Assembly: GCA_015066005.1 (NCBI GenBank)
Contig: SVPF01000021.1
Location: 1-44,355 of the forward strand
Length of the DNA: 44,355 nt
Reading direction: 5' to 3'
DNA from: Oscillospiraceae bacterium
GTDB lineage: Bacteria > Bacillota > Clostridia > Oscillospirales > Acutalibacteraceae
The number at the start of each line of letters is the position of its first letter. The first letter of the stretch is position 1. The translations under genes and the position numbers were made by a program. Of this stretch, positions 1 through 44,355 are shown piece by piece. Under the pieces are notes generated by a model, which was not told the origin of the DNA, made no database searches, and saw only the letters and a program-made list of their open reading frames with translations.

Positions 1-3000
1 GTATCGTAGCAGGTCAGGGTTCAGGCTCGACAACCTTTGAAAAGGTATATATCGATGAAACCTGTTACCTTAATGCTCCCGAAGGTAAGGGCGTTGCAGG
101 TCTTATCGGTCGTGGTCCAACCTCCGGCGTTACAGGCTACACTACAACAATTAAAGACTGTGCTGTATTGGCAAGCATCGCCGGTAAAACATACGTTGGT
201 GCGCTTACAGGTACATTCTGGCGTACTTCTGAAGCTATAAAGGCTGAAGGTAATTTCTCTTCTGCTAATATTCCGTTGTTTGGTCAGTGTACTCCTACGC
301 CTACAAATGCTAATAACTACGGTCTTGTGGCTGATACCTATAACACAACTGTTTTAACAGCCGACCAAATGAAAGGCGAAGCTGCTAAAACAAATATGCC
401 AGGTCTTAATTGGAAGGTTTGGAAAACCACCGAAAATAGCTATCCCGTACCTAATGATGAAATCGTTATTGAAGCTTGGGACGGTACAACTGCTGAAAGC
501 TATGCAGGCGGTACAGGTACCAAAGATGACCCATATTTAATTGAAAATGCTGCTCAGCTTTACAAAATGGTTACCGAAAACGTAAAAGCAGCTGACGTTG
601 ATGCAAGTGAATATAAGTATTATAAGCTTATTGGCGATATTTATATTAACAACATTGCAGCAAAAGATATGGAAAGCCCCTCAGAAGCTACTTTTGACGC
701 AAAGGGCTACAAGTCTTGGATGATTGGCGCTCAAGCACAAGGCTTCTTCGGTGAATTAGATGGTGACGGCTTTACCGTATACGGTCTTTACACCAAGAAG
801 GGCGCTAGCAATACAACTGCAGGTCTTATCCCAACAATTGTTGGCGGTAAGGTAACTAACCTCGACCTTAGAAACGCTTATGTTCGCACTACATATGCTG
901 CAGGCGGTATCGTAGGTTTGAAATATGGTAGCGTTCATAACCTTGAAGTAACCTATTGCTCACTTGACAATGCCGTTGTTAACTGCACTGGCAGTGTTCG
1001 TGCGGGTGGTATTGTTGGTGGCGGTCACAACAGTTATGTTGGTACAATTACTATTTCTAACTGTGCTGTTACAAATTCTGAATTTACAACAGGCAGCAGC
1101 GGTTATCCCCGCGTTGAATCAGGTATTTTAGGCTATATCGGTAAAGCAGGCAACCACACCGTTAGCAACAGCTTTATTGATAATTCAGCGCATCCGCTTT
1201 CTAACTCAACAAACTCTTCTCACTTCGAAACCAACATGGGTGCTTACGCAACCTATACAAATGTGTATTATATAAGAAGAGCTGATGATGCCAGCAGAAC
1301 CTTCCTTGCAACAAGTAATGTTGAAAAGCAATTTACAGTTTTAACTGTAGACAAAATGATAGGTGAAGCGGCTAAAACAAATATGCCGGCTCTTGACTGG
1401 AATGTTTGGAAGACAGTTGCTAACAACTATCCTTCTATAAACGGTAAGGCTAGTGTTGGTATTGCAACTACTACACCTGAACAGCCCGAAGAACCTAAGG
1501 GTGATTATGTACCGGCTGAAAAATTTGCAGGTGGTAAGGGTACTCCCAGCGAACCTTATTTAATTTCAAATGCAAGCGAGCTTTATTACTTGGTTACTGA
1601 AGTTAGCAAGGCAAATAATGCAGACTTCACAAAGAATAAATATTTCAAAATTACAAACGACATTTATTTGAATGATGTTCAGGACGGTACACCCGTTCAA
1701 AACCTTACAAAGCCTAAGAGCTGGGGTAACAATCTAAAGGCTCCTGACACAAGTGCTAAAAACTTCTTCTATGGCACACTTGACGGCGGCGGACACGTAA
1801 TTTACGGTATGTATGTATATAACTACGTAAACCCCGGTCTTTTCGGCGCTATTGCTAACGGTTCAACCGTTAAAAACCTCGGCTTTGAAAACTTCTATTT
1901 TGAGGGCGGTGCAGGCTCGGCAGGTGCCCTTGCAGGTTATGCTAACTGGGCAGGCTTATCAGGAAGCACTGCAAAAATCAGCAACTGTTACGTTAAGAAC
2001 GTAACTATGGTTGCAGGCAGCAGTAACAAGTTGGCAAACGCAGGTGGCTTTATAGGTAATGCTTCTAATGCTACAATTGAATTTTCTAATTGCTATGCAT
2101 ATAACCTTAACCTTTCCGGTTCAACCTGTAATGCAAGTATGATCGGTAAAAAGACTACCGAAGCTACCGTTAAGGTTTATAATTCATACTTTGTGGGTTA
2201 TTACCCTGTAACAAAAACAGGTAACGGTCACAACAAGGTTAAATATTATAACGTTTATACCGATCAGGATATCGTTGCTAAGGATGCTACCGATGCTGAT
2301 GAAGTGATTGCTAAATTAACACTTGATCAAATGAAGGGCGCAGCCGCTAAGACAAATATGGCAGGCTTTAACTTTGAAATGGACTGGGCTACCGTTGAAA
2401 ACGGTTTCCCCGTTCTTAGAGAAGGCGCAGGCGAATGGAATTATGACCACACCAAGAAGGGTGAAGTTTGGTCAGGTCTACTTTCAGCTTATTATGCAAG
2501 CGGTTCGGGTACAAAGGCTGACCCCTATATTATCGAAACAGGCGGTCAGTTAGCATTACTTGCTAACGATGCTATTAACGGTAAGACAACAGGCTTGTAC
2601 TACAAGATTACCGCTGACATTATTCTTAACGATACTTCAAAGGATAATTGGACTGCAACCGCTAACGAATGGTACATGGGTAAGTGGGCTCAGGCCTTCC
2701 GCGGTCACCTCGACGGCGGTTACCACACCGTTTCAGGTCTTTACCTTAACAAGACTAAGGATAATTACGACGGTCCTTTATACTACAGCGGCTTGTTTGC
2801 TGCTATCGGTAAGGGTGCCGTTATTGAAAAGCTTGGTATCGTAAATGCTAATATGACATTTACACACGACACTGATGACAGATACTTAGGTGCATTTGCA
2901 GGCTTCGTTGACCAGTATAATGCAGCTTCTTCAACATACGAAGAATATCCCATTATCCGTGAATGCTTTGCTGACACTTCCGTATATCTTGACGGTGGTT

Positions 3001-4253
3001 CCTGCGGCGGCTTTATCGGATGCGCTACCAGACCTATCCGTATTGAAAATTCATTCTTTACAGGTAAGGTTGTTGGTACATCACGCGGTTTGTTCGGCTA
3101 TTCAAAGATGAATGCTGACTATGACTACGTATTGGTTAAGAACACCTACGTTGCAGATTCTAAGTTTGCTGTAGTTTCTAACCCGTATTACGACAACTTT
3201 AAGTATGAAAACTGCTATTCATCCTCTGCACAGGATACTTTGGGTATTACCCGTATCTTTATTGACAGAATGTGCGGCAAGCTTGCAATGGATTATATGT
3301 CCGCGCTTGATTATGAAAACATTTGGGTTATTGGCGGCGAAAACGAAACACCCGGTCTTAAGGGCTTCAACAAGAACGCTTATTCAAACGTTATGAACCC
3401 TGAAGATATTGTTGTTAACTTTGAAACCAACTGTGACTTAATTGTTTCAGCTACTACAGGCAAGGCATATTCAAAGCTTGATTTACCGGTATTATCTCGT
3501 GAAGGCTACACCTTCGAGGGCTGGTATGCTTACCCCGAATTAGACGTATACTTCGATTATGACTATTTCCCCACCTTTAACACCATTTTGTATGCAAAGT
3601 GGAGCCTTAACGGTTATCAGCAGGATATGGAACAATACGAAGATTCTATTTACGACTATCACGAGGGTTATGAATACTACCGTCCGTCTTCACCTGACTA
3701 TACCGCCGAATACGTACACAACGGCGCTAAGGCAATTCACCGCTTAGCAGGTGTTGAGGATAATCTTGACTTCTTACTCTTCTACCGTGAAGAGCTTGAG
3801 GTAGGCAAGAAGTATAAGATGGTATTCTATGTAACTACCGACGAGGCTAAGGCTATGACCGACCTTTCATTAGTTCATCACAGCTGGCCTGACGTTTACT
3901 GTGACCCTGTAGACGTTGAAAAGATGGTAACCCTTAAGGATCTTGAAGATGGCGAATGGGTAGAGGTTACCTACACCTTTACTGCAAAATCTAAGTGGAT
4001 CGCTATTCGTTCAACAGGCAAGAACAGCCTCTTCTTCGATGATTTCACATTGTACCAAACTAAAACATCAGCTAAGACTTCAGCCGCTACAGCTGCTGCA
4101 GCTAATGCTAAGGCAAATGTAGCATTCGGCGAAGTTAAGCTTCCTATTGCCAATGACTATGCTGCTTTGGTGCTTGTTACAGCTACAGCAGTTATGACCT
4201 TGGCAGGTGTTGCGGTTGTTATCTATCTTAAGAAAAAACACAGCCACAACTAA
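1..4253 (+). CDS. Large repeat-containing surface protein, 5' end outside window
   Basis: The frame is open to the left edge (codons start at base 3), so this is the C-terminal part of a larger protein; a TTG at 168 is internal. It is built from long units that open with a motif like GGTGTKDDPYLIENAAQLY (near 510, 1530 and 2500) and close with a motif like DQMKGEAAKTNMPGLNWKVW (near 361, 1351 and 2326, degenerate near 3265). Between these lie GLUG-like stretches such as AGGIVGLKYGSVHNLEV. A segment at about 3405-3605 resembles an InlB/Listeria-Bacteroides repeat (EGYTFEGWY then ILYAKW). A beta-rich domain follows, then an Ala/Lys/Thr linker and one C-terminal membrane helix ending KKKHSHN. 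LPIAND before that helix could be a non-canonical sortase signal, or the tail may simply be a membrane anchor. Probable role is adhesion or glycan contact outside the cell; the exact function is unknown. Confidence 0.85.
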   Translation, partial: IVAGQGSGSTTFEKVYIDETCYLNAPEGKGVAGLIGRGPTSGVTGYTTTIKDCAVLASIAGKTYVGALTGTFWRTSEAIKAEGNFSSANIPLFGQCTPTPTNANNYGLVADTYNTTVLTADQMKGEAAKTNMPGLNWKVWKTTENSYPVPNDEIVIEAWDGTTAESYAGGTGTKDDPYLIENAAQLYKMVTENVKAADVDASEYKYYKLIGDIYINNIAAKDMESPSEATFDAKGYKSWMIGAQAQGFFGELDGDGFTVYGLYTKKGASNTTAGLIPTIVGGKVTNLDLRNAYVRTTYAAGGIVGLKYGSVHNLEVTYCSLDNAVVNCTGSVRAGGIVGGGHNSYVGTITISNCAVTNSEFTTGSSGYPRVESGILGYIGKAGNHTVSNSFIDNSAHPLSNSTNSSHFETNMGAYATYTNVYYIRRADDASRTFLATSNVEKQFTVLTVDKMIGEAAKTNMPALDWNVWKTVANNYPSINGKASVGIATTTPEQPEEPKGDYVPAEKFAGGKGTPSEPYLISNASELYYLVTEVSKANNADFTKNKYFKITNDIYLNDVQDGTPVQNLTKPKSWGNNLKAPDTSAKNFFYGTLDGGGHVIYGMYVYNYVNPGLFGAIANGSTVKNLGFENFYFEGGAGSAGALAGYANWAGLSGSTAKISNCYVKNVTMVAGSSNKLANAGGFIGNASNATIEFSNCYAYNLNLSGSTCNASMIGKKTTEATVKVYNSYFVGYYPVTKTGNGHNKVKYYNVYTDQDIVAKDATDADEVIAKLTLDQMKGAAAKTNMAGFNFEMDWATVENGFPVLREGAGEWNYDHTKKGEVWSGLLSAYYASGSGTKADPYIIETGGQLALLANDAINGKTTGLYYKITADIILNDTSKDNWTATANEWYMGKWAQAFRGHLDGGYHTVSGLYLNKTKDNYDGPLYYSGLFAAIGKGAVIEKLGIVNANMTFTHDTDDRYLGAFAGFVDQYNAASSTYEEYPIIRECFADTSVYLDGGSCGGFIGCATRPIRIENSFFTGKVVGTSRGLFGYSKMNADYDYVLVKNTYVADSKFAVVSNPYYDNFKYENCYSSSAQDTLGITRIFIDRMCGKLAMDYMSALDYENIWVIGGENETPGLKGFNKNAYSNVMNPEDIVVNFETNCDLIVSATTGKAYSKLDLPVLSREGYTFEGWYAYPELDVYFDYDYFPTFNTILYAKWSLNGYQQDMEQYEDSIYDYHEGYEYYRPSSPDYTAEYVHNGAKAIHRLAGVEDNLDFLLFYREELEVGKKYKMVFYVTTDEAKAMTDLSLVHHSWPDVYCDPVDVEKMVTLKDLEDGEWVEVTYTFTAKSKWIAIRSTGKNSLFFDDFTLYQTKTSAKTSAATAAAANAKANVAFGEVKLPIANDYAALVLVTATAVMTLAGVAVVIYLKKKHSHN

Positions 4254-4267
4254 TTTTTGAACCTTGC

Positions 4268-4318
4268 ACAGCCCTCTGCTTCTTATGTATTGATTACTTA
4301 AAGTGGGCAGAGGGCTGT
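4268..4318 (+). terminator. Long-loop hairpin between surface protein and sugar cluster
   Basis: A perfect 12-bp stem (ACAGCCCTCTGC at 4268-4279 with GCAGAGGGCTGT at 4307-4318) encloses a 27-nt loop. It starts 15 nt after the surface-protein stop. The following T tract is weak (TCCTATTT), so termination may be partial or the hairpin may act as a processing site. Confidence 0.6.
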
Positions 4319-4369
4319 CCTATTTAAATGCAAATTCCAAATTTATTCTATGGCGAAAGGACTGATATT

Positions 4370-7213
4370 GTGCTCAAAATAATGAAAAAGGGCATAGGCT
4401 TTTTGTTAATCGCTTTAATAATTATGGGGAACGCTGTTTATAGCGCTCAAACAGTAGATAAGTCGGCGCAACAAAATGCTTCTGAAAGCGGTGTTGCAGG
4501 TGTGGACGTTAGTGATTACGAACAGTATAAGAATAACGGCGATTTTAAATATGCTGAAAATGAAATATCAGTATCGCTTGAAAAGTTTAATTCTAAGGAT
4601 ACTAACGCCACACTTAAGGATGGCGTAATTAACTGGGCTGACGGTAACGGAAGTATTACTTTTAACGTTAATGTTCCACAAGCGGCAGCTTACAATATTC
4701 AAATAGTATGGAAGCCTGTGGCTTCCGGCATTGACCCTAATTTAGGGGTTATGATTAACGGTGCATATCCGTTTTTAAGCGCTGCTCAGTTAGAGCTTAA
4801 GCGAGAATGGAAAAATGCTACTGAAAAGCCCCGTAGCGATTCTAACGGTAATGAATATGCACAGGAGCAGGTAGAAACCGGCGAATTTATAAAATTGGTT
4901 TTACAGGATTATACCGGCGTAGTGACCGAACCTTATATTTTTAAATTTGAAAAGGGTAACCAAGCAATTACCCTTACTAAACCCGAACAAGCAATTTTAA
5001 TTAAGCAAATAACACTTATTCCTGTTGAAAAGTTCGAAAAATATTCGGAAATTTCAAAGGATTATAAGTTTAATGATATTGATGCAAAAATTATTACTAT
5101 TCAGGCTGAAGATGCTGATATAAAAAATTCAAAATCCTTAATTCCTAAAAGCAATAACAGCGATGCAGGAATGACACCTAACGACCCCTTTACAAGCAAG
5201 GTTAATTATATCGGCGGTACCTCGTGGCAGTCACCCGGCAGTATGATGACCTGGAACTTCAAGGTTGAAACTGCGGGTTATTATTACTTTGGCTTCAGGT
5301 ACAAGCAATCCGAGCTTATTAACGGCGTTAGCTACCGTAAAATGAAAATTGACGGTAAATTACCCTTTGCCGAAGCAGACGGCATTGGCTTTGACTTTGG
5401 CACAGGCTGGGAATACCGCACACTTGGCGCCGACAAAAAGTCGCCTTATTATGTATGGCTTGACGAGGGTGATCATACCCTTTCGTTAGAGGTTACGGTT
5501 GGTCCGCAAAGCAAATTTGTAAGAAAGCTTTCGCAAGTGGTTACCCGTTTGGGTGATGAATACATTAAAATAGTTATGATTACAGGTGAATCACCTGACG
5601 TTAACCGCGACTATGAATTATTTAAGCAAATTAAGGATTTTAACAAGACCTTAGAGGAATGCAAAACAGCACTTGATGAAATTGCTGCTGATATGAAGAA
5701 AATGTCGGGCAGCAGAAGCACCCAAAGCATTGCGGCAATTGAAAATATGTCACGTGTATTAAAGCAAATGCTAAAAAGCCCTTACGTTGCACAGCAATAC
5801 GTTAAGGATTATTACAACAACTATACATCGGTAAGCTCGTGGTTATATGATATGACAAATATGCCACTTGCACTTGATGAAATTCAAATTGTACCTTATG
5901 GCGAAACAATCGAAAATAAAAATGCCAACTTCTTTGAATCAATTTGGTATGGTGCAATTAGACTTCTCGCTTCATTTATACAAGATTACAATTTAACCGA
6001 GAAGAATACCTCTGACAAGGAAATCACTATTTGGATTAACTGGGGTCAGGATCAGGCAATGGTGCTTAATTCACTTATTAAGGACTCATTCACACCTGAA
6101 AAAGGTATCAACGTGCGTATTGATGTTGTTAGTGCATCACTAATTAACGGTATTTTGTCGGGCAATTTCCCAGATTTATCACTTCATTTGGCACGCACCG
6201 AGCCTGTAAACCTTGGTATACGCGGTGCGCTTTACGATTTATCAAACTTTAAGGACTGTGACGAGGTTTTACAGCGCTTCCAAAAGACCGCTGAGGAGCC
6301 TTACAGATACGGCGATGCACTCTATGCTTTGCCCGATACACAAAGCTATTTCTTAATGTATTACCGCAAGGACATTATGGAAAAATTGGGTCTTAAGGTG
6401 CCTGAAACCTGGGACGAATTCAAGCATGCGGCAATGGTAATTCAAAGAAATAATATGAACGTTTATGTGCCTTACACACAAATCACAACTGCTACAACCG
6501 TAAATACAGGTATTGGCGGTCTTAATTTGTTCCCAACCTTAATGGCACAAAAGGGACTTTCACTTTATAATGCTGAAAAGAACGCAACCGACCTTAACTC
6601 AAAGGCGGCAATTGAGGTATTTGATTTTTGGACTGACTTATATACCGAATACGGTTATTTAAAGGAAGCCGAATTCTATAACCGCTTCCGTGTTGGTGTT
6701 GTTCCGCTTGGTATTGCACCCCTTGGCACTTATATGAACCTTTATTCTGCCGCACCTGAAATTGCAGGCAGATGGTCAATTGGCTTAATACCCGCTTCTG
6801 AAAACGGCGATCGCACAATTGCGGGCGCAGGCACAGGCTGCGGTATTATTCAAAAGTCCGAAAACAAGGCAGAGGCTTGGGAATTCCTTAAGTGGTGGAC
6901 CTCGGCCGAAACACAAACAAGATATAACAATAACGTTGAATCTATACTTGGCATGATTGGACGTACAACCACCGCCAACGTTGAAGCCTTCCAAAATCTT
7001 GCTTGGGATAAAGAGCATCTTGAAATTTTAGAGGCACAACGCTTACAGGTAAGGGAAGTGCCTGAGGTTCCGGGTAGCTATTATCTCTCACGTGCGGTTG
7101 ATCAGGCATTTTGGTCGGTAGTAAACGGTGAAAGCAATTCTAAGGATGCAGTTATGAAGTGGAGTAAGGTTGCAGACGATGAAATTGCAAGAAAAATTAA
7201 AGAATATCAATAA
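4370..7213 (+). CDS. Sugar ABC transporter substrate-binding protein with N-terminal carbohydrate-binding-like domains
   Basis: 947 aa. The GTG at 4370 is chosen because AAAGGA lies 8 nt upstream and the signal peptide (KKGIGFLLIALIIMGNAVYSA) then sits at the terminus; an upstream ATG at 4328 has no ribosome site. Residues about 45-225 and 240-385 look like two beta-sandwich carbohydrate-binding modules (second starts IITIQAEDADI and contains TAGYYYFGFRY). A helical linker covers about 400-520. From about residue 550 to the end is a family 1 extracellular solute-binding fold (ITIWINWGQD, YALPDTQSYFLMYYRKD, VPETWDEFKHAA). No lipobox Cys is seen, so membrane attachment is unclear. It is nearly twice the usual binding-protein length. 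It opens a run of transporter genes and probably captures an oligosaccharide for the permeases that follow. Confidence 0.9.
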   Translation: MLKIMKKGIGFLLIALIIMGNAVYSAQTVDKSAQQNASESGVAGVDVSDYEQYKNNGDFKYAENEISVSLEKFNSKDTNATLKDGVINWADGNGSITFNVNVPQAAAYNIQIVWKPVASGIDPNLGVMINGAYPFLSAAQLELKREWKNATEKPRSDSNGNEYAQEQVETGEFIKLVLQDYTGVVTEPYIFKFEKGNQAITLTKPEQAILIKQITLIPVEKFEKYSEISKDYKFNDIDAKIITIQAEDADIKNSKSLIPKSNNSDAGMTPNDPFTSKVNYIGGTSWQSPGSMMTWNFKVETAGYYYFGFRYKQSELINGVSYRKMKIDGKLPFAEADGIGFDFGTGWEYRTLGADKKSPYYVWLDEGDHTLSLEVTVGPQSKFVRKLSQVVTRLGDEYIKIVMITGESPDVNRDYELFKQIKDFNKTLEECKTALDEIAADMKKMSGSRSTQSIAAIENMSRVLKQMLKSPYVAQQYVKDYYNNYTSVSSWLYDMTNMPLALDEIQIVPYGETIENKNANFFESIWYGAIRLLASFIQDYNLTEKNTSDKEITIWINWGQDQAMVLNSLIKDSFTPEKGINVRIDVVSASLINGILSGNFPDLSLHLARTEPVNLGIRGALYDLSNFKDCDEVLQRFQKTAEEPYRYGDALYALPDTQSYFLMYYRKDIMEKLGLKVPETWDEFKHAAMVIQRNNMNVYVPYTQITTATTVNTGIGGLNLFPTLMAQKGLSLYNAEKNATDLNSKAAIEVFDFWTDLYTEYGYLKEAEFYNRFRVGVVPLGIAPLGTYMNLYSAAPEIAGRWSIGLIPASENGDRTIAGAGTGCGIIQKSENKAEAWEFLKWWTSAETQTRYNNNVESILGMIGRTTTANVEAFQNLAWDKEHLEILEAQRLQVREVPEVPGSYYLSRAVDQAFWSVVNGESNSKDAVMKWSKVADDEIARKIKEYQ

Positions 7214-7232
7214 AGGAGGAGGAAAATAGGTT

Positions 7233-8150
7233 ATGGCTAAAAATATTAACGGTCGCAGACTTTCCCCCGAAGGCTCTTTTAAAGAGCAGTTCCCAATGTT
7301 TGTAATGATTTCTCCCTTTATTATATTCTTCCTTATTTTTACAGTTATCCCTATCATATCATCAATTTTTCTCAGTTTTACCTCATATGATATGATTTCT
7401 TCACCGATTTTTGTTGGTATTGATAACTACAGAAGATTAATTACAAACGATGCAACCTTTATGGTCACCGTTAAAAACACCTTTGTTTTTGCGGTGGTAG
7501 CAGGTCCGCTTGGCTTCTTGCTTTCCTTCATATTGGCGTGGTTGGTTAACGAATTTACCCCCAATGTGCGCGCGGTGCTTTCATTTATGTTTTATGCGCC
7601 GTCGCTGGTTGGTAACGCATACTTTATCTGGCAGGTTGCCTTCAGCGGCGATAGCTACGGTTATATAAACAGCCTTTTATTATCACTTGGTATTATTACC
7701 GAACCGATAGTATGGCTTAAAAACGCAACCTATTTAATGCCCATAATTATTGTTGTTCAGTTATGGCAAAGTATGGGTGTTTCCTTCCTTGCTAACATTT
7801 CGGGCTTGCAGAATGTAAGTCGCGATATGTACGAGGCAGGCGCTATCGACGGTATTCGCAACAGATGGCAGGAATTAAGATATATCACATTACCTTCAAT
7901 GTCTAATATGTTGCTTTTCAGTGCTGTAATGCAAATTCAAAGCAGCTTCTCGGTTAGTGCAATTGCGGTTACCTTGGCAGGCTACCCAAGTAAATCAAAC
8001 GCGGTTGACACAATCGTGTCCTTAATGCAGGATATGGCAACGGTAAGGTACGAGCTCGGTTACGCTTCGGCAATTGCGGTGGTACTGTTTATTATGATGG
8101 TAACAACCCGTTTAATTGTTGGTAAAGTGCTTTCAACTGTACAAAAGTGA
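7233..8150 (+). CDS. Carbohydrate ABC transporter permease (MalF/UgpA type)
   Basis: 305 aa, six predicted membrane helices, the first at about residues 25-50. The EAA loop that contacts the ATPase reads EAGAIDGIRNRWQELRYITL near residue 210. A strong AGGAGG precedes the ATG. It lies 19 nt after the binding-protein gene and pairs with the next permease. No ATPase gene is in the cluster. CUT1 sugar importers of Firmicutes commonly use a shared MsmX-type ATPase encoded elsewhere, so that is inferred here. Confidence 0.93.
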   Translation: MAKNINGRRLSPEGSFKEQFPMFVMISPFIIFFLIFTVIPIISSIFLSFTSYDMISSPIFVGIDNYRRLITNDATFMVTVKNTFVFAVVAGPLGFLLSFILAWLVNEFTPNVRAVLSFMFYAPSLVGNAYFIWQVAFSGDSYGYINSLLLSLGIITEPIVWLKNATYLMPIIIVVQLWQSMGVSFLANISGLQNVSRDMYEAGAIDGIRNRWQELRYITLPSMSNMLLFSAVMQIQSSFSVSAIAVTLAGYPSKSNAVDTIVSLMQDMATVRYELGYASAIAVVLFIMMVTTRLIVGKVLSTVQK

Positions 8151-8199
8151 GGTGTTTGTTATTAATATTAAAGCTGTTTTCAGGGGCTGGGTGCTTTCA

Positions 8200-9075
8200 A
8201 TGCAACAGGCATCAAGTAAAAAATTAGCATCTAGACGTTACACCCGTTCAAAATTCGGCGATTTTATTAATGTCGCCTTTCTAATATCGGCAGGCTTATT
8301 CTCAATGCTTCCGCTTATTTATGCGGTTTGCACCTCCTTTAAGCCGTTGGATGAATTATTAATATTCCCGCCTCGCTTCTTTGTAAGAAGACCTACCTTC
8401 GGTAACTATTTAATTCTTCCGGACCTTATGTCTTCACTTAAGGTGCCGCTTTCACGTTATATATTCAACAGCTTGTTTATAAGCGTGGTTTCTACCTTCT
8501 TTTACATAATTATTGCTACAATGGCAGCCTTTGTACTTTCGAAGGCTAAATTTAAAGGTAGGAATGTTATTTTCTGGATAGTACAGTTTGCGCTTATGTT
8601 TAACGCGTACACACTCGGTATTCCCAGATATTTGATTTTTTCAAAAATGCATATAATAGATACCTATTGGGTTTCTATTTTACCGCATATGGCTTCAACC
8701 CTTGGTGTATTCTTGGCAAAGCAGTATATCGAAGGTTATATTCCAAATGCGTTGCTTGAAGCGGCAAAAATTGACGGTGCAAGTCATTACAGGGTATTTT
8801 GGTCAATAGTAATGCCGGTTATTAAACCTGCCTGGCTTACCCTTATGCTTTTTGCATTCCGTGATATTTGGGCCGAAGTACCAAACGGTACTATCTTTAG
8901 TGAACAGCTAAAGACACTTCCGCAAATTGTTACACAAATTACAGCGGGCGGTACTGCACGTGCAGGTAGCTCGATGGCGGTTACGGTTATTATGATGATA
9001 CCCCCGATACTTGTCTTTCTGATTTCACAAAGTAATGTTGTTGAAGCAATGAGCAGTGCGGGTATAAAGGAGTAG
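8200..9075 (+). CDS. Carbohydrate ABC transporter permease (MalG type)
   Basis: 291 aa with six membrane helices and an EAA loop (LEAAKIDGASHYRVFWSIVM). It is the partner of the preceding permease. The start is uncertain. The best Shine-Dalgarno, GAGGTG at 8149-8154, overlaps the previous stop and is well spaced only for ATT codons at 8161 and 8167. GTG 8191 and ATG 8200 have only AGGGG at 8182-8186, 4 and 13 nt away. ATG 8200 is given as the conservative choice; an ATT start at 8161 would add 13 residues. Confidence 0.88.
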   Translation: MQQASSKKLASRRYTRSKFGDFINVAFLISAGLFSMLPLIYAVCTSFKPLDELLIFPPRFFVRRPTFGNYLILPDLMSSLKVPLSRYIFNSLFISVVSTFFYIIIATMAAFVLSKAKFKGRNVIFWIVQFALMFNAYTLGIPRYLIFSKMHIIDTYWVSILPHMASTLGVFLAKQYIEGYIPNALLEAAKIDGASHYRVFWSIVMPVIKPAWLTLMLFAFRDIWAEVPNGTIFSEQLKTLPQIVTQITAGGTARAGSSMAVTVIMMIPPILVFLISQSNVVEAMSSAGIKE

Positions 9076-9079
9076 GGAT

Positions 9080-11182
9080 ATGTCTAAAAGATTATTTAAA
9101 AATATCTTGGCAGTCGTTATTGTTTTACTCCTTCTTGCAACACCGGTAGTAACAATGGCGGCCGAGGTTCCTTTTGAAAGCTATACCTATTGGTCAAATG
9201 TCGGTGCACAGGATAAGGCGGTTTATAACCGCCCCATGTACAGCGCAGAATATAATATTGACGCGTCTACTTTGGGTATTGATGCATTTTCCAAGATAAA
9301 TGATATAACCTTCGGTAACGACGGTAAGCTTTACGTGCTTGACAGCGATTCCAGAATTGTGGTTTTGGATGAGAACTATAAAATGGTTAATGAAATCGGT
9401 CTTATCGGCGGTACAGAAACCTATGTTGACGCTAAGGGCTTATATATAGCAAAGGATAATACTATTTATATTTGTGATACTGAAGGTCGTCGTATTCTTC
9501 ACATTAACCCTGACGGAAGCTTAATTAAAATAATTACACTTCCGAAGTCTAATCTTATTCCGGACGATTTTGACTTTCGTCCAACAAATATGGCAATTGA
9601 CGAATACGGCTATACCTATATTTTAAGTGACGGCTCATACTATGGCGCACTTTTATATGATTCGGATATGACCTTCTTGGGATTTTACGGTGCAAATACT
9701 GTAGACGCAAGTCTTGGCAGCATTTTTTCAAATATTAAAAACCGTCTTTTCCCAAATAATACAAAGCTTGGTAAAACCGCAAAGCGCTTGCCCTTCTGCT
9801 TTGTTGACCTTGCGCTTGATGATAACGGCTTTATCTATACCAGTACAGGCTATACCGACTCTAAACGTGTGGGTCAGGTAAGAAAATTGGGCCCTGGTAT
9901 TGGTAATAACATTTTAAATTCAGACAACATTAACTTTGTTGACGTGGATATAAACCACACCTATAACAACGGTGCGGTTGCCAAGCAGGATATCTTTGAT
10001 ATTGAGGTTGATTCTAACGGCTTTGTTTACGGTCTTGAATCGGCCTTCGGTAAGGTATTTGTATACGACCCCGCCTGTCGAATTATGTCGGTTTTCGGTG
10101 GCGGTATGGGCTTCGGTACACAGCTTGGTACCTTTGTTACCGTTTCTGCGTTAGCTATTCAGGAAAACGGTAATCAGGTGCTTGTTTCTGACAGTGCAAC
10201 AAACAAAATTACCGTATTTAAAATTACCGATTTCGGTAAAAAGGTTAAGGGCCTTGTAGGTATTACCCTTAAGGGTGACTATCAGGGTGCTAAAGCAGGT
10301 TGGGAAGAGGTATTAAAGCTTGACAGCAACTTCCAGCCGGCTTACGGCGCGCTTGCACGTGCATATATTAACGAAGGCGATTATGATACCGCCTTGGAAT
10401 ATGCTAAAAAGGGTTATGACCGAGAAACCTATGCAATAGCCTTTGAATACAAGCGCAGTGAAATTATTAACGATAACTTTATCCTAATTTTCGTAGGCTT
10501 GGTTGTTTTATTGGCAGCAGCTATTGTGTTCTTGGTTATTTCGACCCGTAAGAAGCTAAAAATTATTCGCAATAAGCAGTTAAATCTTATGTTCTCGGTT
10601 TTAATTCATCCGGGTAATGCCTTTGAAGAAATTAAAGACAAAAAGCAAGGCTCTATTTTACTTTGCGTATTATCAGTACTTGCATTTTACATTGTTTCAA
10701 TTCTTCAAACCCTTAAGGGCGGCTTCTTATTTACCCTTTATGACCCGGCATCCTTTAACTCAATTTGGTTGTTTGCTAAAACTGTTGGCCTTGTTGTGTT
10801 GTGGATAGTTGCAAACTGGATGGTATGCACCTTGCTTGGCGGTCGCGGCAGATTAAAGGAAATTGCTATTGTTACCTGTTACAGCTTGTTGCCCTTAATT
10901 TTTGAAGGCATTATTAACTTGGTGCTTACCAATGTATTACTGCCTACCGAAGCAAGCTTTTTAAATATTTTAAGTATAATTGCAATACTTTACTTCTTGT
11001 TATTAATGGTAATGGGCCTGCTTAAAATACATGATATCAGTATGGGCAGACTAATTGGTACAAGCGTACTTTCCATTGCAGGTGTTGGCGCAATTGTATT
11101 TTTAGGTATTACAATAATTATTCTTGTGCAGCAGTTCGGAGGATTTATTGTAACAGTTATTTCCGAGATATTAACGCTTTAA
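9080..11182 (+). CDS. NHL beta-propeller / TPR / YIP1-domain membrane protein
   Basis: 700 aa with AAAGGAG 7 nt before the ATG. A signal peptide (residues 1-28) is followed by NHL-like propeller blades to about residue 385 (repeated G.lYvlDs...I.vld and NGFVYGLES patterns). A TPR-like pair follows at about 394-450 (GDYQGAKAGWEEVLKLDSNF, then GDYDTALEYAKKGYD), a membrane helix near 465-490, and a C-terminal block of about five helices resembling a YIP1 domain (HPGNAFEEIKDKKQGS). The propeller should face outward and the YIP1 part sit in the membrane. Placed between two permease pairs, it is probably an accessory to the transporter or a sensor of its cargo; no enzyme activity is evident. Confidence 0.8.
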   Translation: MSKRLFKNILAVVIVLLLLATPVVTMAAEVPFESYTYWSNVGAQDKAVYNRPMYSAEYNIDASTLGIDAFSKINDITFGNDGKLYVLDSDSRIVVLDENYKMVNEIGLIGGTETYVDAKGLYIAKDNTIYICDTEGRRILHINPDGSLIKIITLPKSNLIPDDFDFRPTNMAIDEYGYTYILSDGSYYGALLYDSDMTFLGFYGANTVDASLGSIFSNIKNRLFPNNTKLGKTAKRLPFCFVDLALDDNGFIYTSTGYTDSKRVGQVRKLGPGIGNNILNSDNINFVDVDINHTYNNGAVAKQDIFDIEVDSNGFVYGLESAFGKVFVYDPACRIMSVFGGGMGFGTQLGTFVTVSALAIQENGNQVLVSDSATNKITVFKITDFGKKVKGLVGITLKGDYQGAKAGWEEVLKLDSNFQPAYGALARAYINEGDYDTALEYAKKGYDRETYAIAFEYKRSEIINDNFILIFVGLVVLLAAAIVFLVISTRKKLKIIRNKQLNLMFSVLIHPGNAFEEIKDKKQGSILLCVLSVLAFYIVSILQTLKGGFLFTLYDPASFNSIWLFAKTVGLVVLWIVANWMVCTLLGGRGRLKEIAIVTCYSLLPLIFEGIINLVLTNVLLPTEASFLNILSIIAILYFLLLMVMGLLKIHDISMGRLIGTSVLSIAGVGAIVFLGITIIILVQQFGGFIVTVISEILTL

Positions 11183-11195
11183 GGAGGAAGACGGT

Positions 11196-13433
11196 ATGTT
11201 TAAAAAAATAATTACTATTATTTGCTGTATAGCAATTGTTTTATCACTTGCTGCATGCGGTACCGGCTTCGGTTCAAAGTCGTTTAAAGCGGTTGAGGAT
11301 AATGACCTCCCTTACGATAATCTTATTGCAACAAATGAAAAGTATACCCTTGAATTAGATGACAGCAATATGGGCTTTATCTTAACCGATAACGCCACAG
11401 GCGAAAAGTGGGGCACATCTCCAATCGATGAAGGCGGTCCACAGGTAGATGAATTTGGTATGCCTATAAAAAGACATCCCAGAGTTGAATCTATTCTAGC
11501 GGTTGAGTGTAAAAACTTTATCAGTGATGAGGTTAATACATATTATTCCTATACCGATGCGGTTAACGGCGGTTTTGTTACCCATAGTCCCCTTGAAAAC
11601 GGCATTGTTTTAAATTACTACTTTGCTGATGCCGGTGTAATGATACCCCTTGAATGTGTTTTAACCGAAAAGGGCGTAAAGCTTAGCGTTAACCCTAAAA
11701 AAATTCAGGAAAGCGACAACCGCGTGGTTTCAATTTCCATCGCACCCTTCTTTTGCGGTGTTAAAAACGATACCGAAAACGCGTATTTGTTTATTACCTC
11801 AGGCTCAGGTGCGCTTATGGGTGTTAATACCAAGTCCGACCAGGGTGATTCCTTCTCGGCACAGGTTTACGGTTATGACTCGGCTATTGATGAGGTTGCG
11901 TTAACCTCAATTAAGGAGCCTGTAAGACTTGGCGTTTACGGTGCTAAAATGGGCAATAATGCGGTATGTGCTATTATTGACAGCTCCGAAGGCTCGGCTT
12001 GGATAAAGGCTACCTCAGGCTCGAAAACCTTAGGATATTCCTCATGCTATGCTACCTTTCAAATGCGCGGTTATACCAACCATTCGGCAGTGCTTTTCTC
12101 TTACTATGAAGTGGAAAGTCTTGTTTACAGCAAAAAAATGATTGAAAAGCCTATTTCTATAACCTATTGCCCATTAAGTGATGACCAAGCTAATTACAGC
12201 GGAATGGCAAAGGTGTATAGAGATTATCTTATCGATACATTTGGCATGAACGAAACAAGTAAGGAAATTCCGCTTAATATTAGAATGTTGGGCGGCGCTT
12301 TAATGACAAAATCTTTTGTCGGTATTCCTTATAAGTCGGTATATCCTACCACTACACTTGAAGAAGCCGAAAAGATTATGGCCGAAATTAAGAAAGAGCT
12401 TAATACCGATTTTGCAGTTCAGCTTAAGGGCTACGGTGACAGTGGTGTCGACGTTGGTAAAATTGCAGGCAATTTCAAGGTGAGTAATACACTTGGCTCA
12501 CTTAAAGAGCTTAAAAAGCTTTTCGAATATTCAAAAAATAACAATATTGACCTGTATTTTGATTTTGATATTGAAAGATTTAATAAAGGCTCAGCCGGGT
12601 TTACTAAATTTTTTGATTCAGTTACAAATGCAGGTGAGCAAAAGGCTGTTCAATACCATTATGATTTGGCGGTAAGAGGTCAAAAGACTGATAACTCATT
12701 TAACCTTTTATCACCGGCTAGCTTTGGCAAGGTGTTTGATAAAATATCGGCTAAAACAGGCAAGTATAACCTTATGGGCATATCGCTTGACAGCGCTTCT
12801 TCAACTGCGTATTCGGACTATATAGATAAAGATAATTCGAAATATTACGCAAAGAACGGTTTTTCAGATGCCGTATCCGATGTGATTAAATCTATTAAAA
12901 GTGATAAAAAGCGTTTTATGGCATCAAGCGCAAACCTATATTCAGCTGTAATGGCGGATATTATTACCGAAGCACCTGTTGCCTCTGAAAAAAGTCAGGT
13001 GTTCTTATACGACATTCCTTTTTATCAAATGGTATTTAAGGGAAGTGTTCCTATCACAGTGCAAAGCATTAATTTATCGGCAAATCCCAAATTAATGCTG
13101 TTAAAGGCTGTTGAAGGTGGAAGCGGACTTGGATACACTGTAATAAACAATTGGGACAATACGTTAATTAACGCTGAATATCCTTACTATTATAACAGTG
13201 TGTTTGAGGGTATTAAGAATGATATTTTTAATAATTCCAAACAGCTTTCTGATTATTATAAGAAGATTTCAGGACAACACATATCTGAGCATACCGTTTT
13301 GGATAACGGCTTAAGAAGAACTGTTTTTGAAAATGGCGTGTGCGTTTATGTGAACTATACGGATAAGGCTATAAATACCCCTGACGGTGAAGTGCTTCCG
13401 TATGAATATCTTATAACGGAGATAAGTCTATGA
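11196..13433 (+). CDS. Large lipoprotein, DUF5696-like
   Basis: 745 aa. The start has AAGGAGG upstream. The lipoprotein signal MFKKIITIICCIAIVLSLAA is followed by Cys21. The N-terminal half is beta-rich (YTLELDDSNMGFILTDNATG, sugar-mutarotase-like in feel). The C-terminal half looks like a TIM barrel (AVQLKGYGDSGVDVG, IDLYFDFDIERFN, LMGISLDSASS). This layout fits what I recall of DUF5696 proteins found beside sugar ABC permeases and YIP1 proteins in Firmicutes. The function is unknown; an outward-facing glycan-binding or glycosidase-like role is an inference. Its stop overlaps the next ATG as ATGA, so translation is coupled. Confidence 0.75.
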   Translation: MFKKIITIICCIAIVLSLAACGTGFGSKSFKAVEDNDLPYDNLIATNEKYTLELDDSNMGFILTDNATGEKWGTSPIDEGGPQVDEFGMPIKRHPRVESILAVECKNFISDEVNTYYSYTDAVNGGFVTHSPLENGIVLNYYFADAGVMIPLECVLTEKGVKLSVNPKKIQESDNRVVSISIAPFFCGVKNDTENAYLFITSGSGALMGVNTKSDQGDSFSAQVYGYDSAIDEVALTSIKEPVRLGVYGAKMGNNAVCAIIDSSEGSAWIKATSGSKTLGYSSCYATFQMRGYTNHSAVLFSYYEVESLVYSKKMIEKPISITYCPLSDDQANYSGMAKVYRDYLIDTFGMNETSKEIPLNIRMLGGALMTKSFVGIPYKSVYPTTTLEEAEKIMAEIKKELNTDFAVQLKGYGDSGVDVGKIAGNFKVSNTLGSLKELKKLFEYSKNNNIDLYFDFDIERFNKGSAGFTKFFDSVTNAGEQKAVQYHYDLAVRGQKTDNSFNLLSPASFGKVFDKISAKTGKYNLMGISLDSASSTAYSDYIDKDNSKYYAKNGFSDAVSDVIKSIKSDKKRFMASSANLYSAVMADIITEAPVASEKSQVFLYDIPFYQMVFKGSVPITVQSINLSANPKLMLLKAVEGGSGLGYTVINNWDNTLINAEYPYYYNSVFEGIKNDIFNNSKQLSDYYKKISGQHISEHTVLDNGLRRTVFENGVCVYVNYTDKAINTPDGEVLPYEYLITEISL

Positions 13434-14329
13434 AAAAAATAAAGAAAAACAGGGGAATAGTAGAGCTTAAAAGCCGATATGGTTATCTTTTTACATTGCA
13501 TTGGATAATCGGCATAGTGGTTTTCTTTGCAGTACCGCTTATTCAGTCGATTATATTCGCATTTAGCGAAATCGAAATCATATCCGGCGGCATTGATATT
13601 AAATTAGTTGGTTTTGCAAACTTTAAGCAAATTTTGCTTGAAGACCCCAACTATGAAAAGTGGCTTTCAAGCTCTGCAACATCATATTTATATTCGTTGC
13701 CGCTTATTATACTTTTAAGTATGACATTAGCGCTTATATTAAATCAAAAATTCAGGGGAAGACTTTTCTTCCGCGCCCTTTACTTCTTGCCGGTAATTAT
13801 TTCAACCGGTGCGGTTATGAATCTTATTTTCAAGACCACAGGCAGTGATATGTCAGGCATGGGTGTATCCGATGCATATTCTGCAAATATGATAAGCGTC
13901 GACGATATTGTTAAATTGCTTGACATTCAGGGCGAGGTTGCTACATATATAACAGCAACTATTAGTAAGATATTTGACCTTGTTTGGAGCTGCGGTATAC
14001 AAATTGTATTGTTTTTGGCAGGCCTTCAGTCTGTGCCGCAATCTTTCTTTGAAGCATCACGCGTTGAAGGTGCGACAAAGTGGGAAGAATTTTGGTTTAT
14101 TACCTTCCCAATGCTTTCACGAGTTACACTTTTGGTTACGGTATTCACAATGGTTGAGCTTATCACCAGTGAACGTACAACCTTAATCAGAAATGTATAT
14201 ACTATGATGCGTACAGGTAATTATGACGAAACCTCGGCTATGATGTGGTTCTACTTCCTCGTTTGTGGTGCGGTTATGGGTCTTGTAATATTCCTTTATA
14301 ACCGTATACTAATGAAGCGTTGGGAATAA
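13430..14329 (+). CDS. Sugar ABC transporter permease (UgpA/LplB type), second pair
   Basis: 299 aa with six membrane helices. The start overlaps the lipoprotein stop (ATGA). The EAA loop reads FEASRVEGATKWEEFWFITF. It forms a second permease pair with the next gene, but no second binding protein is present. The pair may share the binding protein at 4370 or use the lipoprotein as its receptor. Confidence 0.92.
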   Translation: MKKIKKNRGIVELKSRYGYLFTLHWIIGIVVFFAVPLIQSIIFAFSEIEIISGGIDIKLVGFANFKQILLEDPNYEKWLSSSATSYLYSLPLIILLSMTLALILNQKFRGRLFFRALYFLPVIISTGAVMNLIFKTTGSDMSGMGVSDAYSANMISVDDIVKLLDIQGEVATYITATISKIFDLVWSCGIQIVLFLAGLQSVPQSFFEASRVEGATKWEEFWFITFPMLSRVTLLVTVFTMVELITSERTTLIRNVYTMMRTGNYDETSAMMWFYFLVCGAVMGLVIFLYNRILMKRWE

Positions 14330-14378
14330 TTTATGGCCGTAATAAATTTAAGTTAAGACAAGGTTTATTGCTGTATTG

Positions 14379-14400
14379 CCGTAAGTCGTATGGCTTACGG
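14379..14400 (+). repeat. Short hairpin in permease intergenic gap
   Basis: CCGTAAG (14379-14385) and CTTACGG (14394-14400) form a 7-bp stem with an 8-nt loop in the 99-nt gap between the two permease genes. There is no T tract. It may be an mRNA-stabilising or processing hairpin. Confidence 0.35.
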
Positions 14401-14428
14401 ACTGCAGCGGAAAGGAGCTGTTATAATA

Positions 14429-15424
14429 ATGAAGAATATTATTAATGCGTTTTCTTCATTTGGTGACCGTAATGGTCAACTTATAAAGAAAAAAAGCGTT
14501 GGCATTTTGTATTCGATTTTTCGTTTAGTTATTCTTCTTTCAATAGGCTTTATTATTATTTATCCGCTTATATATACCATTATTACTTCATTGCAAAGTA
14601 AGTATGCGTTTTTAAATTCAACACGTATATGGATTCCTACTGAATTTGCAATTGTTGAAAATTATAAAGCAGCGTTAGATGCAATGGAATATGTAAAATC
14701 GTTTTGGTCAACCTTTAAAAACGAATTGTTAAGTGCAGGAATAGAGGTTGCTTCCTGTGCAATTGTGGCATACGGTTTGGCACGATTTGACTTTAAGTTG
14801 AAAAAAGTATATACTGCAATTCTGTTTTTAACCATTCTTGTGCCTGATATGATGATTATAATTCCAAGAATGCTTAATTATTCACATCTTGACCTGTTTG
14901 GTATTTTAGGACTTATTGATAAGCTTATAGGAGTAGATTTAAGACCCGACATTTTGGATACGGCTTGGGCTTTTTGGCTGCCGTCACTTTTTGGTGTTGG
15001 TTTAAAATCGGGTATTCTTATTTATATTTACATCCAGTTCTTCAAAGGGCTTCCGCAGGAGCTTGAAGAGGCTGCATGGGTTGACGGCGCGGGTCCGTTT
15101 AAGACATTTTTGGCAATTGCATTACCCAGCTCGGGTGTTGTAATTCTTACAGTAACTGTATTCTCTATGATATGGCATTGGAACGATTCCTTGCTTTCAG
15201 GTATGTATCTTACAGATAACTTCCCGCTTGCAAGACAGGTTTCACGTCTACCCGAAACCTTGGGTAGTAAATATCATATTATCTTAAACAGTGCGCGTGA
15301 CCCGCAGGGTATAGGTTACCTTATGGCAGGCTGTGTGTTGTTTATTGTACCAATGCTTATTATGTATATGATTTTACAGCGTTGGTTTATTGAAAGTATT
15401 GATCGTGTAGGTATTACAGGTTAA
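14429..15424 (+). CDS. Sugar ABC transporter permease (MalG/LplC type), second pair
   Basis: 331 aa. ATG 14429 is preferred because AAAGGAG ends 11 nt before it; an in-frame ATG at 14390 sits inside a hairpin without a ribosome site. It has six membrane helices and an EAA loop (LEEAAWVDGAGPFKTFLAIA). It completes the second permease pair and leads directly into the alpha-galactosidase. Confidence 0.92.
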   Translation: MKNIINAFSSFGDRNGQLIKKKSVGILYSIFRLVILLSIGFIIIYPLIYTIITSLQSKYAFLNSTRIWIPTEFAIVENYKAALDAMEYVKSFWSTFKNELLSAGIEVASCAIVAYGLARFDFKLKKVYTAILFLTILVPDMMIIIPRMLNYSHLDLFGILGLIDKLIGVDLRPDILDTAWAFWLPSLFGVGLKSGILIYIYIQFFKGLPQELEEAAWVDGAGPFKTFLAIALPSSGVVILTVTVFSMIWHWNDSLLSGMYLTDNFPLARQVSRLPETLGSKYHIILNSARDPQGIGYLMAGCVLFIVPMLIMYMILQRWFIESIDRVGITG

Positions 15425-15447
15425 TTACAATTTTTCGGAGATGTATT

Positions 15448-17637
15448 ATGTCGGTTTTAATTAAAGATAATGTTATAACTTTACATACAAAAAATACTAC
15501 ATATCAAATGGCGGTAAACGAAAATAATTTTCTTGCACATTTATATTATGGCACCCGTTTAGATGATTCGGTTGCTGATGAATGCGGCAAGATGAATTAT
15601 CATACCCTAATGCCACTTGTGTATGATAGTAAAACAAGGGAGCTTTCTCCAAATGTTTGCCCCTTGGAGTATTCGGCCTATGGCATTGGCGACTTCAGAA
15701 CCACACCGCTTAAGGTAAGGTTTTGCGATGGTTCGTCAGTGTGCGATTTAAGGTTTCATAGTGCCAAATATATTGATAAAAAACCGATTTTAAACGGTCT
15801 TCCTGCACTTCACGACACAAATACTGAATCGCAATCGGTTGAGGTTTGTTTAATTGATAATATCCACGATTTAAGGGTATATCTTTTATACACCGCATTT
15901 GAAGAAAATGATATTATTGCCCGTTCGGTAAGAATTGAAAACCATACGGGCAAGGATATTGCGCTTGAAGCGGTGTTATCAACCTGTGTTGACTTTTACG
16001 AGGATGAATTTGACTTTATAACCTTTGACGGTAAGCCCTTTTCTGAACGCAGTATGCACCGCACACCTCTTATGGATATTAAGCTTACTGCCGAAAGCAG
16101 AAGGGGCTCGTCAAGTCATCAATGTAACCCATTTGTTATTGCCTGCTCCAAAAACTGCGACGAAAAGGTTGGCAGCTGTTATGGCATGGCATTTGTTTAC
16201 AGCGGTAACTTTACCGCTTCTATGGAAAAAACACAAATCGGCACAACCCGTTTTGTTATGGGTATTAATCCCGAAAACTTCACCTATTTATTAAAGGACG
16301 GCGAGGTTTTTCAGGCACCTGAAGTGATTCACAGCTTTAGTAATTCGGGTTTTGCCAAGCTAACACATAATTATCACAATGTTATTCGTAAAAATCTTTT
16401 CAGGGGTAAGTATGCCGACGCTAAGCGTCCCATTCTTATAAATAACTGGGAAGCTACATACTTTAATTTTAACTCCGAAAAGCTTTTGGCTATTGCGAAG
16501 CAGGCCAAAACAATCGGTGTGGACACATTCGTTCTGGACGACGGCTGGTTTTTAGGCCGTAACGGTGACGGTTCTTCATTGGGCGACTGGTTTGTTGATG
16601 AAGAAAAGCTTGGCTGTCCGTTAAGTGAGCTTATTACAAAAATCGGCGAGCTTGGAATGAAGTTTGGCCTGTGGTTTGAACCGGAATGTGTTTCGGAAAA
16701 CAGCAGTTTTTACCGTCAGCATCCCGAATGGGTTTTGCAAGCACCTGACCGCAAGGGCGTGCTTGGACGCAAGCAATGGGTTGTTGATATGGCAAATCCC
16801 GCGGCGGTTGACGCGGTATTTAAAATGATGGCCGATATTTTGGACAATAATAATATTGAATATATTAAATGGGACTTTAATCGCTATTTAACCGACGTTT
16901 ATTCACACGCTTTACCTGCCAATAGACAGGGCGAGGTTCACCACAGGTATGTTTTAGGTGTATACAATCTTCTAGAAAGAATTCATAACCGTTATCCCAA
17001 TTTGCTTATTGAAAGCTGTGCAAGCGGCGGTGGCAGGTTTGACTGCGGTATGCTTTATTATACGCCTCAAATTTGGACCAGTGACAACACCGACCCACTT
17101 GAAAGGGTTAATATTCAGTACGGAACCTCCTTTTGTTATCCAATTATTTCAATGGGTGCGCATGTTACCGCTTCTCCCAACCATGTTAGTAAGCGTGTTA
17201 CTTCGATTAAAACCCGTTCAAACGTTGCAATGGCGGGCACATTTGGCTTTGAGCTTGATTTAACCAAGGAAGCCGAAGACGACATTGAAATTCTTAGAAG
17301 CGAAACCGAATTTTATAAAAATTATGCCGATTTAATTCGCACGGGTGACTATTACCGTTTGACCGCAAACACCAATCGCTATATTGCTTGGCAGTTTGTG
17401 TCTGGTGACAAGCATCAGTCCTTGGCAGTTTTAGTTATGCAAAAAAACAATATCGACTATAAACCCATTATTCAAAAATTCAGCGGCTTACAGTCTGATT
17501 TAACCTATCGTGTTATTATAGACGGGATAGAGCGTGAGCGCCTTTATACAGGTGTTGCGTTAATGGAAATAGGGCTTAATATCAGAACTGTTAAGTATGA
17601 GGGTGAATCCACCCGAATTGAAATATTGGCAGTATAA
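15448..17637 (+). CDS. Alpha-galactosidase, glycoside hydrolase family 36
   Basis: 729 aa, the usual GH36 length. An N-terminal beta-sandwich (about 1-320) precedes a TIM barrel with DDGW (364-367), nucleophile region YIKWDFNRY (Asp476), the CASGGGRFD signature near 524-532, and SDNTD holding the likely acid/base Asp546. The 70-residue spacing of the two Asp fits GH36. With no signal peptide it is cytoplasmic, and should release alpha-galactose from imported raffinose- or galactomannan-type oligosaccharides. Related family members act on alpha-N-acetylgalactosamine, so the exact sugar is open. CGGAG lies before the ATG. Confidence 0.95.
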   Translation: MSVLIKDNVITLHTKNTTYQMAVNENNFLAHLYYGTRLDDSVADECGKMNYHTLMPLVYDSKTRELSPNVCPLEYSAYGIGDFRTTPLKVRFCDGSSVCDLRFHSAKYIDKKPILNGLPALHDTNTESQSVEVCLIDNIHDLRVYLLYTAFEENDIIARSVRIENHTGKDIALEAVLSTCVDFYEDEFDFITFDGKPFSERSMHRTPLMDIKLTAESRRGSSSHQCNPFVIACSKNCDEKVGSCYGMAFVYSGNFTASMEKTQIGTTRFVMGINPENFTYLLKDGEVFQAPEVIHSFSNSGFAKLTHNYHNVIRKNLFRGKYADAKRPILINNWEATYFNFNSEKLLAIAKQAKTIGVDTFVLDDGWFLGRNGDGSSLGDWFVDEEKLGCPLSELITKIGELGMKFGLWFEPECVSENSSFYRQHPEWVLQAPDRKGVLGRKQWVVDMANPAAVDAVFKMMADILDNNNIEYIKWDFNRYLTDVYSHALPANRQGEVHHRYVLGVYNLLERIHNRYPNLLIESCASGGGRFDCGMLYYTPQIWTSDNTDPLERVNIQYGTSFCYPIISMGAHVTASPNHVSKRVTSIKTRSNVAMAGTFGFELDLTKEAEDDIEILRSETEFYKNYADLIRTGDYYRLTANTNRYIAWQFVSGDKHQSLAVLVMQKNNIDYKPIIQKFSGLQSDLTYRVIIDGIERERLYTGVALMEIGLNIRTVKYEGESTRIEILAV

Positions 17638-17699
17638 TAGATGTTTAATTAGCTTGCATTGTCGCAAATATTATAATATAATTGTGAGAGTAGTAATAA

Positions 17700-18503
17700 A
17701 TGAAAGAAACGATAAAGCATTTTTTAATTCAAGAAAAGGGCTTGCCTATAAATGTGTTAATGACCGGTGTTTCAATATGTGATAAAAACCATCATTATAC
17801 ACGCAATAATCCTAACATTACTATAATTGAATATGTTTTTAAAGGCGAAGGCACCTTGCTTATTGATAACAAGAGGATAGATGTTAAAACCGATGATGTT
17901 TATATCCTTCCCGCAGGTGTTTCACACGAATATTATGCTAATGCACAAAATCCTTGGGCAAAATACTTTATGAATCTATCGGGCACCTTGGCTCAATCAC
18001 TGCTTGTTAACTTTTCGCTTAATAATCAGTTTGTTTTTTCGGCGCCTGCGCTTAAAGAGCAGTTTATGCAAATGATAAAAATTTCCTTTTCTGATATGCC
18101 CGAGCTTGAAAAGCAAGCCAAGCTTGCAAGTCTTTATGTTGGAATTTTGCATAGGCTTTATTTAATCAATAAGCAGTCTCAGAAAAACAGCGAAGCGGTA
18201 CTTTTAAAAAATTATTTAGATGAAAACAGCAACCGTATAATAAATAATGATGAGCTTGCAAACCATATTTATCGTTCGCCTGACTATTGCTTAAAGCTGT
18301 TTAAGCGTGAATTTGGCACAACCCCTTACGATTACCAAATTAACAACAAAATTCGTATTGCTTGTTCTCTTTTACAGTATACTAAAAAATCGGTGCAGGA
18401 AATTTCCGAATTTATCGGTTATCAAAACCCGCACTATTTCACCAGTATGTTTAAGGCAAAAAAGGGAATTACTCCCACTCAATACAGGCAAAAATTTAAT
18501 TAA
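17700..18503 (+). CDS. AraC-family transcriptional regulator (cupin sensor)
   Basis: 267 aa. An N-terminal cupin-like sensor (GEGTLLIDNKRIDVKTDDVY, LPAGVSHEYYA) is followed by two helix-turn-helix motifs from about residue 170 (NDELANHIYRSPDYCLKLFK; SVQEISEFIGYQNPHYFTSM) ending with the family signature GITPTQYRQK. Lying inside the glycan cluster, it probably senses the transported or released sugar and activates the cluster. A TATAAT at 17672-17677 lacks a convincing -35, so it may be co-transcribed. Confidence 0.9.
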   Translation: MKETIKHFLIQEKGLPINVLMTGVSICDKNHHYTRNNPNITIIEYVFKGEGTLLIDNKRIDVKTDDVYILPAGVSHEYYANAQNPWAKYFMNLSGTLAQSLLVNFSLNNQFVFSAPALKEQFMQMIKISFSDMPELEKQAKLASLYVGILHRLYLINKQSQKNSEAVLLKNYLDENSNRIINNDELANHIYRSPDYCLKLFKREFGTTPYDYQINNKIRIACSLLQYTKKSVQEISEFIGYQNPHYFTSMFKAKKGITPTQYRQKFN

Positions 18504-18526
18504 TCATATAGAAAGGTAATGATAGT

Positions 18527-19351
18527 ATGAAACTGAGATATTTAGGTACTGCCGCAGCTGAGGGTTATCCTGCAATGTTTTGCGATTGCGAAAATTGTCG
18601 TAAGGCGTTAAAGCTTAAGGGTAAGAATATTCGCAGCAGGTCACAGGCAATTGTTGATGACAGTCTGCTTATTGATTTTCCTTGCGACACATATTATCAT
18701 TGCCAAATTAACGGTATCAATTTGCACGATATTCGCAACTGTCTTATTACACATGTGCATAAGGATCACCTTTATCCTGTGGATTTTTTATATTTTAAAA
18801 AGGGCTTTTCACATCCTGCGCCTGACTTTAAATTGAATTTATACGGTAGTGAGGATGTTGAAAAAATAATTAGCGAATTGCCCGAAGCAGTTTTTACATA
18901 TCTTAACTTTGTTAAAATTTATCCTTTTAAGCCCTTTAAGCTTGGCAAATATACGGTTACTGCGCTTAAGGCTTATCATGGAACGGAAAATCCATTTATT
19001 TACGCTGTAAGCGATGGCGAAAAAAACATGCTTTACGGACATGATACCGATATATTCCGAGAGGAAACTTGGGAATATATGATAAAAAACAAAATGCACT
19101 TCGATCTGGTTTCACTTGATTGTACCGAAGGCGGATATGAAGAACTTAGTTATCACGGTCATATGTGTTTGGGTAGAAATATTGCCTGTCGTGACCGAAT
19201 GATAAAGGAAAAACTAATTGATGAAAAAACAGTAGTGGTTTTAAACCATTTTTCACATAACGGCATTAACAGTGTTTATACCGATTTTTTACCCATTGCT
19301 GCTGAAAAGGGCTTTGAGGTATCTTACGACGGTATGGAAATTGATTTTTAA
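18527..19351 (+). CDS. Metallo-beta-lactamase-fold metal-dependent hydrolase
   Basis: 274 aa. The N-terminus (LGTAAAEGYPAMFCDCENC) resembles PhnP-type hydrolases, with Cys residues that could bind a structural metal. The metal motif HVHKDH gives His76, His78, Asp80 and His81; YGHDTD and NHFSHNG are likely further ligands. PhnP relatives cleave cyclic phosphodiesters. Here, among sugar genes, the substrate may be a sugar-derived ester or lactone; this is unproven. No signal peptide. Confidence 0.85.
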   Translation: MKLRYLGTAAAEGYPAMFCDCENCRKALKLKGKNIRSRSQAIVDDSLLIDFPCDTYYHCQINGINLHDIRNCLITHVHKDHLYPVDFLYFKKGFSHPAPDFKLNLYGSEDVEKIISELPEAVFTYLNFVKIYPFKPFKLGKYTVTALKAYHGTENPFIYAVSDGEKNMLYGHDTDIFREETWEYMIKNKMHFDLVSLDCTEGGYEELSYHGHMCLGRNIACRDRMIKEKLIDEKTVVVLNHFSHNGINSVYTDFLPIAAEKGFEVSYDGMEIDF

Positions 19352-19374
19352 AATTTAAAAGGTGGGTGTATTTT

Positions 19375-20262
19375 ATGTTACTTTCAAACTTAACACAGTG
19401 GGTGGGCTCGTCCCTTTCTGCAAAGGAAGCTATTAAAATTAATGCCGATGCCGGCTTTGATGCTTATGATATTTCTCTTTTTCAGCTTACACGCGACGAA
19501 AACTATGAGTTTAATGCGCCTGATTATGTAGAAAAAGCAAAGGCCCTTCGTGCTTATGCCGATTCCTTGGGTATTGTTTGTAATCAATCACACGCGCCAT
19601 TTCCCTCAAGTGTTGGCAAGGAGGAAGAGGATAAGGTTATTTTTGAAAAAATTGTTCGCGCAATGGAAATTGCTTCAATTCTTGGAGCAAAGATTATTGT
19701 TGTTCATCCTAAACAGCATTTAGTTTATGCCGAGCATCCCGACGAGCTTTTTGAATTGAATGTTCAATTTTATAAAAGCCTAATTCCTTACTGTGAAAGG
19801 TTTGGCATTAAGGTTGCTTGTGAAAATATGTGGCAATGGTATAATGGCAATAAGGTGCCAAGTGACAGCACCTGCTCACGTGCGTGGGAATTTTGCAAAT
19901 ATCTTGACGCTATCGACAGTGAATGGATAGTTGGCTGTCTCGATATCGGTCACGTTTCTTTAATGCTTGCCGATATACCTGAATTTATTCGCAAAATGGG
20001 AAACAAGCGTTTACAGGCACTTCACGTTCACGATACTGACTTTAAGTCAGATAAGCATACCCTTCCGTTTATGGAAAAAATTGATTTTATTGCAATGTGT
20101 AAGGCATTGGCTGAAATTGATTATCAGGGCGACCTTACTTATGAGGCTGACGCTTTTTATAGAGGTAAACCGGCTGAGCTGTATCCCGCAACCACAAGGT
20201 ATATGTGCGAGGTTGGCAGGTATTTAATTGCTCAAATAGAAAAGGCAAAGCAAGAAGGATAA
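19375..20262 (+). CDS. Sugar phosphate isomerase/epimerase-like TIM barrel
   Basis: 295 aa. ATG 19375 is chosen because AAAGGTGG ends 9 nt upstream; a GTG at 19366 lies within that ribosome site. It has the xylose-isomerase/AP-endonuclease-2 fold, with metal-ligand motifs in order: VVHPKQH, CENMWQW, GCLDIGHVSLM, LHVHDTD and TYEADAF. Members isomerise or epimerise sugars or act on inositols and keto-sugars. It lies between the metallo-hydrolase and a glycosidase, so it probably interconverts a sugar released by the pathway. Confidence 0.88.
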   Translation: MLLSNLTQWVGSSLSAKEAIKINADAGFDAYDISLFQLTRDENYEFNAPDYVEKAKALRAYADSLGIVCNQSHAPFPSSVGKEEEDKVIFEKIVRAMEIASILGAKIIVVHPKQHLVYAEHPDELFELNVQFYKSLIPYCERFGIKVACENMWQWYNGNKVPSDSTCSRAWEFCKYLDAIDSEWIVGCLDIGHVSLMLADIPEFIRKMGNKRLQALHVHDTDFKSDKHTLPFMEKIDFIAMCKALAEIDYQGDLTYEADAFYRGKPAELYPATTRYMCEVGRYLIAQIEKAKQEG

Positions 20263-20284
20263 GCCTTTAAAGGAGAAGTTAATT

Positions 20285-21499
20285 ATGTCTGAAAACATTA
20301 TTTTAAATTATGCTTTAAAAAATTACAAAAAAATGTTTCGCGAGCCCGCAGGTAGCTTGGAATATAAATTTATAGTTCCCGGCAGTGTTTATAATAACAC
20401 CTTGTGGGATTGGGACAGTTGGCTTACCAATATTGCGCTTAGCCAGTTTGTTACTGAAGATATTAAGGAATATGAAATAGGCTGTATTTTAAATTCCTTA
20501 AATATAATGGATAGCAAGGGCAGGGTGCCCATTTACCAAGACACATGGCTTACCAAGGAAAATTACGAAAAATGGGGCGAAACCAATATTCACAAGCCCT
20601 GTTTAGCGCAACACGCTGCTTTTATTGTTAAAAAATATAATGATGTTGAATGGATAAGACCTCATTTTTCACAGCTTCAGAAGTTTATTGAATATTATAA
20701 CGACCATTGCTTTCACGAGCCCACGGGCCTTTATTTTTGGATTAATGATGCCGCAATCGGTGTAGATAATGACCCATCAACATATTACAGACCTTACAGA
20801 AGCTCGGCCTCAATTTATCTCAACTGCTTTATGTATAAGGAGCTTTTGGCCTTTTGTTATATAGGTGAATTGCTGGATATTGACGTTTCCAAGTATAAAA
20901 AACAGGCCGAAGAGCTGTGTCAGGCAATCAGAACACATTGTTATGATGAAAAAGACGGTATGTATTACAGTGTCGATTTAAACTTATTGCCTATAAACCC
21001 CGAACAAAAATTACATTCGGGTGCACCAAGGCATTGGGACTGTATAATTCAGCGAATTGGCTGTTGGTCAGGCTTTTTAGCTCTTTGGAGCGGTATTGCA
21101 ACACCTGAACAGGCTGAAAGAATGGTTAAAGAAAACCTAATGGACAGCAATGCATTTTGGGCTCCTTTTGGTGTCAGAAGCCTTTCAAAGTATGAAAAAA
21201 TGTATTGCATCAAAGCATCGGGTAACCCATCCTGCTGGTTGGGCCCAATTTGGGGTATTTCAAATTATATGGTCTTCAAGGGGCTTGTTAAATACGGCTT
21301 TTTGGATGAGGCTAAGGAGCTTGGCGAAAAAACCGTTAAGCTGCTTGAAAACGATATTACTGCAAGTGGTGAGCTTCACGAATATTACGACCCCGAAAGT
21401 GGCGCACCTATTATGAACCCCGGCTTCCAAAATTGGAATTTATTATCAATTAACATTAAAGCTTGGCTTAACGGTGAAAGTGTTGTTGAGGAATTTTAA
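20285..21499 (+). CDS. MGH1/GH63-like alpha-glycosidase ((alpha/alpha)6 barrel)
   Basis: 404 aa with AAAGGAG before the ATG. The motif NTLWDWDSW (residues 38-46), the repeated Trp-rich helices, SCWLGPIWG and the final HEYYDPESG are hallmarks of the trehalase/GH63/mannosylglycerate-hydrolase-like clan. The Glu in HEYYDPESG is the likely catalytic base. It is a compact single-domain cytoplasmic form with no signal peptide. Substrate not determined; in context it should trim a glucosyl- or mannosyl-containing oligosaccharide. Confidence 0.82.
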   Translation: MSENIILNYALKNYKKMFREPAGSLEYKFIVPGSVYNNTLWDWDSWLTNIALSQFVTEDIKEYEIGCILNSLNIMDSKGRVPIYQDTWLTKENYEKWGETNIHKPCLAQHAAFIVKKYNDVEWIRPHFSQLQKFIEYYNDHCFHEPTGLYFWINDAAIGVDNDPSTYYRPYRSSASIYLNCFMYKELLAFCYIGELLDIDVSKYKKQAEELCQAIRTHCYDEKDGMYYSVDLNLLPINPEQKLHSGAPRHWDCIIQRIGCWSGFLALWSGIATPEQAERMVKENLMDSNAFWAPFGVRSLSKYEKMYCIKASGNPSCWLGPIWGISNYMVFKGLVKYGFLDEAKELGEKTVKLLENDITASGELHEYYDPESGAPIMNPGFQNWNLLSINIKAWLNGESVVEEF

Positions 21500-21524
21500 T
21501 TTTTGCGCTTTGAGGTGATTTAAA

Positions 21525-23534
21525 ATGTTAAATAACCACAAAATAAATGAATTAGCCTTCGAAGAGAAGGCTAATTTTTTAACGGGCTTTGCCAATATGC
21601 AAACCTTCCCACTAAAAGAAAAAGGTATAAATTCACTAAATCTTGCTGACGGACCTCACGGAATCAGGGCATCAAAGCAAGCTAACTGCACCCATTTCCC
21701 AAGCCTTTGCAATTTGGCAAGCAGTTGGAATGTGGATATGGCTTACCAAATGGGCGAAGCTTTGGCAAGGGAATGTATTGCACATAACATTGATATGCTA
21801 CTGGGGCCCGGTGTAAATATTAAACGAAATATTTTATGCGGTCGAAATTTTGAATACCTGTCCGAAGACCCTGTTTTAGCGGGTGAATTGGCGGCAGGCT
21901 ATATTAACGGGCTTCAAAAATTGGGCGTGAAAGCTTGTTTAAAGCATTTTGCGGTTAATAATCAAGAATATGAACGCTTAACCATCAGCGCCGAGGTTGA
22001 TGAACGTGCTTTGCGTGAAATATATTTAAAGCCATTTGAAATTGCGGTTAAAAAGTCAGCCCCCGCAAGCGTTATGTGCGCTTATAATAAGGTTAATGGC
22101 ATTTGGTGCTCTGAAAACAGGTATTTATTGACTGACCTGCTTCGTAATGAATGGAAGTTTAACGGTGTGGTTATATCCGATTGGGGCGCAGTTCAAAATA
22201 TAAGCCGTGCCATAAAAGCAGGGCTGGATTTACAAATGCCGCCTAACCCTAAAATTATAGCACAGCTAACCGAGGCGGTACAAAACGGTACCATCAAAAC
22301 GGAGGAAATTGACCTTGCGGTTAGCAGAATGCTTAACCTTGTGGAAGATAATGCAAAGCCCAAAATAAATTATGATAGAGCCGAACAGCACGAGGTAGCA
22401 AAACAAATTGCGGCCGAGGGTATGGTGCTCCTTAAAAATAAAAACAATGTATTGCCGCTTACTGCCGATAAGTATAAAAAAATTGCAGTTATCGGTGAAT
22501 ATGCGGTGTCACCTTTAATCGCAGGACAGGGCAGCGCAATGGTAAATCAGCAGGAAGAATATACCGACAGCCCTTTGGAAGAGCTTAAAAAGCGTTTACC
22601 TGAAGTGGATTTTAAGTATATTGAAATGTACAAAAAACGTGAGCTACCCGCCGATATGATGTGGCCGCAGACGGTGCCCTTTAGGCGTGAAATTGCAGAT
22701 TGTGATGTATTATTGTTTTTCGCAGGTTCTATGGAATCTGAAGATACCGAATTTTTTGATAGAAAAAACCCATATCTGAACCAAAATGTAGGTTTATTTA
22801 TAAAATCCGCCAAGGTAATAAATAAACCAATAGTACTGATTTTGCAAAACGGTGGCGCTTTGATTTTGGATAAAAGCGAAACCCAAGCCGATGCTATACT
22901 TGAAATGTGGCTTAGCGGTGAAGCGGCAGGCGGTGCAGTTGCCGACATTTTATGCGGCAAAATAAACCCGTCGGGTAAGCTTGCCGAAACCTTTCCAAAT
23001 AAAATGCGTACTGATTTGGAATATCCCGGCGACGGCTATAAGGTGGAATATAAGGAACGCTTTGACGTGGGCTACCGTTATTATGATAAGCATCCCGAAG
23101 AAATTTTATATCCCTTCGGCCACGGGTTGTCTTATACCGAATTTAGTTATGAAAATTTGGTTTGCAACAATAATAACGGTAATTTGGAAATAACCTTTGA
23201 TTTAAAAAATACAGGTAATTTTGACGGTGCTGAGGTAGTTCAGCTTTATATCGGTGACCCGATATCAACCGTTGTTAAGCCAATTAAGGAGCTTAAAAAA
23301 TTCCAAAAGGTTTTCGTAAAGGCGGGGGAAAGCAAGCGGATTTGTTTTACACTTAACCCAACCGATTATTCATATTATAACGTTATGCTAAAGGAATTTG
23401 TTACCGAAAACGGCAGATACGATATTTATATCGGCGCTTCCTCGCAGGATATACGCCTTACGGCATCATTTATTTATAATAACGAAGCTTCGCCGTACTC
23501 CGTCAATTGCACGGGTGAGGCTATTATAGGTTAA
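21525..23534 (+). CDS. Beta-glucosidase-type glycoside hydrolase family 3
   Basis: 669 aa with GAGGTGA before the ATG. The N-terminal barrel carries KH at 140-141 and VVISDW with nucleophile Asp219. The alpha/beta sandwich (EGMVLLKNKNNVLPL onward) and C-terminal fibronectin-III-like domain (GAEVVQLYIGDP, KELKKFQKV) follow. The order is that of classic beta-glucosidases, somewhat shorter than the common 700-800 aa. No signal peptide, so it is cytoplasmic. Last gene of the glycan cluster; its stop overlaps the bidirectional terminator. GH3 also includes xylosidases and N-acetylglucosaminidases, so specificity is not settled. Confidence 0.95.
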   Translation: MLNNHKINELAFEEKANFLTGFANMQTFPLKEKGINSLNLADGPHGIRASKQANCTHFPSLCNLASSWNVDMAYQMGEALARECIAHNIDMLLGPGVNIKRNILCGRNFEYLSEDPVLAGELAAGYINGLQKLGVKACLKHFAVNNQEYERLTISAEVDERALREIYLKPFEIAVKKSAPASVMCAYNKVNGIWCSENRYLLTDLLRNEWKFNGVVISDWGAVQNISRAIKAGLDLQMPPNPKIIAQLTEAVQNGTIKTEEIDLAVSRMLNLVEDNAKPKINYDRAEQHEVAKQIAAEGMVLLKNKNNVLPLTADKYKKIAVIGEYAVSPLIAGQGSAMVNQQEEYTDSPLEELKKRLPEVDFKYIEMYKKRELPADMMWPQTVPFRREIADCDVLLFFAGSMESEDTEFFDRKNPYLNQNVGLFIKSAKVINKPIVLILQNGGALILDKSETQADAILEMWLSGEAAGGAVADILCGKINPSGKLAETFPNKMRTDLEYPGDGYKVEYKERFDVGYRYYDKHPEEILYPFGHGLSYTEFSYENLVCNNNNGNLEITFDLKNTGNFDGAEVVQLYIGDPISTVVKPIKELKKFQKVFVKAGESKRICFTLNPTDYSYYNVMLKEFVTENGRYDIYIGASSQDIRLTASFIYNNEASPYSVNCTGEAIIG

Positions 23535-23567
23535 AAAATAAAGGCTCCGAAGAGCCTTTATTTTTTT
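23533..23567. terminator. Bidirectional Rho-independent terminator
   Basis: A 15-bp stem (AAAAAATAAAGGCTC at 23533-23547, GAGCCTTTATTTTTT at 23552-23566) has a CGAA loop and a T run on each strand. It serves the convergent GH3 gene and the minus-strand esterase operon. Confidence 0.92.
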
Positions 23568-24555
23568 ATATAATATTTTCAAGTTCTTTAATAAGATTAT
23601 TACCGTAATGCCTAAAGCCTGCATCAATGGGGTGTACACCGTCGGTTTGGAAAAGCCTTGGGTTATGGGGTATATAATCTATACAGTTAATAACCGTCAT
23701 ATTAGGCACCTGCTTTGCAACCAATTTTATATAGTCAGCAATATAACTAAGCGGTTGACCAAATTCGTACTTAGCATCAATATCAACGCGCCAAATTGGT
23801 GTTAATGCAACAATGGGAACGTCAGGGTAAGAGCTGCGTAAATTAACGAAAAAACCTAGGCAGGCCTTGTCAAAATCCTGTTTATTACCATGACGCCAGT
23901 CATTCGTGCCGTAAGCTACGGTAATTAAGTCCGGTTTAAAGCTTTCAGGATGAAGCACAAGGGCAGGGAAGAACTGCTCGCCCGCAATACCCTTGTTAAT
24001 TGCTTCGGCGTTAAAATGCGTAATAACCTGCGTGGCATACGAATTTTCGGGTATTATTGCGTCATAGCCTTGGGTTATTGAATCGCCGAGCATTAAAAGC
24101 TTTGTTTTTTTATTTATGGGGATAACCTTCGCGTTATCATCTAATTTAAGTGATAAAAGTGAAGAGGCAACCGACCAAGGAAATAAAATGCGAACGTTTT
24201 TTATACCCGTGCCTAAATTGAAGGATTTGTTAAAGGGTACGTTTTCGGATTCGCCAATATCTCCCGAAAGCTCGCCAACGCGTTCATCATTTACAAAAAT
24301 GCTGTGTGTGAAGAAACGGCGCGAGCTACCGCGGGAAACCGAAACCGAAAGCTCCATATTTTCGCTGTCGGTTCGGAATTCCAAGGTAATGCCTGCGGTT
24401 GCGAAGGTTTTAGTATAAAAATCCTCTGTAGTGGTTTTGTATAGCTCCTGCTGTGCTTTAGTAAAACGGAAGAAGGAGATTTTTCCGTCCCCTTCTTCTA
24501 TTCTTGCGGCACCGTGAACTAAATTTTTAATTTGTTCAAAGTTTAACGCTGTCAT
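23566..24555 (-). CDS. SGNH/GDSL hydrolase with N-terminal beta-sandwich
   Basis: 329 aa. Residues 1-140 form a beta-rich domain like that of CE2-type carbohydrate esterases. The SGNH domain follows: GDSITQG with Ser159, GTND (Asn218), and DGVHP with Asp305 and His308 completing the triad. No signal peptide. It starts 3 nt after the flavoprotein stop without a clear ribosome site, so translation is probably coupled. Likely a deacylase of sugars or lipids; pairing with a glycerol-3-phosphate-dehydrogenase-like set hints at glycerolipid or acyl-glycerol use, which is inference. Confidence 0.87.
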   Translation of the reverse strand: MTALNFEQIKNLVHGAARIEEGDGKISFFRFTKAQQELYKTTTEDFYTKTFATAGITLEFRTDSENMELSVSVSRGSSRRFFTHSIFVNDERVGELSGDIGESENVPFNKSFNLGTGIKNVRILFPWSVASSLLSLKLDDNAKVIPINKKTKLLMLGDSITQGYDAIIPENSYATQVITHFNAEAINKGIAGEQFFPALVLHPESFKPDLITVAYGTNDWRHGNKQDFDKACLGFFVNLRSSYPDVPIVALTPIWRVDIDAKYEFGQPLSYIADYIKLVAKQVPNMTVINCIDYIPHNPRLFQTDGVHPIDAGFRHYGNNLIKELENII

Positions 24556-24558
24556 ATT

Positions 24559-25992
24559 CTAGTCTTTGTCAAGCATAAATGCTTTTTCTCCGCGCTTTCT
24601 TACGTCTTCCTCGGGAATGCCAAGCTCGCGTGCTAAAATTTCAATTACGTGAGGGCCACAGAAGCCGCTTTGACAACGACCCATACCTGCACGCACACGG
24701 CGTTTAACGGCATCTAAGGTTTTAGCACCAACGGGGCGGTGAATAGCCTGTAAAATTTCACTTTCGGTTACCTGCTCGCAACGGCAAATAATTTTACCGT
24801 AAAGGGGATCAGCTGCAATAAGGGCATCCTTTTCAGCATCGGTCTTTTCAGCAAAGCGTGCAATGCCCTTTCTTGTGCGCTTCCAGCCAACCTTACGTTC
24901 AAGCTCTAAGCCGCGTTCCTTCATACCGTGTACAATGTAGCCAGCAATACCGATACTGGCTGTCAGGCCGGTTGAACGAACACCCGAAATACCGATATAT
25001 CCCTCAACCTTTTCGGAAAAGCGTAAATCGTAGCCTTCGGGAAGTCTTGCAGGGCGAACACCAACAAATTGGGTAATAGTATCCTCAAAGTGAAGACCGG
25101 GTACCATGTTAAGTGCCTGTGCCTTAATGCTTGCAAGGCCCTGAGCTGTTGTTTTTGCATCGGTTTTATCCTCAACGTCATCGGCGGTAGGACCAACTAA
25201 CATATTGTTATCAACAGTGGGAATAACAAGTACACCACGGGTCTTGGGACTGGGAACTGAAGAAATAATGTGTGAAACCTTAACGGGTGTATCATGTGAA
25301 AATACATAAAATTCGCCCTTGCGGGGATGAACGGTAAAGTCACATTCGTCAACCATTGCAGAAATTTCATCACAGTGAAGGCCGGCAGCGTTGATAATCC
25401 AAGTAGCTTCAAAGTCCCCCTTGGTGGTATGTACAGCGTGTATTTTTCCATCAGCAACGTCCATACCTGTTACTTTACAGTCAAGCACAAATTCAACACC
25501 GTTTTCAGCAGCGTTTTCGGCCATAGCTGAAACGAAAATAAACTGGTTAGCCTGCCTATCGCGTGGACTGTAAATACCGCCCAAAAGCTCGGGGTTAAGG
25601 GTGGGTTCTAAATCCAAAATATCCTTAGCGGGTAAAATTTCATAATCGTAAACGCCGTTTTGGAAAGCGCGTTCGGTTAATCCCTTTGCAGTTTCTAACT
25701 GGTCGGGGTAAAGAATGGGGGCAATACTGCCGCATTCAATAACAGGAACATCAAGGTCCTTACAAACGTTCATAATCATGCTGTGAGCAATTGTACGAAG
25801 TTTGCATTCTAAGGTGCCAACGGGCATTGTAGCGCTTGTTGAAAACAAACCGCTGTTCGATTTTGAAGCATCACCGCCTACGTCATCGTTTTTGTCAACA
25901 ACCGTAACCTTAATGTTATATTTTGAAAGTTCTCTTGCAAGGGCGCAGCCAACAGCGCCTGCACCGATAATTAGTACGTCGGTTTTAATCAT
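24559..25992 (-). CDS. glpA: GlpA-like FAD-dependent (glycerol-3-phosphate) dehydrogenase with C-terminal [2Fe-2S] domain
   Basis: 477 aa. The N-terminal dinucleotide motif VLIIGAGAVGCALAREL binds FAD, and a DAO-type oxidoreductase fold follows. The C-terminal BFD-like region carries Cys403 and Cys405 (CRC) and Cys440 and Cys445 (CQSGFC), spaced to hold a [2Fe-2S] cluster. This matches the anaerobic glycerol-3-phosphate dehydrogenase layout of Clostridia, which oxidises glycerol-3-phosphate to dihydroxyacetone phosphate. Its start overlaps the DUF1667 stop (TAATG). Related family members oxidise other hydroxy or amino acids, so the gene name is provisional. Confidence 0.85.
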   Translation of the reverse strand: MIKTDVLIIGAGAVGCALARELSKYNIKVTVVDKNDDVGGDASKSNSGLFSTSATMPVGTLECKLRTIAHSMIMNVCKDLDVPVIECGSIAPILYPDQLETAKGLTERAFQNGVYDYEILPAKDILDLEPTLNPELLGGIYSPRDRQANQFIFVSAMAENAAENGVEFVLDCKVTGMDVADGKIHAVHTTKGDFEATWIINAAGLHCDEISAMVDECDFTVHPRKGEFYVFSHDTPVKVSHIISSVPSPKTRGVLVIPTVDNNMLVGPTADDVEDKTDAKTTAQGLASIKAQALNMVPGLHFEDTITQFVGVRPARLPEGYDLRFSEKVEGYIGISGVRSTGLTASIGIAGYIVHGMKERGLELERKVGWKRTRKGIARFAEKTDAEKDALIAADPLYGKIICRCEQVTESEILQAIHRPVGAKTLDAVKRRVRAGMGRCQSGFCGPHVIEILARELGIPEEDVRKRGEKAFMLDKD

Positions 25993-26360
25993 TACGCATT
26001 TTCTCCTTCCAATGTCATTGCAGAAATTAGTTTGGCATCGGTGCCTACAAAGTTTTCAACAATTACATCACCGCATTTAACGGGAACGGTAAGTGTAATG
26101 GCCTTAAGCTCGTCGGCGGCCTTCATCAGTAATGCTTTAGGAATTGGTGCGGTGGTGCGAACGGGCAACATACGTCTGTCTGTGCCTGTAATTTTTACCG
26201 ATGAGGTAAAGGTGCGGGTAGGTTCAAAGCATTCATCTAAGGCGTATGAAATACCTCTTTTGCAAATGTATCCTGTTAAAACAGCGTCCTCTCTTGTTGT
26301 GTAATTCACTTCAATTTCACAACCGTTAGGGCATACTGTACAAGTAACTGTTTTTTTCAT
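25992..26360 (-). CDS. DUF1667 cysteine-cluster protein
   Basis: 122 aa. The N-terminal CTVCPNGC (Cys7, Cys10, Cys14) with Cys33 in YICKRG could bind an iron-sulfur cluster. The middle (TRTFTSSVKITGTDRRMLPV) is typical of DUF1667. This small protein is regularly found between the two flavoprotein genes of glp-like operons and probably carries electrons between them; no direct assay is known to me. Confidence 0.88.
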   Translation of the reverse strand: MKKTVTCTVCPNGCEIEVNYTTREDAVLTGYICKRGISYALDECFEPTRTFTSSVKITGTDRRMLPVRTTAPIPKALLMKAADELKAITLTVPVKCGDVIVENFVGTDAKLISAMTLEGENA

Positions 26361-26362
26361 TT

Positions 26363-27616
26363 TTATGCCTCCTTATGTTCTGCGCTTACCACAAGCTTGC
26401 CGCATACGTTTTTAGCTTTATCGCCCGTAAGGGTAAGCTTTTCAATAGTACCCGGTGTGGTGCGAACTAACTTTTTGGTAACAAGTACGCCGTTATCATC
26501 CGAAATGGTAAGGGTTGTATTTCTACCGGGGGCAGTAGTACGGAAATATAAATCAACGTTATCTTCGGTGCGTACCATCTTCTGAGGACAAACGTATCTT
26601 ACGCCGTCGCCTGCAGTTACGGCAATTTCTTCATCGGCATTAAGCTTGCCTGCTGCATAAAGTGCTGCAAATTTACCTGCATCTTCACTTTCGTGGCTTA
26701 CGTGGTCAACAAGGTCGTTAACGTGTAAAACGTTACCGCAAGCAAAAATATAAGGCTTGTCGGTTTGCTTATACTGGTTTACAACGGCACCCTTTGTAAT
26801 GCATGAAAGCTCAACGTTGGCCGAACGGGTAAGCTCGTTTTCGGGAATAAGACCAACCGATAAAAGTAAGGTGTCACAGGTGATTGTTTCTGCCTTTTCC
26901 ATAATGGGCTGGCGGTTTTCATCAACGGGAGCTACTGTAACACTTTCAACACGGTCAACACCTGTAATATCAACAATGGTGTGTGAAAGCATAAGAGGAA
27001 TATCAAAGTCATCAAGGCACTGAAGCTTGTTACGTACAAGACCTGCCAAGTAAGGCATAATTTCAATAACAGCCTTAACCTTTGCACCGTTTAAGGATAA
27101 ACGTCTTGCCATAATCATACCAATGTCACCGCTGCCAAGAATAACAACTTCCTTACCAACCTTGTGACCGTAAATATTAATAAGCTTTTGTGCGGTACCT
27201 GCGGTGTAAATACCTGAAGGACGGCTGCCGGGTATAACAAGGTTTGCACGTGTGCGTTCACGGCAACCCATTGCCAATACAAGCGCGCCGAAGTGAATGT
27301 TTATAATACCATCGGTGTTAACACAAACCAAGGTTTTTTCCTTTATTTCAAGTGCGGTGGTGTTAAGCATAAATTCAATGCCGTTTTCCTTTGCAATAAC
27401 TGCAAATTTTTCAGCATATTCGGGGCCGGTAAGCTCTTCGCCAAAATATTGAAGACCAAAGCCTGCGTGTATACACTGCTTAAGAATACCGCCCAAACGG
27501 TTTTCGCGTTCAATTACGATAACCTTTTCGGCACCGTTTTTCTTTGCCGATATTGCTGCTGCCAAGCCTGCGGGACCACCGCCGACAACAACAACCGAAC
27601 AATTGTAGTCTTTCAT
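26363..27616 (-). CDS. NAD(P)/FAD-dependent oxidoreductase, glp operon partner
   Basis: 417 aa. It has two dinucleotide folds: VVVVGGGPAGLAAAISA at the N-terminus for FAD and EVVILGSGDIGMIMARRL near residue 150 for NAD(P)H, plus ACGNVLHVNDLVDHV near the end of the flavin domain. A C-terminal beta domain of about 90 residues follows. AGGAGG precedes the ATG. As first gene of the operon it should take electrons from the GlpA-like subunit, through the iron-sulfur proteins, to NAD(P). Located in the cytoplasm. Confidence 0.87.
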   Translation of the reverse strand: MKDYNCSVVVVGGGPAGLAAAISAKKNGAEKVIVIERENRLGGILKQCIHAGFGLQYFGEELTGPEYAEKFAVIAKENGIEFMLNTTALEIKEKTLVCVNTDGIINIHFGALVLAMGCRERTRANLVIPGSRPSGIYTAGTAQKLINIYGHKVGKEVVILGSGDIGMIMARRLSLNGAKVKAVIEIMPYLAGLVRNKLQCLDDFDIPLMLSHTIVDITGVDRVESVTVAPVDENRQPIMEKAETITCDTLLLSVGLIPENELTRSANVELSCITKGAVVNQYKQTDKPYIFACGNVLHVNDLVDHVSHESEDAGKFAALYAAGKLNADEEIAVTAGDGVRYVCPQKMVRTEDNVDLYFRTTAPGRNTTLTISDDNGVLVTKKLVRTTPGTIEKLTLTGDKAKNVCGKLVVSAEHKEA

Positions 27617-27648
27617 TAAAATTCCTCCTATAGCAATTTTATAATTTT

Positions 27649-27654
27649 ATTATA
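27649..27654 (-). promoter_or_regulatory. -10 element of the glp-like operon
   Basis: The minus strand reads TATAAT here, about 33 nt before the operon's first ATG. No good -35 lies 16-18 nt upstream, which fits a promoter that needs an activator such as the divergent AraC protein. Confidence 0.5.
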
Positions 27655-27677
27655 TAACCTCATTTTTTGATATACTA

Positions 27678-27706
27678 TTGTTATTTTTGCTAAAATGTTG
27701 TATAAT
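27678..27706 (+). promoter_or_regulatory. Promoter of AraC regulator at 27727
   Basis: TTGTTA (27678-27683), a 17-nt spacer and TATAAT (27701-27706) lie 21 nt before the start codon, back to back with the glp operon promoter. Confidence 0.65.
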
Positions 27707-27726
27707 ATTGCTGTGAGGTGGTTTAA

Positions 27727-28611
27727 ATGTATGAAAAGTATGAGAAGGAGTGTTATAATCCTAATCCACATATAAGTATTCATTATTCGCACGGAATTTT
27801 TGGTGAGGATGCAACCCTTAATTTTCTTCATTATGATAAGGATTTAATAATTGAATTTTACCGCAAGGGTGAAACTTCAATTTGTATTGAAGGTAATCTT
27901 TACAACGTAAACGAGGGTGATATTATAATACTTAACCCTGACGAGCTGCACGTTTCCACTAAAAAAGAAAATTGTTATATGGAAAAAATAGTGTTGCATA
28001 TAAGTGACACTCTTGTTCAGCAGTTGGGTGCTGACCGTACCGTGTTTTTTGACACCATTGCCAATAAGCCGAAGGGAATAGGTAATTTAATTCCGGCTGA
28101 AACAGTGAATGAGTTGGGCTTGAATACCAAGATAAACAAATGCCTGGCTTATGCGAAGAAAAATTCTTTAGAAGCACAAATTTTACTTACCTGTAAGGTA
28201 ATTGAGCTGTTGTCGCAGTTTTCAGCCTATGTTGAAAGGTTTGAAAATTTAAATGTATGCCCTGCATCAAGTAATAAGGTGGTCAATCAAATTATGGACT
28301 ACATAAACCGCCACTATACTGAGGATATAACTCTTGAGGGCTTGGCGAAAAGGTTTCACTTTTCAAAATATTATATTTCGCATCTTTTTAAAGACCACGT
28401 TGGCATTTCGCCTTACGATTATCTTATAATGCGAAGGCTGTATATTTGTAATAACCTTATGCGAGGAAAGCATACCGTAAGACAGGCCTGCTTTATGGTT
28501 GGATTTAATAATTATTCAAACTTCTACCGTCTTTATAAAAAACATTTTTCAATAACTCCGCAACAGTTTAAGGAACAGTTAAAAACGGCTTCATTAGTTA
28601 AGCCTGAATAA
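27727..28611 (+). CDS. AraC-family transcriptional regulator
   Basis: 294 aa, start supported by GAGGTGG. An N-terminal cupin-like domain (YRKGETSICIEGNLYNVNEG, LNPDELHVS) precedes a C-terminal AraC DNA-binding domain (EDITLEGLAKRFHFSKYYIS; TVRQACFMVGFNNYSNFYRL; ITPQQFKEQL). It is divergent from the glp-like/esterase operon with only 110 nt between, so it most likely regulates that operon in response to a small ligand. Confidence 0.9.
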   Translation: MYEKYEKECYNPNPHISIHYSHGIFGEDATLNFLHYDKDLIIEFYRKGETSICIEGNLYNVNEGDIIILNPDELHVSTKKENCYMEKIVLHISDTLVQQLGADRTVFFDTIANKPKGIGNLIPAETVNELGLNTKINKCLAYAKKNSLEAQILLTCKVIELLSQFSAYVERFENLNVCPASSNKVVNQIMDYINRHYTEDITLEGLAKRFHFSKYYISHLFKDHVGISPYDYLIMRRLYICNNLMRGKHTVRQACFMVGFNNYSNFYRLYKKHFSITPQQFKEQLKTASLVKPE

Positions 28612-28638
28612 AATTTTAATAGCCGGAAGGAATGCGTA

Positions 28639-29496
28639 ATGACAAAAATTAAAAGTAAAAAGGGTACAATTAAAAAGTATTTAAGCATAGTGCTTGGGTG
28701 TATATTTGTTGGCTTTGCTATTGGTGTTTTTTATACGCCAAACAAGGTTGTCGGCGGGGGAGTATCGGGTATATCTACAATACTTTTTCACACCTTGGGG
28801 GTTCCTGTCGGTGTGTCTTTTGCGGTTATAAATATTCTTTTGCTTTTAATTTCGCTTAAAAAGCTTGGTAAAAGGTTTTTCTTTAACACCATTATCGGCA
28901 GTCTTTTAGTTTCTGTTTTTGCTGAAGTCTTTACACTTGTACCGCCAATTACCGAAAACGTGTTTTTGGCATCGGTTTTTGGGTCGGTTTTATACGGCTT
29001 TGGCATAGGACTCACCCTTGTCAGCGGCGCTTCAACAGGCGGTACCGACATTTTGGGCCGTCTTGTGCAGGCAAGCTTTCCTTACATAAAAATTGGCAAA
29101 TTACTTATGGTTATCGACGGTATAGTTATTGCAACCTCGCTTGTGCTTTTCCGTGAAATTGATTTGGCGCTTTACGGTATTATAGCGCTGTTTCTTGCTA
29201 CGGCGGCAATTGACTGGTTAATTCAAAGCCTTAACATTTCTAAGCTTGCGTTTATCGTTTCGGACAAGGGTCTTGAAATTTCACATAAGCTTACCTCGGT
29301 TTCGCCGCGCGGAGTAACAATTATCAACGCCAAGGGCGGTTACACAATGGACAACAAAACGGTGCTTATGTGCGCTTTGAAGGAAAACGAAATGGAAGAA
29401 TTCCAACGTCGTGTTTTGGAAATGGACAGCACAGCCTTTATAATTTTTTCGGAATCGCAACAAATAATCGGTAACGGGTTTAGAGTATATAAGTAA
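28639..29496 (+). CDS. YitT-family membrane protein (DUF161/DUF2179)
   Basis: 285 aa. Five or six membrane helices cover residues 12-195, with the family-typical YTPNKVVGGGVSGISTI and SGASTGGTDILGRL. A soluble DUF2179 domain of about 80 residues follows (RGVTIINAKGGYTM). Members are presumed transporters of unknown substrate. It follows the AraC gene by 27 nt and may be co-transcribed. Confidence 0.92.
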   Translation: MTKIKSKKGTIKKYLSIVLGCIFVGFAIGVFYTPNKVVGGGVSGISTILFHTLGVPVGVSFAVINILLLLISLKKLGKRFFFNTIIGSLLVSVFAEVFTLVPPITENVFLASVFGSVLYGFGIGLTLVSGASTGGTDILGRLVQASFPYIKIGKLLMVIDGIVIATSLVLFREIDLALYGIIALFLATAAIDWLIQSLNISKLAFIVSDKGLEISHKLTSVSPRGVTIINAKGGYTMDNKTVLMCALKENEMEEFQRRVLEMDSTAFIIFSESQQIIGNGFRVYK

Positions 29497-29499
29497 GCC

Positions 29500-29528
29500 T
29501 TGTGATTATATTTTTATTATGATATAAT
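29500..29528 (+). promoter_or_regulatory. Promoter before broken small membrane protein
   Basis: TTGTGA (29500-29505), a 17-nt spacer and TATAAT (29523-29528), starting right after the YitT stop. Confidence 0.6.
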
Positions 29529-29548
29529 AAAAGTTAGGTGTTGATATT

Positions 29549-29754
29549 GTGTTTAAAAATTATAAAGATTTATTATTTGCATATTTTGAATGTGAGGTTG
29601 AAAAAGCTTTAAGCCATTTCTACGGTTTTTATAAGGGTAATACTAAAAGTAAAAGGGCTTTGTTCTTTCGGGTATAGTTGTAGCTTGTGTAGTTGCTTTA
29701 ACTGTTTTGACGGGTATTTTTACCGTAAAAACAGTGTATATGCACGACTTTTGA
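29549..29754 (+). pseudogene. Small membrane protein gene broken by a frameshift
   Basis: A GTG at 29549 with TTAGGTG upstream opens 42 codons (MFKNYKDLLFAYFECEVEKA...) ending at TAG 29675-29677. In the frame one base back, codons from about 29665 continue as a membrane helix (SGIVVACVVALTVLTGIF) and end at TGA 29752. Joined, they give a protein of about 67 aa with one C-terminal helix. A promoter and terminator flank the gene, so it looks recently broken or the shift may be programmed. Family not recognised. Confidence 0.55.
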
Positions 29755-29796
29755 AGGCTATATTGACCCTATTGCTAATTGATTATATTGAATTTT

Positions 29797-29832
29797 AAAA
29801 GCTTCGGTTACGTATCGGGGCTTTTAATTTTT
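29797..29832 (+). terminator. Rho-independent terminator
   Basis: AAAAGCTTCG (29797-29806) pairs with CGGGGCTTTT (29816-29825) through 10 bp including two G-U pairs, with a 9-nt loop and then AATTTTT. It ends the small-protein transcript. Confidence 0.8.
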
Positions 29833-29848
29833 GTCATAGTAAATTATC

Positions 29849-29877
29849 TTGCAAGCTAAGAGCTAATATGCTATACT
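29849..29877 (+). promoter_or_regulatory. Extended -10 promoter of the Sel1-HEPN-like gene
   Basis: TTGCAA (29849-29854), a 17-nt spacer and TATACT (29872-29877) with TG one base upstream (extended -10). Transcription should start near 29884, giving a leader of about 300 nt before the gene at 30182. Confidence 0.65.
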
Positions 29878-29894
29878 CATTTTATAAAGCATTA

Positions 29895-30168
29895 GGGTAG
29901 AGCGAATAATACGAACCCGCATCAAAGTGGCTTATTTCGGCGCTTTTTACCCAATCCGTTCCTGTAAGGCGACAGCCTTACTGCACCCTTATTGAATAAA
30001 AATCACTCCATATATTCTCCCTTTGAGGTCAAAGCTTTTAAAAAGAGCGGATTTTTATTCAGACAAGGTACAAAACGCGGTTAATCCTAACGGATTAACG
30101 AGTATGTTAACAAAGTACGAGTGTAAATCCGACTTTTAAAAACGGAGTTGGGATTATTCACTCTACCC
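29895..30168 (+). promoter_or_regulatory. Long structured 5' leader closed by a 16-bp stem
   Basis: GGGTAGAGCGAATAAT (29895-29910) pairs with ATTATTCACTCTACCC (30153-30168), 15 of 16 positions complementary. Inside are hairpins GTAAGGC/GCCTTAC (29964-29981, GACA loop), TGAATAAAAATC/GATTTTTATTCA (29993-30004 with 30050-30061) and GTTAATCC/GGATTAAC (30080-30099). The closing stem ends at 30168, directly before the AAGGGGG ribosome site (30169-30175). No ORF lies inside. It could be a cis-regulatory RNA, a processed small RNA or a MITE-like insertion; no known riboswitch class was recognised. Confidence 0.6.
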
Positions 30169-30181
30169 AAGGGGGATGTTT

Positions 30182-32656
30182 ATGTTTTCTCACGAACTAT
30201 TAGAAAAAGCTAAAAATGGTGATATGCTTGCGCAATATCAGCTTGCCTGCGCTTATAAGGATGGCAAGGGAACCGAAAAAAATGAAAAAGAAGCGTTTAA
30301 GTGGTATATGGAATCCGCAAAGCAGGGTTATCCCGATGCACAGGCTTATGTCGGTTATTTTTACCGCTGGGGCAAGGGTGTTAAGGAAAACGATAATGAA
30401 TCGGTAAAGTGGTACACTATAGCTTATAAAAACGGGTGTGCCTGGGGCGCCAGAAACCTTGCTTATTTTTATAAGTGGGGCCGTCAGGTTAAAAAAGACC
30501 TTAATAAAGCCTTTGAGCTTTTTACCTTTGCCTCTGAAAACGGTGACCGCGAGGCAATCTACCGTCTGGGCTTTTGTTATAAAAATGGCCACGGTGTTGA
30601 AAAGAATTTAGCCACCGCCTTTAAAATGTTTGAAAACGCCGCCGCAAGAGGATATAACGATGCTTCCTACGAGCTTGGCTTTTTTTACAGGGACGGTTTG
30701 TCGGTAGAAAAAGACCTTACAAAAGCCTTTGAATGCTTTATGAAGGCCGCCGAGGGTGGCAGTGCGGAGGCAATGTATCAGGTTGGTTATTATTATAAGT
30801 ACGGCAAGGGCGTAGAAGCCAACGCCGAAGAATCAATTAAATGGTTTAAAAAGGCAATTGATAAAGGCGATTTAGATTCTTGCTATTCGCTTGGCAGAAC
30901 CTATAAGGACGGCATTGGTGTGCCTAAGGATATGAAGGAAGCCTTTAAATATTTTATGCTTGGCGCTTTAAAAAACCATGCAAGTTGCCAAAACACAATT
31001 GGTATTTATCACGAATACGGCTATGGCGGGTTAGAGGCTAAAAATTATGTTGAAGCGGCGCGTTGGTATAAGTCTGCTACCGAGCTTGGACATGATATAG
31101 CACCATGCAATTTGGCGCTTATTTATGAATATGGCCGCAAAATAGAGCAAAATTATAGTGAGGCTATGCGCCTTTATCAGCTATCAGCCGAAAGGGGATA
31201 TACTAATGCATTTTATCGCATTGGTAGAATGTACAGGTATGGCTATGGTGTTGAAAAGACCGATGTTAAAGCCTTAGAATATTTTCAAATTGCCGCAGAT
31301 AAGGGACATGCCACCTCGCAATATGAGGTGGGACGTCACTACCGTTACGGCTGGGGTGTCGAAAAGGATATAAATAGGGCTGTTAAGTTTTATACCTTAG
31401 CCGCTGATAACGGCAATACTGATGCGATATATTATTTGGCGGATATGTATTATAAAGGTAATGATATACCTCAGGATTATGAAAAAGCGCTTTATTATTT
31501 TGAAAAAGGTGCAAGCTTAAACGATGGCGCTTGCCTTAATTCGCTTGCCATAATTTACGGCGTCGGCAAGGCTGTTGAAAAGAACATTGAAAAGTCAATA
31601 GATCTGTTCCACAAGGCCGTGGAAGCCGGTAATAAATATGCCATGTATAACCTTGGTTGTCGTTATTTTTCGGGTAACGTTATTGAACGAGATATTGATG
31701 AAGCAATACGCCTTTTGAATATGGCGGTTGAAAAGAATTACGGTGACGCCGCATATAAAATGGGCACCATTTATATGAACGGTGAAAATGGCGTAGAAAT
31801 TGATATTAACAAGGCTTATAACTATTTTCTAAAAGCAAAGGAATGCGGTTATGAATGTGATTTTCCGCTCTCCTTCACCGAAAAGTCGCTTAACATTACA
31901 CCGTCTACTGCTGACGATATGCGAAAATACGCACACGAAATGCGCAATTTGGACGTCTACACGGTTGAAAAGGTTGAAATGGACCTTAAGGCCGATTTTG
32001 GCGATTATTGGAACATTTTAGCACCGGAATCGCAGGTGTGCCTTATTACAGGTCTTACGGTTTATCTTGACTTCTTTAACAAGTACGGCGACAACCGCAA
32101 AATTGACTATTCATCATCCATAACACAGCTTTGCAAGGCTATGGAAATTTTGTCCTACAACCTTTTCAGAACAAAGTATGTAAAATATCTTGTGGATAAC
32201 GAAATACCGCCCGAAAGGCATACAAACGTTAATGGTATGGCAGTAAAAACCAGGGACGGCAGGGCGTTTTACCCTGAAGAATCCTCTGGCTTTACCTTAG
32301 GAAGTGTGCCCCGTGTAATAATACATAATTACAGTAGTGACCACACCGAAACGGGAAATAAGAAAAAATCTATTTCTGACGATTTTTTGGATTACTGCCA
32401 AAACGTGTTGTTCAAGGGCAGCTTTAAAGACCAAAAGGAATTAACCGAATATTTAAGGGATTTCGTTAATGGTGTTGAGGATATAATTCTTATCCGCAAC
32501 CCATCCACACACGATGAGGTAATGGATATTATCCGTGTGGAAGCCTGCGGCGACCTGCTTTTAAAGGTTAAAAAGATGATTTATCACCTTTTGGAAAAAA
32601 TAAACTTAACCGAGCTTGAAAAGAAAAGCTATAAAGTGAAAAATAAAAAGTCCTGA
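30182..32656 (+). CDS. Sel1-repeat protein with C-terminal HEPN-like domain
   Basis: 824 aa. ATG 30182 is chosen because AAGGGGG ends 6 nt upstream; ATG 30176 is too close. Residues about 12-552 are fifteen 36-residue Sel1-like repeats (pattern A.Y.LG..Y..G.GVEKD...A...Y..AA..G). The C-terminal 240 residues are helical and contain LIRNPSTHDEVM, an RX4H motif (Arg772, His777) of the kind used by HEPN ribonucleases and scaffold domains. Sel1 repeats usually bind proteins. There is no signal peptide, so it is cytoplasmic. Flanked by a structured leader and an inverted-repeat element, it is a candidate for a defence, toxin or stress-response RNase; this is inference. It ends KNKKS inside the left end of element 1. 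Confidence 0.85.
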   Translation: MFSHELLEKAKNGDMLAQYQLACAYKDGKGTEKNEKEAFKWYMESAKQGYPDAQAYVGYFYRWGKGVKENDNESVKWYTIAYKNGCAWGARNLAYFYKWGRQVKKDLNKAFELFTFASENGDREAIYRLGFCYKNGHGVEKNLATAFKMFENAAARGYNDASYELGFFYRDGLSVEKDLTKAFECFMKAAEGGSAEAMYQVGYYYKYGKGVEANAEESIKWFKKAIDKGDLDSCYSLGRTYKDGIGVPKDMKEAFKYFMLGALKNHASCQNTIGIYHEYGYGGLEAKNYVEAARWYKSATELGHDIAPCNLALIYEYGRKIEQNYSEAMRLYQLSAERGYTNAFYRIGRMYRYGYGVEKTDVKALEYFQIAADKGHATSQYEVGRHYRYGWGVEKDINRAVKFYTLAADNGNTDAIYYLADMYYKGNDIPQDYEKALYYFEKGASLNDGACLNSLAIIYGVGKAVEKNIEKSIDLFHKAVEAGNKYAMYNLGCRYFSGNVIERDIDEAIRLLNMAVEKNYGDAAYKMGTIYMNGENGVEIDINKAYNYFLKAKECGYECDFPLSFTEKSLNITPSTADDMRKYAHEMRNLDVYTVEKVEMDLKADFGDYWNILAPESQVCLITGLTVYLDFFNKYGDNRKIDYSSSITQLCKAMEILSYNLFRTKYVKYLVDNEIPPERHTNVNGMAVKTRDGRAFYPEESSGFTLGSVPRVIIHNYSSDHTETGNKKKSISDDFLDYCQNVLFKGSFKDQKELTEYLRDFVNGVEDIILIRNPSTHDEVMDIIRVEACGDLLLKVKKMIYHLLEKINLTELEKKSYKVKNKKS

Positions 32657-32661
32657 CTTTA

Positions 32662-32696
32662 GGCGTTGTACCCGTAAGGATACAACGCCAGTTTTA
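32662..32696 (+). terminator. Hairpin after the Sel1-HEPN-like gene
   Basis: GGCGTTGTA (32662-32670) pairs with TACAACGCC (32681-32689), 9 bp, followed by AGTTTTATT. It is probably the terminator of the upstream gene, although it also forms part of the element 1 left end. Confidence 0.6.
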
Positions 32697-32862
32697 TTCG
32701 CCTTGCGGCGAGTTATATTGCTTCGCAGTTATATTCGGCTACCGCCGAGTGATATTGCCTTCGGCAGTTTATTGGCGAATAAAATATCACTGAAACCGCA
32801 GGTTTCAATAACACTTTGCCGTTAGGCAAAATATCACCGTGAGACCTGTCTCACAATATCAC
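32692..32862. repeat. Array of small unlike hairpins joined by AATATCAC-type linkers
   Basis: Seven mini-hairpins of different sequence lie in tandem: TCGCC/GGCGA, TGC/GCA, TCGGC/GCCGA, TGCC/GGCA, TGAAACC/GGTTTCA (32791-32807), TTTGCC/GGCAAA (32815-32830) and GTGAGA/TCTCAC (32839-32854). Linkers are AGTTATATT or AGTGATATT in the left half and AATATCAC or AATAACAC in the right half, which are reverse complements. The left part is also enclosed by a perfect 11-bp pair, TTTTATTCGCC (32692-32702) with GGCGAATAAAA (32774-32784). Stems differ but linkers are kept. Confidence 0.7.
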
Positions 32863-32890
32863 TATTAAAATATTTTCTCTTGAGATAGTA

Positions 32891-33000
32891 AAACGGATGT
32901 GCAGAAATTCTACACATCCGTTTAATATTTGTCTCATACCGTAGCAAGCAGGGAAAATGTACGGCACATTTCCCAATCTTTAGGAGAACCTAAAACCCGT
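32891..33000. repeat. Three-hairpin conserved block, copy A
   Basis: Hairpin 1 is AAACGGATGTG/CACATCCGTTT (32891-32923). The 65-nt block 32935-32999 then holds hairpin 2 (GGGAAAATGT with ACATTTCCC) and hairpin 3 (TTTAGG AGAA CCTAAA). About 83% of the 65-nt block is identical to copy B at 39975-40039, in the same orientation. Both copies lie just 3' of a minus-strand orphan gene (11 nt here). Confidence 0.75.
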
Positions 33001-33010
33001 TATAATCATT

Positions 33011-33268
33011 TTATCTCTCTGATTGAATAATGATTTCATCTTTTTCAAAAAATTCAATAATTCTTTTGCGTGAAAATGGCCAGTTTTCTTCTTGCACAAA
33101 ACTATCTTCAAAGAAAAAAATTATTTCATCACAGGACATAGGCTCAAGATTTGTTATATACTTTTCATAATACTCATCCTGAATTTCTTCCCAACAGGAA
33201 TATTCTTTTTTACTCAGTAACATGCCATCATTCAAATAAATAATAACTGCTTTATTTCCCACACTCAA
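33011..33268 (-). CDS. Hypothetical acidic protein of element 1
   Basis: 85 aa, family not recognised. TTG start at 33268 is used because GTGAGG lies 5 nt upstream; a GTG two codons later is the alternative. It is acidic and aromatic-rich (EEIQDEYYEKYI, EIIFFFED), with no membrane helix and no signal peptide, so probably a small soluble cytoplasmic protein. A TATAAT on the minus strand (plus-strand 33304-33309) is a likely -10. Its stop lies 11 nt from the conserved three-hairpin block. The position matches that of the 221-aa gene in element 2, but the proteins are unrelated, as expected for cargo genes. Confidence 0.6.
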   Translation of the reverse strand: MSVGNKAVIIYLNDGMLLSKKEYSCWEEIQDEYYEKYITNLEPMSCDEIIFFFEDSFVQEENWPFSRKRIIEFFEKDEIIIQSER

Positions 33269-33342
33269 AAAACCTCACAAATTCATATTTATCGTTTCGT
33301 TGTATTATATCATAATTCAACCGACTTTTAAAGAGAATATTT

Positions 33343-33375
33343 AAAAATGCCCGTGATTCCGGAAAATCACGGGCA
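33343..33375 (-). terminator. Terminator, minus strand, after SulP gene
   Basis: TGCCCGTGATT (33348-33358) pairs with AATCACGGGCA (33365-33375), 11 bp with a CCGGAA loop. The minus strand continues with TTTTTAA. It lies 43 nt past the SulP stop and inside element 1. Confidence 0.85.
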
Positions 33376-33418
33376 AAATTCGTTTTTGAAAACTTTCCTT
33401 TATAGTACGACTCGTATG

Positions 33419-34675
33419 TCAGGACTTTTTTGTTATCAATTTCTTTATTAAAACAAACAAATAATGCATTACCATACCTACTGCAATTGCAACTACAAGG
33501 TCGAAAACTACGGTTAAAACACAGGTGGTTACAAGCACTAAAATGTCGGTTATGTGGGAGGTTTTAATAATGTGAACAAATTCACGCCATTCACTCATAT
33601 TATAAGCCACAACAAACAAAATTGCGGCAATAGCAGGCATTGGAATAAGCGCGGCGTAGGGCATAAGCACTACTAAAATAAGCAATAAAACAATTGCGTG
33701 AACAATGCCTGAAATGGGGGACTGACCGCCGTTTTTAACGTTTGCCGCTGTTCTTGCAATAGCGCCCGTTGCAGGAATACCGCCAAACAGTGCCGAGCAA
33801 ATGTTACCCGCACCTTGCGCAATAAGCTCGGTATTGGAATTGTGCTTATCGTTTATCATACCGTCCGACACAACGCAGGATAAAAGCGATTCAATAGCCG
33901 CCAAAGCAGCAATTGTAAAGGCGTTTGGAAGCATTTTTATAAATAAATCAAAATTCGGCAAAGCAAATTTTGGAAGGCTGGAGGATACGGTATAAAGTGA
34001 GCCGATGGTGTTAACCTTCATACCTAAAAGTGCTACGAGGACTGCCGAAACAATTACAGCAATAAGTGACGGTGGAATTTTGTTTATGTATTTAATTTTG
34101 GGCCAAACAATTAAAATTGCAAGTGAAATTGCACCAATTAAAACCGCCTGCCAATTTATTGTGCCAATGGTTTTTACAACCTCAATTAGCTTTTCAAGGG
34201 TTTCAATGGGGGAATGGGTAAAGGTAAGGCCGGCAAAGTCCTTAACCTGACCGATTAAAAGGGTAAGCGCAATACCGCCCGTAAAGCCAACCGTTATTGT
34301 GTGGGGTATAAACTTAATAAGCTTTCCAAGCCTTAAAAGGCCCATTAAAATTAAAATAATACCTGCGGTTACGGTTGCCATTGCAAGCCCTTCAAGACCG
34401 TTTGTCGCCACAATGCCTGCAACAATGGTTGCAAAGGCGGCTGTCGGGCCCGAAATTTGCACACGGCTGCCACCCAAAAGTGCAATAACAAAGCCCGCAA
34501 CAATGGCGGTGTAAAGGCCCTGCTCGGGTTTAACCCCCGAAGCAAGTGCAAGCGCAATTGAAAGGGGCAGGGCAATAATTGCAACAATAATACCTGCAAT
34601 AATATCGTTTATAAGCTTTTGCTTTGTGTAACCCTTCATGCTTTCAATAAGCTTTGGGTAAAAAATATTTTTCAT
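33419..34675 (-). CDS. SulP-family anion transporter lacking a STAS domain
   Basis: 418 aa. About ten to twelve membrane helices carry the SulP signatures (ALPLSIALALASGVKPEQGLY, GGSRVQISGPTAAF, ARTAANVKNGGQSPISG). Members move sulfate, bicarbonate or dicarboxylates in exchange with protons, sodium or other anions. Most SulP proteins have about 550 aa with a cytoplasmic C-terminal STAS domain; this one stops right after the last helix (VLIKKLITKKS). Its last codons (AAA AAG TCC TGA) lie inside the right inverted repeat of element 1, so the STAS domain may have been cut off by insertion. AGGGGA precedes the ATG. Confidence 0.9.
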   Translation of the reverse strand: MKNIFYPKLIESMKGYTKQKLINDIIAGIIVAIIALPLSIALALASGVKPEQGLYTAIVAGFVIALLGGSRVQISGPTAAFATIVAGIVATNGLEGLAMATVTAGIILILMGLLRLGKLIKFIPHTITVGFTGGIALTLLIGQVKDFAGLTFTHSPIETLEKLIEVVKTIGTINWQAVLIGAISLAILIVWPKIKYINKIPPSLIAVIVSAVLVALLGMKVNTIGSLYTVSSSLPKFALPNFDLFIKMLPNAFTIAALAAIESLLSCVVSDGMINDKHNSNTELIAQGAGNICSALFGGIPATGAIARTAANVKNGGQSPISGIVHAIVLLLILVVLMPYAALIPMPAIAAILFVVAYNMSEWREFVHIIKTSHITDILVLVTTCVLTVVFDLVVAIAVGMVMHYLFVLIKKLITKKS

Positions 34676-34686
34676 AATTATCCCCT

Positions 34687-34715
34687 TAAAAAGCCCCCTA
34701 CCGTAAGGTAAGGGG
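34687..34715 (-). terminator. Terminator, minus strand, after ddh
   Basis: CCCCCTACC (34694-34702) and GGTAAGGGG (34707-34715) form a GTAA-loop hairpin with one mismatch. The minus strand then reads CTTTTT. Confidence 0.8.
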
Positions 34716-34723
34716 AAATTTTA

Positions 34724-35707
34724 TTAAAGTAAATTCTTGCGAAGCTCTTCAGCACTTTTTTCCGATAAAAGCACAGGCGGAATGTCAAATACAGTCTTAC
34801 AACCGCAGTCGCCTTGCTTATTTAAGCGGTATGCAGCACGAGCATAGGCTACCAATACGCTTGAAGTAAATTCGGGGTTAGAATCAAGCTTTAGGCTGTA
34901 TTCAATAATATGTGTGTTTTCGTTTTCCCAGCCTGTTTTACCGCTTCTTATAACCGTGCCGCCGTGTGGAAGGGCGCTGTGCTCGCGCTTCATTTCCTCC
35001 ATTGTTATAAAATGCACGGTGGTGTCATAATCAGCAAAGTAATTTGGCATTTCTTTAATTTGCTTTTCGATAAGTGTCTTGTCAGCGTTATCATCGGCTA
35101 CCACAAAGCAAACGCGGGTGTGCTTTTGGCGGGTGGAAAGAGTGGGGTTTTCGCCGTTTCTTACAGCATTTACAGCACTTTCAACAGGTACTGTATACTG
35201 GCGGGCATCAATAACACCGTCAATACGTCTTATGGCATCGGAATGGCCTTGGCTTACGCCCTTGCCCCAAAAGGTATAATCCTTACCGTTTGGCAAAACG
35301 GTGTTTGCATAAAGGCGGTTAAGGGAAAACATACCGGGATCCCATCCAACTGAAATAATGCCGATTTTACCGCCTGTTAAAGCGTTTTTATTAACATTTT
35401 CAAAATGGTCGGGAATTTTGGCGTGGGTGTCAAAGCTGTCAATAACGTTAAAGTATTTAGCATATTCGGGGGTTTGTACGGGTAAATCAGTAGCACTGCC
35501 GCCGCAAATAATTAAAACATCAATTTCGTTTTGTTTGTTTATAAGCTCATCAATGTGGCAAACCTTAGCCGATTCGGTCAAAATTTTTACCGTTTCGGGT
35601 GCACGGCGGGTAAACACGTAAGAAAGCTTCATATCGCTTGTGTTTTTAATTGCGCATTCAACACCGCGACCTAAGTTGCCATATCCTAAAATTGCTATAT
35701 TTATCAT
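34724..35707 (-). CDS. ddh: meso-Diaminopimelate D-dehydrogenase
   Basis: 327 aa, the normal length. The N-terminal NADP-binding motif IAILGYGNLGRGVECAI is followed by VISVGWDPGMFSL-type and FWGKGVSQGHSDAIRRI stretches typical of this enzyme. It makes meso-diaminopimelate from tetrahydrodipicolinate, ammonia and NADPH in one step, supplying lysine and cell-wall peptide cross-links. Cytoplasmic. GGAAGTGA precedes the ATG. It has its own promoter and terminator and so is monocistronic. Confidence 0.95.
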   Translation of the reverse strand: MINIAILGYGNLGRGVECAIKNTSDMKLSYVFTRRAPETVKILTESAKVCHIDELINKQNEIDVLIICGGSATDLPVQTPEYAKYFNVIDSFDTHAKIPDHFENVNKNALTGGKIGIISVGWDPGMFSLNRLYANTVLPNGKDYTFWGKGVSQGHSDAIRRIDGVIDARQYTVPVESAVNAVRNGENPTLSTRQKHTRVCFVVADDNADKTLIEKQIKEMPNYFADYDTTVHFITMEEMKREHSALPHGGTVIRSGKTGWENENTHIIEYSLKLDSNPEFTSSVLVAYARAAYRLNKQGDCGCKTVFDIPPVLLSEKSAEELRKNLL

Positions 35708-35727
35708 AAAATCACTTCCAATGGTAA

Positions 35728-35756
35728 ATTATATTATAAATATAACACACTGTCAA
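35728..35756 (-). promoter_or_regulatory. Promoter of ddh
   Basis: The minus strand reads TTGACA (plus 35751-35756), a 17-nt spacer and TATAAT (plus 35728-35733). The -35 overlaps the stop codon of the upstream ATPase gene. The leader is about 15 nt, with no room for a lysine riboswitch. Confidence 0.85.
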
Positions 35757-36313
35757 TTATTTATTTCAACTTTTTTTGCACCCAAAAGCTCGGCCTCCTC
35801 GGGATTATGGGTTATAAGAATAACGGTTTTATCCTTGGTAAGTGCATTTATTTTATCGACTGCCGACTGTAAATTCTTTTCATCAATGCCGTTAAAGGCT
35901 TCGTCTAAAATAAGTAAATCAAAAGGGACCGATAACGCCCTTGCAATTGCGGCTCTTCTCTTCATACCGCCCGAAAGGGAGGCAGGGTATAGGTCCTTGG
36001 TTTCACCAATGCCCAGTGCGGTGAGGATTTCGCTTGCCAAGGCTTCATTACCGCCCACAAGGGTAATGTTTTGCATTACGGTGTAAAAGGGCAAAAGGCG
36101 GTTTTCCTGAAATACAACCGAAGGGGTTATATTTGCTTCAATTTGCCCCTTTTGCGCCTTTAAAAGCCCTAAAATAAGCTTAATAAGTGTGGTTTTACCA
36201 CAGCCCGACGGCCCCGAAAGCCAAATTTTTTCCCCCTTTTTAATTTCAAGCGAAAAGTTGTTAAATACCTCTTTTTCACCGTATGAAAAGGTCAAATTAC
36301 TTATTTTCAGCAT
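35753..36313 (-). CDS. ABC transporter ATPase (nitrate/sulfonate/taurine type)
   Basis: 186 aa. ATG 36313 is chosen because GAGGAGG lies 7 nt upstream; a TTG two codons earlier is poorly spaced. It has Walker A GPSGCGKTT, signature LSGGMKRR, Walker B LLILDEAFNG and the switch His in VILITHNPEEA. It is about 50-60 residues shorter than usual SsuB/TauB proteins, ending soon after the H-loop. It energises the permease whose gene end it overlaps by 17 nt. Confidence 0.92.
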   Translation of the reverse strand: MLKISNLTFSYGEKEVFNNFSLEIKKGEKIWLSGPSGCGKTTLIKLILGLLKAQKGQIEANITPSVVFQENRLLPFYTVMQNITLVGGNEALASEILTALGIGETKDLYPASLSGGMKRRAAIARALSVPFDLLILDEAFNGIDEKNLQSAVDKINALTKDKTVILITHNPEEAELLGAKKVEINN

Positions 36314-37070
36314 TTGCAAACCTCCTCACAATTCGTTTTAGGGTAAATTCCAAAATAATGGAAAGAATGGCCACAACAAAGGTCAGAGCAAAAACTGCGG
36401 GAATGTCAAGATAGCTTTTATTTTGGTCCAAAAGCGTTCCAAGCGCTACTTGCGGTCGGCAAATAACCTCTGCCGCAATGCCCGATTTCCACGCAAAGCC
36501 AAGGGCTGTCATACAGGTTGCAATAAATTGCGGCATAATAAAGGGCAGTTTAATTTTAAAGAAAATTTTAGCAGCAGAAAGCTTATAAACCCTTGCCATT
36601 TCAATATATTTTTCATCAATTTCCGAAAGTGCGGTTTGTACTGTAGACCAAACCATTGGAAGCACCATTAAAAACGCAATAAAAACGGGAAGGTCCTTGC
36701 TTTGAAACCAAAAGAATGCAAGAATAATAAAGGATGCAACCGGCACGGCTTTTATTACCTGTAAGGCGGGGCGGGTAAAGCTTTCAAAAAGGGGAAATTT
36801 GTTTGCAATAACACCACCGATAAAGCCCACTGCAACACCTAATATAAAGCCAATTATTATTCGCAAAAGGGAATATAACACAGCAAGATAAAACTGCCCC
36901 GTTTGACCAAGGACAAGCAGTGCCTTCAGGGTTTCAAGCGGGGTAGGTATAAGTAACTGTGAATTGACAATTAAGGCGGCTGCCTGCCATATCAACAGCC
37001 AAAGTGCTGATATGGCGGCGCCTTTTAATACTTTTTTAAACAAATTATTTAACTCCATAATAGAAATCAT
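36297..37070 (-). CDS. ABC transporter permease (SsuC/TauC type)
   Basis: 257 aa with six membrane helices and an EAA-like loop (EMARVYKLSAAKIFFKIKLP). It overlaps both neighbours: the start lies inside the 3' end of the binding-protein gene and the stop inside the ATPase start. Neither possible ATG (37070 or 37058) has a clear ribosome site, so it is probably translated by coupling. Substrate follows the binding protein and is not known. Confidence 0.92.
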   Translation of the reverse strand: MISIMELNNLFKKVLKGAAISALWLLIWQAAALIVNSQLLIPTPLETLKALLVLGQTGQFYLAVLYSLLRIIIGFILGVAVGFIGGVIANKFPLFESFTRPALQVIKAVPVASFIILAFFWFQSKDLPVFIAFLMVLPMVWSTVQTALSEIDEKYIEMARVYKLSAAKIFFKIKLPFIMPQFIATCMTALGFAWKSGIAAEVICRPQVALGTLLDQNKSYLDIPAVFALTFVVAILSIILEFTLKRIVRRFANAENK

Positions 37071-38055
37071 CAGCGGGTAATTTGCCGCCTACGCTCTTGG
37101 GGTTTAAATCAAATAAGAACTTGAGGTAAGCCGAAAGATTGGTTTTCATTTCCTTACCGTCCTGGTAAACAATGTTGCAGTTTGGAATAGCCTTTTTAGC
37201 AACTGCGGCGGGGGCGATAATTTTATACTTTTCGCAGTTGACGGCTGTTGCTTCAACATCGCTGTTGGTTTTTTCAATAGAAGCCTTGTATTCCTTAAGG
37301 AAGGCGGCAAGGGCATCGGCATTCTTTTCGGCAAATTCCTTTCTAACAACCAAGCAGCCCATTGTAAGCTGTTCGTCGTGTGCTTTTTCCCATTCATCAT
37401 TAAGGTCAATAGCAATTTTTGCGGTCGGTACCTTAACGGTAATGTTGGTAGCAACAGGCTGAGGTGCAATAACTACAACCTTATCGGCATTGGGATTAGC
37501 CATTTTTGCTACAAGCTCGGTCGGCTGAGCAACAAATTCAACCTTAACATCCTTACCTACTTCAAGGTTGTTGTTTTTAAGAATATCGTTAATAATATAT
37601 TCGGGGTTTGCGCCCTGACCGGTTGAATAAACGGTCAAGCCCTTAAGGTCGTCAATAGAATCAATTTCGTAACCCTTGGCAACAACATTCAAAACACCAA
37701 GTGTATTAACGGCAAGCACCTGTACATCAACGTCGGGGTTATTGTAAAGAACAGAAGCCAGGTTTGTTGCAACTGCGGCAATATCAGCCTCGCCGTTTTT
37801 AAGCTTGGCAATAATTTCATCATTGTTTGCGGCTAGAGCAATATTGTATTTAAGCGCGCCCTCGCCCTTTTCGGCCTTTTCCATAAGGTTTGCAAGACCA
37901 ACGCCTGTGGGGCCCGCAATACCATAAATGTTGCATTCAACACTTGTAAGGTCAGGGGCTGAGCTTTCAGGTGTGGAATCGGTATTACCGTTGCCACATC
38001 CCGCAAAAGCAAGTACAAGCAAAAGGGTTAATAAAATGCTAATTAATTTTTTCAT
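37045..38055 (-). CDS. ABC transporter substrate-binding lipoprotein (NMT1/TauA-like)
   Basis: 336 aa. The lipoprotein signal (KKLISILLTLLLVLAFAGCG) places the mature N-terminus at Cys20. The body has the two-lobe fold of SsuA/TauA/ThiY binding proteins (GIAGPTGVGLANLM, GEADIAAVATNLASVL, LTVYSTGQGANPEYIINDIL). GPTG and GQGANP are likely ligand loops. Candidates include sulfonates, thiamine precursors or metals; the sequence does not decide. AGGTGA precedes the ATG, which lies inside the end of the Crp-type regulator gene. Confidence 0.9.
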   Translation of the reverse strand: MKKLISILLTLLLVLAFAGCGNGNTDSTPESSAPDLTSVECNIYGIAGPTGVGLANLMEKAEKGEGALKYNIALAANNDEIIAKLKNGEADIAAVATNLASVLYNNPDVDVQVLAVNTLGVLNVVAKGYEIDSIDDLKGLTVYSTGQGANPEYIINDILKNNNLEVGKDVKVEFVAQPTELVAKMANPNADKVVVIAPQPVATNITVKVPTAKIAIDLNDEWEKAHDEQLTMGCLVVRKEFAEKNADALAAFLKEYKASIEKTNSDVEATAVNCEKYKIIAPAAVAKKAIPNCNIVYQDGKEMKTNLSAYLKFLFDLNPKSVGGKLPADDFYYGVK

Positions 38056-38701
38056 AATGAATCACCTTTATATAATTATTATCTTTTATAATATAACCGT
38101 TTTGTTCCAAATCGTTTAATGCCCTGTAAAGTGAAGCACGGCTTATGCCAAGCGTTTTTGAAACTAACGACATATTTTTAAAATTACTTATTTCACCGTT
38201 TTTATCGGCAAGGGAAGTGAGGTATTTATACACCGTATTTTCGGTGCCGCTGCAGGAAATAACATTAAGCTTTTTATTTAAAAAGCGCACCTTTTCGGAT
38301 AAAAAGGTAATATAGTTTATTGCGGTTTGGGGATAATTTGAAAAAAGTGTTTTCAGCTCATCCTCACAAACAAACAAAACCTCTAAATCGGTTTTGGCGG
38401 TAATTTTGCTTATATAACATTCGTCGCCGCCAAAAAGGGCCGCAACGCCAAACGACATTCCCTTTGAAAAGGTTTTTAAATATGTTTCGTTTTGGTTATC
38501 ACTTGAAGCGGCTGCACTGCCTTTTATAATATAGCCTACAGCGTTTTTAAAATTGCTGCTGCCGTAAACGGTTTCACCCTTTTTAAATGAAACAGGTGAG
38601 GAAAAAGCAGAAATAATTTCGTTTTTGTCGTTTTCACTTAAATTTTTAAGTAGAAAAAAATTATCAAATTTTATTATAAACACCCCCGAAAAGTGTTTCA
38701 T
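38039..38701 (-). CDS. Crp/Fnr-family transcriptional regulator
   Basis: 220 aa from ATG 38701; a GTG at 38710 would add three residues. An N-terminal cyclic-nucleotide-binding-like barrel (FKKGETVYGSSNFKNAVGYI, GVAALFGGDECYISKITAKT) is joined by a long helix to a winged helix (SLVSKTLGISRASLYRALND). No Cys cluster for Fnr-type iron-sulfur binding is seen. First gene of the ABC importer operon, so it most likely controls it. The predicted transcription start is only about 10 nt from the start codon and there is no ribosome site, so it may be leaderless. Confidence 0.88.
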   Translation of the reverse strand: MKHFSGVFIIKFDNFFLLKNLSENDKNEIISAFSSPVSFKKGETVYGSSNFKNAVGYIIKGSAAASSDNQNETYLKTFSKGMSFGVAALFGGDECYISKITAKTDLEVLFVCEDELKTLFSNYPQTAINYITFLSEKVRFLNKKLNVISCSGTENTVYKYLTSLADKNGEISNFKNMSLVSKTLGISRASLYRALNDLEQNGYIIKDNNYIKVIHYEKIN

Positions 38702-38712
38702 TTGATACACTT
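38691..38712. promoter_or_regulatory. Palindromic operator at the Crp/Fnr regulator start
   Basis: AAGTGTTTCA, two T, then TGATACACTT: the two 10-bp half-sites match in 9 of 10 positions. It covers the predicted transcription start and start codon of the regulator gene, directly downstream of its -10. The likely reader is the regulator itself, acting as autorepressor. Confidence 0.6.
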
Positions 38713-38718
38713 TATTAT

Positions 38719-38746
38719 ATTATAGCATATTTTTTCACCCTGTCAA
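38719..38746 (-). promoter_or_regulatory. Promoter of Crp/Fnr-ABC importer operon
   Basis: The minus strand reads TTGACA (plus 38741-38746), a 16-nt spacer and TATAAT (plus 38719-38724), both at consensus. Confidence 0.85.
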
Positions 38747-38786
38747 TACTATTTATAAAAAATCTGCAAAAAATAAAAATTAGGAC

Positions 38787-38815
38787 TTGACAAAATGACT
38801 ATCTTTCGTTATAAT
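38787..38815 (+). promoter_or_regulatory. Promoter of tRNA operon
   Basis: TTGACA (38787-38792), a 17-nt spacer and TATAAT (38810-38815), both at consensus, 21 nt before the first tRNA. Confidence 0.92.
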
Positions 38816-38836
38816 ATACTAGTCGCTTTAAGTTAT

Positions 38837-38913
38837 GGCTGTATAGCTCAGTTGGCTAGAGCATGCGGTTCATACCCGCAGTGTCATTGGTTCGAATCCA
38901 ATTACAGCCACCA
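38837..38913 (+). tRNA. tRNA-Met (CAT)
   Basis: 77 nt with encoded CCA. The acceptor stem is GGCTGTA/TACAGCC, the anticodon stem TGCGG/CCGCA, with loop TTCATAC and anticodon CAT at 38871-38873. The acceptor stem is fully paired from the first base, so it is not an initiator. A tRNA-Ile with lysidine-modified CAT cannot be excluded by eye. Confidence 0.93.
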
Positions 38914-38918
38914 TATTC

Positions 38919-38994
38919 GGCCCGTTGGTCAAGAGGCCTAAGACACCGCCCTTTCACGGCGGTAACACGAGTTCGAATCTCGTACGGGTCACCA
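38919..38994 (+). tRNA. tRNA-Glu (TTC)
   Basis: 76 nt with encoded CCA. The acceptor stem is GGCCCGT/ACGGGTC (one G-U), the anticodon stem CCGCC/GGCGG, with loop CTTTCAC and anticodon TTC at 38953-38955. It lies 5 nt after tRNA-Met and is co-transcribed. Confidence 0.94.
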
Positions 38995-38996
38995 AC

Positions 38997-39036
38997 AAAA
39001 AGTCCCTTTTGTCAACCAGACAAAAGGGACTTTTTT
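38997..39036 (+). terminator. Terminator of tRNA operon
   Basis: AAAAAGTCCCTTTTGTC pairs perfectly with GACAAAAGGGACTTTTT (17 bp, AACCA loop), giving a T6 tail. Confidence 0.95.
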
Positions 39037-39111
39037 GAGTGATGTTTGCCTGCGGCAAATGATGTCGTTTCACTAATGATGTCGCTGACGCTAATGATGA
39101 CGGCTTCGCCT
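39037..39111. repeat. Second small-hairpin array with TGATGTC linkers
   Basis: TTTGCC TGC GGCAAA (39045-39059) is followed by three weaker hairpin-like pieces (GTTTCAC, CGCTGACGC, GGCTTCGCC), each preceded by TGATGTC or TGATGAC and spaced 16-18 nt apart. It resembles the array at 32692-32862 in plan but uses a different linker, and most stems are weak. Confidence 0.5.
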
Positions 39112-39160
39112 AGATTTGTTTGTGGAAAAATAGTATAATTCTCTTGAAAGGAGTGGTTAT

Positions 39161-39505
39161 ATGCCGAAAAATTATTTGCTGATATATTCTGAGCAGCTTG
39201 CAACTGAAATTGAATTGCTTTGTCAAAGCATTAAGGCCCCGTCTAACACTCTTTTCCAAATTCGTAAAAGTTCAAGCAGTATTTATGCAAATATCCGTGA
39301 AGCTCAGTATGCTCACTGATAGGCTGATTTTATTGCCGAACTTCAAATCGCTCTTAAAGAAGCAAACGAAGCAGGATATTGGTTAGAACTGCTATTCAAA
39401 ACAAATTACATATCCGAGGAAGAATACAAATCGCTTGACTCTGCTTGTACAAGTATACAGGTTATGCTTATTTCATCCATTAACACCGCAAAGGAGAACG
39501 CATAA
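39161..39505 (+). pseudogene. Four-helix-bundle (S23/IVP-like) protein gene with two in-frame stops
   Basis: From ATG 39161 (AAAGGAG upstream, TATAAT at 39134-39139) the frame reads 52 codons to TGA then TAG at 39317-39322. It then continues in the same frame (ADFIAELQIALKEANEAGYW, LELLFKTNYIS) to TAA 39503-39505. Together these give the helix pattern of four-helix-bundle proteins related to those encoded in 23S rRNA intervening sequences (IRKSSSSIYANIREAQY). The downstream half is still protein-like, so the break is recent. Its final stop overlaps the next ATG (TAATG). Confidence 0.75.
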
Positions 39506-39834
39506 TGATAGGTCAAATCGTTACAGTAACCGTTGACAGACCGCTAGGCAGTTTTCATCCCGAATATCCCAATATATGCTATCCTATCAATTACGGTTAT
39601 ATTCGGGGAACATTGGCGGCAGACGGTGAAGAAGAGGATGCTTATGTTTTGGGAGTAACCGAGCCCGTGTCGCAATTTACCGGAAAAGTTATTGCGATTA
39701 TCAACCGTAAAAACGATATCGAGCACAAATGGGTAGTGGCGCCGGAAGGTGTACTGTTTACAATGGAAGAAATTGCAAATTTAACCTACTTTCAAGAGCA
39801 GTATTTTGAATCTGAAATTACATTGCTATATTGA
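39505..39834 (+). CDS. Small family I inorganic-pyrophosphatase-like protein
   Basis: 109 aa, far shorter than the usual 160-180. It keeps the YPINYGYIRG core and a following acidic stretch DGEEEDAYVLG where true enzymes have DGDPLDVLVL. It also has the VIAIINRKNDIEHKWVVAPE strand region. Loss of the Pro and change of the spacing suggest altered activity or a different phosphate ligand. Start overlaps the upstream pseudogene stop (TAATG), with AAAGGAG just before it, so the two genes formed an operon. Confidence 0.7.
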   Translation: MIGQIVTVTVDRPLGSFHPEYPNICYPINYGYIRGTLAADGEEEDAYVLGVTEPVSQFTGKVIAIINRKNDIEHKWVVAPEGVLFTMEEIANLTYFQEQYFESEITLLY

Positions 39835-39931
39835 TAATTTAACTTTATCCTTTGCATTTAATAATACATTTTTAGTTATTCTTTCAGCAAAAAAAGCCTT
39901 GTCGTAAGGGTCGTACTCTAAAGGACAGTAA

Positions 39932-40039
39932 AAGAGCTGTGTAGAAAATTTCTACACAGCTCTTAATTTTGTCGCATACCATAACAAGCAGGGAAAATGT
40001 ATATCACATTTTCCACTTTTTAGGAGAACCTAAAACCCT
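39932..40039. repeat. Three-hairpin conserved block, copy B
   Basis: Hairpin 1 has a perfect 16-bp stem, AAGAGCTGTGTAGAAA (39932-39947) with TTTCTACACAGCTCTT (39949-39964). Hairpin 2 is GGAAAATGT/ACATTTTCC and hairpin 3 TTTAGG AGAA CCTAAA, within the 65-nt block 39975-40039. Relative to copy A the lower stem of hairpin 1 has changed on both arms (C-G to G-C, G-C to A-T, A-T to C-G). GCATACC at 39974-39980 can also pair with GGTATGC at 40070-40076. Confidence 0.75.
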
Positions 40040-40089
40040 TTAAATGTTGCATCCCGGATAAGTTGTGCGGTATGCAATAGAGGGAATCG

Positions 40090-40755
40090 TTAATAATATC
40101 CTCCAAAAACATCTTGAAAATATCTATATGATTCTTCATCAGTTAAATAACTGCGCATATTTGACGATGTCATATATGTGGAATCATAGATTTCTTTTTT
40201 TGAGTATTTAGAAATAATTTTATCAAACTCAACGATGTTTTTACTATTACCAAAACTATTTAGTCGAAACACCTTATGGCTTAGCATCTCTACAACTTCA
40301 CCTGACTCAAAGGTGATGTCGTACTGTATACCATATTGAACCCCCAATTCGACTTTGGTGATGTTCTCATAGTTATATACTTTTGACACATTACCAAAAA
40401 CATCTATTTTTTTAATAGAATTTTGGTCGGCTACTGTTCCGTTTTTAAAGAATAAAAATGGCATCAACAAACAACAACCAATACATACAAAAATTACAGT
40501 CATTTTAGTTTTGTTGGACTTTAACCATCTAATTGTATTTTTATTAATTAAAAATGAGCCGAAAATAAGTAAGCAACCGTTGATACAGGCAATGATTATA
40601 GAACCCTTTGGGCAAAAATATAAATAATGATCATATACAAGTCGATTTAAAAACCATATAGCACAAAAATATAAGACAGCTAGAACTGAAAATATTGCTA
40701 GTGTTAAAACAATATAATTATCGTTTTTTTGTTTTGTTTTTGATTTTATCTTCAT
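40090..40755 (-). CDS. Hypothetical membrane protein of element 2
   Basis: 221 aa, family not recognised. The cytoplasmic N-terminus is basic (KIKSKTKQKN). Three membrane helices lie at about residues 15-37, 50-70 and 84-104. A soluble C-terminal half follows with a beta-strand-like KVYNYENITKVELGVQYGIQ and an aromatic tail (SYRYFQDVFGGYY). GGCGGTGA precedes the ATG. The helix and strand layout recalls small bacterial PH-like membrane proteins, but this is weak. It is the only gene in element 2, with its own promoter. Confidence 0.75.
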   Translation of the reverse strand: MKIKSKTKQKNDNYIVLTLAIFSVLAVLYFCAIWFLNRLVYDHYLYFCPKGSIIIACINGCLLIFGSFLINKNTIRWLKSNKTKMTVIFVCIGCCLLMPFLFFKNGTVADQNSIKKIDVFGNVSKVYNYENITKVELGVQYGIQYDITFESGEVVEMLSHKVFRLNSFGNSKNIVEFDKIISKYSKKEIYDSTYMTSSNMRSYLTDEESYRYFQDVFGGYY

Positions 40756-40775
40756 ATATTCACCGCCTTATTTGC

Positions 40776-40804
40776 ATTATAACATAAAAAGATGCGTTTT
40801 ACAA
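40776..40804 (-). promoter_or_regulatory. Promoter of element 2 membrane protein
   Basis: The minus strand reads TTGTAA (plus 40799-40804), a 17-nt spacer and TATAAT (plus 40776-40781), inside the right inverted repeat of element 2. Confidence 0.75.
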
Positions 40805-40865
40805 GAAATGTCCTTAACGGTATAACACCTACGACAAGGCTTTTTGAAAAAATATTTGTTAACCG

Positions 40866-41480
40866 TTATTTCAAGGTTTTCTTAATTTCATCGTTCATTT
40901 TGCGGTCTTTAAAGTAATATTCTTTGTCGCGTTCGCCAATTTCGCGCATTACTCGGCAAGGGTTACCCACCGCAACAACATTTGCGGGAATGTCCTTTGT
41001 AACAACGCTGCCTGCCCCTATAACCGTGTTATCACCAATAGTAACACCCGGCACAATAACAGCGCCCGCGCCTATCCAACAATTTTTGCCAATATGTACG
41101 GGAAAGTTGTATTGATATGCTTGCTGTCGAAGCTCAGGTAAAATGGGATGACCTGCAGTTGCAACGGTTACATTCGGGCCAAATTTTGTGTTATCGCCAA
41201 CATAAATATGTGTGTCATCCACCATTGTTAAATGAAAGTTTGCATAAATGTTTTTACCAAAATGGCAGTGCTTTCCACCCCAATTTGCATAAAAGGGTGC
41301 CTCAATATAACAGTTTTCGCCAATTTCGGCAAACATTTCCTTAAGCAGTTTTTGGCGTTTTTCAAATTCTGAAGGGCGGGTTTGGTTATAGTCATAAAGC
41401 CTTTCAAGGCATTTAAACTGCTCCTCCATAATATCGTCACCATTGGGTAAATATAATTCACCTGAATGTAAAATATCCAT
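40866..41480 (-). CDS. Sugar O-acetyltransferase (maltose/galactoside type, left-handed beta-helix)
   Basis: 204 aa. An N-terminal maltose-acetyltransferase-type helix pair (residues 1-60) is followed by hexapeptide repeats (HIYVGDNTKFGPNVTV, IGAGAVIVPGVTIGDNTVIG). The catalytic His lies in VATAGHPI, and VGNPCRVMREI closes the helix. It transfers acetyl from acetyl-CoA to sugars, probably in detoxification or wall modification. AGGTGAT precedes the ATG. Its own promoter is seen at 41511-41539. Confidence 0.93.
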   Translation of the reverse strand: MDILHSGELYLPNGDDIMEEQFKCLERLYDYNQTRPSEFEKRQKLLKEMFAEIGENCYIEAPFYANWGGKHCHFGKNIYANFHLTMVDDTHIYVGDNTKFGPNVTVATAGHPILPELRQQAYQYNFPVHIGKNCWIGAGAVIVPGVTIGDNTVIGAGSVVTKDIPANVVAVGNPCRVMREIGERDKEYYFKDRKMNDEIKKTLK

Positions 41481-41510
41481 ATTATCACCTGCAATTATTT
41501 TAGTGGTTAC

Positions 41511-41539
41511 ATTATACTGTGTTACATTTAAAAAATCAA
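41511..41539 (-). promoter_or_regulatory. Promoter of acetyltransferase
   Basis: The minus strand reads TTGATT (plus 41534-41539), a 17-nt spacer and TATAAT (plus 41511-41516). Confidence 0.75.
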
Positions 41540-41586
41540 TATTGTTAAGTGTTTAATTTTCCTCAAATTTTAATTGTTTTTTTACC

Positions 41587-41615
41587 TTGTTGTTATATAA
41601 GCGGTTAGGTATAAT
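41587..41615 (+). promoter_or_regulatory. Promoter of phosphoesterase lipoprotein
   Basis: TTGTTG (41587-41592), a 17-nt spacer and TATAAT (41610-41615), 31 nt before the ATG. Confidence 0.65.
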
Positions 41616-41646
41616 GTAAATATAAAAAGTAAAGAGTGGTGTTTTT

Positions 41647-43122
41647 ATGAGCAAAAAAATAACCCGTATTATCGCAATATTTATGGTTTTGTGTTTGGCC
41701 CTTTGCTGTGCGGCTTGCGGCCAAAAACAGCCTTCCAACACGGTGGACAAGGGTCGCCCGCAAGAGCCGACCTCAACACCCATAACCGATGATACCTCAT
41801 CAAATACATCGTCGGATATTTCACAAAGCACACCGTCTGAAACAATATCAACACCTACCGTTACAGATGAGGCGCGCCAATATTATAAGCCAACCTCGGT
41901 TACGCTTAGCTTTTACGATACATCAGCCTCAAGCTATGGCTTTACCTGGAACAGTGAATTTCAGCCAATAGAACCCGTAATTCAAATCAGCGAGGGTGAA
42001 AAATTTAATAAAAACAATTGTAAGGAATATAAGGCAACCGTTAAAACCGAAACGGTTTATATGCCAAGCCTTACTTATATTTACATTTGCAAGGTGGAGA
42101 TAAAGCTAAAGCAAAACACCACCTACAGCTACCGCGCTTACGATAAGGGCGCCCAAATAGCAAGCGGTAAGGCAACCTTTAAAACGGGTAACCTGTCGGC
42201 AAGCTCGTTTAAGTTTGTGCATGTAAGTGATTCACAGGTAACGGGCGACAGTGATGATTATTCAGGTGAGGGAACAGGTGAATATTTTGCAAATACGCTT
42301 AAGGGAATAATGCAAGGCACCCCCGATTTTATGATTCATACGGGTGACATTGTTGAATATTCAAAATATGAAGGCTATTGGAAAAATATGCTTGATTTCA
42401 ATGCCGAATATTTAATGAAGCTTCCCCTTATGGCAATTTCGGGCAACCATGAAACCACTTACCGCGCAGGCGTTAACGAAACCTTTAAGCATTTTAATGT
42501 TAAAATTCCCACACAGGAAACAAAGTTCGGGTATTATTATTCCTTTAATTACGGTAATGCAAAATTTATAATGCTCAATACCAATAATCTTATAAATAAT
42601 AAGCTTGAGCCCGCGCAGTATTCCTGGCTTGAAAAAGAGCTTAAAAATAACAATAAAAAGTGGACAATTGTTTCCTTACATAACCCAATGTATTCTGTGG
42701 GTAAATACGGTGCCGATTCTTCAAAAAACTACATTTCACTAGCACTTAGAGCACAGCTTACAAAGCTGTTTGCCGATTGTAAGGTAGACCTTGTTTTACA
42801 GGGTCACGACCACGCATATTCTAAAACATTTCCCATTAAGGCCGATGGCACGGCGGATACTAACCCCACATATGAAACGGTTGATTCGGTTAAATATACC
42901 GTAAACCCCACAGGCACAATTTATTCAATGCACGGCCCTGCGGGAAATCAGTCACGTTCACCATATAGCGTTGACAGTAGTCTTTACGAAATTGCGGCAA
43001 AATCGAATACTAATTCCTGGGCAGAAATCAGTATAGAGGACAACCGCCTAACAGTGCACATTAAATATTTTGCCGATGGAACTGTAAACACTTTCGGAAG
43101 CTACGGAATTTTGAAAAAGTAA
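41647..43122 (+). CDS. Calcineurin-like (purple-acid-phosphatase-type) phosphoesterase lipoprotein
   Basis: 491 aa. A lipoprotein signal (IFMVLCLALCCAAC) is followed by a Ser/Thr-rich linker to about residue 75 and a fibronectin-like purple-acid-phosphatase N-domain (SVTLSFYDTSASSYGFTWNS). The metallophosphoesterase domain then begins: HVSDSQV, HTGDIVEY, SGNHETTY, VSLHNPMY and LQGHDHAY, supplying the usual Asp, Asn and His metal ligands. The first motif has DSQ rather than DXH, as in PAP-like bacterial enzymes. It acts outside the membrane, releasing phosphate from organic phosphates. Confidence 0.93.
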   Translation: MSKKITRIIAIFMVLCLALCCAACGQKQPSNTVDKGRPQEPTSTPITDDTSSNTSSDISQSTPSETISTPTVTDEARQYYKPTSVTLSFYDTSASSYGFTWNSEFQPIEPVIQISEGEKFNKNNCKEYKATVKTETVYMPSLTYIYICKVEIKLKQNTTYSYRAYDKGAQIASGKATFKTGNLSASSFKFVHVSDSQVTGDSDDYSGEGTGEYFANTLKGIMQGTPDFMIHTGDIVEYSKYEGYWKNMLDFNAEYLMKLPLMAISGNHETTYRAGVNETFKHFNVKIPTQETKFGYYYSFNYGNAKFIMLNTNNLINNKLEPAQYSWLEKELKNNNKKWTIVSLHNPMYSVGKYGADSSKNYISLALRAQLTKLFADCKVDLVLQGHDHAYSKTFPIKADGTADTNPTYETVDSVKYTVNPTGTIYSMHGPAGNQSRSPYSVDSSLYEIAAKSNTNSWAEISIEDNRLTVHIKYFADGTVNTFGSYGILKK

Positions 43123-43128
43123 TCGTAA

Positions 43129-43659
43129 TTAAGTGTTATTAGTGCTTTTAAAATCTTTATATCTTATAAGGGCAATTATTATTGAAAGAATTGTAAGAAC
43201 ATTTCCGACAGCCGAGCCGTACGCACAGCTTAAAATGTTGTAGGTAAACCAAAACGGCGCTGAGCAAAGGGAAATTATGCGTATATTTTTTTCTTTTGTC
43301 AGCCACAGAGCATTTATTTCAAGCAAAACACCTGCAAGGGCAAATAAATCAATAATGCTTTTATTTGAAACGGCAATAATAATGCCTGCCGCAAATACAC
43401 AGGCGTTTATGGTCAGAGCAATTGGTTTTATATGCTTTTTTATGAATGGTGTGTGCTTTTTGCCCGCAAAAACCGAAGCTATAGCCGCAAGGATATCAAA
43501 TATAGCACCGGTAAAAGCGCCTAATAATAAGTACTGCAGTATGTATAAAACGCGTGAAATTAAATTCAACAATATTATTTGCGGTCGCCTTTTTTGCTGG
43601 TAGCTTAAAAGAAAGGCCACTACCGCAAGCAGACCGATTATTTGTGCTATTGTTTTCAT
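43129..43659 (-). CDS. YgjV-family membrane protein
   Basis: 176 aa with about six membrane helices. The start IIGLLAVVAFLLSYQQKRR and the repeated TM pattern (FTGAIFDILAAIASVFAGKK) fit the YgjV / bacterial inner-membrane-protein family, whose function is unknown. It converges with the phosphoesterase gene with 6 nt between stops and no visible terminator. GAGG precedes the ATG. Confidence 0.88.
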   Translation of the reverse strand: MKTIAQIIGLLAVVAFLLSYQQKRRPQIILLNLISRVLYILQYLLLGAFTGAIFDILAAIASVFAGKKHTPFIKKHIKPIALTINACVFAAGIIIAVSNKSIIDLFALAGVLLEINALWLTKEKNIRIISLCSAPFWFTYNILSCAYGSAVGNVLTILSIIIALIRYKDFKSTNNT

Positions 43660-43691
43660 AAAAACCTCAAAATATAAATAAAGTATGGATT

Positions 43692-43720
43692 ATTATATCA
43701 TAAATAAGCGTTGCTGACAA
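43692..43720 (-). promoter_or_regulatory. Promoter of YgjV-family gene
   Basis: The minus strand reads TTGTCA (plus 43715-43720), a 17-nt spacer and TATAAT (plus 43692-43697). Confidence 0.8.
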
Positions 43721-43729
43721 CTAATAGAA

Positions 43730-43755
43730 ATCCCCACCGAGCAATCGGTGGGGAT
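43730..43755. terminator. GC-rich hairpin, terminator-like
   Basis: ATCCCCACCGA (43730-43740) pairs perfectly with TCGGTGGGGAT (43745-43755), with a GCAA loop. It has A/T flanks but no clean T run. No gene ends here, so it may remain from a lost gene. Confidence 0.5.
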
Positions 43756-44039
43756 AAATTATTTATGAATTTATGTCTTATTTTATATCTTTAATTGCAG
43801 CCTGTGCAGCGTTTAGCAAAACGCACAAAACAACTGAATAGATAAAAAAACGAGCATTTTCTAATAATGAAGATGCTCTTTTTTTATGCATTTTTTACAA
43901 ATTTAATTTTTTTGGCTTGGAGGGGTTGTTTTTTTGGCCTTTTCGCCGGCTACGAATTGAGAGGGTAATTTTTCAGACCTGTAAAAATCACCCGTTTCAA
44001 ATAACAACTGAATACACATTCGTTAGATACGTTACTTGT
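43756..44039. other. Non-coding stretch
   Basis: No ORF with a ribosome site or recognisable protein was seen on either strand. It holds one terminator-like hairpin (43852-43886) and T-rich tracts near 43880-43935, then A/T-rich sequence up to the structured region. Confidence 0.5.
43852..43886 (+). terminator. Orphan Rho-independent terminator
   Basis: GAGCATTTTC (43852-43861) pairs with GAAGATGCTC (43869-43878), 10 bp with one G-U, followed by T7. No intact plus-strand gene precedes it. Confidence 0.7.
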
Positions 44040-44040
44040 A

Positions 44041-44328
44041 TCGGGGAGACCTAAGCCGAGGTTGTAGAACCGCCAAGACCTTCCAAGCGAAGCGAGCGAA
44101 AGAGTTTTATACAACAAGAATCCAGGTTGCTCTTGGAGGTGGCAAAGACAGGTACAAGGAATAATGATACTTCCGTAACTCGCGGTCCGGCCACAATGAA
44201 GGCGGGAAGGTGAAACCCCTATGGACTTGGTTCGCAGCCGAGCGTTTAACGACTTCCCTTTGCGTTTGGGGTGTTGAGAACAAGTAAAACGCACGACCAA
44301 AGCTCAAAAGCATATTTTGAGTTTTGGT
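44041..44328 (+). ncRNA. Highly structured RNA-like region, possibly an HEARO/omega-RNA or group II intron 5' part
   Basis: From about 44040 the sequence becomes clearly richer in G+C than its surroundings and is densely self-complementary. Stems include ACCTTCCAAG (44078-44087) with CTTGGAGGT (44132-44140), GGGAAG (44204-44209) with CTTCCC (44253-44258), CTTGG (44226-44230) with CCGAG (44238-44242), GCGTTT (44242-44247) with AAACGC (44287-44292), and a 13-bp hairpin at 44297-44327. Minus-strand ORFs here look like by-products. Such RNAs precede IscB or intron-encoded proteins, which would start beyond the window. The class is a guess; that it is structured is well supported. Confidence 0.45.
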
Positions 44329-44355
44329 GGAACGAAAGTTTCAAATTTTTAGAAA

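Follow-up and report, generated by a model that had tools for sequence, protein, structure and literature searches.

Gene cassettes in terminator loops of gut Clostridia, with ends shared by large serine recombinase elements

Mobile insertion cassettes (MICs), for example the IS231-related ones of Bacillus cereus, carry cargo without a transposase, and their inverted ends match those of an autonomous element. The cassettes described here likewise hold transposase-free cargo between inverted ends that an autonomous element shares. Unlike MICs, however, their partner is a large serine recombinase (LSR) element, their junction is a 2-bp core, and their target is the loop of a terminator. Integron gene cassettes are single-gene units that can be exchanged between genomes and in which a structured element adjoins the gene. 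The present cassettes seem to work in a similar way; they differ in having two inverted ENDs, in most cases a promoter of their own, and a serine recombinase, and no integron platform was seen.

Other relatives are described in the available portions of two papers. CIMEs keep attL and attR while integration and transfer genes are absent (PMC5704250). The cassettes also keep attL/attR-like ENDs, and no integrase or transfer gene was recognised among the open reading frames of 27 elements or by Pfam in 20 proteins. They depart from CIMEs in their very small size and in the many unrelated cargos found within one conserved carrier; moreover, they form a family of many scattered copies and not the decayed member of a tandem. 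Tn4451-type IMEs use a serine integrase, with identical 2-bp cores and low target specificity (PMC5704250). The LSR-side elements resemble these in their LSR and in carrying relaxase-like, Mob-like and TnpV genes, and differ in their terminator-loop target and in the AA core of five matched elements; LSR and relaxase genes are both absent from the cassettes. DUF4368 LSRs are common members of a multi-targeting clade, in which Cp36 prefers targets with an A-rich 5' side, an AA core and a T-rich 3' side (PMC10083194). The LSR found here shares with Cp36 and its kin the DUF4368 domain and this order of A-rich side, dinucleotide and T-rich side, and differs in that non-autonomous cassettes have the same ENDs as its elements; such cassettes do not appear in the available portions of that paper.

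The reading favoured here, with a probability of about 0.8, is that such cassettes are small non-autonomous integrative elements, moved in trans by a multi-targeting LSR that lands in terminators.

Interrupted terminators and the cassette family

The window, that is, the whole stretch of 44,355 nucleotides analysed, comes from Oscillospiraceae bacterium (Acutalibacteraceae; GCA_015066005.1, contig SVPF01000021.1). An earlier note had described in it two segments bounded by inverted repeats, 32645-33430 (E1) and 39891-40845 (E2), and an inverted-repeat search of the window finds both (Table 1). The arms of E1 (32633-32657/33418-33442) are 84% complementary over 25 nt, with the perfect part AAAAAGTCCTGAC/GTCAGGACTTTTT; those of E2 (39891-39927/40809-40845) are 81% complementary over 37 nt, with the perfect part AAAAAGCCTTGTCGTA/TACGACAAGGCTTTTT. 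These perfect repeats of 13 and 16 bp are real, but they are mostly the arms of a split terminator and not, as had been proposed, the bounds of the elements. The layout is A-run and stem, then stem and T-run, with the insertion in the loop. E1 and E2 are both intergenic, each inside the loop of a hairpin that resembles an intrinsic terminator; at E1 the left arm overlaps the stop codon of a Sel1-repeat gene. The mobile ENDs begin 1-5 bp inside the perfect outer repeats, which in E2 continue through the 2-bp core.

Table 1. Parts of E1 and E2 in the window, with strand and the basis of each assignment
Feature	Position	Strand	Basis
E1 target, left terminator arm (AAAAA + GTCCTGAC)	32645..32657	+	intact orthologue in G045, G017
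E1 left core dinucleotide TA, putative crossover	32660..32661	.
E1 left END, putative attL, element side	32663..32682	+	alignment of ends
Gut-1 RNA match (RF01706), in mini-hairpin array of E1-type heads	32689..32760	+	54.5 bits, gathering 50
E1 head hairpin, terminator-like, 3' of cargo	32891..32923	.	inverted-repeat search
E1 conserved structured block, would-be 3' UTR of cargo	32935..32998	-	conservation
E1 cargo, 85 aa, without Pfam or PADLOC match	33011..33268	-
E1 tail: repeat GATAAATATGAATTT, -10-like box TATAAT, terminator-like hairpin	33279..33393	-
E1 right END, putative attR, element side	33394..33413	-	motif and end alignment
E1 right core dinucleotide TA	33415..33416	.
E1 target, right terminator arm (GTCAGGAC + T-run)	33418..33431	+
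E2 target, left terminator arm (AAAAAGCCTTGTCG)	39891..39904	+	inverted-repeat search
E2 left core TA	39905..39906	.
E2 left END	39908..39927	+	motif and end alignment
E2 head hairpin, terminator-like	39932..39964	.	inverted-repeat search
E2 conserved structured block	39975..40038	-	conservation
E2 cargo, 221 aa, without Pfam or PADLOC match	40090..40755	-
E2 tail: TATAAT and ribosome-binding region	40756..40808	-
E2 right END	40809..40828	-	end alignment
E2 right core TA	40830..40831	.
E2 target, right terminator arm (CGACAAGGCTTTTT)	40832..40845	+	inverted-repeat search

The claimed homology of the ends stands, as all four align. The pattern GTCGTACTNTAAAGGA, allowing up to 3 mismatches, has five matches in the window against 0.9 expected; its two exact matches are the right end of E1 and the left end of E2. 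Part of the impression that the end types are swapped relative to the inner block arises because in E1 an additional array of small hairpins separates the block from the left end.

The Gut-1 RNA match in this array was rejected as a defining part of the element, because such matches are widespread and the junction motif TTTTATTCGCC, which in E1-type heads links the END to the array, rarely accompanies them (4 unrelated matches in 30 Gut-1 loci). The genome of the window holds 32 Gut-1 matches; at E <= 0.001 they occur in 56 of 70 genomes, in 47 of these over the family cut-off, and in one of 14 control genomes (E. coli), there below the cut-off. Gut-1 RNA was not found by name among the literature matches listed.

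From 46 distinct ends, the END is an inverted sequence of about 22 bp with the consensus NGNGTYGTACYCTWAAGGACAGT, and the ENDs form inverted attP-like arms around a core. An exact stem of at least 10 nt is found in the flanks of 27 of the 48 convergent END pairs that have an A-run on both sides, against a mean of 0.04 and a maximum of 1 in 200 re-pairings. These 27 distinct paired elements, 0.34-2.1 kb long and each with a common flanking stem, make up the family. Among the 21 pairs without an exact stem, seven show an imperfect one by eye (L088, L117, L128, L142, L171, L183, L220), four do not fit the stem model (L125, L137, L177, L205), and the remaining pairs resemble chance pairs of motifs.

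In all 27 stem-sharing cassettes the two junctions carry one and the same dinucleotide, read on the same strand (TA 18, TT 4, AT 3, AA 2); the six that are not palindromic all stand in direct orientation. This is the pattern expected of a serine recombinase core. The half-site profile carries 1.06-1.87 bits for A at positions -18 to -14; since flanks were required to have AAAA, the amount of A in it is biased, but the position is not. The stem positions, -12 to -6, carry 0.06-0.17 bit.

Relatives were searched for the same sites without the elements. The E1 locus is collinear in genome G045 (L268), from a related species, where the terminator is intact and reads AAAAAATCCTAACC-ACTT-GGTTAGGATTTTTT, and in G017 (L267) an intact terminator adjoins the same SulP gene as E1. 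An intact hairpin and T-run at an orthologous empty site is present for E1 only; an exact empty E2 site was not found in the relatives searched, because the neighbours of E2 differ there. In G044, an element with a different right half occupies the site of E1. Homologous cargo, 71% over 114 aa, stands at two different sites.

These sites bear on the view that E1 and E2 are fixed gene-plus-terminator units, that is, ordinary non-mobile genes lying between terminators that belong to them and to the adjoining genes. Such units would, of course, also show genes with promoter-like boxes between hairpins, and the G044 element does share the site of E1. Its right half differs, however, homologous ENDs frame unrelated cargo at unrelated loci, and the terminators left empty in G045 and G017 contradict this view, which is extremely improbable. 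Nor are further copies lacking, the other finding that the earlier note had named as fatal to its proposal: copies with other cargo occur in the same genome and in relatives. Together with the empty E1 site and the homologous cargo at two sites, they bear out its suggestion of a non-autonomous, cargo-carrying mobile cassette. What it missed is the terminator as target, the 2-bp core at both junctions, and the ENDs common to LSR elements.

Block, carrier and cargo

The inner block that E1 and E2 were said to share is indeed conserved in sequence between them. Because it has three copies in its own genome and is present in 13 of 70 genus genomes (its own included), against 0 of 70 for a reversed control, its recurrence is not due to chance. 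The block folds into a conserved hairpin that shows compensatory changes; seven of its loci have no Rfam match at E <= 1. Allowing up to 4 mismatches, 17 of the 27 cassettes carry it and ten do not. Wobble pairs favour the mRNA strand, 31 against 14 would-be wobbles on the other strand (22 of the 31 derive from two pairs), which suggests that the block acts as RNA. A 15-mer of the block, met in 47 stretches of viral contigs, was set aside, since so large a collection should contain such a short sequence by chance alone; viral contigs have no match to the 21-base END pattern.

A hairpin with compensatory changes beside single genes of unrelated kinds might also be the folded, attC-like site of a tyrosine integrase, making these integron-like gene cassettes. 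This is very improbable. The elements are bounded by two inverted ENDs outside the block, ten of the 27 lack it at the above threshold, TATAAT stands in the tail of 15 of the 17 that bear it, and the wobble bias, with the weight of its two pairs, is toward the mRNA strand.

In block-bearing cassettes a terminator-like hairpin in the tail comes first, followed by the promoter, the cargo gene and, on its 3' side, the structured block; a second terminator-like hairpin, in the head, closes the unit. With this anatomy, the 17 block-bearing cassettes would each be a self-contained, insulated expression unit. Their heads and tails are conserved (L056 and L169, for example, share 88% over 389 bp and 93% over 134 bp), while the cargo between is unrelated; therefore, cargo appears to be exchanged inside a standard carrier. 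Usually there is one gene per cassette, and the kinds include regulators, transporters, hydrolases and a possible restriction-modification pair; the E1 and E2 cargo frames have no Pfam match at E <= 0.001. A few elements (L084, equal to L104; L159; L173) have no clear cargo. The TnpV and DUF6809 genes recognised by Pfam at L189 were rejected as cargo; the G054 LSR element has like frames inside its left end.

An inner 15-bp inverted repeat, GATAAATNNGAATTT, flanks the gene on both sides. Its central dinucleotides are TG at the head and AA at the tail in seven of ten cassettes, and equal in the other three. It is conceivable, though quite unlikely, that exchange has two tiers, the LSR moving the carrier between terminators and a second, directional site-specific exchange at GATAAATNNGAATTT swapping the cargo. 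The differing dinucleotides of the two sides would then work as in laboratory recombinase-mediated cassette exchange, and gut Clostridia would have an integron-like exchange without an integron.

Serine recombinase elements with the same ends

As the earlier note had it, no transposase is present; E1 and E2 are each without a recombinase gene. A DUF4368 LSR gene, however, lies directly beside one END elsewhere (L170, L136, L180, G066, G035, G014), in mobilizable elements whose sites are likewise terminator-like. One exact 20-nt version of the END is common to the LSR loci L180, L314 and L263 and the cassettes L056, L111 and L169; a second is common to the LSR loci L170, L136 and L320 and the cassettes L152 and L227. 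The G066 LSR has two stop codons counted inside its match, yet a 570 aa open frame is present.

Six genomes hold both the LSR-side END and the other END type of the LSR element (G014, G035, G054, G066, G074, G077), on different contigs in all six. In five, the two flanks have a stem of 7-21 nt in common and the core is AA/AA; 20 cross-genome control pairs share 4-9 nt, nearly all A-rich. The ends in G014 do not match, and therefore two insertions are assumed there. Serine recombinases, of course, need only matching cores. With AA in the five matched LSR elements and TA in 18 of the 27 cassettes, the TA cassettes may be served by a different LSR.

An LSR with at least 60% identity to P0001 was found in only five of the 70 genus genomes, two of the five being fragments at contig ends, so that most cassettes are in genomes without a detected LSR partner. 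In the genome of E1 and E2, which is 88% complete, no LSR is close, the best match having 29% identity. Among the matches listed, distant LSRs (about 30-45% identity) adjoin other sequences, several apparently tRNA genes.

Might the cassettes instead be MIC- or MITE-type elements with inverted terminal repeats and a duplicated TA target, moved by an IS630/mariner-like DDE transposase? The ENDs are inverted, the elements small and their cargo free of transposase, and TA stands at 18 of the 27 junction pairs, all of which would fit. TT, AT or AA cores in the other nine do not; no transposase was recognised among the listed frames of the 27 elements or by Pfam in 20 proteins; and the recombinase adjoining the ENDs is an LSR. 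This is improbable.

The cassettes might also be CIMEs, decayed remnants of complete LSR elements after gene deletion, without active mobilization in trans. They do retain attL/attR-like ENDs with the recombinase absent, and a few are without clear cargo. Against decay stand the conserved heads and tails, the presence of related cassettes at different sites, and the sequence inside the ENDs, which differs between LSR elements and cassettes among the matches listed. No IME remnant was recognised among the listed frames of the 27 paired cassettes. Decay is unlikely.

We infer mobilization in trans by the LSR, which would be supplied by a mobilizable element with the same ENDs. The LSR would join both ENDs of a cassette into a circle whose attP is two inverted ENDs around the 2-bp core. 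The circle would then integrate at an attB made of an A-tract and a T-tract some 11-15 bp either side of an A/T dinucleotide. Such geometry would be that of a bidirectional terminator, and because of this, a cassette would land between genes and break none.

Terminators as landing sites

Among the papers listed, the searches of literature by title and abstract gave no description of terminator-targeting LSR elements or of such cassettes, and the word "terminator" is absent from the main texts, as far as available, of PMC5704250, PMC10083194 and PMC13137831. The present findings suggest that terminators are general safe landing sites for mobile genes, since insertion into the loop spares both neighbours. 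Terminator targeting would be a natural explanation of the A-rich/T-rich target motif published for multi-targeting DUF4368 recombinases, which are under development as genome-engineering tools. The family itself would amount to a widespread reserve of small, insulated gene cassettes in gut Clostridia.

Cassettes between the arms of a terminator

Both cassettes of the window, E1 and E2, lie between convergent genes. Their perfect outer repeats read AAAAA plus a stem on the left and the stem plus TTTTT on the right, and the E1 stem is not the same as the E2 stem. Judged by their sequence, these repeats look like the two arms of one interrupted intrinsic terminator. Directly inside them, all four ends carry the same inverted element end (END, about 22 bp), NGNGTYGTACYCTWAAGGACAGT.

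Features with coordinates (window positions unless a retrieved locus is named)
Feature	Position	Remarks
E1	32645-33431	between convergent Sel1-repeat gene and SulP transporter gene
E2	39891-40845	between convergent pyrophosphatase-like gene and hexapeptide acetyltransferase gene
Mini-hairpin array	32689-32890	with Gut-1 RNA match
Reading frame starting MPKNYLLIYSEQLATE	39162-39500	in-frame stop at about 39317
pemK RNA motif (RF02913)	44161-44224	69.6 bits, close to window end
Candidate element	L144:392-3770	3.4 kb
Terminator-like hairpin	L086:1480-1540	loop is only the 26-nt END palindrome

If these are mobile cassettes, as the earlier note proposed, relatives should hold empty sites. For E1, they do. 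SulP gene DNA is present in 27 of the 70 genomes of the genus set; in a related species (G045) the same Sel1 and SulP genes flank an intact terminator, AAAAAATCCTAACC-ACTT-GGTTAGGATTTTTT, and in G017 another, AAAAATCCTAACC-AAGC-GGTTAGGATTTTTT, stands beside SulP. For E2, whose neighbour gene DNA is present in 20/70, no exact empty site was seen, because the adjacent sequence differs in the nine relatives' loci listed. A third genome, G044, has the left E1 junction with the same stem (locus L065) and, on a separate contig, the right E1 stem joined to a different tail and an ORF of 260 aa, read as a putative nucleotidyltransferase. That G044 carries different cargo we only infer, as its two halves are unjoined in the assembly.

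The retrieved loci (L001-L003 and L051-L234) contain 71 distinct pairs of convergent ENDs no more than 3 kb apart. An A-run occurs in both flanks of 48 pairs, and 27 of these 48 have an identical flank stem of at least 10 nt; when flanks were re-paired 200 times, the mean was 0.04 and the maximum 1. The other 21 lack an exact stem, seven having imperfect stems by eye. Also by eye, the pairs of L125, L137, L177 and L205 do not fit the stem model, and the remaining stemless pairs look like chance pairs.

The 27 stem-matched elements measure 343-2135 bp. Here, the core dinucleotide (positions -3 and -2, between flank and END) is equal on the same strand in every element (TA 18, TT 4, AT 3, AA 2). 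TA and AT, being palindromes, are of little weight; the informative pairs are the six with other cores, and all six agree. An A-tract lies at -18 to -14 (1.06-1.87 bits; the AAAA flank filter biases the A content of this profile, not the position of the tract), and stem letters from -12 to -6 give 0.06-0.17 bit each.

A common carrier with varied cargo

The further copies anticipated in this genome and its relatives exist. The block, a conserved structured segment beside the cargo, has three copies in the own genome and occurs in 13/70 genus genomes (own genome included; reversed control, 0). The END pattern (up to 3 mismatches) lies at 92 places in 34/70, the reversed control at 12 places in 11/70. 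At least 118 stretches of GTDB contigs match END exactly; the titles of those listed are mainly Clostridia and Oscillospiraceae from ruminant gut assemblies, with a few other taxa (for example, Coprococcus catus and an Erysipelotrichaceae bacterium). Viral contigs gave no match to this exact pattern.

The block (up to 4 mismatches) is found in 17 of the 27 elements; the other ten have different head types. Block-bearing cassettes have a common head (END, hairpin, block) and a common tail (END, hairpin, promoter-like box), with TATAAT in the 190-nt tail of 15/17 (18/27 overall). Between L056 and L169, the carrier parts show 88% identity across 389 bp and 93% across 134 bp. The tail promoter region GTTAGTCAAGTTGTGCTATAATACAACTAAC (e.g., the right end of L077) has a dyad over a -10-like box, reminiscent of an operator common to cassettes with unrelated cargo.

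The cargo proteins are diverse: TetR regulators, a cation efflux protein, an alpha/beta hydrolase, NUDIX, EamA, HTH proteins, an LRR protein and DUF4932. Pfam matches (E up to 0.01) were obtained for 13 of 20 scanned, four of the 20 coming from elements outside the 27 (L105, L108, L177, L144). L103 and L077, which occupy different targets, have cargo proteins with 71% identity across 114 aa. In L144, the two ENDs, whose stem is imperfect, enclose a type IIG restriction-methylation gene together with a specificity gene.

Other features were seen in the window and loci. Gut-1 has 32 matches in the own genome and occurs in 56/70 genus genomes, so the Rfam "RNA" resembles a dispersed repeat here, partly within cassettes. 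The MPKNYLLIYSEQLATE frame has related ORFs in L097 and L114; ahead of it stand a pair of tRNA genes and a series of small TGATGT hairpins. The pemK motif is tabulated, as is the L086 hairpin, possibly a minimal remnant or precursor.

The block and the inner repeat

Across 50 distinct aligned blocks, 91.8% of cells pair in the named structure and 38-57% when it is slid, a control that favours the structure because this was drawn from the same 50 blocks. Double changes number 66 cells; helix 2 is paired in only 78%. On the cargo mRNA strand there are 31 G-U cells vs 14 A-C cells (22 of the 31 from two pairs), an excess that favours the block acting as RNA in the 3' UTR of the cargo.

Of 26 block-bearing elements (the 17 among the 27, and nine more with imperfect or weaker pairing), 10 were read as having an inner repeat, GATAAATNNGAATTT, on both sides of the cargo; it was also read at the head side of 10 of 18 further heads, in part in L371. 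E1 has it at the tail side only and E2 at neither. In 7 of the 10 elements with both copies, the central dinucleotide is TG in the head copy and AA in the tail copy; in the other 3 the two are equal. Cargo might be exchanged by recombination at this repeat; since its two copies are complementary in mRNA, they might equally serve in 5'-3' pairing.

A recombinase with the same ends

In L170, L136 and L180, END comes immediately behind the C-terminal end of a large serine recombinase (LSR). All three LSRs have Recombinase, Zn-ribbon and DUF4368 domains; those of L170 and L180 (79% identical) also have Resolvase, the L136 N-terminus being cut off. LSRs at E up to 1e-30 occur in 41/70 genus genomes, those of at least 60% identity only in G066 (82%), G035 (98%, fragment), G014 (95%, fragment), G054 (62%) and G055 (60%); the own genome's best match is 29%. 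END stands just behind the close LSR in G066, G035 and G014; among the loci listed, an exact END behind the LSR was seen only in L235 (G066) and L263 (G035). Further products of the G066 element are a ParB protein, which scores over its cut-off, and relaxase-like and Mob-like proteins, which score below curated NCBIfam cut-offs; L170 has a Pfam relaxase domain.

The second end type of LSR elements is GCGTCGTACAC or GCATCGTACCC. In L189, DUF6809 and TnpV genes come after it; in G054, ORFs resembling these do. Both end types are present in six genomes. In G035, G054, G066, G077 and G074 the flanks of the two ends have a stem of 7-21 nt in common and the cores are AA/AA; in each of these five the ends lie on different contigs. 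Cross pairs of flanks (20) have 4-9 nt in common, nearly all A-rich. The G014 flanks share only GAAAAAA, so its ends must come from two insertions. Two 20-nt END versions are letter-for-letter identical between LSR loci and cassettes, some of these LSR loci (e.g., L124, L141) ending before the LSR and being classed by flank.

DUF4368 is described in PMC10083194 as common in a multi-targeting LSR clade, one member of which, Cp36, has the target motif A-rich, AA, T-rich. The terminator geometry of the cassette targets fits this motif as given there, and targeting may therefore need no folded DNA. PMC5704250 describes the Tn4451 integrase as recombining 2-bp identical sequences, and CIMEs as retaining att sites only. 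The cassettes would, by this proposal, circularize and be mobilized in trans by a DUF4368 LSR.
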